This document shows positions 1-64,000 of a stretch of DNA of 64,000 nt, piece after piece; the stretch's first letter is position 1, and every line of letters starts with the position of its first letter. A model generated the notes under the pieces. That model did not search any database. It worked only from the letters and a program-made list of their open reading frames with translations, and was not told the origin of the DNA. Source of the stretch: Chitinophagales bacterium 33-2 (GTDB taxonomy: Bacteria > Bacteroidota > Bacteroidia > Chitinophagales > Chitinophagaceae); the NCBI GenBank assembly GCA_002050435.1, contig MWYV01000031.1, positions 1 through 64,000 on the forward strand. Direction: 5' to 3'. The position numbers and the translations under genes are program-made.

Positions 1-192
1 GGAGAAACCTTTGTAGTTGACGTTGAACCCGGGGCTGAACAAGCCGGTGAAGACTTTACTGAAGAAATGCAAAATGCAATTCCTCATGTGATATTAACAC
101 TTCAACATCTTTCTAACCTGAACAGCGAAGAATTGATTAATTTTAAACCACTCTATGGCGATACATTAATTGAAGAAAAAACAGATGCCTGA
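1..192 (+). CDS. C-terminal fragment of an unidentified protein, truncated by window start
   Basis: Frame 1 is open from base 1 to TGA at 190-192 (GETFVVDVEPGAEQAGEDF...TLIEEKTDA*); overlaps the next start. Confidence 0.55.
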   Translation, partial: GETFVVDVEPGAEQAGEDFTEEMQNAIPHVILTLQHLSNLNSEELINFKPLYGDTLIEEKTDA

Positions 193-598
193 AAATAATA
201 ATCATACAAATAAAAATGCAGTGGATGCCCTTTTTTGGCGTGAAGAAATCCTGCAGGTGCTTTATTGGATGGAAGGAGAAGGTTTAGAAACAGCGGTTCC
301 TTTCAGCCGGTTGATGGTTTTATTAAATACCAATTCAGACAATCTTTTATTTCATCTTCAAAAGAATGTAGCAGCTGGTTATCTGCAATCAAGTGATGAT
401 GGTATGACTGAAAACAGTTCTGTAAAGATGACACAATTCGGCAAAAAAGAAGCCGGTGCAATTTTTCGAAATGCATTTGAAGGCATGCAAAAAGCGGGTC
501 ACGGTGAGTGCGGGCCTGATTGCGAATTCTGCTACAGCGAAGGTGAAAAGCTGGAAGACTGCGTTCATAATTGTGCCGATAGCCGCCATCATCATTGA
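185..598 (+). CDS. Small winged-helix-like protein with Cys/His-rich C-terminal tail (possibly hydrogenase-associated)
   Basis: ORF track 170..598; ATG at 185 preferred over TTG at 170. Tail CGPDCEFCYSEGEKLEDCVHNCADSRHHH. Confidence 0.6.
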   Translation: MPENNNHTNKNAVDALFWREEILQVLYWMEGEGLETAVPFSRLMVLLNTNSDNLLFHLQKNVAAGYLQSSDDGMTENSSVKMTQFGKKEAGAIFRNAFEGMQKAGHGECGPDCEFCYSEGEKLEDCVHNCADSRHHH

Positions 599-825
599 TA
601 AATGGCCTAACTTTATTTGTGTCTTTTGCGGTTCCTTTATATCAATTGAATGTTTTTTACCACAAAGCAGAAGAATAGAAAAGTGATGCTGAAATGATGC
701 CATGAAAATAAACAGTACAAATGAGTGACCCCGCATAAAAGACGGGGGAGTTACAAACGGAGCTCCATTGAAATACAACTGATGGCTCCAACAAAAAGAA
801 AAGGTATAAAGCCAAAAGCTGAACA

Positions 826-1458
826 ATGGAAAGCATTTTCTTATCAGATACTGACTATGAGCAACTTGCTTCGCAAACAGAAGACCTGATTGCCAAAGTG
901 GATGACCTCCCCTACCCTAAAGTGAAAGATGATGTGCAGGCATTACTGCAAAATTTTGACATGCTTCACCGTGAAGCGCTTACCCGCTTATTCAAAGAAA
1001 TTATTATCAACTATCCCGCGCTGCACTCAAAAATGGAAAATGATAAAGCCGTATATTTATTGTTCAGCCTGTACGACCTTTTTCATAGCGATATACATAA
1101 TGAGATTTTATTGAGTGAGGATTTTGGTGGCAATGGTGATCAATACCCGCGATGGATACCTGTTGGCAATGCAAACGAACTGAAAGAAAATACGGCATAC
1201 AAATATGCCGAGGAAGGTGAAGTTGTTTTAATTTGTAAAACAGAAGGTACTGTGTATGCGGTTAAAAACTGTTGTGGCAACACTGCTTTGCCCCTTGATG
1301 GTGCGGCTATAGAAAAAGGTTATTTAATTTGTCCATGGCATGGATGCGCTTACCGTTTAAGTGATGGTGTTATGGAAACCAATCCAATGAACAAGCTCAA
1401 AAAATATCCTCTTACTATAGGTGATGAAGGGGTGATAAGATTAGGATTAAATATGTAA
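826..1458 (+). CDS. Rieske [2Fe-2S] domain protein with N-terminal helical domain
   Basis: C-terminal CPWHGCAYRLSDG Rieske box 2. N-terminal about 100 aa helical segment (LASQTEDLIAKVDDLPYPKVKDDVQALLQNFDMLHREALTRL). Confidence 0.75.
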   Translation: MESIFLSDTDYEQLASQTEDLIAKVDDLPYPKVKDDVQALLQNFDMLHREALTRLFKEIIINYPALHSKMENDKAVYLLFSLYDLFHSDIHNEILLSEDFGGNGDQYPRWIPVGNANELKENTAYKYAEEGEVVLICKTEGTVYAVKNCCGNTALPLDGAAIEKGYLICPWHGCAYRLSDGVMETNPMNKLKKYPLTIGDEGVIRLGLNM

Positions 1459-1526
1459 ATACCTTATTCCTAACCGGATTCTCTGCCCTTGATTTCAATT
1501 ATAGTATTTTTATAATTTTTACCATT

Positions 1527-2756
1527 TTGTTATTTTTAAATTCATTCCTCATCAAGCAACATAAAATTCATATTGTACACGTCTTCCTTTTCTTTTGCAT
1601 AATTCACTCCGCTGGGTGTTATAGTTTGAAAAAGGCAGAAAACCTCTCAGGTAGCCAAAGTGATAATGAACTAATGCTGCAAACAATTCTAAAAGCCGGC
1701 GAGGCTCATCGTTATATCATCGCTGTGGACGCCGGTGAATTCGTTCATATCAAAGCGCTGCAGAATGGCATAGATGTTATTGCAAAAGTTTCGGATATAA
1801 CTAATAACTGGGAAGGGGTGTTTGATTCGCCAACAGGAGAATTAGGATCTGAAGATATTTACTTGCTTAGTCATGCCAAAACTAAATATGAAATAGAAAT
1901 TTATCCGGCTCAAAAATTCGCCGACCCCGGTACATACAAAATTGAAATTTTCCAAAAAAGAAAAGCTTCTATTGCCGATAAAAAATGGATGACTGCTTTG
2001 ACAGCAACCCAAAATGCTGCTAAGTTGCGCTCAAAGAATGAAACACGGAAGCAAAGTATAGAGCAGTATAAAACCGCACTTTCATTATGGAAGGAATTAA
2101 AAGATGATGTTCAGTACGCAAGTGCAATGCGATCGCTTGGCTTTGTATATATCCGAGAAAACAATTATGAAAAATCGCTTGAGATTTTTCATCAATTGCT
2201 ATCCCAATGGAAACAAATTGGAGATGTTCGCGCCGAAGGATTTACGCATTTAATTATCGGACGCATATATGACCTGCAAAAGAATTTCACAAAGTCGCTT
2301 GAATACAATCTAAGTTCTCTTCCATACTGGAAAACAGCAAAGGATACCGACCAGGAATCATTTGTTTTAATGAACATTGGTAATCTTTATGCTGACTTAA
2401 ACGATAAACAAAAATCAATTGATTTTTTTGAGCAGGCTCTGAAAATAAATGAACAATCAAAACGCGCCTCTATAAAAGCCGTAATACTGCGGGATTATGC
2501 GACAGCCATGTTATCCGTTGGGGCATTTGAAAAAGCAATTCTGCTGTATGGTCAATCAATAAATCAATGGCAAATCACAGTCAATAAACTGGAAGAAGCC
2601 AAAACTGCTGTAATGCTTGCCGCATATTTTGCAGAAAAAAATAATAAGGAAAAAGCGACTCAGTATTATCAGCACGCCCTTGAAATATGGAAAACGTTGG
2701 ATGAGCAAAATGAAATGAAAAAAATTCAATCAGCTTTGGATAGGTTAAGAAAATAG
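1527..2756 (+). CDS. TPR-repeat lipoprotein resembling the N-terminal half of CHAT/TPR proteins
   Basis: Lipobox-like HSAGC after a hydrophobic stretch; several TPR-like repeats; non-ATG start (TTG). Confidence 0.7.
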   Translation: MLFLNSFLIKQHKIHIVHVFLFFCIIHSAGCYSLKKAENLSGSQSDNELMLQTILKAGEAHRYIIAVDAGEFVHIKALQNGIDVIAKVSDITNNWEGVFDSPTGELGSEDIYLLSHAKTKYEIEIYPAQKFADPGTYKIEIFQKRKASIADKKWMTALTATQNAAKLRSKNETRKQSIEQYKTALSLWKELKDDVQYASAMRSLGFVYIRENNYEKSLEIFHQLLSQWKQIGDVRAEGFTHLIIGRIYDLQKNFTKSLEYNLSSLPYWKTAKDTDQESFVLMNIGNLYADLNDKQKSIDFFEQALKINEQSKRASIKAVILRDYATAMLSVGAFEKAILLYGQSINQWQITVNKLEEAKTAVMLAAYFAEKNNKEKATQYYQHALEIWKTLDEQNEMKKIQSALDRLRK

Positions 2757-2889
2757 ATCCCTTGAGCAGAGTTGAATTTGGAATTTGAGGATATTAAATC
2801 CTGGTCTGTAACCTTGCCATAAATATTTTATCGTAGTTTGTATCAGCTAATTTGTTGATTTTTAAAATAGTTTTCAAACCTTTTTTTCT

Positions 2890-3732
2890 ATGACTAAAAG
2901 ATTTCTTCCCATTTCTGCGATTGTTCTTTCTATCACTGTTATGTTTTCATGTAAAGAAAACAGTTCTGGTGATACAAAAATCAATACATCAACTAACAGT
3001 GAGTTGCCTGTAAATATGGACGACTCTTCACGTGCTATTATTGACCGTGCTATTGCTTATGCAGGTGGATATGAAGCCTGGAACCAGAAGAAGACCATCT
3101 CATTTGATAAGAAAAGCATCAGTTATGATAGCACAGGTAAAGTAATAAGAGAAACGAACATGCACCTGGATTATATGATGAAGCCAGAGTTTAGAGCGAA
3201 GCTTACTTATAAGCTGAATGACACCACTATCACGCTAATTCATGATGGACAAAAAGCACGTAAGTTTTATAATGGTCAAATGTCGGATGAACAGAAAGAT
3301 ATTGATGCTGCCTGGAATTCATCGTTTGGCTCTCAATTTGTAATGTGCATGCCTTTTAAACTGAAAGACCCGGGCATTAAAGCTGAATATGCAGGGCAGG
3401 TAACATTGTCTGATGGTACACCTGCTCAGGTGGTAAAAACCGCGTACACAGAAGGTGCCGGCAGTAACCCCAACCACGTATGGTATTACTATTTTGAGCC
3501 AGGTACCGGTAAACTGCTTGCCAACTCGCTTTACACCAAAAACTACTGGGATTTTACCAGGTATGAAACTTTTGAAAAAACAGGCGGATTGATAATGCCT
3601 TCAGTTCGTAAAGGTTATGTAGCAGATACTTTAAATAAACCTACAAGGCTGGTATCAGTCAGTACACAGTATAATATTACCTTTGATAAAGGATTACCTG
3701 AAGATTATTTTAAAATGCCTGATGGAAAATGA
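2890..3732 (+). CDS. DUF6503-like lipoprotein
   Basis: Signal peptide with lipobox (VMFSCKEN); AGGYEAWNQKKTISFDKKSISYDSTGKVIRET resembles the ORF at 4321. Confidence 0.65.
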   Translation: MTKRFLPISAIVLSITVMFSCKENSSGDTKINTSTNSELPVNMDDSSRAIIDRAIAYAGGYEAWNQKKTISFDKKSISYDSTGKVIRETNMHLDYMMKPEFRAKLTYKLNDTTITLIHDGQKARKFYNGQMSDEQKDIDAAWNSSFGSQFVMCMPFKLKDPGIKAEYAGQVTLSDGTPAQVVKTAYTEGAGSNPNHVWYYYFEPGTGKLLANSLYTKNYWDFTRYETFEKTGGLIMPSVRKGYVADTLNKPTRLVSVSTQYNITFDKGLPEDYFKMPDGK

Positions 3733-4252
3733 TATACGTAAAATATTAATTGCAGGTGTTGGCAATGAGCTAAGGCAGGACGATGCATTTGGGGTAATGT
3801 TAGCGCAGAAGCTACAGGTAGAAGCATCACTTCCGCCTTCGGTAAAAGTGATGGAAATTGGGTCGGCCGGTATTCATTTGGTGCAGCAGTTATTTGATAA
3901 ATATGATGTGCTGCTATTGTTAGACATTGTAAAATGGGGGGAGGCAGCGGGAACGATTCATTTTAAAGAAGTAGAGGTAAAAGATATCGCCGAATTGCCA
4001 ACTGACGAAAAGAATGCGTTTTTAGCCGATATGCATTACATCAATCCATTAAAGGCTTTAATGATGGCAAAAGCATTAAAAGTTTTACCAAAACAAGTTT
4101 TGTTCTTAGGATGCGAATCGGAAGAGCATGAAGAGATTGGAATTGGTATAAGTGCAGCCGTGGAAGCAGCACTGCCGATAGCTTACATTAAAGTAAAAGA
4201 TTGGTTAAACAACAATGTTTACGCTAGGTCCTTAGGTGCTTCCTGTACGTGA
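3722..4252 (+). CDS. Hydrogenase maturation protease (HyaD/HycI family)
   Basis: MENDIRKILIAGVGNELRQDDAFGVMLAQKL; GVGNxxxxDDxxG motif. Start chosen at ATG 3722, overlapping the previous ORF. Confidence 0.85.
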   Translation: MENDIRKILIAGVGNELRQDDAFGVMLAQKLQVEASLPPSVKVMEIGSAGIHLVQQLFDKYDVLLLLDIVKWGEAAGTIHFKEVEVKDIAELPTDEKNAFLADMHYINPLKALMMAKALKVLPKQVLFLGCESEEHEEIGIGISAAVEAALPIAYIKVKDWLNNNVYARSLGASCT

Positions 4253-4320
4253 TTTTGAATTATTAAAAATTTGTAGTACTGCGTTAAAAATATTAAATTA
4301 CACAACCAAATTTTATACAA

Positions 4321-5258
4321 TGAAAGATTCTGAAAACCAACATCAGTCAGAAGATACTGAAGAGGTAAAACTGCCGTGGAAAACAGAACTTGAGGTAAAA
4401 GACCTTATCAAGCCTATTACTATCAGGCGGATAAAAATTTTACAAACATTGGGTATTTTCCTGTTATTATTTGCGATAGGATTTTTTACTTGGTGGCTGT
4501 TTGTAAAACCACCATCAGGGGAACAAATCGTAAGTGACATGGTGAAAGCAGTTGGCGGAATGGAGAATTGGAAAGGTATAAAGGATGGAAGCTTTGTTCG
4601 TACGCACCGGCTATATGATGAGAACGGGAAAGTCATCAAGGAGTCTGAAGAAACGTTTTTATTTAAAAACAACGACGAAGGTCACCAGCTTTTAATAAAA
4701 TCAATGGGTAAAGAAGGTGAGGTTGTAGTGGGACGGGATAAGGGTGGATTTTGGGCTATTCAAAATAATAAAGAAGTAAACCCTGTATCGCTTTCAAAAG
4801 AGATGGAGTTTATGTGTAGTGATGATGGATGCTCACCTCTTTGTGCAAGTGAAATGGCGTTATACCGTATGTCGTTCCCTTTTAAGTTAACTGACGATGG
4901 AGTGAAGCCCCGTAATGCAGGAACAGCGATGTTAAATGGGGAAAAGGCAATATTGTTAGATGTGACTTTTGACCCGAAGGTTGGACGGGACCGCTGGGTT
5001 TTTTATGTTGACCCCAACGATAAATTAATAAGGAAAATTGAACATTATCCATCGCTGAAAAGCAATGTACAGCCGGAAGAAATTTACCTTGACGATTTTA
5101 AAAGGGAAGGCAATATTGTTTTAAGCCATTCTAATAAATATTACCGGAGTAATGGAAAAATTTTAGAAGAATATTTAATTTCAGACGTGAAATTCAATTC
5201 CTCATTATCTGCGGATGTTTTCAACAGACCTCAACAGTTGAGTAGCCTGAATAGGTAA
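4321..5258 (+). CDS. Membrane-anchored DUF6503-like protein
   Basis: ORF track 4236..5258 with internal ATG 4321 preferred; one TM helix, then VKAVGGMENWKGIKDGSFVRTHRLYDENGKVIKESEETF, paralogous to 2890-3732. Confidence 0.65.
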
Positions 5259-5382
5259 AGTGATTAAACAATTTTAAAGAAATGGTCGAAAGATTTCACT
5301 TTAGCTCATTATCTCCTATTTTAAACTTGCAGTGGAATGGTAGCGATTGTACAACTAATCCGCATGAGCTTTTATCTAAACC

Positions 5383-5826
5383 ATGGAGCTTGAAATCATC
5401 CTAAGAATTATTTTAGAAGATTCAACTCCTGGAGTTGACTATGGATTACAGGAAGGTAAGGGTGTAGATTTCAAAACCGTTGAGACGAAGAGAGGTCATG
5501 GTGGCAGTTTGCAATTTGAATGCAGGGTTAGAGTAAAATCTTCTGCCGGCAACCCTCCTGTTTTTCTTGGACCGTTTGCGCAAGGCCCGCGCGGTGACCG
5601 GTTTATTTATATTGATATTGGAACTTTTGCAGGGCAAAAAGATTCATGTTGGAGCCGCCGTTTAAAAATTCCATTGACAGGGATAACACCGGAAATTATA
5701 AAGCAATCAGTATCTGACTCTAACATGTTATGTGAAGCATTCGTCCCCGGTTCAGAAAAAGGAGGCGGACCAAATTGCGGAACGGTAAAACCTTTCAATG
5801 GATGGAAACTGAGACGGAGTGAATAG
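5383..5826 (+). CDS. DUF5990-like hypothetical protein
   Basis: Complete ORF; VFLGPFAQGPRGDRFIYIDIGTFAGQ typical of the family (by recall). Confidence 0.6.
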   Translation: MELEIILRIILEDSTPGVDYGLQEGKGVDFKTVETKRGHGGSLQFECRVRVKSSAGNPPVFLGPFAQGPRGDRFIYIDIGTFAGQKDSCWSRRLKIPLTGITPEIIKQSVSDSNMLCEAFVPGSEKGGGPNCGTVKPFNGWKLRRSE

Positions 5827-5837
5827 CCGTTTGGATG

Positions 5838-6614
5838 TTATGCTTTTACAGTTTCCAGCAAATCGTTTGCTAACTGATTTATAGCCAGTAAAGCGGGTGA
5901 ACCATCAATAGCATTGATATCTAATGAACCAGTTTTATCGGCTTCGGCAATAGTAGCATCATATGGAATAACTGCAATAACCGGTAAATTTGTCTGTAAA
6001 CAAAATTGACGAATGGCTTCTTCATCTTCTGCATTCTTTACTTTATTTGCAACAGCAACTATATTTTTGATTTCAAGCTCTTTACCCAGGCGCTGAAAAC
6101 GGGCAACTGCCTCCATGGAACGATAATAGGGTTCCACCACACAAAGCAAAACATCAACATATTTTGAAGTGCCCCGTTTCATTTGTTCAAGCGAAGCTTC
6201 AAGATCAAGCAAAGTTACTTGTTCACTTTCTTCCAAAGCAGTATGAATTATTTCTCTCACAGTAGTATGAATACCGCACATACATCCTGTACCTGCATGT
6301 TCCGGCTGCCCTACGGCTAACAAAGTAACATTATCGTTAGTTTTTACACCATAATTATCCATCACTTCAGATAGTGGTGCATTAAGTTTAGCATATTTTT
6401 TACCATCATCCTTTTCATAAACCTCCAGTAACTTTGAAGTAAGTGCTTTAGGCATTGTAGCCTTGGGATCTATGCCCAGCGTTAGTGCCAGGTTTGGATT
6501 TGGATCACCATCAATAGCAAGTACAGAAATACCTTTACTACCTAAACTTCTGCATAATAATCCACTGATAGTTGTTTTACCCACCCCTCCTTTTCCACAT
6601 ACAGCTATTTTCAT
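5838..6614 (-). CDS. CooC/MinD-like P-loop ATPase (nickel insertion/maturation type)
   Basis: MKIAVCGKGGVGKTT deviant Walker A; CxC motif in GTGCMCGIHTTVREI as in CooC. Confidence 0.8.
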   Translation of the reverse strand: MKIAVCGKGGVGKTTISGLLCRSLGSKGISVLAIDGDPNPNLALTLGIDPKATMPKALTSKLLEVYEKDDGKKYAKLNAPLSEVMDNYGVKTNDNVTLLAVGQPEHAGTGCMCGIHTTVREIIHTALEESEQVTLLDLEASLEQMKRGTSKYVDVLLCVVEPYYRSMEAVARFQRLGKELEIKNIVAVANKVKNAEDEEAIRQFCLQTNLPVIAVIPYDATIAEADKTGSLDINAIDGSPALLAINQLANDLLETVKA

Positions 6615-6642
6615 TATTTAAATTTTATGATGATAGCTAAAG

Positions 6643-7302
6643 TTAATTATATTTTATTTGGATGCCTGTAAACCAAAGATGAAACTTTCCATCTTTTGTT
6701 TTGTGATCCTGCGCAATCTGTAGCCCATTAAAATCTCTATAGTTTTCCCAGGTTGTTATTAATGAGGGTTTTGCAGCACCCGCGCTATGATACGCCCACT
6801 CTTGTATACGTTTTTTTTCATCTATATATACATCGTATATATCACCCGGCGTAAAACCATCTTTGTCATTATATTTTATTGTGATCTTATGCAGGCTTTT
6901 GCCACTGATAGGCGCTGGCTTCATGCTGCTGTCTGTAAATTCAAAGCCATCGTCCCAACCCAGGTGAAAAGGAAACAACAGCCAATATTCATCGTTCGTA
7001 AACCGCGCATTCAACTTCTTTAATTCTTGTGTTGAAGTATCCGTTCTTTTAAATTTTGTATGGCTACTATCCGTTATAAAAACTACTTCATTGCTTTTTG
7101 GATACCATTGCCAGTGGCGGCTGGATGCCGGAGCCGTATCCCGTTGTACATTAAATATAAATTCCAGCATTTGCACTTTGCTGAAGTTATTGATACCATT
7201 AGCAACTGAAACTTGATCTGTAATCTTTTCTTCCGAAGTTTGCTGATTACAAAATTGTAAAACTATAAGGCAAGAAAAAAGTAAGCCAAATTTCATATTC
7301 AA
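6643..7302 (-). CDS. DUF6503-like secreted/lipoprotein
   Basis: Signal peptide ending in FCNQQ; C-terminal TPGDIYDVYIDEKKRIQEWAYHSAGAAKPSLITTWENYRDFNGLQI. Confidence 0.6.
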   Translation of the reverse strand: MNMKFGLLFSCLIVLQFCNQQTSEEKITDQVSVANGINNFSKVQMLEFIFNVQRDTAPASSRHWQWYPKSNEVVFITDSSHTKFKRTDTSTQELKKLNARFTNDEYWLLFPFHLGWDDGFEFTDSSMKPAPISGKSLHKITIKYNDKDGFTPGDIYDVYIDEKKRIQEWAYHSAGAAKPSLITTWENYRDFNGLQIAQDHKTKDGKFHLWFTGIQIKYN

Positions 7303-7444
7303 AGTTATTCCTGTCTGCGCCAGATTAAAAGTAAGATTATATAGTAATCACAACTCAATGATTCAGCTTTTGTTCCTAAATAATTATCTGAAAAACAAAT
7401 TGCTTTCAAAGTATTTACTCATTTTATCAATCAATAGGATTGCT

Positions 7445-7975
7445 GCAGATGTACACCACATCCCAAAAGAATGGATAAAAAAGTACAGCGATAGCTTCTA
7501 ATTGGATTTATAAAAAATTGCCCGATAACACGGCAGCTAATGATATTTTGCAGAAAAACATTTATTGCTGCAAGGAAGCACTTCAGATGTTCTAAAAAAG
7601 AAGGCCGTAGTAAACTTGGCTTTTCGCCATATTAAAAAATAAGCTGGTTGATCATTACAGAACTAAAGCCCGATCTTTAACTACTGCGATCGACAGCAGT
7701 TATTTTTCTGACGATGCCGATCATTGGACCCATAATGCCTGCACCAGGCAATGGCACGATGCTGAGGCCGCCTTAAACAAAATGAATTTTGCGCCTTGCC
7801 GGAGCATTGTAAAACCAAACTCAACACATTACAACAATCAAGTTTTTCAATGAAGTGTTAAATGACAATGAAACCGCATTTATTTGTAAGGTTTTGCAGA
7901 TCGCTTCGTCTAACTATATTGATACCGGCAATTGTATTTCGTAGCGTCCCGGTTTGGTCGCAAGCACCATCTGTA
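7445..7975 (+). pseudogene. Decayed ECF (sigma-70 family) sigma factor
   Basis: Collinear sigma fragments in different frames: HHIPKEWIKKYSDSF* / DVLKKKAVVNLAFRHIK / NKLVDHYRTKARSLTTAIDSSYFSDDADHWTHNACTRQWHDAEAALNKMNF / LPEHCKTKLNTLQQSSFSMK / FNEVLNDNETAFICKVLQIASSNY. Confidence 0.75.
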
Positions 7976-8215
7976 TATTTCAATGCTGCTTATGTATAAA
8001 CTACTGTTTAAAATCAAAGTTTTAATAACAAATTCTTAACGGGTAATCAGCGTCTTACCTGTAAAGTTTTATAAAATTCTCCGACTAATCGTATAAATCA
8101 TTTGAAGTGCCGAACGAATGCAATAACACCCTATGAATCAACCATTTTTGCAAACTCTTATCACTTCAAACAATCTTCATCGCCTTTATATTCGTTTATC
8201 TTTTAAATAAAATAT

Positions 8216-8746
8216 ATGTTACGCTTACCAATCATCGTCTTCGCTGTTGCTTTTTTAACTACCGCTTGCGGCAATGCCCAATCCAAAAAAATAGTCATTC
8301 AGAAAAATAATGAACAAAATACCTACCCCATGCAATTAACGGATGCACAGTGGAAAGAAAGGTTAACATCAGAGCAATATTATATACTCAGGCAGCAGGG
8401 GACTGAACGCCCAGGTACAGGCAAACTGAACAATTTCTACAAAAAAGGAACTTATTACTCTGCCGCTTCATTACAACCCATTTTCAGTTCCGAAACAAAA
8501 TTTGATTCAGGAACGGGTTGGCCAAGTTTTTATGCCCCCATTAACAAAGATGCTATTCGTCTGGTTAAAGACGATGGAGATGGAATGGTTCGTTGGGAAG
8601 TTGTAGACAGCAAAAGTGGATCGCACCTAGGGCATGTATTTGATGATGGACCTAAACCAACTGGCAAACGGTATTGTTTAAATTCTGCAGCGTTGATTTT
8701 TGTGCCGGAAGGTGGTGTGCCTCCAACTAATTCGAAGAGTAATTAA
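8216..8746 (+). CDS. msrB: Peptide-methionine (R)-S-oxide reductase, lipoprotein
   Basis: [30 protein letters not shown]; lipobox TTACGN. Confidence 0.93.
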
Positions 8747-8764
8747 TAAAAAAAGAAAGGGGTC

Positions 8765-9415
8765 ATGAAAAATTTATCAGTTTTATTCCTGTGTTTATTA
8801 ATGATGGCAGGCCTTGTATCCTGCGGACAGAAGCCTCAAATGGCAACTACTATAAAAGAGCAGAAAGACCTGTCAAACTATAGCCAGGCTAATTTTGCTT
8901 CTGGCTGCTTTTGGTGTGTAGAAGGAGTTTTTGAAAGTGTGAAGGGTGTAGAAGAAGCCGTCTCGGGTTATGCCGGCGGTAAAGAACCCAACCCTACTTA
9001 CGAATCGGTAACCGCACATACAACAGCCCATGCAGAGACAGTACAGGTATATTATGACCCATCCATTGTTTCGTATGCCACATTGCTGAAAGTTTATTTT
9101 GCTTCCCAGGATCCAACCCAGGTAAACGGGCAGGGTCCCGATCACGGAGCCTCTTACCGATCTATTATATTTTATCGCAATGCCGATGAAAAAATGCAGG
9201 CGGAAAAATACATTGCAGAAATACAGAAAAATTATAATAACCCAATTGCGGCCGAAGTTGTTCCTTTAGAAAAATTTTGGATGGGTGAGGACTATCACCA
9301 GGATTATATTTTGCACAATCCTAATGTGCCGTATGTTAAAATGGAAAGCATTCCACGTATAAAGCGCTTTCAAAAACAACATCCTGAATTAATAAAGCCA
9401 GATCGAAAACTATAA
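8765..9415 (+). CDS. msrA: Peptide-methionine (S)-S-oxide reductase, lipoprotein
   Basis: GCFWCVEGVFESVKGVEEAVSGYAGG; lipobox LVSCGQ. Confidence 0.93.
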   Translation: MKNLSVLFLCLLMMAGLVSCGQKPQMATTIKEQKDLSNYSQANFASGCFWCVEGVFESVKGVEEAVSGYAGGKEPNPTYESVTAHTTAHAETVQVYYDPSIVSYATLLKVYFASQDPTQVNGQGPDHGASYRSIIFYRNADEKMQAEKYIAEIQKNYNNPIAAEVVPLEKFWMGEDYHQDYILHNPNVPYVKMESIPRIKRFQKQHPELIKPDRKL

Positions 9416-9460
9416 AATACATCCTTACATATAGAAGCGTTTCAAAATAAAATATACAAT

Positions 9461-10195
9461 ATGAAAAAAATATTGATCATTATTGTTTCCTACTTTTTTG
9501 TAAGTTTTTCATTTGCCCAAAATGCTCCATCGCACCAAAAGTGGGATAAACTCTTGAAAAAATATGTGAATGGATCCGGCCTCGTAAATTATAAAGGATT
9601 TAAAAATGATAATGCTGAGCTAAATGCTTATTTAAAAACACTCAGTGATAATGCCCCACAAAAAAACTGGAGTGCAAATGAACAAAAAGCTTATTGGATA
9701 AATGCTTATAATGCTTTTACAGTTTCTTTAATTGTAAGCAAATACCCTGTGAAAAGCATTAAGGATATTGGTGGCAAAATCTATAAAGTCAATACTCCCT
9801 GGGATATTAAGTTTATTACTATTGGGGGCAAAAAATACGACCTGAATAATATTGAACACGGGATCTTACGTAAAAAGTACGATGACCCGCGGATACATTT
9901 TGCATTAGTTTGCGCAGCCATATCCTGCCCCAGGTTACGTAATGAAGCATACACCGCAGCTAAGCTGGATGCCCAATTAGAAGCTGCAGGTAAGGACTTT
10001 TTAAATGATACAGCCAAAAATAACATCAGGGCAGACCAGGCTGACCTATCAAAATATTTTACGTGGTACCAGGGAGATTTTACAAAGAAGGGTAGTCTTG
10101 TAGAATTTATTAATAAATATTCTCAAATAAAAATAGACAACAATACCAAGATCAACTATCTTGATTATAACTGGAGCCTGAACGAACAGAAATAA
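9461..10195 (+). CDS. DUF547 domain protein, secreted
   Basis: Signal peptide; KAYWINAYNAFTVSLI and DPRIHFALVCAAISCPRLRNEAY. Confidence 0.85.
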   Translation: MKKILIIIVSYFFVSFSFAQNAPSHQKWDKLLKKYVNGSGLVNYKGFKNDNAELNAYLKTLSDNAPQKNWSANEQKAYWINAYNAFTVSLIVSKYPVKSIKDIGGKIYKVNTPWDIKFITIGGKKYDLNNIEHGILRKKYDDPRIHFALVCAAISCPRLRNEAYTAAKLDAQLEAAGKDFLNDTAKNNIRADQADLSKYFTWYQGDFTKKGSLVEFINKYSQIKIDNNTKINYLDYNWSLNEQK

Positions 10196-10239
10196 TTACC
10201 TTGCAGAGCGGGCTAAAATTTAAACTTCAAAATTAAACA

Positions 10240-11565
10240 ATGCCGCAACACATCGTCATTATTGGGAACGGAATTTCGGGCATCACCTGTGCAAGAAATG
10301 TCCGTAAGCAAAGCAATGATGACATTACCGTGATCTCTTCAGAAACAGAACATTTTTACTCACGTACTGCGCTCATGTATATCTACATGGGGCACATGAA
10401 GTATGAACACACCAAACCTTACGAAGATTGGTTTTGGCAGAAGAACCGCATACAATTGGTGAAAGATTATGTGACTTCAATCAATGTAAATGGTAAAAAT
10501 GTTTTATTGCAAAACGGCGCTTCCATCAATTATGATAAGCTGGTGATTGCTACAGGTTCTGTTTCTAACAAACCGAATTTTACCGGAATAAATTTAATCG
10601 GTGTACAAAGTTTATATGGTATGCCTGATATTGAATTGATGAATGAAAATACACGAGGCATTGAAAAAGGTGTAATTGTTGGTGGTGGATTAATAGGTAT
10701 TGAAATGGCAGAAATGTTATTGTCAAGAAATATACATGTAACTTTTTTGGTCAGAGAAAATTTCTACTGGGACAATATATTGCCAAAAGAAGAAGCCACC
10801 CTGGTTTCGAATCATATAAAAGAACATCATGTTGATCTGAGAACCGCCACAGAGTTGAAAGAGATAAAAGGTGCCCGAAAAGTAAAATCAATTATCACCA
10901 ATGAAGGGGAAGAAATTGCCTGTGAATTTGTTGGAATTACAGTTGGTGTTAGTCCCAATATTTCCATAATAAAAAACACAGAGATAGAAGCCGACAAAGG
11001 TGTGTTGGTGAATGAATTTTTTGAAACCAATATACCGGATATATATGCCATAGGTGATTGCGTGCAGCACAGAAATCCACCACCGGGAAGAAAAGCAATT
11101 GAACAAATTTGGTACACGGGCAGAATCCAGGGTGAAACATTGGCTGCAACACTTTGCAGCAAAAAAACGGCCTACAATCCCGGTCCTTTTTTCAACTCAG
11201 CGAAATTCTTTGATATAGAATATCAAACTTATGGAAAGGTAAATCCGCAGCAGGGTGAAAATGAAACTTCTTTTTATTGGGAACATAAAAATGGCAGGAT
11301 TTGTTTCCGTGCTGTCTATAGAAAAGATAATGAAGCGATCATTGGGTTTAATGCTTTAGGTACAAGGCTTCGTCATGCGGTTTGCGATAAATGGTTACAA
11401 GAGAAAAGGAAGATTGATGATGTGATGTCAAATCTTGATCAATTAAATTTTGATCCTGAGTTTTGTGATCATTATGAAAAAGAAATTCTTTCTGCCTATA
11501 ATAAGCAAACAATGAAAAATATTAAAGGCAAAAAAAGAAGGAAACTTTCTCTTTTCAATTGGTAA
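10240..11565 (+). CDS. NAD(P)/FAD-dependent pyridine nucleotide-disulfide-type oxidoreductase
   Basis: GNGISGITCARN and GGGLIGIEMAEML dinucleotide-binding motifs; IYAIGDC. Confidence 0.88.
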   Translation: MPQHIVIIGNGISGITCARNVRKQSNDDITVISSETEHFYSRTALMYIYMGHMKYEHTKPYEDWFWQKNRIQLVKDYVTSINVNGKNVLLQNGASINYDKLVIATGSVSNKPNFTGINLIGVQSLYGMPDIELMNENTRGIEKGVIVGGGLIGIEMAEMLLSRNIHVTFLVRENFYWDNILPKEEATLVSNHIKEHHVDLRTATELKEIKGARKVKSIITNEGEEIACEFVGITVGVSPNISIIKNTEIEADKGVLVNEFFETNIPDIYAIGDCVQHRNPPPGRKAIEQIWYTGRIQGETLAATLCSKKTAYNPGPFFNSAKFFDIEYQTYGKVNPQQGENETSFYWEHKNGRICFRAVYRKDNEAIIGFNALGTRLRHAVCDKWLQEKRKIDDVMSNLDQLNFDPEFCDHYEKEILSAYNKQTMKNIKGKKRRKLSLFNW

Positions 11566-11583
11566 CGCTTTATCAAAAATATT

Positions 11584-12942
11584 ATGGTTCCACCCACTAC
11601 TACTAACCCTTCACTTTCACTAACAGAAGAAGGTAATGAGCAAACCCTATATCAGAAAATAGGGGGCATCTGCATCGCTATCGCTGTACTGTCATTAGTT
11701 GCTGCTATATCAGGAGTTGGCGGCGCATATTCATTCCTCCTGCTAACAATTATTATAGGCATGTTCACGCTGGGCGTTGTCTCTTATGCATTGCCTTATT
11801 ATAAAGGGCCGGCAGGTATCCGCAACAACGGCATTATGTTTAAAACCATGACCAACCGGGGAACGATTGCATGGATTTTTGCTATTGTGCTTACCGGATT
11901 TTATATCATAATTTATTGGTTTCCCTGGATGTTTGAAGGTTTGATACGAATATTTGATCCGCTGAGCAGACTATTGACTAACCAACCCGCCAACCAATGG
12001 TTTATGTATGGTGCATTTTACACACTGGCAGTATTGACAATGGGTATAAGATTTATTGGAAAAAACCGGAATAGTCGCTATCATGTTATCCGCACCTTTT
12101 CTGTAATGTTTTTTCAATTGGGTTTTGCATTTCTCCTTCCAATGTTCCTCAAAAAATTAAACGAACCTGAATTTTATTTTTCTTACTTCTGGCCCCTTAA
12201 ATTCAGTTACCTTTTCCCTTCCGATGTTTCTTCTTTAATTAATTCAGGAAGTCTTGGCGTGTTCATGGTTTTTTGGGGAGCGGTGATGACTTTTATTGCC
12301 ACACCAATCCTTACATATAAATATGGTAAGCGCTGGTATTGTTCGTGGGTTTGTGGTTGTGGTGGCTTAGCCGAAACTGCCGGTGATCCTTATCGCCATT
12401 TGTCTGATAAAAGTTTAAAAGCCTGGAAAATTGAAAGATGGATGGTACACAGCGTACTTGTTCTCATTACCGTTATCACTATTTTACTATGGTTAAATTC
12501 TTATTACAAAGGCGGCATTCTTGGTTCTGTTTCAGGTCCATTTGCCCAATGGTATGGTTTCTTTATTGGGGGCGTTTTTTCAGGAGTAATTGGTGTAGGA
12601 TTTTATCCCATAATGGGTTCAAGGGTCTGGTGCAGATTTGGTTGCCCTATGGCTGCAATTCTAGGAATATTTCAACGCTTCAAATCAAGGTTTAGAATTA
12701 CAACCAATGGCGGACAATGTATTTCCTGCGGCAATTGCTCTACCTTTTGCGAGATGGGAATTGATGTTCGTTCTTACGCACAAAAAGGCCAAAACATTGT
12801 AAGGGCTTCCTGCGTGGGCTGCGGCATATGTGCATCTGTTTGTCCGCGTGGTGTTTTAAAATTAGAGAACGGGAAAGAAGAAGGCAGGATCAACGATAAA
12901 CCGATCACAATAGGCAATAACCACATTACAGTTAATTTATAA
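11584..12942 (+). CDS. Membrane 4Fe-4S binding protein (NapH/NosR/CcoG-like)
   Basis: Multiple TM helices; CSWVCGCG, CRFGCP, CISCGNCSTFCEMG and CVGCGICASVCPRG. Confidence 0.88.
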   Translation: MVPPTTTNPSLSLTEEGNEQTLYQKIGGICIAIAVLSLVAAISGVGGAYSFLLLTIIIGMFTLGVVSYALPYYKGPAGIRNNGIMFKTMTNRGTIAWIFAIVLTGFYIIIYWFPWMFEGLIRIFDPLSRLLTNQPANQWFMYGAFYTLAVLTMGIRFIGKNRNSRYHVIRTFSVMFFQLGFAFLLPMFLKKLNEPEFYFSYFWPLKFSYLFPSDVSSLINSGSLGVFMVFWGAVMTFIATPILTYKYGKRWYCSWVCGCGGLAETAGDPYRHLSDKSLKAWKIERWMVHSVLVLITVITILLWLNSYYKGGILGSVSGPFAQWYGFFIGGVFSGVIGVGFYPIMGSRVWCRFGCPMAAILGIFQRFKSRFRITTNGGQCISCGNCSTFCEMGIDVRSYAQKGQNIVRASCVGCGICASVCPRGVLKLENGKEEGRINDKPITIGNNHITVNL

Positions 12943-12966
12943 ATGCATTATGTGTAAATTTGATAG

Positions 12967-14466
12967 ATGCCTGCTTTTTTTGTAGATATTATAGTGGTAT
13001 TATATTCTGTAGCCCTACTTTTTGTGCTGATACATTCTCTTTTTGATGCACATCTAATATACCACTACCTGCAATCTTTTAAAAAGAAAAAGCTAACTTC
13101 TTATTCAAATGATTTTATACCATTTGTTACCATTCAACTTCCGGTTTATAACGAACTGTATGTAGTGGAAAGGTTAATAGATGCGGTAGCCGCAATAGAT
13201 TATCCCGGCGATAAATTGGAGATTCAAATATTGGATGACAGCACCGATGAAACATCTGCAATCATTGCAAGAAAAGTCGCCTTGCTTCAACAGCAAAGGA
13301 TTTCAGTTCAGCATATTCAACGCCGCAACCGTGATGGCTTTAAAGGCGGTGCATTAAAACATGGTCTTGCCCTTGCAAAGGGTGAATTTTTTGCTGTTTT
13401 TGATGCTGACTTTCTACCCTCAAAAGATTTTTTAAAACGCACGCTCCCTTTTTTTTCAGATCCTAAAATTGGCATGATTCAAACAAAGTGGGGACACATA
13501 AATAAAGAAACATCTTTGTTAGCCAACCTACAGGCGATTGCACTTGACGGACATTTCAGCATAGAGCAACAAGGCCGAAACGCAGCAGGTTTTTTCATCA
13601 ACTTTAATGGTACCGCCGGAGTTTGGCGCAAGCAAACCATACTGGATGCCGGCAACTGGCAATCTGATACACTAACAGAAGATTTGGATTTAAGTTACCG
13701 GGCACAAATGAAAGGCTGGCATTTTAAATACCTGGAAGATTTTATTACCCCTGCAGAATTACCACCTTTTGTAAGCGCATTAAAATCGCAGCAATTTCGA
13801 TGGACGAAAGGCGGGGCTGAAACTGCAAGAAAAAATATGCGGACTTTATTTGCGTCAAAACTTCCTCTTTCAGTTAAATTACATGGAGCTTTTCACCTTA
13901 TTTACAGTTTTGGGTTTATCAGCATAATTACTTATGCTTTGCTTTCTGTGCCTTTGCTTTTTGTAAAAGAATTTTACCCGGCTTATAACCTACTGTTTAA
14001 ATTTTCAAGCCTTATCGGCATAAGTATTTGTATTTACATACTTCATTATTTTATTTCATATTTCAACAATACCGAAGGAAGTGTGCTGCAAAAAATTACG
14101 GGTTTCATTTTCCGGTTCCCTTTATTTGTTTCACTGTTCATAGGACTTTCATTAAGTAACAGCATTGGAATTATGCAGGGATATTTGGGTATCAGGTCCG
14201 GTTTTGTGCGTACGCCAAAATTTAACGCAGTAAATAAAGATGATAAAAAGATAAGGCGTAGGTATATTCAAAATAAAATTACCCGGTTAAATATTTTTGA
14301 AGGATTATTGATCTTTTATTTTTTATTTGGCGTGATACAATCTTTATATTTTAAAAACTATGCAAGCCTACCTTTATTGCTTATGGCACTTACAGGCTTT
14401 TCAATGATATTTATCTTTGGTATTAAAGAATGGAGACAAAATGCATTCGAACCTCTTCATGAGTAA
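12967..14466 (+). CDS. Membrane GT2 glycosyltransferase (cellulose synthase/ceramide glucosyltransferase-like)
   Basis: VTIQLPVYNE, DADF, TEDLDLSYRAQ, QQFRWTKG; C-terminal TM helices. Confidence 0.88.
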   Translation: MPAFFVDIIVVLYSVALLFVLIHSLFDAHLIYHYLQSFKKKKLTSYSNDFIPFVTIQLPVYNELYVVERLIDAVAAIDYPGDKLEIQILDDSTDETSAIIARKVALLQQQRISVQHIQRRNRDGFKGGALKHGLALAKGEFFAVFDADFLPSKDFLKRTLPFFSDPKIGMIQTKWGHINKETSLLANLQAIALDGHFSIEQQGRNAAGFFINFNGTAGVWRKQTILDAGNWQSDTLTEDLDLSYRAQMKGWHFKYLEDFITPAELPPFVSALKSQQFRWTKGGAETARKNMRTLFASKLPLSVKLHGAFHLIYSFGFISIITYALLSVPLLFVKEFYPAYNLLFKFSSLIGISICIYILHYFISYFNNTEGSVLQKITGFIFRFPLFVSLFIGLSLSNSIGIMQGYLGIRSGFVRTPKFNAVNKDDKKIRRRYIQNKITRLNIFEGLLIFYFLFGVIQSLYFKNYASLPLLLMALTGFSMIFIFGIKEWRQNAFEPLHE

Positions 14467-15154
14467 AAAGCAAAAAATTATTGTCATCATTCCTGCCTAC
14501 AATGAGGAAAATTCTATTGCAAAAGTGGTGAATGATATTCCGGCGGGGTTGGTTGACGAAGTAATTGTTGTAAATAATAATTCAAATGATGATACCGATA
14601 AAAATGCTCAAAATGCAGGCGCAACCGTACTTCACGAAGATAAACCGGGTTATGGATATGCATGCCTGAGAGGAATTGAATATGCAAAGCAAATGCATCC
14701 CTTGCCCGATATTGTAGTGTTTATTGATGCTGATTATTCTGATCATCCTGAAGAAATGCCTTTGCTTTTGCATCCTATTTTAAATGATGGAATGGATCTG
14801 GTAATCGGATCAAGAGCGTTAGGAGAAAAAGAAAAAGGCTCTATGACGGTACAACAAATTTTCGGCAACCGGCTTGCCACAAGTTTATTAAAAATATTTT
14901 ATGATGTTCAATATACTGATCTTGGCCCCTTTAGAGCAATCCGCTATGATAAACTGATGGACATAAATATGCAGGATACAACTTATGGATGGACAGTGGA
15001 GATGCAGTTAAAAGCAGCCAAATTAAAAATGAATATCGTTGAGGTTCCCGTAAAATATCGAAAACGCATTGGCTTCTCAAAAATTAGCGGAACATTAAAA
15101 GGCACAGTGCTGGCGGGTTATAAGATTATCACTACTATTTTAAAATACAGGTAA
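14459..15154 (+). CDS. GT2 glycosyltransferase (dolichyl-phosphate mannosyltransferase-like)
   Basis: VIIPAYNEENSIAKVV, DADYSDHPEE; ATGAGTAA overlap with preceding stop sets the start at 14459. Confidence 0.88.
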   Translation: MSKKQKIIVIIPAYNEENSIAKVVNDIPAGLVDEVIVVNNNSNDDTDKNAQNAGATVLHEDKPGYGYACLRGIEYAKQMHPLPDIVVFIDADYSDHPEEMPLLLHPILNDGMDLVIGSRALGEKEKGSMTVQQIFGNRLATSLLKIFYDVQYTDLGPFRAIRYDKLMDINMQDTTYGWTVEMQLKAAKLKMNIVEVPVKYRKRIGFSKISGTLKGTVLAGYKIITTILKYR

Positions 15155-16075
15155 ATGAGAATTATTATTTTACGGGTGTTGTCATTATCATTTATTTTGA
15201 TTGACTGCAAATCATCTATCCAGCCACCTGATGAACAGTTTAAACAACAATGGTATGCAGGTAAAGCTGAATTAACGAGTTATGATCTCCAACAGGCACG
15301 ATATGGGGAAATCAGAAACGGAGAAGCTGTGCTCATTTTTGTAACTGAAGATTTTTCAAAAGAGAAATTGATAAAACTTGATGATCCTGATAAAACAGTC
15401 GATAAAATACGTGTGATGAAGATGAACATGACTAAGAAATTTGCAACAGGTATTTATCCATATTCAATGATGCTTTCCGTTTTTACACCTGTTTCAAAAA
15501 ACGGTAAAGAAAAAACAGTTAAAGCAGATTGCTCATCGCAGGAGTGGTGCGGTCATACTTTTTCACAATTAAAATTATCCGGAAATAATTATCGCTGGCA
15601 ACTCCATTCTTATTTTGAGAAAGAAGGAGATCAGGATAAAAAAGTTGATGCAATGTTATTAGAAGATGAGCTCTGGAACAGAATTCGCATCAATCCAACT
15701 AATTTGCCTCAGGGTAAAGTAGCTATGGTACCCGGATTGTTTTGGCAACGTTTATCGCATTCGGAAATGAGGATTGAAGAAGCCGTTCTCAACTTATCAA
15801 AAGCTGATACATTTTTTATACAAGATAATGCTGCACAGCTCTACACAATTCATTATCCGGCAGCACAGCGAACACTGCAAATTTATTTTCAAATTGATTT
15901 CCCACACCAGATTTTAGCGTGGCAGGAAACTTATCCTGATGGCATTGGCAACAAAAAGATGTTGACTACAAAAGCTATTCTAAAAAAATCAATTTGGTTA
16001 GATTACTGGAAACACAACACTATTGCCGACAGCACTTATCTTGATAGCTTGCAACTGATGCATTATGAAAGATGA
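15155..16075 (+). CDS. Hypothetical lipoprotein
   Basis: ATG immediately follows the previous stop; hydrophobic leader ending LIDCKSS. Confidence 0.7.
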   Translation: MRIIILRVLSLSFILIDCKSSIQPPDEQFKQQWYAGKAELTSYDLQQARYGEIRNGEAVLIFVTEDFSKEKLIKLDDPDKTVDKIRVMKMNMTKKFATGIYPYSMMLSVFTPVSKNGKEKTVKADCSSQEWCGHTFSQLKLSGNNYRWQLHSYFEKEGDQDKKVDAMLLEDELWNRIRINPTNLPQGKVAMVPGLFWQRLSHSEMRIEEAVLNLSKADTFFIQDNAAQLYTIHYPAAQRTLQIYFQIDFPHQILAWQETYPDGIGNKKMLTTKAILKKSIWLDYWKHNTIADSTYLDSLQLMHYER

Positions 16076-17420
16076 AGTATTAAATAAAAATTCTTTCTTA
16101 CTTTATTTTTTATTATTGTTAAGTGGTGTTGCTTATTATTTATTAGGATATCATACAGCAAGGCAAAATTTCCTTCAGGTTTTTGGATTATTTACATTTT
16201 TGTTTGCTAGTTTTTTTATTGGATACAATTTATATTCTGCTACCCATTTTAAAAATTTATTTATTTCCGGAATTGTTTTTCGCTTTCTGTTGCTATTCTC
16301 AATTCCTAATCTTTCTGAAGATGTGTTTCGCTTTATCTGGGATGGAAGGCTTGCGGCAAATGGCATAAACCCGTTCAGCTACTTACCATCAGAGATTATG
16401 CAAATGCCAGCCATCAGGGGTATTTCAAAAGAACTCTACCTGCAACTAAATTCTGTAGATCATTATTCTATTTATCCGCCGGTATTACAGGGCGTTTTTT
16501 GGTTAGAAGCAAAATTATTTCCAGAAAATGTATATGCTGCGATTATTTTTTATAAATGCTTCATTCTATTTTTTGAAATTGGTACATTTTTCATAATGCT
16601 GCAAGTATTGAAAAAGTTATCCTTGCCGAAAACCCTGTCATTACTCTATATTTTAAATCCGCTGGTGATCATTGAGCTTAGTGGCAATGCGCACTTTGAC
16701 GGTGTAATGATCTTTTTTGTGTTATTTGCTTTTTTACTTCTTTTAAAAAACAACTGGCAAGCCTCAGGCATCGGGCTTGCTTTGGGAATTGCAACTAAAC
16801 TGCTACCTGTTCTTTTTCTTCCTTTATTAGTTAATAAACTGGGTTGGAAAAAAGGCCTACTGTATGCCGTTACCACCACAGTAGCATCAGTGATATTATT
16901 TGCTGTTGTATTTGATATTGACACCATACAACACATGCTCAACAGTATTGACTTATTTATCCGCAAGTTTGAATTCAATGCGAGCATTTACTATGTGGTA
17001 AGGTATTTTGGCACACTTATAAAAGGTTATAATATCATCGCACTGGCCGGACCCTCATTGATCATGCTTTCTACATTGATCATTTTTTTTATTTCTTTTA
17101 AAAGGAACAATGCATCACAAATGCTTTTTACTAAAGGATTATTTGTTATCACTACCTGGTATTTTTTTTCCACTACTGTTCATCCCTGGTACCTTTGCCT
17201 ACCATTGGCCATTTCTATTTTTACACAGTACAGATATGCAGTTATTTGGACTTATCTTGCAACACTTAGTTATTACGCTTATCATTCAACACCGGTTAAA
17301 GAAAATCTGTTGTTGACAGCAATCAGTTATTTGATCGTGGCGGGATATGCATTTTCGGAATTGAGCAAAACCAATATATATATAAAAAATCTTTCTCAAA
17401 AAAATAATGAAAGCATCTAG
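16065..17420 (+). CDS. GT-C/GT87-like membrane mannosyltransferase
   Basis: Polytopic; RFIWDGRLAANGINPF, IYPPV, NPLVIIELSGNAHFDG, HPWY. Confidence 0.75.
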   Translation: MKDEVLNKNSFLLYFLLLLSGVAYYLLGYHTARQNFLQVFGLFTFLFASFFIGYNLYSATHFKNLFISGIVFRFLLLFSIPNLSEDVFRFIWDGRLAANGINPFSYLPSEIMQMPAIRGISKELYLQLNSVDHYSIYPPVLQGVFWLEAKLFPENVYAAIIFYKCFILFFEIGTFFIMLQVLKKLSLPKTLSLLYILNPLVIIELSGNAHFDGVMIFFVLFAFLLLLKNNWQASGIGLALGIATKLLPVLFLPLLVNKLGWKKGLLYAVTTTVASVILFAVVFDIDTIQHMLNSIDLFIRKFEFNASIYYVVRYFGTLIKGYNIIALAGPSLIMLSTLIIFFISFKRNNASQMLFTKGLFVITTWYFFSTTVHPWYLCLPLAISIFTQYRYAVIWTYLATLSYYAYHSTPVKENLLLTAISYLIVAGYAFSELSKTNIYIKNLSQKNNESI

Positions 17421-17542
17421 TGTAATTAATTAAATTGACTATTTAATAGAATTTGTGATCAGACTTTTGCTATACATTCAATCACTTCTCTTAAATCTAA
17501 ATCAATTTGTTTCGAAACCTGTAAACAACCCTTTCCGCTGAT

Positions 17543-17579
17543 GGGACAAATAAGGTAAAAACTAGTTTGTCCCTTTTTT
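17543..17579 (+). terminator. Rho-independent terminator downstream of the 8.2-17.4 kb run
   Basis: GGGACAAA...TTTGTCCC followed by TTTTTT. Confidence 0.75.
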
Positions 17580-17684
17580 ATGTCCGTTGAAAGGCTCGCT
17601 GCCTGGGCGATGAGCTCGAAAAAATGGTTACGACTTCGGTTCGAAATCCCTCATGTGTCTTCTATGATTCTCCCGGTCGGTAAA

Positions 17685-19784
17685 TTAAACTTCTTTATCT
17701 TTTACAAGGGAAAGATCATTCAGATCGATTTGCATGGGCAGCATTCCAATTTTAACAACAGCCTTCTTCCCCCTGATCTCCAGCACTTCGCCTACCTGTA
17801 AATTCTTTTTCATCTTTACTTTATCTCCAATTTTAATTTCGCCCTTCACTTCCTCATATTTCTGATCCAGTTGCTTTTGCTTTTTACTGGCTACTTTCTG
17901 TTCGTTCTTTTTAAAAAGCAATGCAGCCATTTCTTTAATCACCTTACTCTTGTCTTCCGATTTTTTCCATTCTATCACCATCTGTCGCAGTTTGCGCTCC
18001 ATGTCTTTAAGGTAAGCCAGCCGCTCTTCAGTTACCTGGTTTTGGTGTTTCAGCAACTCCACCTGCTGACTATGAGATTCTTTTTCCAACACCTTCTGCA
18101 TTTCATTCTTTAGCCTTTCGTTTTCCTTTACCAGTTTTTGGAGCTCTTTTTCCTTTTCCTGCACTTTCTGCAGATCCTGTTCCGTTCTGTTTAACAACTT
18201 ATCCAGTTGAAAATGTTCCTCATCAACCATTCCTCTTGCACGCTGAATCAATTTTTTATCAAGGCCAATTCTTTCCGCGATGGAAAATGTATAAGAACTA
18301 CCAGGCTTTCCCAAAACCAGTTTGTATAAAGGCAGCAAGTTTTTTTCATCAAAAGCCATGGCCCCATTAATAATGCCGGGTGTTTTATTGGCCATTACTT
18401 TCAGGTTGAGGTAATGGGTGGTCACAATTCCCATGGCATGTTTGCGCGCAAGTTCTTCCATGATCACTTCTGCAAACGCACCGCCCAAATTCGGATCACT
18501 TCCACTTCCCAGTTCATCAATAAAAAACAAAGTGCGGCCATTGGCATTGTCCATAAAATGCTTCATGCTTAGCAAATGACTGCTGTACGTACTGAGTTCA
18601 AATTCGATGCTTTGCGTATCGCCTATATGAATCATCAGTTGTTTGAATATTCCAAAACTGGAGGAGGGATGCACGGGAACCAGTAGCCCGCTTTGCACCA
18701 TCATTTGTAAAAGCCCCACCGTTTTCATGGTTACGGTTTTACCACCCGCATTGGGGCCGGAAATCACAAGAATGCGATTCTTTTCGTTCAGTGAAATATC
18801 AACTGGAATGGTGGGTTTCCCTGTTTTTTTATTATATAAAAATAAAAGCGGATGATATGCTTTTTCCAGGTGTACCATTGCTTTATCAGAGATCACAGGA
18901 TATTCGCCACCCATTTCAATTGCAAATGCAGCTTTGGCCCTGATAAAATCATATTCTCCCACAATGGCATGGTAAACTGAAAGCAGGGAAGCATGCGCTG
19001 CCAATTTTTTTGTAAGATGCTTCAGGATCCGGTAAACTTCTTTTCTTTCGGAGATCTCAAGTTCATGGATCTGATTATTCATTTCAATGGTTTCCTCCGG
19101 CTCAATAAAAGTGGTGCGCCTGCTGTCACTTTCTCCATGCAAAATCCCTTTCACCATTCTTTTTTGTTCTGCAAATACCGCCACTACCCTTCTGCCGCCC
19201 ATAAAGCTTTCTTCGATATCGGCGAGGTAACCCAGTTTATTCAGTTTGCTTACAATGCGGTCAAAAGCTTTCCTGATCTCATTTCGCTTTTTGTAAAGAC
19301 TCATTCTGATCGACGCAAGTTCATCGCTTGCACTGTCTTTTACATTTCCGGTTTCGTCTATTACTTCATTGATGAGTCGCAATATTTCCTTTTCATAATG
19401 TGTATGCGCGATCACATCAGCAAGTCCTTGATAAGATTGTTTTCTTTCCGCATCAAACCACCGGAATATGCTTTCCATGCTCATGAGGAGCTTTCTAAAA
19501 CCTACCAGTTGTTCGCCGGAAAGCATCGCGCCTTCAATCGTAATCAGTTTGAGTTCTTTTGCCAGATTCAAAACGAAGTCATTAGGAAAATAATTGGCGT
19601 GTTGAATCAACTGGCGGTACTCATGTGATTGCTTCAGCTCTCTTTCAATAAAATCTTTTCTCGTATGGATTCTTAATTCAGCAGCCCTCGAACGTGCAAA
19701 TTCAGAACGGCATTTTTCATGAAGCAAACTTTTAATTTTATCAAACTCCAGCTGTACGCTGGCCGAACCGGGGTATAGTTTCAT
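17685..19784 (-). CDS. mutS2: MutS2-like ATPase lacking a visible Smr domain
   Basis: SGPNAGGKTVTMKTVGLLQMM, FFIDELGSGSDPNLGGAFAEVI, THYLNLK; ends after a KOW-like segment with no Smr LDxRG/HGxGxG. Confidence 0.85.
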   Translation of the reverse strand: MKLYPGSASVQLEFDKIKSLLHEKCRSEFARSRAAELRIHTRKDFIERELKQSHEYRQLIQHANYFPNDFVLNLAKELKLITIEGAMLSGEQLVGFRKLLMSMESIFRWFDAERKQSYQGLADVIAHTHYEKEILRLINEVIDETGNVKDSASDELASIRMSLYKKRNEIRKAFDRIVSKLNKLGYLADIEESFMGGRRVVAVFAEQKRMVKGILHGESDSRRTTFIEPEETIEMNNQIHELEISERKEVYRILKHLTKKLAAHASLLSVYHAIVGEYDFIRAKAAFAIEMGGEYPVISDKAMVHLEKAYHPLLFLYNKKTGKPTIPVDISLNEKNRILVISGPNAGGKTVTMKTVGLLQMMVQSGLLVPVHPSSSFGIFKQLMIHIGDTQSIEFELSTYSSHLLSMKHFMDNANGRTLFFIDELGSGSDPNLGGAFAEVIMEELARKHAMGIVTTHYLNLKVMANKTPGIINGAMAFDEKNLLPLYKLVLGKPGSSYTFSIAERIGLDKKLIQRARGMVDEEHFQLDKLLNRTEQDLQKVQEKEKELQKLVKENERLKNEMQKVLEKESHSQQVELLKHQNQVTEERLAYLKDMERKLRQMVIEWKKSEDKSKVIKEMAALLFKKNEQKVASKKQKQLDQKYEEVKGEIKIGDKVKMKKNLQVGEVLEIRGKKAVVKIGMLPMQIDLNDLSLVKDKEV

Positions 19785-19926
19785 CAGATCCTCTAAAAGA
19801 AGGTTTTAGTAAAGGTAAGGACACGCTTTTTTTAATCTCTAAATAGAACCAACCTATTGTTAAAAATTCTTTCTTGGCTTTTCATTGTCTATTTTCAGAG
19901 TGAATTTTGTTCACCTTCATCAAGCT

Positions 19927-20577
19927 ATGACAAAAGCCCTATTTTTTTCCATTTTTGGAATTTTTATTTTTTTTGCCTGCAACACCGAAAAAAGATATAA
20001 AGGTATGAGCACTTCGTTGATCCATTCGTTTGAAAAAACCGATACAGCCACTTTTGGAACAGGTTGTTTCTGGTGTACCGAAGCCATTTTTGAACAACTC
20101 AATGGCGTATTAAGTGCTACTTCAGGGTATACCGGTGGCCAGGCTCCCAATCCTACCTACAAAGAAGTTGTTAGCGGGCAAACAGGTCACGCTGAATGTG
20201 TGCAAGTGGTATATGAACCCGGAAAAATTAGTTTTGATGATTTGCTGGAAGTTTTTTTCCAGGTACACGATCCAACCAGTTTGAATCGCCAGGGGGCTGA
20301 TATAGGTACACAGTACCGGAGCGCCATATTTTATGCTGATGTACATCAAAAAGAAAAGTCGGAATATTATATTGCTGAATTGAATAAAAGTGGTGCTTAC
20401 AACAAACCCATTGTTACAGAAATTGCTTCGCTGACTAAATTCTATCCAGCTGAAGACTATCACCAGGAGTATTACGAAAACAATAAAAGCACCAATCCCT
20501 ATTGCTCTGTTGTTATTCGTCCCAAGCTTGAAAAATTTGAAAAAGTTTTTGCAAAGAAATTAAAAAGCAACAATTAA
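19927..20577 (+). CDS. msrA: Peptide-methionine (S)-S-oxide reductase, second copy, lipoprotein
   Basis: GTGCFWCTEAIFEQLNGVLSATSGYTGG; lipobox FFACNTE; ATG 19927. Confidence 0.92.
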   Translation: MTKALFFSIFGIFIFFACNTEKRYKGMSTSLIHSFEKTDTATFGTGCFWCTEAIFEQLNGVLSATSGYTGGQAPNPTYKEVVSGQTGHAECVQVVYEPGKISFDDLLEVFFQVHDPTSLNRQGADIGTQYRSAIFYADVHQKEKSEYYIAELNKSGAYNKPIVTEIASLTKFYPAEDYHQEYYENNKSTNPYCSVVIRPKLEKFEKVFAKKLKSNN

Positions 20578-20610
20578 CGTATATTGTTGAGTTTTGCCTC
20601 ATCAAATACC

Positions 20611-21669
20611 ATGAAAAATCTTCTGGCAATACCTGTCTTCATTTGCCTGTCTTTATTCAGTGCTGCACAAAAAGACAGCCTCACTATTGAGATCCTTGCT
20701 CAGGGCACCAACACTTCTTTACGTGGGCTCAGCGTAGTCAATAACCAGGTAATCTGGGTAAGTGGAAGCAATGGAACTGTAGGCAGATCCAGCAATGGTG
20801 GTAAAGATTTTAAATGGATGGTGGTAAAAGGTTTTGAGAAAACCGATTTCAGGGATATAGAGGCGTTTGATGCTTCCACAGCCATTATCATGGGCATCGG
20901 TTCACCTGGCTATATTTTAAGAACTACTGATGGTGGTGAAACCTGGACCCTGGTGTATGAAAATAAATCTGCCGGCATTTTTATGGATGCCATGGAATTC
21001 TGGAACCGCCAGGCCGGTATTGTGATCGGCGATCCGATTGATGGTAAATTTTTTATTGCGCGCACATTTGATAACGGTTTAACATGGAGAGAAATTCCAG
21101 ATGCTTATAAGCCTGTTGCAGATACGGGTGAAGCCTGTTTTGCTGCGAGCGGCACCAATATCCGTGCACTTGATAATGATGAAGCCATTTTTATTTCAGG
21201 TGGAAACAATTCCTACGCATATATACGTGATCAGAAAATTAAACTGCCACTGGTAAATGGGAGTGCATCCACGGGTGCCTATTCCATTGCCGTTTGGGAT
21301 CGTTATAAACTCAATGGGGGTAAAAAACTGGTTGTAGTGGGTGGCGATTATACAAATGATAGTGCGCGTTCGAAAACTGCAGCCTACAGTATTGACAGGG
21401 GCAAGACCTGGAAGCTTTCAAAAACGCCTCCCGGTGGTTACAGGAGTGCAGTTGAATTTATGAGTGAAAAACATTTGATCACCTGCGGGCCCAATGGTGT
21501 TGATCTGTCATTTGATGGCGGGCAAACATGGCGGTCGATTTCTAAACAGGGATTCCATGCTGTGCGCATCGCCAGGAATGGCAATGCTGTTTTTCTTGCA
21601 GGCGCAGATGGAAAAGTGGCCAGGCTGCACATTCCGGAAAGAAGCGGAAAGATCAGGACGAAATTTTAA
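20611..21669 (+). CDS. Secreted BNR-repeat/Ycf48-like beta-propeller protein
   Basis: Signal peptide; repeated TTDGGETW, SIDRGKTW, SFDGGQTW motifs. Confidence 0.75.
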   Translation: MKNLLAIPVFICLSLFSAAQKDSLTIEILAQGTNTSLRGLSVVNNQVIWVSGSNGTVGRSSNGGKDFKWMVVKGFEKTDFRDIEAFDASTAIIMGIGSPGYILRTTDGGETWTLVYENKSAGIFMDAMEFWNRQAGIVIGDPIDGKFFIARTFDNGLTWREIPDAYKPVADTGEACFAASGTNIRALDNDEAIFISGGNNSYAYIRDQKIKLPLVNGSASTGAYSIAVWDRYKLNGGKKLVVVGGDYTNDSARSKTAAYSIDRGKTWKLSKTPPGGYRSAVEFMSEKHLITCGPNGVDLSFDGGQTWRSISKQGFHAVRIARNGNAVFLAGADGKVARLHIPERSGKIRTKF

Positions 21670-21694
21670 GTTCCCGAATAACAAAAGCAGCTCT

Positions 21695-23950
21695 TTAATT
21701 CTTTCCCAACTTTTTCTTTAGTTCCTGCAGTTTTAAATGAAATGCATCCGTTTCTTTTTCCGCTTTTACAACTGGCTTTTTTGCTGCTTCGGGTTTGATT
21801 TCTTTTTGCACCTGGGCTGCTTCATCTTTCATCGACAATTGAATTCTTTTACGGGCAACATCCACTTCCGAAACCATCACTTTTACTTTCTGGTTTAGCT
21901 TAACAACTTCGTTGGGATCTGCAATATACCTGTTGGCCATTTGAGAAACATGTACCAGCCCGTCCTGCTTTACACCGATATCCACAAAAGCGCCGAAATT
22001 GGTAATGTTGGTCACAATACCCGGCAACACCATTCCCTGCCGCAGATCTTCAATGGATTTTACAGTATCATCGAAACGGAATTCTTCTATTTGCGCACGC
22101 GGATCCCTGCCTGGCTTTTCAAGCTCTTTTAAAATGTCTTCAATTGTAAAAGTCCCGGCTTTTTCGTTGAGGTATTTACTTTTATCCACCTGTTTGCGCA
22201 GGTCGGCTTTCAGGATCAGCTCTTCAAGAGAAGCCTGCAGGTCTTTCGCCATTGATTCCACTATCGGATAACTTTCCGGGTGAACAGATGAATTATCCAG
22301 GGGATGAAAGGCATTGGGTATGCGAAGAAAACCTGCACACTGTTCAAATGATTTAGGTCCCATCATGGGAACTTTTTTCAAATCTTCCCTGCTTTTAAAT
22401 GGTCCCTGTTGCAAACGATGACTAACAATATTCTGTGCCAGTGTTGCGCTGATACCTGAAACATACTGCAATAAATGCCTTGATGCCGTATTGAGGTCTA
22501 CCCCAACAAAATTTACAGCACTTTCCACTACCCTGTCTAAAGCCTGTTTTAATTTCAATTGGTTCACATCATGCTGGTACTGTCCAACACCAATGGATTT
22601 TGGGTCGATCTTTACCAGTTCACTCAGCGGGTCCAACAACCTTCTTCCAATACTTATGGCGCCTCTTACGGTAACATCATGGTCCGGAAATTCTTCTCTC
22701 GCCACATCAGATGCAGAATAAATAGATGCACCACTTTCATTGACCTGGAAAATACGCAATGGTTTTCCAAAATCTATACTCCGCACCATTTGTTCCGTTT
22801 CCCTTCCAGCAGTACCATTGCCTACTCCCACAGCTTCAATATTAAACTTTGATACGAGTTGTTTCATTAACGCTGTGCTTTCCTGCCATTGATTTTGCGG
22901 TGGATGTGGAAAGATGGTGGTATTGTGAACAAGATTTCCCTGCGCATCCAAACATACCAGCTTACAACCCGATCTGAATCCAGGATCAAGCGCCAGCACA
23001 TTTTTATTTCCCAGTGGGGAAGCGAGTAAAAGCTGTCTAAGATTTTCAGAGAAAACATGAATCGCATCTTCATCGGCCTTTTGCTTGCTCAATAGCCTGA
23101 ATTCGTTTTCAATGGATGATTTCAGTAAACGATTGTAACTGTCTTCAATTGATTTTGTTATTTCGGCAGCGGAGTGGTTATGAGATTTTATAATTAAGGC
23201 TTCCAAAGATTCCACTGCAATGGTTTTTTCTATGCTGATATCCATAGATAGGAACCCTTCCTTTTCGCCACGCCTGATCGCCAGTAAACGGTGTGAAGGA
23301 CATTTGGACAGCAATTCGCTGAAATCAAAATAATCCCGGAATTTCTGGGCTTCAGGTTCATCCTTTTTTGTACTTAGTAATTTTGAACGCACTGTTGCAG
23401 ACGCCGCAAACAATTGCCGAACTTTTGCTCTCGCCAGTTCATGTTCACTGATCCACTCTGCCATAATATCACGGGCGCCCTGCAAAGCTTCCTTACTGTC
23501 TTTTACCTGGTCATTAATGAAATTTTCGGCAAATTGATCGGGGTCCATATCTGTTTGTTTCCAGATTTCCTGCGCAAGTGGTTCCAGTCCTTTTTCAACC
23601 GCCTGTGAAGCGCGTGTTTTTCGTTTTGGTTTGAAGGGCAGATAGATATCTTCCAGTGCTGTTGCATCAAAACAGGTTTCGATCCTTGCCTTTAATTCCG
23701 GCGTTAATTTTCCCGATTCTTCAATCGTCTGGATCACGGTTTCTTTTCTTTTCTGCAGTTCTTTGTAATACCCAAGGGCTTCTACAACTCCACCAATCAC
23801 CACTTCATCCAGGTTACCGGTAACTTCTTTGCGATACCTCGACATAAACGGAATGGTTGCACCTTCTGAATGCATCTGGCTGATACGATCTACCTGCGAT
23901 CGGGAGATGTTAAACTGGCGAGCGATCTGGTCGAAATACTTTTGATCCAT
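21695..23950 (-). CDS. tex: Tex-like RNA-binding transcriptional accessory protein
   Basis: IPFMSRYRKEVTG, ALDPGFRSGCKLVCLD, C-terminal S1 domain GIVTNITNFGAFVDIGVKQDGLVHVSQ. Confidence 0.93.
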   Translation of the reverse strand: MDQKYFDQIARQFNISRSQVDRISQMHSEGATIPFMSRYRKEVTGNLDEVVIGGVVEALGYYKELQKRKETVIQTIEESGKLTPELKARIETCFDATALEDIYLPFKPKRKTRASQAVEKGLEPLAQEIWKQTDMDPDQFAENFINDQVKDSKEALQGARDIMAEWISEHELARAKVRQLFAASATVRSKLLSTKKDEPEAQKFRDYFDFSELLSKCPSHRLLAIRRGEKEGFLSMDISIEKTIAVESLEALIIKSHNHSAAEITKSIEDSYNRLLKSSIENEFRLLSKQKADEDAIHVFSENLRQLLLASPLGNKNVLALDPGFRSGCKLVCLDAQGNLVHNTTIFPHPPQNQWQESTALMKQLVSKFNIEAVGVGNGTAGRETEQMVRSIDFGKPLRIFQVNESGASIYSASDVAREEFPDHDVTVRGAISIGRRLLDPLSELVKIDPKSIGVGQYQHDVNQLKLKQALDRVVESAVNFVGVDLNTASRHLLQYVSGISATLAQNIVSHRLQQGPFKSREDLKKVPMMGPKSFEQCAGFLRIPNAFHPLDNSSVHPESYPIVESMAKDLQASLEELILKADLRKQVDKSKYLNEKAGTFTIEDILKELEKPGRDPRAQIEEFRFDDTVKSIEDLRQGMVLPGIVTNITNFGAFVDIGVKQDGLVHVSQMANRYIADPNEVVKLNQKVKVMVSEVDVARKRIQLSMKDEAAQVQKEIKPEAAKKPVVKAEKETDAFHLKLQELKKKLGKN

Positions 23951-24147
23951 AAGGAAAATTCAGGGCTGCAAATCTAGTGGATGCCCGTAATGATTTTTTT
24001 ATTTAATTATGGGGATTTTGCGATTTAATGTAAGAGGTTAACTTATAACAAAAGAATGTAATAAGCGCTTCCTTTCTGCATTATGATTTTAATAGGAAGA
24101 TGTTTTGTAAATTTCAGCCATATTTTTCACCCTTAATAATTTTGCAC

Positions 24148-26658
24148 ATGATTCAAAGAGTTGTAATGGCCTTTGCAACCACCCTTTTATTTTCATCCTG
24201 TGTTGCCACTGCTCAACAGGCGCCTGCCTCTCCTGCTGCGCCAAGAGCGGCTTCCTCCACCGGACCAAAACCCTATCACGAGATCATCACAGCAAAAGCA
24301 GTAACCGACCGTGGTTTGTTTACCACGCACAGGGTTGATGATAAATATTATTTTGAGATCCCTGATTCCATGATGAATCGCGAGATCCTTGTTGTAAACA
24401 GGATCTCTAAAGCCCCAGCGGGTGCGCGTGCCGGTTTCCTTGGATTTGCCGGCGACCAGATCTCCGATAATGTCATCTCTTTTGAAAGAGGACCCAACAA
24501 CAGGGTTTTCCTGCGTACCATTTCGTATTCAGAAAGAGGCAGCGATTCGGCTGGTATGTATCAGTCAGTCAGAAATTCAAACCTTCAACCCATCAATGCT
24601 TCTTTTGATATTAAAGCCTATGCCAGTGATTCAATTTCAAGAGCAAGAAGTACAGTAATTGAAGTTACCGACTACCTGATGGGTGATAATGAAATTTTCT
24701 TTTTCGGGCAGCGTGTCAAAAGATCTTTAGGACTTACCAGTTACCAGAGAGACAATTCCTATATTATGGAAATCCGTTCTTTTCCAGGTAATATAGAGGT
24801 TAGAACAGTTAAGACCTTTATGAGAACGCCGCCGCCACAACCCGGTCAGCCTTCCATATCTGGACAAACTGGTTCTCCTACCACATTTGAATTAAACAGC
24901 TCGATGGTATTGCTTCCTACGGTTGCTATGAAGCCAAGATATTTTGATCCGCGTGTTGGATATTTTGCTACTTCCTATACAGATTTCGATTTGAACCCAC
25001 AAGGCGTTGAACGCATCAGGATGATCACACGTTGGAAACTGGAACCAAAACCTGGTGATGAAGCAAAATACATGAGAGGCGAACTGGTGGAACCAAAAAA
25101 ACAGATCGTTTATTATATCGATCCTGCTACACCCAGAAAATGGATCCCCTATTTAATGGCAGGTGTTACTGACTGGAATGTTGCTTTTGAAAAAGCGGGA
25201 TGGAAAAATGCCATCACAGCCAAACTTGCACCTACCAACGACCCTTCCTGGAGTCTTGAAGGTGCGGGTCATTCAGCAATTGTTTACAAACCTTCTGATA
25301 TTCCAAATGCCAGCGGACCACATGTACACGATCCGCGCACTGGAGAAATTCTTGAATCTCACATCAACTGGTATCACAATGTGATGAATTTGGTGAGGGA
25401 CTGGTATTTTGTACAAACCGCAGCCGTTGATCCCAGGGCCAGAACGCTTCGTTTCCCTGATTCATTAATGGGCAAACTCATTCAATTTGTATCTGCCCAT
25501 GAAGTAGGACATACACTTGGATTAAGACACAACTTTGGGTCTTCGTCGGCTGTACCTGTTGAAAATTTAAGGAATAAAGCGTGGGTGGAAAAAAATGGCC
25601 ACACACCGTCTATTATGGATTATGCCCGTTTCAATTACGTAGCACAACCGGAAGACAATATTTCTGAATCCGGACTTTTCCCAAGGATCGGCGATTACGA
25701 TTTGTGGGCGATAGAATGGGGCTACAGATGGATCCCTGAAGCCAGAACAGCAGAAGAAGAAATTCCCATCCTCAACAGGATGACCATGGAAAAATTGAAA
25801 GACAAACGTTACTGGTTTGGTACAGAGATCGATCCTGATGATCCAAGAGGACAAAACGAAGACCTTGGAGACAATGCCATGAGAGCAAGTGTTTACGGAA
25901 TAAAAAATCTTCAGCGCATACTTGCCAAACTTCCAGAATGGACCAGGGAAGAAAATAAAGATTATTCAAGTTTGAACACGATGTACGGCCAGGTGGTATC
26001 ACAGTTTAACAGGTATATGGGTCATGTTGCCAAAAACATAGGCGGTATCTATACCACACCAAAAACAGTTGAACAACCAGGCGTTGTTATAGAATTTACA
26101 CCAAGGGCACATCAGAAAGAAGCCATGCAGTTTTTACAGGACCAAATATTTAAAACGCCCACATGGCTGATCAATTCAGACATTCCAAATTATACAGGAA
26201 CCAATACAATAAATACGGTGGCCGCGGTGCAGAATAATACGCTCAACCGCCTTATCAGTTATAACACAATAAATAAACTGACGCGTTTTGAAAACGAAAG
26301 CAACAATGCTTATACAGCTATTGAAATGCTTACAGACCTGAGAAGAGGAATCTGGAGCGAATTAACTGCAAGGCAGCCCATTGATGTGTACAGAAGAAAC
26401 CTTCAGAAATCTTTTGTTGAAAGCATGAAAAAGGTGATCACTCCTGAGCCATCCAATACCATTTCACTAACACCTGTAGGAATGACGGCTGCCACTTCTT
26501 CCGCAAGAACAGGTGATGCGGTTTCGCTTGCCAAAGCACAATTAAGAACACTGTCAACGGAAATACGTACTGCCCTTCCTCTTTATAAAGATGCAAGCAG
26601 CCGTGCGCATTTGCAGGATGTTTTAGACAGGATCAATGAAACATTGAATCCGAAATAA
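24148..26658 (+). CDS. Zinc-dependent metalloprotease (DUF5117/DUF4953 type)
   Basis: HEVGHTLGLRHN; start at ATG 24148 gives a signal peptide. Confidence 0.88.
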   Translation: MIQRVVMAFATTLLFSSCVATAQQAPASPAAPRAASSTGPKPYHEIITAKAVTDRGLFTTHRVDDKYYFEIPDSMMNREILVVNRISKAPAGARAGFLGFAGDQISDNVISFERGPNNRVFLRTISYSERGSDSAGMYQSVRNSNLQPINASFDIKAYASDSISRARSTVIEVTDYLMGDNEIFFFGQRVKRSLGLTSYQRDNSYIMEIRSFPGNIEVRTVKTFMRTPPPQPGQPSISGQTGSPTTFELNSSMVLLPTVAMKPRYFDPRVGYFATSYTDFDLNPQGVERIRMITRWKLEPKPGDEAKYMRGELVEPKKQIVYYIDPATPRKWIPYLMAGVTDWNVAFEKAGWKNAITAKLAPTNDPSWSLEGAGHSAIVYKPSDIPNASGPHVHDPRTGEILESHINWYHNVMNLVRDWYFVQTAAVDPRARTLRFPDSLMGKLIQFVSAHEVGHTLGLRHNFGSSSAVPVENLRNKAWVEKNGHTPSIMDYARFNYVAQPEDNISESGLFPRIGDYDLWAIEWGYRWIPEARTAEEEIPILNRMTMEKLKDKRYWFGTEIDPDDPRGQNEDLGDNAMRASVYGIKNLQRILAKLPEWTREENKDYSSLNTMYGQVVSQFNRYMGHVAKNIGGIYTTPKTVEQPGVVIEFTPRAHQKEAMQFLQDQIFKTPTWLINSDIPNYTGTNTINTVAAVQNNTLNRLISYNTINKLTRFENESNNAYTAIEMLTDLRRGIWSELTARQPIDVYRRNLQKSFVESMKKVITPEPSNTISLTPVGMTAATSSARTGDAVSLAKAQLRTLSTEIRTALPLYKDASSRAHLQDVLDRINETLNPK

Positions 26659-26672
26659 ATTGATCTACTGAA

Positions 26673-26706
26673 AAGCCCTTCCGGACCAACGGAAGGGCTT
26701 TTTTTA
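26673..26706 (+). terminator. Rho-independent terminator between convergent genes
   Basis: AAGCCCTTCC-GGACCAAC-GGAAGGGCTT followed by a T-run. Confidence 0.85.
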
Positions 26707-26727
26707 TTTTACAAGTTGATCAAACAG

Positions 26728-28392
26728 CTACACGCCTTTTTTCACTTCCTTAGCCCATGCATCTTTAAGGGTTACCGTACGGTTAAATACCAGCCTGTGG
26801 TAAGTATCTTTGCTATCCAGCGTAAAATATCCTTTGCGAAGAAACTGGTAGCGTTCATTCATTTTTGCCAGTTTTAATGCAGGTTCTGCATATACAGTGG
26901 TAACGGTCTGCAAAGAATCGGGATTGATAAAATCCTTAAAGTCGCCTGCTTCATTCGCCGGGTCTTCCACCCTAAACAAACGGTCGTACAACCTGACTTC
27001 TGCAGAGATGGCGTTGTGCACTTCCACCCAGTGTAACGTACCTTTCACATTTATACCCGATGTGTCTTCACCGCTTTTGCTTTCAGGAATGTAACTGCAA
27101 TGGAGTTCGGTGATATTACCAGCTTCATCTTTGATTACTTCGTCGCATTTAATGATGTAGGCAAATTTTAACCTGACCATCCCTCCCGGAAACAACCTGA
27201 AAAATTTCTTGGGCGGATTTTCCATAAAATCATCTTTCTCTATATAAATTTCTCTTCCAAAAGGAATTTCGCGGGTGTCGCTTCCCTTATCTTCCGGGTT
27301 ATCTTCCCCTTTCAGCAATTCCACATCTTTATCATAATTGGTGATCACGATCTTTAAAGGATCAAACACTACCATTCTTCTCAAAGCGATCCTGTTCAGG
27401 TGTTCTCTCACGCAAAATTCAAGCAATCCAATGTCAATTAAATTTTCTCTTTTGGCCACACCAATCCTGTCGCAAAATTCACGAATCGCTTCAGGTGTAT
27501 AACCACGGCGGCGCATACCACTCAGCGTAGGCATCCGGGGATCATCCCAGCTTTCAACATGCTTTTCTTTCACCAGCTCCAGCAATTTACGCTTACTCAT
27601 CACCGTGTAATTGAGGTTAAGTCGCGCAAATTCATATTGCCTGGACGGAAAGATCTCCAACTTTTCAATAAACCAATCATACAATTCCCTGTGAGGAATA
27701 AATTCCAGCGTGCACAGAGAATGCGTAATTTTTTCGATGCTATCGCTTTGCCCATGAGCAAAATCATACATAGGATAAATGCACCACGCATCCCCCGTAC
27801 GGTGATGATGTGCGTGTTTGATGCGATACATCAGCGGGTCGCGCAAGTGCATATTTACATGTTGCATGTTGATCCTGGCGCGCAATACTTTTGCTCCATC
27901 GGAATATTGACCTGCACGCATGGCTTCAAATAACTGCAGGTTCTCTTCAACGGAACGGTTGCGGTGCGGACTGTCTTTACCCGGTTCTGTCGGCGAACCT
28001 TTAAAAGCCGCGATCTCCTCTGCACTCAGGTCATCTACATAAGCGAACCCTTTTTTTATAAGATCGATTGCAAATCCATATAACTGCTCAAAATAGTCGG
28101 AAGCATACAGTTCATTCTTCCATTTAAATCCGAGCCACTCTACATCCTGACGGATACTTTTCACGTATTCTGTTTCTTCTGTTACCGGGTTGGTATCATC
28201 AAAGCGAAGATTGGTATAACCACCATATTTTTCTGCTAATCCGAAACTGAGGCAAATAGCCTTGGAATGACCAATATGCAAATAACCATTAGGTTCAGGA
28301 GGGAAACGAGTAACAATGGTTTTGTATTTCCCCGAAGCCAGGTCGGATTCGATAATTTCTTCTATAAAATTCAGATGTTTTTCTTCGCTCAT
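26728..28392 (-). CDS. glnS: Glutaminyl-tRNA synthetase
   Basis: FPPEPNGYLHIGHSKAICLSFGLAEKYGG; VMSKRKL; length 554 aa. Confidence 0.93.
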   Translation of the reverse strand: MSEEKHLNFIEEIIESDLASGKYKTIVTRFPPEPNGYLHIGHSKAICLSFGLAEKYGGYTNLRFDDTNPVTEETEYVKSIRQDVEWLGFKWKNELYASDYFEQLYGFAIDLIKKGFAYVDDLSAEEIAAFKGSPTEPGKDSPHRNRSVEENLQLFEAMRAGQYSDGAKVLRARINMQHVNMHLRDPLMYRIKHAHHHRTGDAWCIYPMYDFAHGQSDSIEKITHSLCTLEFIPHRELYDWFIEKLEIFPSRQYEFARLNLNYTVMSKRKLLELVKEKHVESWDDPRMPTLSGMRRRGYTPEAIREFCDRIGVAKRENLIDIGLLEFCVREHLNRIALRRMVVFDPLKIVITNYDKDVELLKGEDNPEDKGSDTREIPFGREIYIEKDDFMENPPKKFFRLFPGGMVRLKFAYIIKCDEVIKDEAGNITELHCSYIPESKSGEDTSGINVKGTLHWVEVHNAISAEVRLYDRLFRVEDPANEAGDFKDFINPDSLQTVTTVYAEPALKLAKMNERYQFLRKGYFTLDSKDTYHRLVFNRTVTLKDAWAKEVKKGV

Positions 28393-28437
28393 ACTTTCAT
28401 TTCTATGAGCAGCAAAGATAAGGGAGGGGTATTCAAA

Positions 28438-29478
28438 TCAGTCCGTCAATGCTGCCAGCGGAAAAACACCGGGATTTTTTTTAAGATTGATCCTGTATCG
28501 AAGTATGAGGTCATCATTGTAAAGAATGTGCAGCCATGGTTTTGCGGGATCAACAACCACGTAACGGTAATACACTTTATTTCCTTTTTGTTCAGATGGA
28601 GACAGGAAAATCGCATTGAGATTTCTTTCAGCAATGGCCGTATCAAGAAACGGGTCGGGCGAAATGGATCTTGCTCTTTTAATGTCAGCAAGATTCATTT
28701 CCACCAGGATGGTATCGCCTAGCGAAGCTACAATTATTCCGGAGGCGGGGAAATGTGCAGCAATATTGTATTTGACAAAAGTTTTAAATTTAAAAGGGGT
28801 TTTCCTATACTCTTTGAGTGTGGGAGGATGATCAAGCAAGGTCCAGGAAAGATCCTCCGGATAATGGTCAGTAACAAAGTCGGCGGGATCCGGGAGGAAA
28901 TATCGATCATCGAGTTTTTGTATAAATTCATTTGTATGACCTACATAACCTGCTCCCCAGGTAACATCCAGCAAATGCCACTGGCTATCGATCCTTACCG
29001 CATTCCAGGAATGATTGGTTCTAAACTTCATTTCCGAATCAAAATCCGATCTTGAATACCCTGTGATCACTTCTGAAGCGATCCCACTGTATTCACAAAG
29101 TGTTTTAAACAATTTGGCATATCCATCGCAAATGGCCATTCTTCTTTTCAGCACCCGTTTCGCTGTCATTTCATGTCCTGAACCCCAGGTAGTGCTGTCT
29201 TCAGGCTCCTGCAAAACCGGGCGCCTGTCGTAACCCCTTCCTTTGGTGAAGATGGCCGTATTATAACTGATGTTCTGGCCAATCCAGCTATATATGGCTC
29301 TTACCTTATCCAGTTCTGAATTAAAATTTTTCGAAAGCGCCTTTGAAAGGGAATCAGGAGATGGCGCATCTACCAAACGCACTGCGCGGTCAATAAAAGC
29401 ATAATTGTCCTGTGCCTTTCCCACCAAAGAAAAAACAGAAGTAAGAACCAGGAAAAAAATAAGGTGTTTAAGATTCAT
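28438..29478 (-). CDS. Transglutaminase-like domain protein
   Basis: Signal peptide; MAICDGYAKLFKTLCEYSGI...NHSWNAVRIDSQWHLLDVTWGAG. Confidence 0.85.
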   Translation of the reverse strand: MNLKHLIFFLVLTSVFSLVGKAQDNYAFIDRAVRLVDAPSPDSLSKALSKNFNSELDKVRAIYSWIGQNISYNTAIFTKGRGYDRRPVLQEPEDSTTWGSGHEMTAKRVLKRRMAICDGYAKLFKTLCEYSGIASEVITGYSRSDFDSEMKFRTNHSWNAVRIDSQWHLLDVTWGAGYVGHTNEFIQKLDDRYFLPDPADFVTDHYPEDLSWTLLDHPPTLKEYRKTPFKFKTFVKYNIAAHFPASGIIVASLGDTILVEMNLADIKRARSISPDPFLDTAIAERNLNAIFLSPSEQKGNKVYYRYVVVDPAKPWLHILYNDDLILRYRINLKKNPGVFPLAALTD

Positions 29479-29702
29479 CGCCGTTGCTGCAATTTCGGTA
29501 TTTAAAAACTAAGAAAATGTAAAAGGGTTTCAAATCCTTTATAAGGGCATTGCATTTCAAATATGAGCGAATCAGAACACATCTCATCCGCATTTTCATC
29601 AATTCATACAGGTGGACTTAGGAAAAAACTGCAGGAGGCAAAATCTTTGTAACCTGGATTGAATAACTGCGTCAAATCATCAAACAACTTAAATAACAAA
29701 AT

Positions 29703-30140
29703 ATGAAATCTTTATTCTTGGTATTAGGATTAGCCTTAAGTTTAGTTGCAACCAACAGCTATGCCGTCGACATCAAAACCATCAACACCATACTACAAAA
29801 GTTTGGAAGAGAATTTAAACAGGCAAAAGATATCAGGTGGACAAATACGGATGAATTGCTTGTAATTGAATTTAAAGAAGAAGAAAAGACCAGGTATGCC
29901 TATTACAACCAGGAGGCTGAACTGCTGGTACTTGCAAAGCCCATGACAGTTGGGCAATTGAATGAATCACTTCAGCAGGAACTGGCAAAGAAATACAGTG
30001 CATTTGTTGTAACGGATGTTTACCAGTTAAATGACAAGGAAGGAATTAAGTACTCTGCAGTTGCGATAAAAGGAAACGAAAAAATTATCCTGAGCAGCAA
30101 TGGCAAAAAATGGCAGCTTATGAAAAATCGTTTCAACTGA
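29703..30140 (+). CDS. Small secreted hypothetical protein
   Basis: Signal peptide; complete ORF. Confidence 0.55.
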   Translation: MKSLFLVLGLALSLVATNSYAVDIKTINTILQKFGREFKQAKDIRWTNTDELLVIEFKEEEKTRYAYYNQEAELLVLAKPMTVGQLNESLQQELAKKYSAFVVTDVYQLNDKEGIKYSAVAIKGNEKIILSSNGKKWQLMKNRFN

Positions 30141-30176
30141 TCAAAAATAACCCTGAACTTTGGACGGGGTGTAATT

Positions 30177-30842
30177 ATGGATCATAATGAAAAATCAGTC
30201 AGGCAAATTCCGCTGAAGCTATTGATCGCTTCAGCGCTTTTTATTATTGCACTTCTGCTGTTTTTTACATTGATGAAAATTGTAGTGCTCGACCAAAAAG
30301 ACCTTTTCGACCAGCGGGTTTTTAATTTTTTTGAGTCTTTGGCTTCTGACGGTTTACACCGCACGATGAAACTGATTACCTTTTTTGGCGACACAAAATT
30401 TTTACTCCCTGCTTATTGTATTCTTGTTGCCTGGCTATTGTTCAGAAAAAAAATCAGGTGGGCCATTGACATCAGCATAATTGGTCTTACCGGCGAATTA
30501 ATGAAGCAGGTACTCAAACACAGTTTTGCCCGCCCCCGACCAGAACTTCCCGTTTATGAAACACTTCAGAGTTTTAGTTTCCCGAGCGGACATGCCCTGA
30601 GCTCATTCATCTTTGCGGCTTGCGTAATTTATCTTTTGTGGCACGGGCATTACAAAACCCATTGGCGGTGGATTTTCAGTATGCTGTTAGTTGTATATGC
30701 TTTAGCGGTGGGAATGAGCAGAGTGATCCTGCGCTACCATTATGCAAGTGATGTTCTGGCAGGTTTCTGTATCGGATTTGCATGGGTAATGTGCAGTCTT
30801 TATGTACTTGATAAATTTTACAAATCACGCGCAAAGAAGTAG
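30177..30842 (+). CDS. PAP2-family phosphatase
   Basis: KHSFARPRPELP, SFPSGHALSS, SRVILRYHYASDVLAG. Confidence 0.92.
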   Translation: MDHNEKSVRQIPLKLLIASALFIIALLLFFTLMKIVVLDQKDLFDQRVFNFFESLASDGLHRTMKLITFFGDTKFLLPAYCILVAWLLFRKKIRWAIDISIIGLTGELMKQVLKHSFARPRPELPVYETLQSFSFPSGHALSSFIFAACVIYLLWHGHYKTHWRWIFSMLLVVYALAVGMSRVILRYHYASDVLAGFCIGFAWVMCSLYVLDKFYKSRAKK

Positions 30843-30912
30843 CTTCTTCATCTGCAGTTCATGCTAACGTTTTTTTAACAACAACTAAGTCGGTGAACAA
30901 TACATTTGCCGC

Positions 30913-31767
30913 ATGAAATTTTTTATTCCGATTTTTCTGTTTCTTTTTCCTGTGCATATTTTGGCGCAGGAAGAAAATAATACGCGTTCTTCCCTTGACA
31001 GTATTTATATATCAGGTGTTCAGGATAAAAAAGGTTCTGTGAAACTGCTGCATGCTGAACCCCTGTATATTGACCTCATTCGCGATCTCGGCGCAAGAAA
31101 AGGAGAAAAAGAATGGAATATCGGATTAGGACTAACAGATAACAACAAGCATGACAGCTATACTGCATTGGTGGAATATGAATTTGCACCGGTTGACAGA
31201 CTGGGACTTGAAGTAGAACTTCCGTTTTCATTGTATTATCCTGTCAGTGGAACTGAAAGATCAGAGATCCCTTCCAGCAAATTAAATAGTTTAAAACTGG
31301 CAGCTCAATATAGTTTTCTTGTATCTGAAAAGGCAAAAACTTCCCTGGCCATTGGGTATATTCATGAATTTGAACTGACCAATTTCAAGAATTATGGTTC
31401 AGGAAAAATAATGGAAGGCAATGTGTTTAACCCTTTTTTTGTAGCAGCAAAAAGGTGGGGACAGAATTTCCATACCCTGCTATACACTGGTCCTGCATTT
31501 ATAAAACATTTTGATGAGCAGGTAAAAACCCGCTGGCAGGTAAATTCAAATTTCCATTATATGGTTCCGGGTACCAGAAACTTTATCGGTATTGAATTCA
31601 ATAAAGAAGCAGGAGGAAAAGATTTTGATATGACCATTCGACCTCAAATGCGTGTGAGTATTTCAGAAACAGTTATGATCGGAATTGTAACCGGTATCCC
31701 CATCAGCCGGGAAAATGAAAGATTCAGCAGTTTTTTAAGACTGATATATGAACCCAAACACAAATAG
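30913..31767 (+). CDS. Hypothetical outer-membrane/transporter-like protein
   Basis: Signal peptide; HAEPLYIDLIRDLGARKGEKEWNIGLG; beta-rich pattern. Confidence 0.6.
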   Translation: MKFFIPIFLFLFPVHILAQEENNTRSSLDSIYISGVQDKKGSVKLLHAEPLYIDLIRDLGARKGEKEWNIGLGLTDNNKHDSYTALVEYEFAPVDRLGLEVELPFSLYYPVSGTERSEIPSSKLNSLKLAAQYSFLVSEKAKTSLAIGYIHEFELTNFKNYGSGKIMEGNVFNPFFVAAKRWGQNFHTLLYTGPAFIKHFDEQVKTRWQVNSNFHYMVPGTRNFIGIEFNKEAGGKDFDMTIRPQMRVSISETVMIGIVTGIPISRENERFSSFLRLIYEPKHK

Positions 31768-31775
31768 GAATTAAT

Positions 31776-31807
31776 AAAAATCCCGGTTGTTGAACCGGGA
31801 TTTTTTT
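31776..31807. terminator. Bidirectional Rho-independent terminator
   Basis: AAAAATCCCGGTT-GTTG-AACCGGGATTTTT between convergent genes. Confidence 0.85.
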
Positions 31808-31826
31808 ATAAAGGACAGAAAAAAAT

Positions 31827-32807
31827 TTAATAATGGACATAGTTTGCTCTGGTAGAAGAAGCAATTGCTGCATTCATTCGGTCTTTCTGCCCGGAAGAGA
31901 ACATGTACATGCACTTATCATCTGTATAATCCATGTAGTTCATCCATTGTTCCAGGGGTTTGCCAGAGCAGTTGCTTTTTAAATTCACTGCAGGACATCC
32001 ACCATTAGAAGCATCATGACCAGGTGTATCAGAAACATAGTCATTACCACATCTCCTGTCGCCCCAGATATGACGCAAATTGAACCAATGCCCTACTTCA
32101 TGCGTCGCAGTTCTGCCTTTATTGAATTGTGCATACATCGGGTAGGAAGCAAAAGTTCCAAATGCCTGGTAATCGATTACTACTCCATCAGTAGAAGCAC
32201 TTCCACCGGGGAACTGCGCATAACCTAAATAACCGCTGCTCAGATCACATACCCACATATTTAATTTTGTGGTAGGATCTACAGGATCGCTTCCGCCGGA
32301 ACCACTTTTTTTCACCGCGTCATTTGTTCCGAAAGATGAAACTGTAGTGGTTTTTCTTACTATGCTGGAAACATAATACTCGATCAGGCAATTCGCAACA
32401 TTTGAAAGCGGATAGCCGGCCAGGTAAACACTTGAATTGGTAAGCTCAACGTTGGTTTTGTTGAAGTCTGCATTCAGCACATCGATCTGTGACTGAATTT
32501 GCGCATCAGTCACCTGGGAAGTATTTTGCAGCACCACATGAACTACTACAGGAACAAATACTTTGGTTGTACGCTTCAGCGATTGAGGTTGTTCTAGGTA
32601 AAGTGCTGTTTTGGTTTCAATATCTTCCAGTATCTGTGCACGCTTGGGATCCTCTGCAATTTGCTTTTTTAATACATCATCAGCTGCACACTGGCGGCCT
32701 TCTGCTGAAAGTGAAGCAACATCTTCATCTGTTACTGGGTTCGCATCATTCTTTTTACAGGAAAATAAGAGAACGGCTGCGGAAAGAGTAAAAAGGGTTT
32801 TTTTCAT
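31827..32807 (-). CDS. M43-family (pappalysin-like) zinc metalloprotease, lipoprotein
   Basis: THEVGHWFNLRHIWGD; lipobox LLFSCKK; C-terminal MNYMDYTDDKCMYMFS. Confidence 0.88.
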   Translation of the reverse strand: MKKTLFTLSAAVLLFSCKKNDANPVTDEDVASLSAEGRQCAADDVLKKQIAEDPKRAQILEDIETKTALYLEQPQSLKRTTKVFVPVVVHVVLQNTSQVTDAQIQSQIDVLNADFNKTNVELTNSSVYLAGYPLSNVANCLIEYYVSSIVRKTTTVSSFGTNDAVKKSGSGGSDPVDPTTKLNMWVCDLSSGYLGYAQFPGGSASTDGVVIDYQAFGTFASYPMYAQFNKGRTATHEVGHWFNLRHIWGDRRCGNDYVSDTPGHDASNGGCPAVNLKSNCSGKPLEQWMNYMDYTDDKCMYMFSSGQKDRMNAAIASSTRANYVHY

Positions 32808-33009
32808 GTGTTAAAATATTTCTATTAAATTAACATTAATTTAATTACATCTTTATCTTTTCCATTATTTTATTAAAATAATTATCCACGTATAGATTCC
32901 AGGCATTAGCAATTCTTTGCCGAGAAAATGGAGGGTTTTGCCGAAGGAATTGAGGCGGGCACCCTGGGATGAGTAAATTTGAAGTTACAACGCGAAAAAT
33001 CTGGATAAG

Positions 33010-33183
33010 ATGAAAAAATATTTTGCTGAAAAACATGCCCTGACTGTAATGGTAAGCCTGTTTTGCCTGATAATGATCTTTGTATCCGTTTTTAAAGGGT
33101 CGCTATGGGAAGCGGTGGCTTTTGCCCTTGCTTTTAGCTTTTCCGTCGAAAACCTTTGTCACCGGGTCAGGGAAAATAAATAA
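33010..33183 (+). CDS. Small two-TM-like protein (57 aa), not in ORF track
   Basis: ATG 33010 to TAA 33183: MKKYFAEKHALTVMVSLFCLIMIFVSVFKGSLWEAVAFALAFSFSVENLCHRVRENK. Confidence 0.45.
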   Translation: MKKYFAEKHALTVMVSLFCLIMIFVSVFKGSLWEAVAFALAFSFSVENLCHRVRENK

Positions 33184-33277
33184 TTGCGCTTCCACCAACC
33201 TTTACAGGCATGCTCAGGCATGCCTTTTTTGGGCTTCTTAGTGATTCGTTTATAAGCCGAAGCGCCTAATTCTTACA

Positions 33278-33305
33278 ATAAAAAAATCCCGTTATTTACG
33301 GGATT
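33278..33305 (-). terminator. Rho-independent terminator whose loop contains the stop codon of the 33292 ORF
   Basis: AATCCCG-TTATTTA-CGGGATT preceded on + by an A-run (T-run on minus). Confidence 0.6.
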
Positions 33306-33489
33306 CGTCTTCTTTTTTGTTTTTAAGATGGGCACGCTTGGTTTCCTTCTTATTATGCGTCACATCATTGCCTTTAGTGTCCTGCTCTTCGTTTTTTCTG
33401 CTATCCAGGTCATCACGTATTTCAGGCCTTGGCTTATGTCCGATCATCTGCTTACTCTGCAGATTGGTCTGGTTTCTACTTCCTTTCAT
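33292..33489 (-). CDS. Small highly charged hypothetical protein
   Basis: Internal ATG gives MKGSRNQTNLQSKQMIGHKPRPEIRDDLDSRKNEEQDTKGNDVTHNKKETKRAHLKNKKEDESRK; terminator overlaps its stop. Confidence 0.5.
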   Translation of the reverse strand: MKGSRNQTNLQSKQMIGHKPRPEIRDDLDSRKNEEQDTKGNDVTHNKKETKRAHLKNKKEDESRK

Positions 33490-33664
33490 AAAAATAATTT
33501 TTGTTCTTACTACAGTTCTTAAAATCATACCAGAATTGATGTTTTTATTAATACGCCCGCTTCATCAATTATTTATACCTGTTTTTTTTATTTAAGCATC
33601 GGCTGATCCACCTGAGTGTTTCTTTCGTTACACCCTATATTTGTGCTGTACCAAAGTTTGAACT

Positions 33665-34576
33665 GTGCAACCATTTGAAGATTTCGATGCCAATCTTGCC
33701 GGAGAAGAAGACAAACAGCAGGAGAATAAAAACAGCTGGTTTAAAAGGCTGAAGAAAGGGATCACGACTCCTTCTTCCGAGAAAAAAGAAACGCCTGAAG
33801 GATTGTGGACAAAATGCCCGGAATGCAATTATATTTCTACCATGCAGGACCTGCGGGAGGCGCTGTATGTATGTACCAAGTGCAGCTACCATCACCGGAT
33901 TGGCAGCAATGAGTACTATGAGATCCTGTTCGATAATAAAGTATACACCGAACTTTTTGATAATATCATATCAAAAGATTTTCTGGAATTCACCGACCTC
34001 AAACCGTATAAACAACGACTGGAAGAAACCTGGGCAAAATCTGACCTGAAAGATTCCATGCGGGTAGCAACAGGACAGGTGAACGGCAACCCGGTTGTAA
34101 TTGCCTGTATGGATTTTGAATTTATTGGCGGATCGCTGGGAAGTGTCATGGGAGAAAAGTTTTCGCGCGCCGTGGATTATTGCATCGAACACAAACTGCC
34201 TTATATGGTGATTAGCAAGAGCGGTGGTGCGCGCATGATGGAAAGCGCATTTTCGCTGATGCAGCTTGCTAAAACCAGCGGCAAACTCTCGCAGCTTTCA
34301 GACGCCCGGCTCCCTTATATTTCTTTACTGACCGACCCCACCTTTGGTGGCATTTCGGCTTCGTTTGGAATGCTTGGTGACCTGAATATTGCTGAACCAG
34401 GCGCTTTGATCGGATTTGCAGGCCCACGCGTAATTAAAGAAACCATTAAAAAGGATCTGCCACCCGGTTTCCAGAGAAGTGAATTTATAATGGATCATGG
34501 CTTCCTCGATTTTATTGTGAACCGGAAAGAACTAAAACAAAAACTTTCTACACTGCTTACGATTTTTAAAAACTAG
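33665..34576 (+). CDS. accD: Acetyl-CoA carboxylase carboxyltransferase subunit beta (GTG start)
   Basis: WTKCPECNYISTMQDLREALYVCTKCSYHHRI zinc finger; SGGARMMESAFSLMQLAKTS. Confidence 0.93.
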   Translation: MQPFEDFDANLAGEEDKQQENKNSWFKRLKKGITTPSSEKKETPEGLWTKCPECNYISTMQDLREALYVCTKCSYHHRIGSNEYYEILFDNKVYTELFDNIISKDFLEFTDLKPYKQRLEETWAKSDLKDSMRVATGQVNGNPVVIACMDFEFIGGSLGSVMGEKFSRAVDYCIEHKLPYMVISKSGGARMMESAFSLMQLAKTSGKLSQLSDARLPYISLLTDPTFGGISASFGMLGDLNIAEPGALIGFAGPRVIKETIKKDLPPGFQRSEFIMDHGFLDFIVNRKELKQKLSTLLTIFKN

Positions 34577-34626
34577 TCTTGATTTTAATAGATTTACTTG
34601 TGCAGGATCTTCCCAAAAGGAAGATC

Positions 34627-34658
34627 TTGTTCATTACACACCTTAATCCATAAATTTG
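34627..34658 (+). promoter_or_regulatory. Bacteroidota-type promoter upstream of smpB
   Basis: TTG-N21-TAAATTTG, matching TTG/TAnnTTTG. Confidence 0.55.
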
Positions 34659-34686
34659 TAAGCAGTCAGTTGCACGAAAATGACGT

Positions 34687-35124
34687 ATGATGGAGATTAA
34701 GAACAGGTCAGCTTATTTTGAATATTTTATTGATGATACTTTCACTGCCGGAATGGTATTGCTGGGAACTGAGGTAAAATCACTGCGCGCAGGAAAATCA
34801 AGTTTCAATGATGCTTATTGTATTATTCAAAAAGGTGAATTGTTTATCCGGTCACTACATATTGCAGAATATTCACACGGCACGGTCAATAACCACGATC
34901 CAATTCGGGAACGGAAATTGCTATTGAGCAAGCGGGAATTAAAAAAACTGGAATCCAGGATCAGGGAAAAAGGGTACACCATCATTCCGTTGCGCATGTT
35001 CTTTAATGAAAAAAATCTGGTGAAAATAGATATTGGGCTTGCAAGAGGAAAGAAAATGCATGATAAAAGAGAAAGCATTAAACAGCGTGATACTGACAGG
35101 GAAATAAAACGATATTTAAAATAA
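34687..35124 (+). CDS. smpB: SsrA-binding protein
   Basis: NRSAYFEYFIDDTFTAGMVLLGTEVKSLRAGKSSFNDAYC; RGKKMHDKRESIKQRD. Confidence 0.95.
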   Translation: MMEIKNRSAYFEYFIDDTFTAGMVLLGTEVKSLRAGKSSFNDAYCIIQKGELFIRSLHIAEYSHGTVNNHDPIRERKLLLSKRELKKLESRIREKGYTIIPLRMFFNEKNLVKIDIGLARGKKMHDKRESIKQRDTDREIKRYLK

Positions 35125-35141
35125 AAGCCACCGGTTCTTTA

Positions 35142-36071
35142 ATGAAAAAAATCTTTGCCACCTTTTTGATCTGCATTTCATTGTCTGCAGGCGCACAAAA
35201 TGTTATTGGTTACTGGTATGGAACTGCCAATGCTGAATTTGGAACCAGCAATAATTACCTGGTTGAATTGATCCTGAAACAAAACCAGACCTCCGTGCAG
35301 GGCATAATGAACTGTTATTTTAAAAACACTTTCAGAAGCTATAAGATCAACGGAAGCTATAATTCCATGACCAGGGAACTGTTGCTGGTGAATCTTCCCA
35401 TTCCTTATTCGGGCGCATCCAATAACCCGGAGATCGACTGCATGATGGATTTTAAGGGAAAGCATATGGTAGCTGTTGCGGGATCCAGCTTAACCGGTAG
35501 GTTCATTGGAAGAGAAGGGTATAAATATACCTGTCCTGAAATTGTTTTTGATCTCCGCCTGAATAAGGAAGCGGGCAACCAGGATTCCATTCTGCTTGCC
35601 CTGCAGAATTTTAAAGAAACGTACCAGGTGTGGACACCCACGGCAACGGATACGCTTGTGGAAGCAACCGTGCAGCAAAGAACCATTCAGAATTTTGTTG
35701 TGAACAGGCAATTTACTGAACGTGAAATAGAGATTCAACAGGAAATTGAAGTGACCACAGATTCCATTCTCGTAGATTTTTACGATAATGGTGAGGTGGA
35801 TGGCGATTCCATCTCCGTATTCCTGAATGGGAAATTGTATGGCGCCAACATGAGACTGAGCACCCGCGCCATTCACATGAATCTTATGCTCGATACTTCG
35901 CTTGAAGTGAATACGCTTGCGATGTTTGCCAACAACCTTGGAACCATCCCACCCAACACAGCGCTGATGCTGATCTCCGATGGAAAGAAAAGGCATGAAG
36001 TGCGGATAAGCAGTAACCTGGATAAGTCAGGTGCCATCAGGATCCGGCGAAAAAAACCCCAGGCACAATAA
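35142..36071 (+). CDS. Secreted hypothetical protein
   Basis: Signal peptide; complete ORF, no motif recognised. Confidence 0.6.
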   Translation: MKKIFATFLICISLSAGAQNVIGYWYGTANAEFGTSNNYLVELILKQNQTSVQGIMNCYFKNTFRSYKINGSYNSMTRELLLVNLPIPYSGASNNPEIDCMMDFKGKHMVAVAGSSLTGRFIGREGYKYTCPEIVFDLRLNKEAGNQDSILLALQNFKETYQVWTPTATDTLVEATVQQRTIQNFVVNRQFTEREIEIQQEIEVTTDSILVDFYDNGEVDGDSISVFLNGKLYGANMRLSTRAIHMNLMLDTSLEVNTLAMFANNLGTIPPNTALMLISDGKKRHEVRISSNLDKSGAIRIRRKKPQAQ

Positions 36072-36168
36072 GTTTACATGTATCGTCATAAAGCAGCTTC
36101 ATGAGGCGGTAAATAGCTGCTTCAAGATTTTTGGTTTAATTTTCCCTTTGCCAAGATGCTGATTTTTT

Positions 36169-36912
36169 ATGGACGTTCCGCTTTTTACAGCTATAGTAAT
36201 TGCTTTTATCATTGTAATAACGATCATCGTTTTTTTCACCATTTCCATTGTCAAACAACAGAAGAGAAGCCTGCAACTTCAGAAAGGCCATGCGCTAGCG
36301 GAAATATCCGCTATGGAAAGAGAGCGGTCGCGCATTGCAGCCGACCTGCATGATGATGTAGGGCCAATGCTCTCTATGATCAAGTTCCAGATTTTTAGCG
36401 TAGACACTGCCAGTGAAGAAGATATGCAGGGCTTGAACAAGGTAAATGAACATATTGATGACATCATTTCCAGGCTCAGGGAAATTTCTGTGAACCTCAT
36501 GCCCGCATCTCTTTTAAGAAAAGGACTGGGAACCGCGATTGAAGAATATATGGAAAACCTCCAGAAAAGCGGAATTGTGCGTACACATTTTCATTCAGAA
36601 ATGATTGGAAACCATCCCCAGGATACCAGTATCAACCTTTTCCGAATCTGCCAGGAGGTGGTTCATAATGCGTTGAAGCATGCAGAAGCCAAAAATATTT
36701 CCATCCGGATCAAAGAAGAAAAGGGCATGCTTTCGTTGCTGGTGAAAGATGATGGAAAGGGGTTTGATTATGAAAAAAGACTGAAGGATAGTTCTGGATT
36801 TGGTTTGAGAAGTATTAAAAACCGAGCAGAATTATTAAATGGAGAAATGATCGTTGAATCGAAACCTGGTGTGGGAAGTGCTTTTTTATTTGAGATACCG
36901 GTGGAGGGATAG
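36169..36912 (+). CDS. Sensor histidine kinase, NarX/DesK-like (HisKA_3)
   Basis: One TM; ERSRIAADLHDDVGPMLSMIKFQI; HATPase motifs VHNALKHAEA, DDGKGF, GFGLRSIKNRAELL. Confidence 0.88.
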   Translation: MDVPLFTAIVIAFIIVITIIVFFTISIVKQQKRSLQLQKGHALAEISAMERERSRIAADLHDDVGPMLSMIKFQIFSVDTASEEDMQGLNKVNEHIDDIISRLREISVNLMPASLLRKGLGTAIEEYMENLQKSGIVRTHFHSEMIGNHPQDTSINLFRICQEVVHNALKHAEAKNISIRIKEEKGMLSLLVKDDGKGFDYEKRLKDSSGFGLRSIKNRAELLNGEMIVESKPGVGSAFLFEIPVEG

Positions 36913-37091
36913 CTGTTTAGCGAAAAGGGACAAGGGGCTAGGGACAAGGAAAAAGGAAAAAATTTTAAGATGAAAGCTTCCTCATTTTGAATTCACAATT
37001 ACGCTACACCCTAAACATACCTCACCTCCAAATCCAATTGCAACTATAAATTTTTTTACCCATATTACATCCCATACCAAAATATAAAAAT

Positions 37092-37436
37092 ATGAGTGCT
37101 TTTATTAGCCTGGAAGAAGCCGCCACCATGACAAGGTTGTACAGATCCGTAAATGAACTAATGCTTTCGCTTCCCTACCAGAACCAGGAAATTCTTCCTC
37201 TTTGCGAAACCTTTGATGCCGAACAGGTAAGATCAATGCTGGATAATGAAGGTTGCGTTGGTTTAAGGGTGTACTATGGTGTGGATGCCGACAATAAGAT
37301 ACATGCTGTATTAGTAGGCGTAGATCTTAATGATGCCGACATATTACCAGGAGAAGAGCAACCAGGAAATTATATAATTGAAAGATCAGAAAGATGCCCA
37401 TCAACATGTCCACCGCCGTCCGTATTGAACAGCTGA
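37092..37436 (+). CDS. Small hypothetical protein with C-terminal CPSTCPPPSVLN motif
   Basis: Complete ORF ending GNYIIERSERCPSTCPPPSVLNS. Confidence 0.6.
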   Translation: MSAFISLEEAATMTRLYRSVNELMLSLPYQNQEILPLCETFDAEQVRSMLDNEGCVGLRVYYGVDADNKIHAVLVGVDLNDADILPGEEQPGNYIIERSERCPSTCPPPSVLNS

Positions 37437-37437
37437 C

Positions 37438-38079
37438 ATGGAATTTATAAAGTACATTTCTACTTATGCAACGACAATCCCGGCGATCATCTGCCTATTT
37501 ATTTTCTATAAAGCCGACAAAAAATTTCTGCCAATAGTTTTGTTGATCTTTGTCAGTCCGATTGCAGACCTTTTGGGTAATTACTGGATTAAATCCTTCA
37601 GGAACAATATCGTAATAGTTAATATTTACTCCATTCTGGAGGTCCTCCTCATCATCTGGCAGTTTAGCAGGTGGAAGCTGTTTGAAAATTTACGTACCCC
37701 CAGGTTGATAGCAATGGCATTTGCCATTCTTTACATGATTGATTTAATGATTCCCGCCGTGGAAAATATTTATACCTTTTATTTTAATATCATTTCCTCT
37801 TTTCTAATTGTAATCATGGGCATTCTTCAAATCAATAAAGTATTGCTGACGGGAAATAAGATGATCATTAAAAACCCCGTGTTCCTGATTTGTATTGGGC
37901 TCATCCTTTTTTTTACAACCCTGGCAATAGTTGATGTATTCTATTTTTATGGGTATCACAATACAATCGCTCTAAGTATAAATATGTACAACCTGGTTAA
38001 GATCATGAATATCATTACCTCGCTTATATTCGCTGTGGCTTTATTTTATATCCCCAAGAAAAGGCAAACCTTGTTATAG
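37438..38079 (+). CDS. Polytopic membrane hypothetical protein
   Basis: ATG 1 nt after the previous stop (TGAcATG); several TM helices. Confidence 0.65.
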   Translation: MEFIKYISTYATTIPAIICLFIFYKADKKFLPIVLLIFVSPIADLLGNYWIKSFRNNIVIVNIYSILEVLLIIWQFSRWKLFENLRTPRLIAMAFAILYMIDLMIPAVENIYTFYFNIISSFLIVIMGILQINKVLLTGNKMIIKNPVFLICIGLILFFTTLAIVDVFYFYGYHNTIALSINMYNLVKIMNIITSLIFAVALFYIPKKRQTLL

Positions 38080-38186
38080 CTATTGGCTAGTGCTTTTTCA
38101 AGAATAAATGACGTTTCGAATGGTGAAGGGGAATGGGGAATGGTCAATTGCTAAACCCTAACCCCTACCCCCCTCCACCATTTCTC

Positions 38187-40691
38187 TCAAAATAATTCCC
38201 GTTGCTTCGCTCCGTCCTTCACCTCCCACTCCATCATGATGTTTTTATTGTAGTCCACCAATCTTGCCCCCACTGCTTTCCATCCCATCACATCCACCAT
38301 TTTGGCGATCTTGAATTTGGCACTTCTGATCTGCGTTCCTTTACCGGATTGAACGATCAGGATGGGTTCCTCTTCTGTTGAAACAGCTTCCAGCAAATTG
38401 TTTTTGCCTTCCTTAATAAATAAAAATTTTGAGCGCAGTGTATTTGTTTCAATGCGGAAGCGTTTTACATTATACTGTTGTTTGTCGTGATCCAGGTAAA
38501 CCGCTGTGATGACTCTTTCAGGCTCAAATTTTTCTACCTGCATCACTTCTTCGGGATTAAAACGTTGGGTGAGTTCCTGGTCCGTAATTTCGTAGGTTCC
38601 ATCCGTATAAATCACCAGCACCCTGTCGTCGGCATCAAAATCACCGAGTTCCATTCCCTTACCATCATGGTTCAGTCTTCCAAACTTATCATCAAACCAT
38701 AATTTAATGCTACCCAATGTAGCCACGCCTGCCTCCTTGAATTTTACGGAACGCACCGGGTATTTGGTAACCTGGTTGCCAATGCTGCTCCTGCTTTTGA
38801 TCTCCAGTTCTTCAAAATAATATTCAAACTCCTTATTTCGTGCGGAACAGTTTGGACTTAAAATCACCCGTACCACTTCGGCTTCCCCGTTAGGATTTAC
38901 AGTAAGGTATTGCACTTTGGATTTATCTGAACCTTTGGTCAGGTCGTATTCCTTATCCCGCGTAACGCCGGTGACATTGAATCTTTTTGCAAATGTAATT
39001 CCGCTGGCACCGTCCGTATAAATCATATTGTAGGTAGTGCGTTCGTCGCCTTTCCTGAATACGGCAGCGTATAGAATATCCTTTCCTATAAATACTTTGT
39101 CCTGCACTTTCACCACTTTCATCATGCCACGCCGCGTAAAAGCAATGATATCATCAAGGTCAGAACACTCAAATAAAAATTCATCCTTCTTCAACGATGT
39201 ACCTACAAATCCTTCTTCCCTGTTCATGTAGATCCTCGTATTTGCAATGGCCACATGTTTGGCCTCGATCACTTCAAAAACCTTGATCTCTGTTTTCCTT
39301 TCCCTTCCCTTGCCATATTTTTTTATCAGGCTTTCAAAATAATTTATGGAATAATCATTCAGGTTGGCCAGGTGGTGTTTTACCTGATTGATCTCGGCTT
39401 CCAGGTCGCGGATCTGCGTGTTTAATTCATCAATATCCAGTTTGTAGATTCTCCTTACCGGCTTTTCAGTAAGCTTTAAAATATCTTCCCTGGTAACCGC
39501 GCGTTTTAATTGTTTTGTAAACGGAACAAACGCTTTGTCAATGGCCACGATCACTTTTTCCCAGGTCTCGTGTTTTTTTTCCAGCTCCTTGTAAATTTTT
39601 TCTTCAAAGAATATTTTTTCAAGAGAAGTATAATGCCATTTCTCCTGCAGTTCACCCAGTTTGATCTCCAGTTCTTTTCCAAGCAAGGTTTTGGTATGCT
39701 CAGTAGAATAGCGCAGCAATTCATTTACAGAAACAAAATGCGGCTTGTGGTCAATGATCACGCAGGTATTCGGTGAAATGGACACTTCGCAATCAGTAAA
39801 TTTATACAAAGCATCAATGGTGATATCCGGCGAAATACCCGGGGCCAGGTCAACCTGTATCTCCACTTCTGCAGCTGTATTGTCGGTAACCTTTTTGATC
39901 TTGATCTTTCCATTGTCGTTTGCCTTGACAATGCTTTCCATCAATCCAGAAGTTGTAACACCATAAGGCACACTTTTGATCAGCAGTGTTTTTTTATCCA
40001 GTTCTTCAATATGTGCACGCACTTTTACCCTGCCACCACGCATGCCCTGGTTGTAATCAGTTACATCGATCATCGCACCGGTTAGAAAATCAGGGTAGAG
40101 ATCGTATTTTCTTCCTTTCAGGTATTTAATGGAAGCATCACAGAGCTCAATAAAATTATGCGGGAGGATCTTTGTGGCCAGTCCAACAGCAATGCCTTCT
40201 GCACCCTGCGCCAGCAACAATGGGAATTTTACAGGAAGGGTAACAGGTTCATTTTTTCTGCCATCGTAACTAAGTTGCCAGACCGTAGTTTTTGGATTGA
40301 AAACCACTTCAAGTGCAAATTTACTCAGCCGGCTTTCTATATACCTCGAAGCTGCTGCATCGTCGCCGGTTCGGATATCACCCCAGTTGCCCTGCGTATC
40401 AATCAGCAATTCTTTCTGACCCATGTTCACCAATGCATCACCGATCGAAGCATCTCCGTGAGGATGGTATTGCATGGTTTGCCCGATCACATTGGCTACC
40501 TTATTGAAACGCCCGTCATCCATTTCCTTCATTGCGTGCAGGATCCGGCGTTGTACTGGTTTTAATCCATCTTCAATGGCAGGAACTGCTCTTTCAAGTA
40601 TCACATAAGATGCATAATCAAGAAACCAGTTCTTGTATTGTCCATTGATCCCATGATCGGTTTGAACATGTTCGAAATTTTTATTTTTCAT
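38187..40691 (-). CDS. parC: DNA topoisomerase IV subunit A
   Basis: DYASYVILERAVPAIEDGLKPVQRRILHAM; YHPHGDASIGDALVNMGQ; AASRYIESRLSKFA. Confidence 0.92.
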   Translation of the reverse strand: MKNKNFEHVQTDHGINGQYKNWFLDYASYVILERAVPAIEDGLKPVQRRILHAMKEMDDGRFNKVANVIGQTMQYHPHGDASIGDALVNMGQKELLIDTQGNWGDIRTGDDAAASRYIESRLSKFALEVVFNPKTTVWQLSYDGRKNEPVTLPVKFPLLLAQGAEGIAVGLATKILPHNFIELCDASIKYLKGRKYDLYPDFLTGAMIDVTDYNQGMRGGRVKVRAHIEELDKKTLLIKSVPYGVTTSGLMESIVKANDNGKIKIKKVTDNTAAEVEIQVDLAPGISPDITIDALYKFTDCEVSISPNTCVIIDHKPHFVSVNELLRYSTEHTKTLLGKELEIKLGELQEKWHYTSLEKIFFEEKIYKELEKKHETWEKVIVAIDKAFVPFTKQLKRAVTREDILKLTEKPVRRIYKLDIDELNTQIRDLEAEINQVKHHLANLNDYSINYFESLIKKYGKGRERKTEIKVFEVIEAKHVAIANTRIYMNREEGFVGTSLKKDEFLFECSDLDDIIAFTRRGMMKVVKVQDKVFIGKDILYAAVFRKGDERTTYNMIYTDGASGITFAKRFNVTGVTRDKEYDLTKGSDKSKVQYLTVNPNGEAEVVRVILSPNCSARNKEFEYYFEELEIKSRSSIGNQVTKYPVRSVKFKEAGVATLGSIKLWFDDKFGRLNHDGKGMELGDFDADDRVLVIYTDGTYEITDQELTQRFNPEEVMQVEKFEPERVITAVYLDHDKQQYNVKRFRIETNTLRSKFLFIKEGKNNLLEAVSTEEEPILIVQSGKGTQIRSAKFKIAKMVDVMGWKAVGARLVDYNKNIMMEWEVKDGAKQRELF

Positions 40692-40703
40692 TGGATGTTG
40701 CTT

Positions 40704-42329
40704 CTATTTTGTCTTGAAACCTTTCATCTCCCTGCCTCCCTGGTATAGAATCAATTCATTCACCACACCCTTTTCATCTTTAATAAATTCCACTTTCGCT
40801 TCAACTACTTTGAGATAAAACAGGTTATCCTTTTCTGCAAATAATTCAAATGCATCCTGCCCGGTGGCCTGCCCTTTCAAAACTTTTCCATCCAGGGTAA
40901 TGTCTATATAAAATCCGGGAGCCAGTTCATAAGTGCCTACATATTGCTTAAGTAGGGCAGTTGAAAGTTCCAATGTTTTCTGAACAGCATTGTCCTCTAT
41001 CCTTGTTCCCATGGTTTGTACGCCACTCTGGTGCAGCATGAAGGATGGTATATTGCCTTCCGCATTTTTATTGAACACGATTTTAATATCTGCCACCTTC
41101 GCAAAAAAATGGTGCTCCTTTTCAGCAAAAAGATCAAATGCATCCTGCCCGGTGGCCTGTGCTTTCAATTGATCTCCGGCTAAAAAAATCGTGATGTTGA
41201 AATTGGGAGACAGCTTGTAAACCCCTTCATATTTTTTCAAACTTGCTGCATCCATGGCAACAGCTTTGGGTGCTTGAGGGATCTTATAAGGTGCTCCCAC
41301 CAGGATGGCACCTATATTACGGGCAATGGAACCACCGGGAGCGGAACTGTTATCGATTACAATGATCGCCAGATCGTCTTTGGGAAAGCGCAGGATATAA
41401 GATGAAAATCCGTGTATGCCACCGCTATGACCCTGAACAGGCCTGCCATGCAGACTGTCAATCACCCATCCATAAGCATATTTGCTTTTGTGCGGGGTGA
41501 ATACCTGTTTCCAGGAAGCTTCAGACAAAATTTTACCGGCGGCCACCGCACGATCCCATTTCAAAAGATCAGCAACGGTAGAATACATGGCGCCTGCTGC
41601 ATGTGCAATGGTTGAATCAACAATAGGTGCAGCAATGGCCGTGTCTTTGGTTATAGAAAAATAACCCTTTGATTTATTGCTGTGCTGAAGATGTGTAAAA
41701 TCAAACCCTGTGTGCGTCATTCCCAAAGGTTGGAAAATCCTTTCACGCATCACTTTCTCATAAGGTTTTCTGGTAACTTTTTCTATAATATAGCCAAGCA
41801 TGGAATAACCGGAATTGCTGTAATTGAATTTGGCGCCTGGCTCAAAATCAGCTGGATAATTCTGAAATATAGCCACCATTTTTGCCTGGCTGTAATATTG
41901 TGTCACATCATTATTCATGATCACAGAATCATTTGTATAATTATACAGTCCGGAGGTATGTGTAAGCAGGTGTTCGACGGTGATCTTATCGCCATTTACA
42001 AAACCTTTGAAATATTTACTCAAAGGATCTTTCACAGATAATTTTTTTTCCTGGTGCAGTTGCATGATCACTGCAGCTGTAAACTGCTTGGTGATGGAAC
42101 CGATCTGGAAAATACTTTCCGGTGTATGCAGAATTTTACCTGCCGCATCGCGGTAACCAAAACCTTTTTGGTAAACAACTTCTCCGCCCTGCGCAACCAG
42201 CACAGTGCCATTCAGTTTGCCCAGTTGCACATAGGCATTGAGGAGTTCATCGATCTTCTGTTCTGTAGTCTGGGCAAAAGAAAACAGGAAAAGAAATAAG
42301 CAGGTCAAGGTGGTGATCAGCTGTTTCAT
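40704..42329 (-). CDS. Serine beta-lactamase-like hydrolase with tandem C-terminal repeats
   Basis: SITKQFTAA (SxxK), YSNSGY (YxN), HSGGIHGFSS; signal peptide. Confidence 0.9.
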   Translation of the reverse strand: MKQLITTLTCLFLFLFSFAQTTEQKIDELLNAYVQLGKLNGTVLVAQGGEVVYQKGFGYRDAAGKILHTPESIFQIGSITKQFTAAVIMQLHQEKKLSVKDPLSKYFKGFVNGDKITVEHLLTHTSGLYNYTNDSVIMNNDVTQYYSQAKMVAIFQNYPADFEPGAKFNYSNSGYSMLGYIIEKVTRKPYEKVMRERIFQPLGMTHTGFDFTHLQHSNKSKGYFSITKDTAIAAPIVDSTIAHAAGAMYSTVADLLKWDRAVAAGKILSEASWKQVFTPHKSKYAYGWVIDSLHGRPVQGHSGGIHGFSSYILRFPKDDLAIIVIDNSSAPGGSIARNIGAILVGAPYKIPQAPKAVAMDAASLKKYEGVYKLSPNFNITIFLAGDQLKAQATGQDAFDLFAEKEHHFFAKVADIKIVFNKNAEGNIPSFMLHQSGVQTMGTRIEDNAVQKTLELSTALLKQYVGTYELAPGFYIDITLDGKVLKGQATGQDAFELFAEKDNLFYLKVVEAKVEFIKDEKGVVNELILYQGGREMKGFKTK

Positions 42330-43177
42330 ATTGTATTTTCCTCCATAGTTTTATTTTCTGTATTTGGTAATGCTGATTTTAATTCGAAATCTTTCCATCC
42401 TTTCGACATATCCCCGCTGATCTCTATCTTTCCTTCTGCAGCAAGTTGCCGCATTCTCCAAAGCAGAAAAACATCTCCGGTTTTTATTTTCATTTTTGAA
42501 AGAATGGCTCCCATTACTTTACTGCCTTTCTGAAAATCTCCCGGGAGATTTTTCAGGATTTCCTGGTCATAAAAATCATCTTTCCTTCCATCGATCTTTT
42601 TACCGCCTTCCAGTATCCGGATCATCGCATTCTCTTCGCACAATTTTCTCCATTCGTCCGGATCCACTTCAAATTCGCTTAAAGTTACTTTGCGATTGAG
42701 TTTTTTTGCTTTCAGGAATTCTTTAGGCTGAATTTCATGGAGGGATGTTGGATAAAATATCTGTCCTTTTTCGTTTATGAATGGCAGGTTATTTAAGTAA
42801 AGCACCACTACCCTGCCCTGAAATTCCTGCAGTTGGGATACCAGCCAGTAATAGCCACATACATCGTGCTGGTTCTGTCCCATCCAGATCCACACTTCTT
42901 CGGTTGGATTTTCATTTAAATCCTTTTTTAATTCATGGACAGCCATCCTGTCGTCAACCATATCCATCAATTGATCTGAATTGTACGGTGATTGATCAAG
43001 TAAATTTTTTATCCATTGGCGCCGCTGCTGGTAGCCTTCCGTTTCATAAATATTATCTATAGGGCCAACTGCATAATCATCACGGATGATCTCAATTCTT
43101 CCCTCGAGACTTTTGTCCAGGTCAATTGCTTTTTCTAATACTTCAATATCGGCCTGCTGGAATACGATGTGGATCAT
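42326..43177 (-). CDS. DUF1835/DUF3658 domain protein
   Basis: MIHIVFQQADIEVLEKAIDLD...RDDYAVGPI; ATGA overlap with the next gene. Confidence 0.8.
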   Translation of the reverse strand: MIHIVFQQADIEVLEKAIDLDKSLEGRIEIIRDDYAVGPIDNIYETEGYQQRRQWIKNLLDQSPYNSDQLMDMVDDRMAVHELKKDLNENPTEEVWIWMGQNQHDVCGYYWLVSQLQEFQGRVVVLYLNNLPFINEKGQIFYPTSLHEIQPKEFLKAKKLNRKVTLSEFEVDPDEWRKLCEENAMIRILEGGKKIDGRKDDFYDQEILKNLPGDFQKGSKVMGAILSKMKIKTGDVFLLWRMRQLAAEGKIEISGDMSKGWKDFELKSALPNTENKTMEENTI

Positions 43178-43220
43178 TTTGTTTGGGTTAGAGGTTAGAG
43201 GTTAAAGGGCTTACTATAAG

Positions 43221-43955
43221 CTAATAGCTTGCTTCCTTCATTTTTACAGCTACAAATAAATAATTATTTGCGGCACCAATAACATCATAGTTTATATAAA
43301 AGCTTTCAGTAAATATTTTAAATGCAAGAAACTCATGTTGCGGTACAGCAAATTCATCAAACAGGATGATATCACCTGGTTTCAAAAACCGGTACAGTTG
43401 AGTAAGTGTAAAGAGCGCGGCACTGAAAAGATCAGAATCAATATGGATCAATTTTCTATTGCGGTTCTCATACTGTTCAAGGAAAGGATTTAGTGTTTGC
43501 TGGAACAATCCTTTGATCAATGACGCTCTTGGATCATTGATCTGCAGCGAATCCATGGCATAGGCCATTGAACCTTTTTCAAAAGCCCCCCATTTTTCCG
43601 GTAGTCCTTCAAAAGTATCAAAACCATAAAACCGCGAATCCGCCAATTGATTTTTTTCCATCCACCATTTGAATGAAAACCCACCGGCCACACCAAATTC
43701 CATATAATCCAATGGCTGTTCCAATAAATTTTCCTGCTGCGCAATGGCTTCATACAGTTTAAACCGGCGCGTATAATCCCAGGTCGATTGATAAAAATCA
43801 TTATAGCCCTTTACAGGGTGCTCCTTCCTCCATTTTGATAAATGCCCCATGTTCATTCCATTACCCAGCAAACCGCTGAAGGGTTGGGTAAGAGCATGGA
43901 GGTTCCATTTCATGAAGAGCGACTTGGATTTGCGTATGTAATCGAGTTTGTTCAA
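43221..43955 (-). CDS. TylF/MycF-like SAM-dependent methyltransferase
   Basis: YMEFGVAGGFSFKWWMEKN, FYGFDTFEGLPEKWG, IHIDSDLFSAAL, DIILFDEF. Confidence 0.82.
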   Translation of the reverse strand: MNKLDYIRKSKSLFMKWNLHALTQPFSGLLGNGMNMGHLSKWRKEHPVKGYNDFYQSTWDYTRRFKLYEAIAQQENLLEQPLDYMEFGVAGGFSFKWWMEKNQLADSRFYGFDTFEGLPEKWGAFEKGSMAYAMDSLQINDPRASLIKGLFQQTLNPFLEQYENRNRKLIHIDSDLFSAALFTLTQLYRFLKPGDIILFDEFAVPQHEFLAFKIFTESFYINYDVIGAANNYLFVAVKMKEASY

Positions 43956-43963
43956 AAGAATTA

Positions 43964-44266
43964 TTAATTAATAATGAATAATGAATAATTGCTGGTTTCC
44001 CTTTTCCCCTTCGTCTTCATCAAATTCAAAATAGAAGTCAGAATGCTCCGCAATTCTTCATAAGGAATTGTAAGCTTTTGCGCGCAATCTTTCTTCGACG
44101 TACCGCCCATTGCCTCTTCAACATTGGCGCCAATGGAAGTGCCTGACCGCAAAAACTGCATATATAAAACGCTGTCCACTTTTTTTTCTTTTAAGAATAG
44201 GTAAAGCTTAATTATCCTCAGCTCAAACTGAAAACGCTTTTCAAGTATGACATTTCCCTCCTTCAC
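43964..44266 (-). CDS. Four-helix-bundle protein (23S rRNA IVS-protein family)
   Basis: FLRSGTSIGANVEEAMGGTSKKDCAQKLTIPYEELRS. Confidence 0.82.
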   Translation of the reverse strand: MKEGNVILEKRFQFELRIIKLYLFLKEKKVDSVLYMQFLRSGTSIGANVEEAMGGTSKKDCAQKLTIPYEELRSILTSILNLMKTKGKRETSNYSLFIIN

Positions 44267-44275
44267 AATTAATTA

Positions 44276-46183
44276 TCAATTCTCCTCAATATCCACTTCA
44301 ACTTTTAAATTATTAATGATGAACTCCTGTCGCTCCTGGGTGTTTTTGCCCATGTAATATTCCAGCAGGTGCTGAATATGATCACCATGTTCCAGGATCA
44401 CCGGCTGCAGGCGCATCTCATCTCCAATAAATCTTCCAAATTCATCAGGCGAAATCTCGCCCAATCCTTTAAACCGCGTGATCTCTGGTTTGTTGCCCAG
44501 CTTTTTCACTGCCGCCTGCTTTTCCTGTTCAGAATAACAATAGATCGTTTCCTGCTTATTACGTACCCTGAACAAAGGTGTTTCAAGAATATATACATGG
44601 TTGTTCTTCACAAGATCAGGAAAGAATTGCAGAAAAAAGGTCATAATGAGCAACCTGATATGCATTCCATCCACATCGGCATCGGTGGCAATAATGATCC
44701 GGTTGAATCTTAATCCGTCCATGCCTTCTTCAATATTCAGCGCGTGCTGCAACAGGTTGAGTTCTTCATTTTCATAAACCACTTTTTTACTCATTCCAAA
44801 GCAGTTCAGTGGTTTCCCTCTCAAAGAAAAAACTGCCTGGGTTTCCACGTTTCGGGATTTTGTAATAGACCCACTGGCCGAATCGCCTTCTGTAATGAAA
44901 ATGGTGGTTTCCTTTTGCTTTGAAAAAAATACTTCCTTTCCTTTTACCGGCGGCTCTTCATTAAAATGAATGCGGCAGTCGCGCAGTTTTTTATTATGAA
45001 GATTGGCCTTTTTGGCTCTTTCGTTGGCCAGCTTTTTAATTCCTGCCAGGTCTTTCCTTTCTCTTTCACTTTGTTCGATCCTGCGTTTTAAAGCTTCTGC
45101 AGTGGAAGGATTTTTATGCAAAAAATTATCCAACTGCTTTGAGAGAAAATCATAAATGAACTGGCGCATACTTGGGCCGCCTTCTTCAATATTCATGGAA
45201 CCCAGTTTGGTTTTGGTCTGTGATTCAAAAACCGGTTCCACCACGCGAACTGAAACCGCGGCAACAATACTTTGCCTGATATCAGAAGCTTCGTAATCTT
45301 TCTTAAAGTATTCGCGGATCACTTTTACATAGCCCTCGCGGAAAGACTGCTGGTGGGTGCCGCCCTGCGTTGTGTGCTGACCATTTACAAATGAATGGTA
45401 GTCTTCACCATAATCATTATTATGCGTGAGGGCCACTTCTATATCTTCTCCTTTTAAATGAATGATGGGGTACCTGATGCCTTCAGGATTGGTATCGGCA
45501 TTTGTTTCTCTTGTCAGCAGATCAAGCAGTCCATTGCGGCTTATGTAACTTTTACCATTGAAGATGATCTTCATCCCTGCGTTCAAAAAGCAATAATTCC
45601 AAATTTGCTTTTCGAGGTATTCTGAAATAAAATGGAAGTTTTTAAATAGGGTGCTGTCGGGGTAAAATGTAACGAGTGTTCCATTAGCTTCCGTTGATTT
45701 GGCTTCTTTCAGATCATTGACCAGTACACCTCTTTCAAAATCCGCTTCTTTCATTTTCCCTTCACGAAATGAAACCACTTTAAATTTTTCACTCAGTGCA
45801 TTCACTGCTTTTGTTCCTACCCCATTCAATCCTACACTTTTCTGAAAAACTTTGCTGTCATATTTTGCGCCAGTATTGATCTTGCTCACTACATCCACCA
45901 CTTTCCCAAGTGGAATACCACGACCATAATCCCTGATAGAAACCATTTTATCCTTAATGGTTATTTCAATGGCTTTACCATATCCCATGGTGTATTCATC
46001 AATACAGTTATCGATCACTTCTTTCACCAATACATAAATGCCATCATCAGGACTCGAACCGTCGCCGAGCTTTCCGATGTACATGCCCGGGCGCAACCTG
46101 ATGTGCTCTTTCCAGTCAAGACTCCTGATACTATCTTCCGTATATTCAAAAAGGTCTTTTTTAGTTTCTGCCATAGGATTCAA
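44276..46183 (-). CDS. parE: DNA topoisomerase IV subunit B
   Basis: [47 protein letters not shown]. Confidence 0.93.
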
Positions 46184-46589
46184 TTAGCCAGTTTCGGTAA
46201 AATTAACAGAACAGGCCTATCAACAGGATTGATTTATACACTTAGGTTGATAAAGACCATTTTGAAATTTGCCGGGAAGCGTTCTGAACTTATTTCTGCC
46301 CGGCCCTAAAAGGAGCAAATATAAGTAAAGGAAGAGGTTATTTTACTAATATGTTTAGCTTTTCATCATTTTTCCACATCGTGTATTCTTATTTAAGTAG
46401 TTGAATATTAATTATTTGAAACCTTAATCTTTTTTTATCCTAATTCCGGTATTTCTCCTGCTAAAACACCTAATTTTGACCCATACAAGAAAGCGTATTT
46501 TCTTTACCAGATTACTGCTCTACCAACCCATTTGATTCTACGCTGAATATTACTAACCCATAGTAATTGTTTAATACCTAAACGGAGGA

Positions 46590-46862
46590 ATGACTATGTA
46601 TTCGTATGGATTGTTAGAACCAGGTTGTTATTACCTGGTACAGGAGCAAATTGACGCACCTATTGAACTCATTAAAGTAACAGTGGAGACAGACCACTGT
46701 ATGTACATATTTAATTATAAGGATGAACTCGCCACATCCTGGAAACGGAAAACTGATAAACTTCACGACATTCTTGAGTGCCTGAATGATGAAATGGTGG
46801 AAAGCTGGGAGAAGCATTATAACAATAATGAGGAATCCTATTATGAGGGTGATGAAGATTAA
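46590..46862 (+). CDS. Small acidic hypothetical protein
   Basis: Complete ORF with GGAGGA-like RBS just upstream (cggaggaatgact). Confidence 0.55.
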   Translation: MTMYSYGLLEPGCYYLVQEQIDAPIELIKVTVETDHCMYIFNYKDELATSWKRKTDKLHDILECLNDEMVESWEKHYNNNEESYYEGDED

Positions 46863-48475
46863 TTTCCCTCAAACCTTACATGTCTCAGCTCCAGCAGGTT
46901 CAGGCCGTTGGGTTGAAAACCCTTAACTTTAGGCTGCACCAGTCGCACCACCAAATCATACCATAAAGGAACAACGGGTGCTTCATTGATCATTACCTGA
47001 TCTGCCTGCTGGTAGAGACTGTAACGGATGGAATCATTGGTTTCCCTGATCGCCCTTTCAAACAATGCATCAAAGGCTGCACTTTTAAATCTTGTATAAT
47101 TTGGAGGTGCAGGGTTTTTTGAATAAAAAACAGAAAGATAATTTTCGGCATCGGGATAATCCGCGATCCAGCTGCCACGGAAAAACAGGGCCCGTGAGTT
47201 GGAGGTAAGCTCCAGCAACAAGGATTTTTGAATGACCTCCACTTCCACATTGAGCCCAATCTCCACCATCTGCCGGGCGATATAACTGGCGATATCTGAA
47301 TAAATCGGGATGGTTAATAATTTTATAGCCGGTGTCCTCGGATCAATATCAGCTTCCTTTACCAGTTGCCTGGCCAGTTGGGGATTGAATTTATATCCTT
47401 TCACTTTGGTTGAATCAAAGGAGGGCAGTCCGCCGGGTACAAAACCAGCCTGCGCAGGCGTGCCCAGTGAATTTCTCAGGTACAACACCATTTTTTCCCT
47501 GTCAAAACCATAGTTGATCGCCTGTCGCACCTTTTTTTGACGCAGCGGAGAATTGCGCAGCACCACATTATTTGTATCGAACAAAATTCCGAAATATTCA
47601 ATATTCAGGTAAGGGTGGGTTTGCAGCCTGATTTCATTCACCCAGTCATTTCTCAGTTCACCTTTTTTTGTCAGCACTTCATCTTTAAAAGATGCATCAA
47701 TATCATTGATGAAATCAAGTTTCTTCTGGCGAAACAATAAAAACTCCGTGGCCTTACTGTCGTTAAAACTGATCTTCACTCCATCAAGATAAGGCAACTG
47801 CCTGCCTGCAGCATCTCTTTCAAAATAGCGTGGATTTTTTTTCAGGATCATGGCCTGCCCTTCTTCCCAGGCCATAAAACGGAACGGTCCTGTTCCGATT
47901 GGGTGGCGCCTGAAATCATTTTTGTAAAATTCCACCGCTTCACGCGGCACAATAGAACAATACTGCATGGAGAGAATACCAAGGATGGGATTATAAGGCC
48001 GTAACAGTTTCAATTCAAAAGTTGAATCGTTGATCACACGGAAAGGTGTGGCGCTGTCCACTTTATTGTTAAAGATCCATGCGCCCGGACTTACAGTTTC
48101 ACTGCTCATGATCCTTTGCAATGAATAGGCTGCATCTGCCGCCACCATCCTCCTGCCCTTCCCACCCGGGAAGCAGGCATCATCATGAAAAAAAACATCA
48201 TTACGCAGGATGAACCTGTAGGTTGTTTTGTCCTCTGAAATTTCCCAGCGGCTGGCAAGAGAAGGAACAATTTTGAGCTGACTGTCAACCTCCACCAGCG
48301 TGTTAAAAACCTGGTGCACGGCCCACATCACCGACTGGCTCTTTGCAAATGCAGGATCCATTGAAGCAATACCCGAGGATTCGTTATAATGAAAAACCTG
48401 CTCAGCAGACTTTTCACTGCTGTAACAGCCGCAGAATAACAGGACGATTGTTAAATATTTATACAATGGGGACAT
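46859..48475 (-). CDS. ABC transporter substrate-binding lipoprotein (SBP_bac_5/OppA-like)
   Basis: Lipobox LLFCGCYSS; SSGIASMDPAFAKSQSVMWAVHQVFNTLVEVD; YRFILRNDVFFHD. Confidence 0.88.
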   Translation of the reverse strand: MSPLYKYLTIVLLFCGCYSSEKSAEQVFHYNESSGIASMDPAFAKSQSVMWAVHQVFNTLVEVDSQLKIVPSLASRWEISEDKTTYRFILRNDVFFHDDACFPGGKGRRMVAADAAYSLQRIMSSETVSPGAWIFNNKVDSATPFRVINDSTFELKLLRPYNPILGILSMQYCSIVPREAVEFYKNDFRRHPIGTGPFRFMAWEEGQAMILKKNPRYFERDAAGRQLPYLDGVKISFNDSKATEFLLFRQKKLDFINDIDASFKDEVLTKKGELRNDWVNEIRLQTHPYLNIEYFGILFDTNNVVLRNSPLRQKKVRQAINYGFDREKMVLYLRNSLGTPAQAGFVPGGLPSFDSTKVKGYKFNPQLARQLVKEADIDPRTPAIKLLTIPIYSDIASYIARQMVEIGLNVEVEVIQKSLLLELTSNSRALFFRGSWIADYPDAENYLSVFYSKNPAPPNYTRFKSAAFDALFERAIRETNDSIRYSLYQQADQVMINEAPVVPLWYDLVVRLVQPKVKGFQPNGLNLLELRHVRFEGN

Positions 48476-48536
48476 GAGGTAATCAAAAGCAGTCTAAATT
48501 AGACAAGAATTTGTTTTCCTTATGCAAATAATCAAG

Positions 48537-50180
48537 ATGAAACCTTTCTTTTACTTAACGCTGATCACAACTTTTGCTTTTCTGAATGCTGTACAGGCAC
48601 AAAATAAATTTACAAGACAGGACAGTCTGCGCGGGTCTGTTCTGGAACACCGCACCTGGTGGGACGTGCAGCACTATGACATTAGCGTTACGCCTGATCC
48701 TGCAACAAAAACCATCAAAGGAAAAACAACCATCCGGTACAAAGTTTTACCTGTAAAACACTCCGGCGCCATGCAGATCGACCTGCAGTATCCGCTGATG
48801 ATTGATTCAATTTTTTACAACAACAAAATGTATATATCCGATCCGGGCAACCCTTACCGAAGAGAAGGAAATGTATGGATCATTCCGATGCCAAGGGCAG
48901 AAGTGAACAGTATTCAGAGCATTACCATTGTTTACCATGGGCAGCCAAAAGAAGCGAAAAATGCACCATGGGATGGTGGCTGGGTTTGGAAAACAGATGA
49001 TAAGGGACAACCCTGGATGAGCGTTGCCTGCCAGGGGTTAGGCGCTTCAGTTTGGTATCCATGCAAAGATTACCAGGGAGATGAACCGGATAACGGCGCA
49101 AGGCTTACCATGCATGTGCCTGCGGGTCTTACAGGAGTAGGCAATGGCAGAATGGTGAAACAATCAGTTAACAATGGTCTTGCTTCCTTTACCTGGGAAG
49201 TGCAATCACCAATCAACAATTACAATATCATTCCATATATAGGATCTTATGTGAACTGGAAGGATACGCTGAAGGGTGAAAAAGGCGTTCTGGATCTTGG
49301 CTTCTGGGCACTTGAACAGGATCTTGCAAAAGCAAAAAAACAATTTGTGCAGGTAAAGCCCACGCTCCGCGCACTTGAACACTGGTTTGGTCCATACCCT
49401 TTTTATGTGGATGGCTACCAGTTGATACAGGCGCCATACCTGGGAATGGAACACCAAAGCGCCGTGGCTTATGGAAATGGGTTTCAAAATGGATATCTGG
49501 GTAAAGATCTTTCGGGTTCAGGGTGGGGTGACAAGTTTGATTTTATCATTGTTCATGAAACAGGACATGAATGGTTTGGCAATAACATCACTACAAAAGA
49601 TATTGCCGACATGTGGGTGCACGAAGGATTTACCAATTACTCTGAAGCTTTGTTTGTTGATTACCATTATGGCACAGTTGCCGGCAATGCCTACCTGCAG
49701 GGTCTAAGAAAAAACATTGCAAATGACCGGCCGGTAATAGGCAGTTATGGTGTGAACAGCGAAGGAAGTGGTGACATGTATTTTAAAGGAGCGGCCCTGG
49801 TGCATACCATCCGCCAGATTGTTAATAATGATGCAGCATTCAGGGACATGCTCAGGGAATTGAACAGCAGGTTCTATCACCAGAATGTGACCTCCAAAAT
49901 GGTGGAAGACTATTTCAATAATAAAACCGGTAAAGACCTGAGTAAGCTATTTGACCAGTATTTAAGAACCGCCCAGGTTCCGGTACTGGAACTGAAAGCA
50001 GAAGATGACAAGATCAAATTCAGGTGGACGAACTGCGTAGAAGGTTTTAATATGCCAGTAAAACTTTCCAATGGCGAATGGATCTACCCGACCACTGCAG
50101 AACAGAAAATAAAATCGGATGAAAAAAAGTTCAGGGATATAGAAGTGGATGCGAATTTTTATTTGAACGTGAAGAAGTAA
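48537..50180 (+). CDS. M1-family aminopeptidase
   Basis: HETGHEWFGNN-17aa-WVHEGFTNYSEALF; GMEHQSAVAYG. Confidence 0.92.
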   Translation: MKPFFYLTLITTFAFLNAVQAQNKFTRQDSLRGSVLEHRTWWDVQHYDISVTPDPATKTIKGKTTIRYKVLPVKHSGAMQIDLQYPLMIDSIFYNNKMYISDPGNPYRREGNVWIIPMPRAEVNSIQSITIVYHGQPKEAKNAPWDGGWVWKTDDKGQPWMSVACQGLGASVWYPCKDYQGDEPDNGARLTMHVPAGLTGVGNGRMVKQSVNNGLASFTWEVQSPINNYNIIPYIGSYVNWKDTLKGEKGVLDLGFWALEQDLAKAKKQFVQVKPTLRALEHWFGPYPFYVDGYQLIQAPYLGMEHQSAVAYGNGFQNGYLGKDLSGSGWGDKFDFIIVHETGHEWFGNNITTKDIADMWVHEGFTNYSEALFVDYHYGTVAGNAYLQGLRKNIANDRPVIGSYGVNSEGSGDMYFKGAALVHTIRQIVNNDAAFRDMLRELNSRFYHQNVTSKMVEDYFNNKTGKDLSKLFDQYLRTAQVPVLELKAEDDKIKFRWTNCVEGFNMPVKLSNGEWIYPTTAEQKIKSDEKKFRDIEVDANFYLNVKK

Positions 50181-50645
50181 GCCAATAGTTAACAGCTATT
50201 GCGAAATCACTGTTGTCCGGGGAAAGATTTTCCGAATTGAATAATCACCGAAATTGATTTCTGCAAGATTATCAACTAATCCCGAAAATCTGCGTAATCT
50301 GCGGGAGGCCTTTTTGTTGGAATTCAGCAGCGGGGCAGGTACGAGGCCCGCCGGCCTGAGGCAAAATCTTAAAAGTGATGTTTGGTTTTTTACCAGACAA
50401 CAGTGAATGGCAATGGGGAATGGTCAATCACTAGCATTAATTCTAAAGAGATTAACCGCTTTGTGGCCAGTGCAAGTGCTCACTTAATAAATAATTACAA
50501 AAGCAAAAAAACATATTGGACAATCGGGAAGCCCGAAAGCTCACAAATAAACACCCATCATCGCAAGAAACTACAGTGGGCGATCATTAGGATCACATAA
50601 AATTTTCGAAGTCATGAATCGGACCAACCAGGCGAAGCCCACAAT

Positions 50646-50679
50646 AAAAAGCCCACCATTGCGGTAAGCCATGGTGGGC
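50646..50679 (-). terminator. Hairpin terminator downstream of tRNA-Pro
   Basis: GCCCACCAT...ATGGTGGGC with A-run on + (T-run on minus). Confidence 0.7.
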
Positions 50680-50683
50680 GAAG

Positions 50684-50757
50684 TCGGGTGGACAAGATTC
50701 GAACTTGCGACCCCTAGACCCCCAGCCTAGTGCGCTACCGGGCTGCGCCACCACCCG
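50684..50757 (-). tRNA. tRNA-Pro (anticodon GGG)
   Basis: Reverse complement CGGGTGGTGGCGCAGCCCGGTAGCGCACTAGGCTGGGGGTCTAGGGGTCGCAAGTTCGAATCTTGTCCACCCGA folds as a cloverleaf. Confidence 0.93.
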
Positions 50758-50936
50758 TTCCAATTGAATGGAAGCAAATTTAGGAATATTTGGGTTCAAA
50801 CAAGAAGAACTAAAGAATCAAAAATTACTGATCCCAATAATTCTAAACTTAAGATACACGGGTTCCCCCAACATCAACATGGTCATAAACACAGGAATGA
50901 TGATAATGCCGTTCTATACTTTATCTTCGCACCTTA

Positions 50937-52193
50937 ATGGAAATTCTCTTAAGGCAAGCACGCATAATTGATCCCTCCTCGCCTTTTCATCTTCAGACAA
51001 AAGATATTCTCATTAGCAATGGATCCATTAAAGAGATCGGGTCAATCCAATCCCCTTCCGCACACATCATCGAAATCGAAGACCTTTCTGTTTCTCCTGG
51101 GTGGACCGATGTTTTTGCCCATTTCTGCGACCCGGGATTTGAATTCCGCGAAACGCTTGAAACGGGTGCCACCGGCGCAGCAAAAGGCGGTTTTACCGAT
51201 GTAATGGTCATTCCCAATACAGCGCCTGTGATCCATAATAAATCAGGTGTGGAATACATTGTTCAAAGAAGTAAAACGCTTCCGGTGCACATTCATCCCA
51301 TTGGTGCCGTTACAAAGAACAATGAAGGAAAAGAACTGGCTGAAATGTATGATATGCATGCCAGCGGTGCGGTGGCTTTTGGTGATGGATTGGCCACCAT
51401 ACAATCTGCCGGACTATTATTGAAAGCTTTACAATATCTGAAGGCCATTGACAAACCACTGATCCAGGTGCCGGATGATCTGTCCATCAGCGCTACAGGT
51501 TTGATGAATGAAGGCATTCTTTCCACGCGTTTAGGGTTGCCCGGCAAACCCGATATTGCGGAGGAACTAATGGTACGCAGAGATATTGAACTTGCAAAAT
51601 ATACCGGTTCTAAAATTCATATTACGGGCATTTCCACGGCCCAGTCAGTAGCCATGGTGCGCCAGGCAAAAAAAGAGGGGTTGAACGTAACGGCTTCAGT
51701 AACACCTTACCACCTGTATTTTTCAGATGAAAACCTGAAAGAATATGATACCAATCTTAAAGTCAATCCGCCGCTAAGAACGATTCACGACAGGGATGCA
51801 CTCAGGGCTGGTGTAATGGACGGAACCATAGACTGCCTTGCCACGCACCACCTTCCGCATGATTCCGATCATAAAGTGGTTGAATTTGAATATGCCAATT
51901 ATGGAATGACCGGACTGGAAACCGCATTTGCAGCGCTGCTTTCATCTATTCCGGGAATTGATCCTGCAAGATTGATCCTTTTCCTGTCACTCAATCCGAG
52001 AAAGATCTTTGGCCTTCCGGCAGCAACGATTCACATCAACCAACCTGCTTCTTTAAGTCTGTTTAATATGACCCTGAATTGGACCGTTGGCGCATCCGTT
52101 TCTAAGTCTGACAATACCCCATTTACAGGCATGGAACTTACCGGAAAACCTTTAGGTATAATTAATAAAGACCAGCTATTTTTGAACGATTAA
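50937..52193 (+). CDS. Dihydroorotase-like amidohydrolase with substituted metal-ligand motifs
   Basis: Overall DHOase order (PGWTDVFAHFCDPGFEFRETLETGATGAAKGGFTDVMVIPNTAPV) with HxH replaced by FAH. Confidence 0.85.
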   Translation: MEILLRQARIIDPSSPFHLQTKDILISNGSIKEIGSIQSPSAHIIEIEDLSVSPGWTDVFAHFCDPGFEFRETLETGATGAAKGGFTDVMVIPNTAPVIHNKSGVEYIVQRSKTLPVHIHPIGAVTKNNEGKELAEMYDMHASGAVAFGDGLATIQSAGLLLKALQYLKAIDKPLIQVPDDLSISATGLMNEGILSTRLGLPGKPDIAEELMVRRDIELAKYTGSKIHITGISTAQSVAMVRQAKKEGLNVTASVTPYHLYFSDENLKEYDTNLKVNPPLRTIHDRDALRAGVMDGTIDCLATHHLPHDSDHKVVEFEYANYGMTGLETAFAALLSSIPGIDPARLILFLSLNPRKIFGLPAATIHINQPASLSLFNMTLNWTVGASVSKSDNTPFTGMELTGKPLGIINKDQLFLND

Positions 52194-52202
52194 AATTTTA
52201 CT

Positions 52203-52760
52203 ATGCAACAGGAAACCAAAACTGCGCATGCCATTAAATGGGGGGTCATTATCGGACTTGTTTATTCTGTAATGCTTTTTTTAAGATACAGCATGGGTGC
52301 ATCTAACCCGATTATGCTTGGCCTCTGGACCTTTGTTGGATACATCACCGTCCTGGTATTGATGCTTATATGTGGTTTTCAGCTGAGGAAAAAAAATGGA
52401 GGCTTTATTGAATTCAGGGAAATTTTCAAATACCTTTTTATTTCCGTTTTGATCTTTGAAGGTTTTTATGCTGCTTTTAATTTTATCTACCTGACCTATG
52501 TTGATCCGCAATTTTTTGTAAAACTGAAAGAAGCCACCGAAAACCTGATGCTGCAAAGCAATGAATCACAGGAAAGGATCGACCAGTTACTGGAAAAAAT
52601 GGATACCGATGCAGCCTCCAATACCAATGTATTAAATGTCTTGAAATCTTACCTGGTATCCATTGCCATCAGTGGCGTTTTTGCTCTTATCTTTTCACTG
52701 ATCATCAAAAAGAATAAAGATCCTTTTCATAAAGAACAGGAAACATTTCTTCAATCTTAA
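52203..52760 (+). CDS. DUF4199-like membrane protein
   Basis: Four TM-like segments; Bacteroidota DUF4199 pattern. Confidence 0.7.
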   Translation: MQQETKTAHAIKWGVIIGLVYSVMLFLRYSMGASNPIMLGLWTFVGYITVLVLMLICGFQLRKKNGGFIEFREIFKYLFISVLIFEGFYAAFNFIYLTYVDPQFFVKLKEATENLMLQSNESQERIDQLLEKMDTDAASNTNVLNVLKSYLVSIAISGVFALIFSLIIKKNKDPFHKEQETFLQS

Positions 52761-52763
52761 TTT

Positions 52764-53705
52764 ATGGATCTATCAATTATTGTCCCTTTAAAAGATGAAG
52801 AAGAATCGCTTCCTGAACTGGCCGCCTGGATTAGGCAGGTATGTCTCGACAACCAGTTTTCCTATGAAGTGATCATGATTGACGACGGAAGCAGGGACGC
52901 TTCATGGCAGGTGATTGAATCGCTCAATGCTGGCGATCCCAGTATAAAAGGAATAAAATTCCAAAGGAATTATGGTAAATCAGCTGCTTTAAATGAAGGA
53001 TTTAAAGCAGCGCAGGGTGATGTTGTAATTACGATGGATGCCGATTTACAGGACAGTCCGGATGAAATCCCAGGTTTAAGAAAAATGATCATTGAAGATA
53101 AATATGACCTCGTGAGCGGCTGGAAAAAAAAGCGCTTCGACAATACGCTCACCAAAAACATTCCCTCAAAATTTTTTAATGCGGTTACAAGCAAGGTGTC
53201 GGACATCAGGCTGCATGATTTTAATTGCGGTTTGAAAGCCTACAGGAAAAATGTGGTAAAAAGCGTTGAGGTTTATGGCGAAATGCACCGCTACATTCCC
53301 GTGATTGCCAAATGGGCGGGGTTTAAAAAGATCGGTGAAAAAGTAGTGGAACACCGGGCAAGGAAATATGGCGTGACCAAATTCGGTTGGGAAAGATTTG
53401 TCAATGGATTTCTTGACCTGATGTCTATAACCTTTGTTGGAAAATTTTCAAAAAGGCCCATGCATTTTTTCGGATTGTGGGGCACTTTATTTTTTATTGC
53501 AGGTTTAAGTATTACACTTTACCTGGTCATTGCAAAATTTTTAAATACTGATGTTGCACTGACCAACCGTCCCGGATTTTTCCTTGCGCTTACTGCACTG
53601 ATCATTGGTATGCAGCTTTTTCTTGCAGGATTTATTTCTGAACTGATTGCGCGAAATGCTTCTGGAAGAAATTCCTATCTCATTGAAGATAAAATTGGCT
53701 TGTAA
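52764..53705 (+). CDS. GT2 polyprenyl-phosphate glycosyltransferase (DPM1/ArnC-like)
   Basis: DLSIIVPLKDEEESLPEL, MDADLQDSPDEIP, two C-terminal TMs. Confidence 0.9.
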   Translation: MDLSIIVPLKDEEESLPELAAWIRQVCLDNQFSYEVIMIDDGSRDASWQVIESLNAGDPSIKGIKFQRNYGKSAALNEGFKAAQGDVVITMDADLQDSPDEIPGLRKMIIEDKYDLVSGWKKKRFDNTLTKNIPSKFFNAVTSKVSDIRLHDFNCGLKAYRKNVVKSVEVYGEMHRYIPVIAKWAGFKKIGEKVVEHRARKYGVTKFGWERFVNGFLDLMSITFVGKFSKRPMHFFGLWGTLFFIAGLSITLYLVIAKFLNTDVALTNRPGFFLALTALIIGMQLFLAGFISELIARNASGRNSYLIEDKIGL

Positions 53706-54848
53706 ATGAAACAGGTGCTGATCATAGGACCTGCTCATCCCCTGCGCGGCGGACTTGCCAGTTTCAATCAGCGGCTTGCGGAAGCATTCAATCACCAGGG
53801 AGATAGCTGTTCCATCATCTCATTTTCGCTGCAATACCCTTCGTTCCTCTTTCCCGGTACTTCACAATATTCTGCTGATCCTGCACCAGAACACCTCACC
53901 ATTCACTCCATCATCAATTCCGTGAATCCACTGAACTGGCTGATGGTGGGAAAACGCCTGGCAAAATGGAAACCTGACCTTATCATCGTTCGTTTCTGGC
54001 TTCCCTTTATGGGGCCTGCGCTTGGAACCATTTTAAGACGTGTCAAAAAAAACAAACATACCAGGATAATTTGTATTGCAGACAATGTGATCCCACATGA
54101 AAAAAGACCGGGTGATGCTGCCTTCACAAAGTATTTTTTAAACTCCTGCGATGCTTTTATTACCATGAGCGAAAAAGTAATGCTGGACCTTAAAACTTTT
54201 GAAAATAACAAGCCATCGCAGATCGTAGCGCACCCCTTGTACGATAATTTTGGCGAGCCTGTAAATAAAAACTACGCAAGGGAAAAACTGGCATTGAATA
54301 AAGAAGACAGGATCATTCTTTTCTTTGGTTTCATTCGTCAATATAAAGGGCTTGACCTGCTCATTCGTGCAATGGCAGATCCTGCCATTAAAAAGACCAA
54401 CATCAAATTGCTGGTTGCAGGCGAATTTTATGAAGATCAGAAATCTTATGCGGATCTGATCAGGGAACATGAGCTGGAAAAGTCTGTTTTACTGCACACC
54501 CATTTTATCCCGGATAACGAAGTAAAATATTATCTCTGTGCAGCCGATTGCGTGGTCCAGCCCTACCGGAATGCCACCCAAAGTGGTGTGACACCGCTTG
54601 CATATCATTTTGAAAAACCCATGATCGTTTCCAACGTCGGAGGCCTGCCCGCACTGGTGCCCCATGAAAAAGTAGGATTGGTTTGTGTACCTGAACCGCC
54701 AGCCATTGCCGCTTCCATCCTGAGGTTCTACCAGTTAGGTGAAGCTCATTTTCTTCCTTATTTGCAGGAAGAAAAAAAGAAATACAGCTGGTCTAAACTG
54801 GTTGAAGCCATTGAATCGCTGGCAGACCAGGTAAAAAATGGTAATTGA
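53706..54848 (+). CDS. GT4-like glycosyltransferase
   Basis: ILFFGFIRQYKGLDLLIRAM, ATQSGVTPLAYHFEKPMIVSNVGGLPALV. Confidence 0.85.
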   Translation: MKQVLIIGPAHPLRGGLASFNQRLAEAFNHQGDSCSIISFSLQYPSFLFPGTSQYSADPAPEHLTIHSIINSVNPLNWLMVGKRLAKWKPDLIIVRFWLPFMGPALGTILRRVKKNKHTRIICIADNVIPHEKRPGDAAFTKYFLNSCDAFITMSEKVMLDLKTFENNKPSQIVAHPLYDNFGEPVNKNYAREKLALNKEDRIILFFGFIRQYKGLDLLIRAMADPAIKKTNIKLLVAGEFYEDQKSYADLIREHELEKSVLLHTHFIPDNEVKYYLCAADCVVQPYRNATQSGVTPLAYHFEKPMIVSNVGGLPALVPHEKVGLVCVPEPPAIAASILRFYQLGEAHFLPYLQEEKKKYSWSKLVEAIESLADQVKNGN

Positions 54849-54948
54849 TAAACCAGAAAGAACGTTCTGTCGATTGAGCGCGCTCAATTTAATTACCAAT
54901 TACTAATTATTAATTATTCTACATTAGCTCACCAAACAGTTTCCATTA

Positions 54949-55971
54949 ATGATCTATCGTAGCAAAGCACCTTTAAGAATTGGCCTCGCCGGCGGAGGCA
55001 CTGATGTGAGTCCATACAGTGATCTCTATGGTGGTGCGATATTAAATGCCACCATTTCACTTAACGCCTATGCTACCATTGAACCCGCTGAAGGGCATAC
55101 AATCACGCTTGAGACCAATGACAGGAATGAAAAACAGGAGTATGCTCTTTTAGAATCCTTACCACTTGACGGCAAACTGGACCTGTTGAAAGGGGTTTAC
55201 AATTGTATCACCCGTGACCATGGTAAAATAAATAAAGGTTTTAAGCTCTCTACATTTGTTGATGCGCCTGCAGGTTCCGGACTTGGCACATCTTCTACCC
55301 TTGTGGTTGCCATTATTGGAGCTTTTGCTGAAATGATGCGACTGCCGCTTGGGGAATATGATATTGCGCACTATGCATTTGAAGTAGAAAGGAAATACCT
55401 CAACCTCGCAGGTGGAAAGCAGGACCAATATGCAGCAACTTTTGGAGGTGTGAATTTCATGGAGTTTTATGGGGATGATAAAGTGATCGTAAATCCTTTA
55501 AGAATTAAACAGCAGTACCTGTTTGAACTTGAAAATAACCTGGTATTGTACTATACTTCAACAAGCAGAGAATCGGCGCGGATCATCGAACAGCAATCAG
55601 CCAACGTAGTTTCCAAACAGGAAGCTTCCATTGAAGCCATGCACCAGCTGAAGCAGCAATCACAAATGATGAAGGAAGCTTTGTTAAAAGGAAAGCTGAA
55701 TGAATTTGGTGAAATTCTGGATTACGGTTACCAGCAAAAAAGAAAAATGGCCGCAGGGATTTCCAATCCGTTGATGGAAGAAATTTATGAAACCGCGAAA
55801 TCTTCAGGTGCAACTGGTGGAAAAATATCAGGAGCGGGCGGCGGTGGCTTCATGATCTTCTATTGCCCTGGTACAACAAAATACAACGTGATCAAAAGCC
55901 TTCAGAAATTTGGTGGCGTACACAGAAATTATGCTTTTGTGGAACATGGTTTGAAAACATGGACCATTTAA
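54949..55971 (+). CDS. hddA: GHMP kinase, D-glycero-alpha-D-manno-heptose-7-phosphate kinase-like
   Basis: SKAPLRIGLAGGGTDVSPY; DAPAGSGLGTSSTLVVAIIGA; ISGAGGGGFMIFY. Confidence 0.82.
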   Translation: MIYRSKAPLRIGLAGGGTDVSPYSDLYGGAILNATISLNAYATIEPAEGHTITLETNDRNEKQEYALLESLPLDGKLDLLKGVYNCITRDHGKINKGFKLSTFVDAPAGSGLGTSSTLVVAIIGAFAEMMRLPLGEYDIAHYAFEVERKYLNLAGGKQDQYAATFGGVNFMEFYGDDKVIVNPLRIKQQYLFELENNLVLYYTSTSRESARIIEQQSANVVSKQEASIEAMHQLKQQSQMMKEALLKGKLNEFGEILDYGYQQKRKMAAGISNPLMEEIYETAKSSGATGGKISGAGGGGFMIFYCPGTTKYNVIKSLQKFGGVHRNYAFVEHGLKTWTI

Positions 55972-55980
55972 TAAAATCAA

Positions 55981-56553
55981 ATGGAAAAGATCAGGTCAAT
56001 TATTAATGCCTCGGTGAAAGTAAAGCAGGATATTCTGCAGAATACGAAATTGCTGGAAACAGTGACCAGTGTAACAGAAACAATTGTGGCAGCTTTAAAA
56101 AAAGGAAACAGGATCTACTTCTGCGGAAATGGTGGCAGCGCTGCGGATGCACAACACCTTGCAGCAGAATTTTCAGGAAGATTTTATGTGGATCGCAAAG
56201 CCCTTCCGGCAGAAGCACTGCATTGCAATACATCCTATTTAACTGCTGTTGCCAACGATTACGGTTACGATCTGGTTTATGCAAGACTGATCGAAGGTAT
56301 TGGCAACAGTGGTGATGTGTTGATAGGTTTATCTACATCAGGCAATTCATCAAACATCATTAAAGCGTTTGAAACAGCCAGGGAAAAAAATATACACACT
56401 GTTGGTTTCACAGGTAGCAGTGGTGGTAAAATGAAAGGGCTTTCCGATCATCTGCTGAATGTTCCTTCAGACGATACACCAAGAATACAGGAAAGTCATA
56501 TTATGCTCGGACATATCATTTGCCAGCTGGTGGAAGAAAATTATTTTAGTTAG
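55981..56553 (+). CDS. gmhA: D-sedoheptulose-7-phosphate isomerase
   Basis: GNGGSAADAQHLAAEFSGRF; DVLIGLSTSGNSSNIIKAFE. Confidence 0.9.
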   Translation: MEKIRSIINASVKVKQDILQNTKLLETVTSVTETIVAALKKGNRIYFCGNGGSAADAQHLAAEFSGRFYVDRKALPAEALHCNTSYLTAVANDYGYDLVYARLIEGIGNSGDVLIGLSTSGNSSNIIKAFETAREKNIHTVGFTGSSGGKMKGLSDHLLNVPSDDTPRIQESHIMLGHIICQLVEENYFS

Positions 56554-56557
56554 CAAC

Positions 56558-57829
56558 ATGAATCAGGGGTCAAAAGAAAAATTATTGTACAGGGAATGTA
56601 TCATTCTTGCAGGTGGCCTGGGAACAAGATTGCGTGATGTAGTTCCTGGTCTTCCAAAATGCCTTGCACCGGTTGCAGGAAAACCATTTCTTGCTTATGT
56701 GATTAATAGTTTAAGAATGCAGGGCGTTCAAAAATTTATTTTTTCTCTTGGCTTCATGTCCGAAGCGGTTCTCGAATACATAGATAAGGACTATCCAACA
56801 CTTCAATATGATTATGTAATTGAAACAACACCGTTAGGTACCGGCGGTGCCATTCACCTTGCTTTGTCAAAAGCAACCACAGAAAATGTGGTGATCACCA
56901 ATGGTGATACGTTGTACAAAGTAAACCTTGATGAAGCTTTTCATTTGCACCTGGATAAAAATGCTGCTGCTACCCTGTTGTTAAAACCCATGCAGGATTT
57001 CGATCGTTATGGAGTAGTGGAAGTGGATCCGGAAAATAAAATTCAGTCTTTCCAGGAAAAAAAATATTACACTGCAGGACACATAAATGGAGGCATGTAT
57101 ATTTTAAACAAGCATTCATTTCTTGAAAGAACTGGACCCGGAAAATTTTCATTTGAAAAAGATTTCCTGGAAGCACATTATAATGAAGGCATTTTTTGCG
57201 GACTGATTCAGGATGGTTATTTCATAGACATTGGCATTCCGGAAGATTTTGCAAGGGCTGGAAAAGACCTGGAAAAAAAACCATTGGATCTTTCATCAAT
57301 AGACCGGTCATGGACGCTTTTTCTTGACCGCGATGGCGTGATCAATGAAGAAAAACTTGGCCATTATATTTTGCACTGGAACGAATTTATCTTCAGTAAG
57401 GGTGTCCTCGATGTGTTTAAAAAGTTAAATGAGCGTTTTGGAAAGATCATCGTGGTGAGTAACCAGCGCGGCGTGGGAAAAGGATTAATGGATGAAGCCG
57501 CCCTGCAGTCTATACACCTGGAAATGCAAAGGGAAGTGGAGATCGTAGGGGCAGGGATTGAAAAAATTTATTATTGTACGGATACGCAGGACACCAGTTT
57601 TTTCAGAAAACCCAATCCGGGAATGGCTTTTCTAGCCTTAAAAGATTTTACGGACATCGATCCTGCCCGTTGCGTAATGGTGGGAAATAAACCCGGTGAT
57701 ATGAAATTTGGAAGGGCTGCCGGTTTCCATACCGTCTTTGTTACCACAACAAATCCCGAACAGGAATTTCCTCATCCTGACATAGATGCGCACTTTCCTT
57801 CCCTCCCCGCATTTGCTCAAACCCTTTAA
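56558..57829 (+). CDS. Fusion: HddC-like sugar-phosphate nucleotidyltransferase + GmhB-like HAD phosphatase
   Basis: N-term ILAGGLGTRLRDVVPGLPKCLAPVAGKPFLAYVI; C-term FLDRDGVINEE...VVSNQRGVGKG...KPNPGM...MVGNKPGDM. Confidence 0.88.
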   Translation: MNQGSKEKLLYRECIILAGGLGTRLRDVVPGLPKCLAPVAGKPFLAYVINSLRMQGVQKFIFSLGFMSEAVLEYIDKDYPTLQYDYVIETTPLGTGGAIHLALSKATTENVVITNGDTLYKVNLDEAFHLHLDKNAAATLLLKPMQDFDRYGVVEVDPENKIQSFQEKKYYTAGHINGGMYILNKHSFLERTGPGKFSFEKDFLEAHYNEGIFCGLIQDGYFIDIGIPEDFARAGKDLEKKPLDLSSIDRSWTLFLDRDGVINEEKLGHYILHWNEFIFSKGVLDVFKKLNERFGKIIVVSNQRGVGKGLMDEAALQSIHLEMQREVEIVGAGIEKIYYCTDTQDTSFFRKPNPGMAFLALKDFTDIDPARCVMVGNKPGDMKFGRAAGFHTVFVTTTNPEQEFPHPDIDAHFPSLPAFAQTL

Positions 57830-57887
57830 TCTTAGGATAATTTTTGATTTTTTTGTACGTTCTTAGCAAGGACTAAAGGTATCCACT

Positions 57888-58868
57888 TTGAAAAAGCCTC
57901 TTTTATTTCTTTTTTTATTGATCATGGTTTCCACGGCATTTGCTCAGGTTTCAAAGATCAGCACCGCTGACCTCAGGATCCTGAGCAAAAAAGAAGATTC
58001 ATTAAAAGCCATGATCAAAAATTCTTTTCTCGACAGTTTAACTGCAGGAAGGATGCGGACCGATAGCTCATTTATTAAAACTTTTGTGCGCAGTCTGCAA
58101 ATAAAAAATTCATTTTATTATCCTTTTGATTCAGTAAGAGGCCTGTCGAAGATCTATGCTCCTGACAGTACTTTTAAGATCTTTACCTGGCACCTTGATT
58201 TTGATGGTTCCTACATCCGCCAGCGAGGTGCGATTCAATTTAAAACGGCTGATGGATCGCTTAAACTCGTTCCGCTGCGTGATTATTCTGAGTTTGCAGA
58301 AAACGCTCTGGATTCAGTAAGAAATAAAGACACCTGGATCGGTGCGGTGTACTATAACATGATCAAAACCACGCACCAGGGAAAGAATTATTATACACTG
58401 TTCGGATACGATGCCAATACCCCCAGGAGTAATAAAAAATGGATTGAAGTGCTCACATTTGATCAAAGAAACATGCCTGTTTTTGGTGGTTCTTTTTTTA
58501 GCTTTGAAAAAGACAGTATAAAAAGAGCTACCCAGTTCCGTTACAGTATTGAATATAAAAAAGATGCTTCGACCATGCTCAATTTCGATGAAGAGCTGGG
58601 ACTCATACTTATAGATTATCTCGTTTCCGAGAACGATGAACCTGAAAGTCCTTGGACCTTTGTTCCTGCCGGCGACTATGAAGGTTTTAAATGGGTGAAT
58701 GGAAAATGGCTGCACATCAATAAAGTTTTTGACCAGGCCTTGCAGGATGGCCAATTCCCGATGCCGGATCCGCTGCGCGACAACCAGGGAAATGATAATG
58801 AACAAAAACTGATGGAGCGTTCTGAAAAGAACAAAGCAAAAGGCAATAAAGGCAAAGGAAATCAATAG
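57888..58868 (+). CDS. Secreted hypothetical protein (TTG start)
   Basis: MKKPLLFLFLLIMVSTAFAQ signal peptide; complete ORF. Confidence 0.6.
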   Translation: MKKPLLFLFLLIMVSTAFAQVSKISTADLRILSKKEDSLKAMIKNSFLDSLTAGRMRTDSSFIKTFVRSLQIKNSFYYPFDSVRGLSKIYAPDSTFKIFTWHLDFDGSYIRQRGAIQFKTADGSLKLVPLRDYSEFAENALDSVRNKDTWIGAVYYNMIKTTHQGKNYYTLFGYDANTPRSNKKWIEVLTFDQRNMPVFGGSFFSFEKDSIKRATQFRYSIEYKKDASTMLNFDEELGLILIDYLVSENDEPESPWTFVPAGDYEGFKWVNGKWLHINKVFDQALQDGQFPMPDPLRDNQGNDNEQKLMERSEKNKAKGNKGKGNQ

Positions 58869-59157
58869 CTTTTCCTCAAACCAACATCTTCCGATATATA
58901 ACAGGTTGTGACCAGCTTATTTTTTTGCAGCAAGAGCATATTCTTGTTTTGGGTGGTGAATAATTGCTGCTATCTGTATTGAGTTACAGCTCTTTCATTG
59001 TTAGCAATGATCATTTGCGTCGGGAATAATTTCTTTGTTCAGATATTGCTGCATTTTCGAAAAGATAAAAAATACTGGGAGGTGTTTTATTTTTTTGGCA
59101 GTGTGGTGAGCATTGGCGCCAACCTTAACTTCAAAATTCAGGACAAAGCATTAAACA

Positions 59158-59562
59158 TTATTTACTTAATTCAAGGATGGATTTCCATTCTGCTTCCAGA
59201 ACGGGTTGAACCGAAAGCCTGCTTAATTTTAGTAGCGCCATCTTGCTGAGGGAAGTTTCCTGTTTCACCTGCTTCAAGCTTACAGGCTTTTTAAATTTTT
59301 TATACGGTTTTAATTCCACAACTACCCAGGCTGCATCATCCGTTGTGGGATCCTGGTAGGCTTCTTTAACAACTTTGGCAATTCCGACAATTTCCAATCC
59401 TTCATTGGAATGATAAAAAAATACCGGGTCGCCTTTTTTCATGGCACGCAAATGATTTCTTGCCGCATAATTTCTTACGCCATCCCAAACAGCAAGTCCT
59501 TCTTTTTCAAACTGCTCCCAACTGTATTTAAAAGGTTCCGATTTTACAAGCCAGTATGCCAT
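59158..59562 (-). CDS. EVE domain protein
   Basis: MAYWLVKSEPFKYSWEQFEKEGLAVWDGVRNYAARNHLRAMKKGDPVFFYHSN. Confidence 0.92.
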   Translation of the reverse strand: MAYWLVKSEPFKYSWEQFEKEGLAVWDGVRNYAARNHLRAMKKGDPVFFYHSNEGLEIVGIAKVVKEAYQDPTTDDAAWVVVELKPYKKFKKPVSLKQVKQETSLSKMALLKLSRLSVQPVLEAEWKSILELSK

Positions 59563-59570
59563 AAACAAAA

Positions 59571-60296
59571 TTATTCATTCCAGCCACTTGCCAAAACATC
59601 TGCAAGGTGGAGGGTTTTTAAATTGTAGGATTTATTGTCGATATATCCCTGTAAATGCATCAGGCAGGAAAGATCTGTTGAGATGAGGTATTCGGCACCG
59701 GTCGCCAGTGCGTGTTCCACTTTTTGTTCTGCCATGGCAATGGAAATAGCTTCAAATTTTACGGCGAATGTACCGCCAAATCCGCAACAGGTTTCCACAT
59801 CGGTCATTTCAACCAATTCAAGTCCCTCTACTTCCATAAGCAGTTCACGAGGCTCATTTTTTATTTTACATTCACGCAATCCTGCACAGGAATCATGATA
59901 GGTTGCTTTGCCTTTCAGTTGAGCACCAAATTTTTTAATACCCAGTTTTTTTATAAGGAACTCTGAAAATTCAAAGCACCTGGAACCAATTGCTTTTACT
60001 TCATTATGAACGGATGAATTTTCGAATAGCGTTGGATAATAGTTCCTGATAAACCCTGCACAACTTGCACTGGGTGTAACAATGGGAAGATCCTGGTGGA
60101 AATCGCGTAAAAATTTTTTACAAACATCTCTTGCATCATCCCAGTACCCTGCATTGAAAGCCGGTTGTCCGCAACAGGTTTGTGCAGGATTATATATCAC
60201 TGAACAACCCGCTTTTTCAAGAACACGGATCATATTAAAAGCGGTCTGTGGATATAACTGGTCTACGAAGCAGGGAATAAATAACTGGATCTTCAT
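59571..60296 (-). CDS. CCG-domain (Fe-S)-binding protein, LutA/GlcF-like
   Basis: TCCGQPAFNAGY, TCCGFGGTFAVKF. Confidence 0.88.
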   Translation of the reverse strand: MKIQLFIPCFVDQLYPQTAFNMIRVLEKAGCSVIYNPAQTCCGQPAFNAGYWDDARDVCKKFLRDFHQDLPIVTPSASCAGFIRNYYPTLFENSSVHNEVKAIGSRCFEFSEFLIKKLGIKKFGAQLKGKATYHDSCAGLRECKIKNEPRELLMEVEGLELVEMTDVETCCGFGGTFAVKFEAISIAMAEQKVEHALATGAEYLISTDLSCLMHLQGYIDNKSYNLKTLHLADVLASGWNE

Positions 60297-60787
60297 TTTC
60301 CTTCCTTCAATTGTTGATTGAGGACCATCATTTTCAAAGCGGTCATTGCAGCTTCTTCACCCTTATGTCCATGTTTGCCACCGATCCTTTCTCGCGCCTG
60401 TTCTTCATTGTCAACCGTAAGCACACCAAATATCACAGGCACTTCCATCGAAAGATTCAGCGCGGTTACACCCTGGGTAACAGACTGGCAAACGTAATCA
60501 AAATGAGGCGTATCCCCTTTGATCACACAACCCAGTGCAATAAATGCAGCAGGTGCATTTGACTGCGCCCAGAATTGCTTTATTACAAAAGGAATTTCAA
60601 CTGCCCCGGGAACTACAAGTGTTTTAAAATGGACTCCATATTTGCCCAGCACTTTTACAACCCCTTGCTCAAGTTCATTAACGATAGCAGCATTCCACTC
60701 GGTTTTCACCAAAACAATAAGGGCATCCTTTATTTCCCGGATGCCCTCAATATCTTCAAGGAGATTACTGTTTTTTATATCAGCCAT
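60293..60787 (-). CDS. ribH: 6,7-dimethyl-8-ribityllumazine synthase
   Basis: VPGAVEIPFVIKQF; ALGCVIKGDTPHFDYVCQSVTQG; PVIFGVLTVDNEEQA. Confidence 0.95.
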   Translation of the reverse strand: MADIKNSNLLEDIEGIREIKDALIVLVKTEWNAAIVNELEQGVVKVLGKYGVHFKTLVVPGAVEIPFVIKQFWAQSNAPAAFIALGCVIKGDTPHFDYVCQSVTQGVTALNLSMEVPVIFGVLTVDNEEQARERIGGKHGHKGEEAAMTALKMMVLNQQLKEGK

Positions 60788-60795
60788 TTCATTAA

Positions 60796-61485
60796 TTAAT
60801 CCACATCATAAACGCCAGCCATTCCAAGGTAACGGCTTGCTTCCATAGCAAAATTCGAACGGGGAAATTTCGTCTTTACCTGCTTGTACAATTCAATCGC
60901 CTGGGTTTTATCATTCATTACCTTATCTGCAAAATAAGCAGCCATGAAAAGATATTCAGGAGAACTGACCGCATCATCTTCAAATGCAGTGGCTGCCTTT
61001 TTATAATTGCTTAAAGCTTCGCTATTCTGACCTTTATCGGCATAAGCATCGGCAAGTAATTTATAAGCACGTGCCTGCACCTGGTCTGCATCTGTACTGA
61101 AATCTTTCAGGTACTTAATGGCCTTGTCCATATCACCTGTTTTTACATAAATACTTCCTGCATAGAATTTCGCCATATTGCCTGCCTCGGTTCCACCATA
61201 CTGGCTGATCACTCTTTCAAAACCAGGAAACTGACCATCGCCATTCAATGCTTTTTGCAATGAATCCATACGATAATATTCTTCCGCCTTGAATATGGCT
61301 TCGGTTGCTTTTTTTTCTTTTGGTCCGCTGATAAAACTATTATAGGCAAAAAAACCACCTATGAGGATAAGGAGCGCAGCACCTGCGATCATGATGATGC
61401 GGCCATTGGTAGACCAGAAATCTTTTGCTCTGTCAACAACAACTTCATTTTCAGCTCTGGGAGGAGCCTGTTTTACTTCGGCCAT
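60796..61485 (-). CDS. TPR membrane protein
   Basis: One TM; TPR repeats (YAGSIYVKTGDMDKAIKYL, LLADAYADKGQNSEALSNYKKA). Confidence 0.8.
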   Translation of the reverse strand: MAEVKQAPPRAENEVVVDRAKDFWSTNGRIIMIAGAALLILIGGFFAYNSFISGPKEKKATEAIFKAEEYYRMDSLQKALNGDGQFPGFERVISQYGGTEAGNMAKFYAGSIYVKTGDMDKAIKYLKDFSTDADQVQARAYKLLADAYADKGQNSEALSNYKKAATAFEDDAVSSPEYLFMAAYFADKVMNDKTQAIELYKQVKTKFPRSNFAMEASRYLGMAGVYDVD

Positions 61486-61508
61486 GAATACAATTTTTGA
61501 TTAAGAAT

Positions 61509-62507
61509 TTAATCGGTTATGAATGGATAGTTTTGATCTACATAGATGTCTTTCAGCACTTCATCGTCGTTTGGCCATGGAGATTCTTCAGCAAATTTTA
61601 CACTTTCTTCAACAGCTTTATCTACTCTTTCGTTGATCTGCCGGATTTCCTCTTCCGAGGCAAGATCATTATCATAAATATTCTTCAACAGCGCGGAAAT
61701 GGGATCCTTGCTTTTGTATTCTTCCACTTCATCCTTGGTCCTGTATTTCTGCGGATCAGAAATAGAATGGCCCTTATACCGGTAAGTTTTGATCTCAAGC
61801 AAAGTGGGTCCGCCTTTTTCACGCGCTCTTTTCACAGCCCTGCTTACGCCTTCATGCACGGCTTCTGCACTCATTCCATCAATTACATCAGAAGGCATTT
61901 CGTAGGCATCCGCCAGCTTATAGATATCTGTGATATTTGAAGTACGACTTACAGAAGTACCCATTGCGTAATTGTTATTCTCGCAAATAAAAATCACTGG
62001 CAGCTTCCATAACATCGCCAGGTTAAAAGTTTCATGCAACATACCCTGACGTGCGGCACCATCACCAAAATAAGTCAGGCAAACATTATCCGTATCCCTG
62101 TAAAGTTCCGCAAAAGCCAGTCCGGCCCCGGTTCCGATCTGTGCACCCACAATTCCGTGTCCACCATAAAAATTGGCTTCTTTCCCAAAAAAGTGCATGC
62201 TCCCACCCTTTCCTTTGGCATTTCCTGTGGCTTTGCCATAAAGTTCAGCCATACAGGAATTCACCGAAATGCCTTTGGCGATGGCCAGTCCATGATCGCG
62301 GTAAGCGGTAATGAAAAGATCTTCAGGTTTAGTGGCGGTCATACAACCGGCCGCTATGGCTTCCTGCCCAATATAAGCATGGAAAAACCCCCGAATCTTG
62401 CCTTCCATTTTATACTTCTCTTCTGCCGTCAGTTCAAACTGGCGAATGAGCTGCATCAATTCGTACCAATACAGGTAAGTTTCTTTTGAAAATTTTGTAG
62501 CCAACAC
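61509..62507 (-). CDS. pdhA: Pyruvate dehydrogenase E1 component subunit alpha
   Basis: GFFHAYIGQEAIAAG; GHGIVGAQIGTGAGLAFA; GDGAARQGMLHETFNLAMLWKLPVIFICENN; YRYKGHSISDP. Confidence 0.94.
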   Translation of the reverse strand: MLATKFSKETYLYWYELMQLIRQFELTAEEKYKMEGKIRGFFHAYIGQEAIAAGCMTATKPEDLFITAYRDHGLAIAKGISVNSCMAELYGKATGNAKGKGGSMHFFGKEANFYGGHGIVGAQIGTGAGLAFAELYRDTDNVCLTYFGDGAARQGMLHETFNLAMLWKLPVIFICENNNYAMGTSVSRTSNITDIYKLADAYEMPSDVIDGMSAEAVHEGVSRAVKRAREKGGPTLLEIKTYRYKGHSISDPQKYRTKDEVEEYKSKDPISALLKNIYDNDLASEEEIRQINERVDKAVEESVKFAEESPWPNDDEVLKDIYVDQNYPFITD

Positions 62508-62714
62508 TCAGATTTTGAGCCGCAAAAATAAGGGAATAGTTCAAAGATTACGTTTAAGAAAGGGACAGATTAAGCAATCCACTATAATATCCATAAATGA
62601 AGATGGAGAGAACCCAAGCAGAAGACCAGATTTTAAGGTTCGTCAGGCGAAATTCTTTATTTTGCCTTTTTTCCGGCAATTTTCCCGGCTCCGCATTCAA
62701 AAAGGATTAAATAT

Positions 62715-63806
62715 TTGGCTTTGCCTCTTTCCCTGAAAAAAATAACACTGTTACAATTCAAAAATTATCTCCACAGGGAGGTTGAATTTTCTGAACGCAT
62801 CACCGGCATCTGTGGCCGGAATGGCATTGGTAAGACCAATCTCCTGGATGCCATTCATTACCTGTGCTTTACTAAAAGTTATTTCACAAGGCAGGATGCG
62901 CAAAACTGCATGCATGGCCATTCAGGATTTCGTGTGGAAGGCGATTTTTTGCTGAACGATAAAGAAGAAAAGGCGGTTTGCATTCTCCGGGAAACAGGTA
63001 AAAAAGAATTTGCTGTAAATGCAGAACCTTACAGCCGGTTTTCAGCCCATATCGGCAGGTATCCTTTAGTGATCATAGCTCCAGATGATATTCAACTGAT
63101 CATTGGCGGCAGTGAGGAAAGACGCAGGTTTATTGATACCATTTTATCGCAGCTAGACCAGGATTATCTGAGAGAATTGATTGCTTATACCCGCATCCTG
63201 CAGCAAAGAAATTCTTTTCTGCGCTCCTATCAGGACAATTATGCGCGCGACCTGTCGGTGCTCGATATCCTGGATGAACAGTTGTCAAGGGCAGGCGCTT
63301 TTATTTTTGAAAAAAGAAGATTTTTCCTCCTTGAGCTGCTGCCGCAGGTAAAACAATCCTATAATGATATCTGCCAGCGGTATGAAGACATGAGTTTAAT
63401 TTATGAATCTGAACTCCACCAGATTTCCCTGGAAGATCTGTTGAAAACCAACCGGCAGAAAGACCTGTTGGTGCAACGCACATCCGGCGGTTTACACAAA
63501 GATGACCTCCTATTTTTACTGGGCCAGCAGCCATTTCGCAATAGTGCTTCACAGGGACAAAGAAAAAGTTTATTGTTTGCTTTAAAATTGGCTGAGATGG
63601 ACATCATTAAAAAGCAGAAACACCTGTCGCCCATTCTTTTACTGGATGATGTTTTTGAAAAACTGGATGATGAAAGAATTGGAAACCTGCTGACAAGAGT
63701 GGTGGCTGATGAAGACAGCCAGATCTTTATTACAGATACCAACTGCAAAAGGCTGGAAGAACAGATCGCAAAAATGAGCAGCACCTACCAGATGGTTAAC
63801 ATTTAA
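62715..63806 (+). CDS. recF: DNA replication/repair protein RecF (non-ATG start)
   Basis: ITGICGRNGIGKTNLLDAIHYLCFTKSYF; TSGGLHKDDLLFLLG; ASQGQRKSLLFALKLAE; LLDDVFEKLDDER. Confidence 0.93.
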   Translation: MALPLSLKKITLLQFKNYLHREVEFSERITGICGRNGIGKTNLLDAIHYLCFTKSYFTRQDAQNCMHGHSGFRVEGDFLLNDKEEKAVCILRETGKKEFAVNAEPYSRFSAHIGRYPLVIIAPDDIQLIIGGSEERRRFIDTILSQLDQDYLRELIAYTRILQQRNSFLRSYQDNYARDLSVLDILDEQLSRAGAFIFEKRRFFLLELLPQVKQSYNDICQRYEDMSLIYESELHQISLEDLLKTNRQKDLLVQRTSGGLHKDDLLFLLGQQPFRNSASQGQRKSLLFALKLAEMDIIKKQKHLSPILLLDDVFEKLDDERIGNLLTRVVADEDSQIFITDTNCKRLEEQIAKMSSTYQMVNI

Positions 63807-63879
63807 TGAGTGAAATTTAATTTCAACAACCAGTTTTTTAGCTCCACGATTGATCAGAATAAACCCTTCATTTTCATGG

Positions 63880-63911
63880 TTGAAAGTTTTGCACCTCAAC
63901 CCCTATCTTTG
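63880..63911 (+). promoter_or_regulatory. Bacteroidota-type promoter for a gene or RNA beyond the window end
   Basis: TTG-N21-TATCTTTG. Confidence 0.5.
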
Positions 63912-64000
63912 CCTCCCGAAAAACGCGACAACAATTCTTTAACAAAAAAAATCTGGAGAAGGAAGATGCTGCGGCAGGTTTCTGCGGTGGCCCTTCACTA

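Follow-up and report, generated by a model that had tools for sequence, protein, structure and literature searches.

Accessory genes at a Chitinophagales contig end probably belong to a group 1h/1l [NiFe] uptake hydrogenase cluster with a candidate CooC-type nickel ATPase

Introduction

Group 1h and 1l hydrogenases have been reported as major oxidisers of atmospheric H2 in desert and Antarctic soils. The group 1h operons of Cupriavidus necator H16 (the AH enzyme, 5AA5) and of the Chitinophagaceae genome G137 combine the large and small subunits with a HycI-type protease, hyp genes and an Fe-S accessory protein, which in G137 is a NifU-Rieske fusion, and 1h clusters also carry DUF5947 and DUF6084 accessory genes. 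Group 1l (hylL), known from Antarctic and desert soil bacteria, has been reported from Bacteroidota and from soils of the Mackay Glacier region (PMC10305171, PMC9561532, PMC7677003), and persistence on the group 1l enzyme has been reported for a Bacteroidota isolate (PMC10305171). In the literature we found no account of how the 1l type matures, how it is anchored or how it is connected to respiration.

Two further systems are relevant to the locus described here. The P-loop ATPase CooC inserts nickel into carbon monoxide dehydrogenase (CODH) and resembles HypB in its architecture (PMC9164220, PMC6006190), and Thermococcus kodakarensis possesses an ATPase-type HypB of the Mrp/MinD family (PMC7055735). 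HucE, with a Rieske-like C-terminal motif, and HhyE of M. smegmatis are both encoded in structural operons of hydrogenases devoid of cytochrome b, and it has been argued that they relay electrons toward the quinone pool (PMC6883350).

We analysed a window of 64,000 nucleotides (G000:C58:1-64000), by which we mean the whole stretch of DNA under study, whose base 1 coincides with the contig end. Very probably, the window opens among the accessory genes that form the downstream half of a cluster encoding an aerobic uptake [NiFe] hydrogenase. The enzyme would be membrane-associated and non-exported and would belong to the 1h/1l branch, the likeliest type being 1l. The locus would offer, for Bacteroidota, a compact parts list with a CooC-type nickel ATPase in the place of HypB, a metal-tailed winged-helix protein, an altered Rieske-like carrier and five mini membrane proteins.

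Results and Discussion

Gene Content at the Contig End

The genes at the start of the window were compared with those of three other genomes carrying the same module: a Chitinophagaceae metagenome-assembled genome (MAG) of a sister genus, MGR_bin208 (G049; contig C86, JACCYQ010000009, locus L041, the same record as L045), a Flavisolibacter MAG, MGR_bin269 (G775; locus L044), and G973 (contig C9, locus L091). All four are apparently draft assemblies, and G049 includes one mis-binned contig. The features are as follows:

1-192, plus strand: C-terminal 63 codons of a degenerate maturation-protease-like protein, 76-78% identical to L041:5446-6039 and L091:12047-12592
185-598, plus strand: winged-helix (MarR-type) protein with a Cys/His tail, 79-89% identical in the three other genomes
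826-1458, plus strand: N-terminal domain of about 105 residues followed by a divergent Rieske domain (PF00355, E 7e-13)
1527-2756, plus strand: TPR protein (PF13424), absent at the same place in L041, L044 and L091
2890-3732, plus strand: putative DUF6503 lipoprotein (PF20113, E 2e-10), 64-70% identity in three genomes, at the same position
3722-4252, plus strand: HycI/HupD-type maturation endopeptidase (TIGR00072, E 1e-30, over the cut-off; PF01750, E 2e-16), 75-85% identity in three genomes
4323-5258, plus strand: second DUF6503-like protein (hhalign to DUF6503 96%, E 3.5e-9) with one transmembrane helix, residues 37-55
5383-5826, plus strand: DUF5990 protein (PF19452, E 1e-37), absent from L041, L044 and L091
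5838-6614, minus strand: CooC-type MinD/SIMIBI ATPase with the CXC motif GCMC; CooC1 (3KJE, E 5e-32) is its only strong PDB match
6643-7302, minus strand: putative lipoprotein, syntenic in G049 only and not beside CooC in G973

An earlier note on this DNA had read here the edge of a hydrogenase-linked accessory module and had named the maturation protease, the Rieske protein, the CooC-like ATPase and the winged-helix-like protein with its Cys/His tail, with TPR and DUF6503-like proteins interleaved. All these genes are present where it placed them, as profile matches, the match of the CbiA/MinD-type ATPase to CooC1 and the predicted winged-helix fold bear out, and the reading of the kind of locus is correct. 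A further module gene, absent from that listing, ends in bases 1-191, which encode its C-terminus, and its stop codon overlaps the start codon at 185.

The order winged helix, Rieske, DUF6503, protease is constant in the four genomes, and in each contig that extends far enough the degenerate protease-like protein precedes the winged-helix gene. The membrane DUF6503 protein occurs in the window, G049 and G973, and is absent in G775. The TPR gene, an insertion found in the window only, and the DUF5990 gene, likewise confined to the window, were rejected as parts of the module; the gene at 6643-7302 is probably flanking, and its reading as a third DUF6503 protein was unsupported by hhalign. The claim that DUF6503, TPR and CooC are not standard parts of such a system therefore stands for TPR, but DUF6503 and CooC are constant parts here. 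Between the window and its relatives dN/dS was 0.04-0.13 where dS could be estimated, several pairs being saturated, and the module genes are under purifying selection; together with the synteny in four genomes, this speaks against the random association of genes that the earlier note had named as a refutation of its reading.

The Complete Cluster in Relatives

The uptake hydrogenase of the 1h/1l kind that had been presumed upstream of base 1 was found in the relatives. In G049 the same genes lie behind the C-terminus of a [NiFe] large subunit (FDPCMPCTTH), itself cut by the contig edge and 95% identical to that of G973, while in the Flavisolibacter MAG the winged-helix, Rieske, DUF6503 and protease genes are followed by CooC. 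A whole-genome search revealed that the 156 kb contig of G973 carries the whole cluster. HypF, HypC, HypD, HypE and, past a serine hydrolase, CooC are encoded in one direction, as is a TetR gene. The divergent run consists of the small subunit (415 aa), five small proteins and the large subunit (627 aa), which follow one another with gaps of at most 10 bases. A stretch of about 7 kb with other genes then separates the large subunit from the degenerate protease-like protein and, in turn, the winged-helix protein, the Rieske-like protein, DUF6503, the protease and the membrane DUF6503 protein. The G973 proteins are 57-79% identical to their counterparts in the window. The analysis thus adds to the earlier note the complete cluster, the separation of core genes from bystanders, an enzyme most likely outside group 1h, an altered Rieske site and a possible exchange of CooC for HypA/HypB.

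Since the large subunit and the accessory genes are parted by an S9 peptidase gene in G049 and by the 7 kb stretch in G973, a single transcript is only putative. The S9 peptidase was rejected as a part of the module: it occurs in G049 only (the best match in G000 has 30% identity) and follows a broken duplicate of the N-terminal part of the adjacent gene. This duplicate, derived from the degenerate protease-like gene and located between the large subunit and the peptidase (L041 8300-8460, minus strand), was probably left behind when a gene was inserted in G049.

A Rieske-pattern search of genome contigs returned two MAGs only and a class-level search added no member; when plasmids were searched with the Rieske, degenerate-protease and CooC proteins, no module turned up outside Bacteroidota. 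G049 has a second CooC (contig C51, 100% identical), which was considered as a duplication, but this reading was rejected. The 2454-base fragment that carries it (L082) is a 99.9% identical copy of window 4857-7310, mis-binned in a different genus, which suggests that both MAGs derive from the same metagenome.

Assignment of the Enzyme and the Place of CooC

The bin to which the window belongs (G000) is 90% complete, with the contig broken at base 1, and gave no match to the [NiFe] large subunit (PF00374) or to HypD; HypD was not found in three of the bins. One could read this as a relict, in which the species lost its hydrogenase and hyp genes and only the accessory genes remain. We regard this as highly improbable, as every module gene is intact and evolves at the low dN/dS given above where it is estimable. 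Moreover, the window contig ends inside the module, and those of G049 and G775 end no more than a few kb from that point. Such a shared end argues for a break in the assembly and against a loss of genes; the assembly probably broke there because related strains co-occurred.

As for the enzyme itself, the large subunit of G973 bears the motifs L1 SRACGVCGG and L2 FDPCMPCTTH and, with the small subunit (PF14720, E 1e-23), has the features of a group 1 [NiFe] uptake hydrogenase. Its sequence shares 42-43% identity with the group 1h enzymes from C. necator and G137, against 23-27% with the remaining Bacteroidota hydrogenases that were compared, and 5AA5 is the best PDB match for both subunits. An ordinary group 1h enzyme would be favoured by the closest relatives among solved structures and plasmids, which are 1h, and by the reported inability of HydDB to tell 1h and 1l apart (PMC11519504). 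This we consider improbable: in a maximum-likelihood tree the large subunit falls, on a long branch, outside the HhyL clade, as sister to all four 1h sequences tested (support 100/100, 40-43% identity), its small subunit has CDGC as the proximal-cluster motif in place of the CDGD of the four 1h small subunits, thus missing the 1h Asp, and the G973 cluster, as far as it was read, showed no recognisable DUF5947- or DUF6084-like gene. Together with the reports of 1l from Bacteroidota and Mackay Glacier region soils, these features make group 1l the most likely, though putative, assignment, as judged from comparison with 1h and other Bacteroidota enzymes. The present cluster would share with group 1l the bacterial phylum, the sister position to 1h and apparently the Antarctic region, as the 'MGR' in the names MGR_bin208 and MGR_bin269 would fit the Mackay Glacier region. 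Compared with the 1h operons, with which it has in common a related small subunit, a HycI-type protease, hyp genes and an Fe-S accessory protein, it differs also by the five one-helix proteins between the subunit genes and by the presence of CooC, and has neither a NifU domain nor hypAB in the cluster.

The place of CooC can be questioned in a similar way. CooC is known only for the maturation of CODH, the R. rubrum protein does not mature the Coo hydrogenase (PMC6006190), and in the window the gene lies on the minus strand, opposite to the module; it might therefore, perhaps like the winged-helix protein, be a mere neighbour that serves CODH or a role in chromosome or pole positioning. We find this unlikely, if less so than the two alternatives above. 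Of 148 genomes of the family, G000 and G049, both with the module, are the only ones with CooC, and none of the 146 others has it, although hydrogenases occur among these; the CXC motif is kept; and in G973 the gene has shifted to the hypE side, about 2 kb beyond hypE and some 22 kb from the protease, yet it is still in the cluster. This restriction to genomes with the module, and its retention after rearrangement, indicate that CooC is not background. In addition, the genes beside CooC in the window, G049 and G973 include no recognisable CODH gene.

CooC, the Winged-Helix Protein and Possible Nickel Insertion

The window protein resembles CooC1 of Carboxydothermus hydrogenoformans (3KJE-3KJI) over 229 residues, and the deviant Walker A motif GKGGVGKTT and GCMC are present in three genomes; here the gene accompanies a hydrogenase cluster and not a CODH operon. 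On these motifs it is a candidate nickel-insertion ATPase, whose nearest functional parallel would be the ATPase-type HypB of T. kodakarensis. The cluster of G973 contains no hypA or hypB, and neither HypA nor HypB was found in the 2.42 of 3.6 Mb (67%) of this genome covered by tblastn (first 2.02 Mb) and by a profile search with positive controls.

The winged-helix protein ends in a nearly invariant tail, HGECGPDCEFCx...DCVHNCADSxHHH. AlphaFold2 predicted a winged helix-turn-helix for 185-598 and a tail of low confidence, which is probably flexible, and the best Foldseek matches were AdcR/ZitR, of the MarR fold (E about 1e-3). The protein is thus a candidate metal-binding maturation factor or regulator.

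A substitution of HypA/HypB by CooC and the Cys/His protein is plausible, though unproven. As a whole, the proposal that these two proteins replace HypA/HypB and that the five paralogous one-helix proteins anchor the enzyme is tentative, and we would call it possible rather than probable. Should CooC take the place of HypA/HypB, this would be, to our knowledge, the first case of a CooC-type protein inserting nickel into a bacterial [NiFe] hydrogenase; the only parallel that we found in the literature is the ATPase-type HypB of Thermococcus (PMC7055735).

A Maturation Protease and Its Degenerate Paralogue

The protease at 3722-4252 shows the expected GNxLxxDDxxG signature with its Asp and His (GNELRQDDAFG, LLDIV and DMHY), so that the ligands D, D and H are kept at the Ni-ligand positions, which we take to be those of HybD. 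In the full-length L041 copy of the degenerate paralogue these positions are taken by H and A, with no His at the third. This protein, of about 180-200 aa at full length in the relatives, is HycI-like by profile only (hhalign 93.5%, E 2e-7), and the loss of the nickel ligands would be consistent with a chaperone role. The C-terminal extension of the large subunit ends in CACGLE, an unusual Cys motif, in L041 (8532-8600) and L091 (19724 onward), within the piece expected to be cleaved off.

The Rieske-Like Protein

The earlier note was right about the family of the protein at 826-1458, but the canonical Rieske motif CxH...CxxH is not present: the motif reads CC-GN...CPWHGC, and the first His is replaced by Asn or Ser in all four orthologues (C-G-S in G973). 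Extra Cys residues at 149 and 174 are conserved throughout, and a three-Cys/one-His site is possible. The protein differs from HucE, in which the motif is CxH...CxxC, by its CC...CxxH-x-C pattern, and no NifU domain was found in it by profile search. By analogy with HucE and HhyE, we propose that it may act as an electron carrier.

Proposed Assembly and Electron Transfer

No Tat leader could be read on either subunit, and the enzyme should therefore face the cytoplasm. In the proposed pathway, HypC-F would build Fe(CN)2CO, CooC together with the Cys/His-tailed protein would deliver nickel, and the HycI protease would remove the 22-residue tail after DPCMPCTTH, while the degenerate paralogue would assist as a chaperone without catalytic activity. 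Anchoring of the enzyme would fall to the five mini membrane proteins, each with one membrane helix and several detectably related to one another, and the divergent Rieske protein, in the manner proposed for HucE and HhyE, would pass electrons toward the quinone pool. The two DUF6503 proteins may represent an envelope lipoprotein and its membrane partner, which is the least certain step. The TPR, DUF5990 and 6643-7302 genes would be bystanders.

Other Observations

One protein carries CPGCPAC near its end and belongs to no confident Pfam family, and the structure predicted for a 208-aa protein was unusable (pLDDT 31). Further into the window, at 8216-9415 and 19885-20577, methionine sulfoxide reductase-like genes with signal-like N-termini were noticed by eye (an msrB-msrA pair and a second msrA). 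Similarly, at 10240-12942 a FAD-dependent NAD(P)H-type reductase appeared, by eye, to lie beside a CcoG-like membrane ferredoxin protein, a possible electron-transfer pair.
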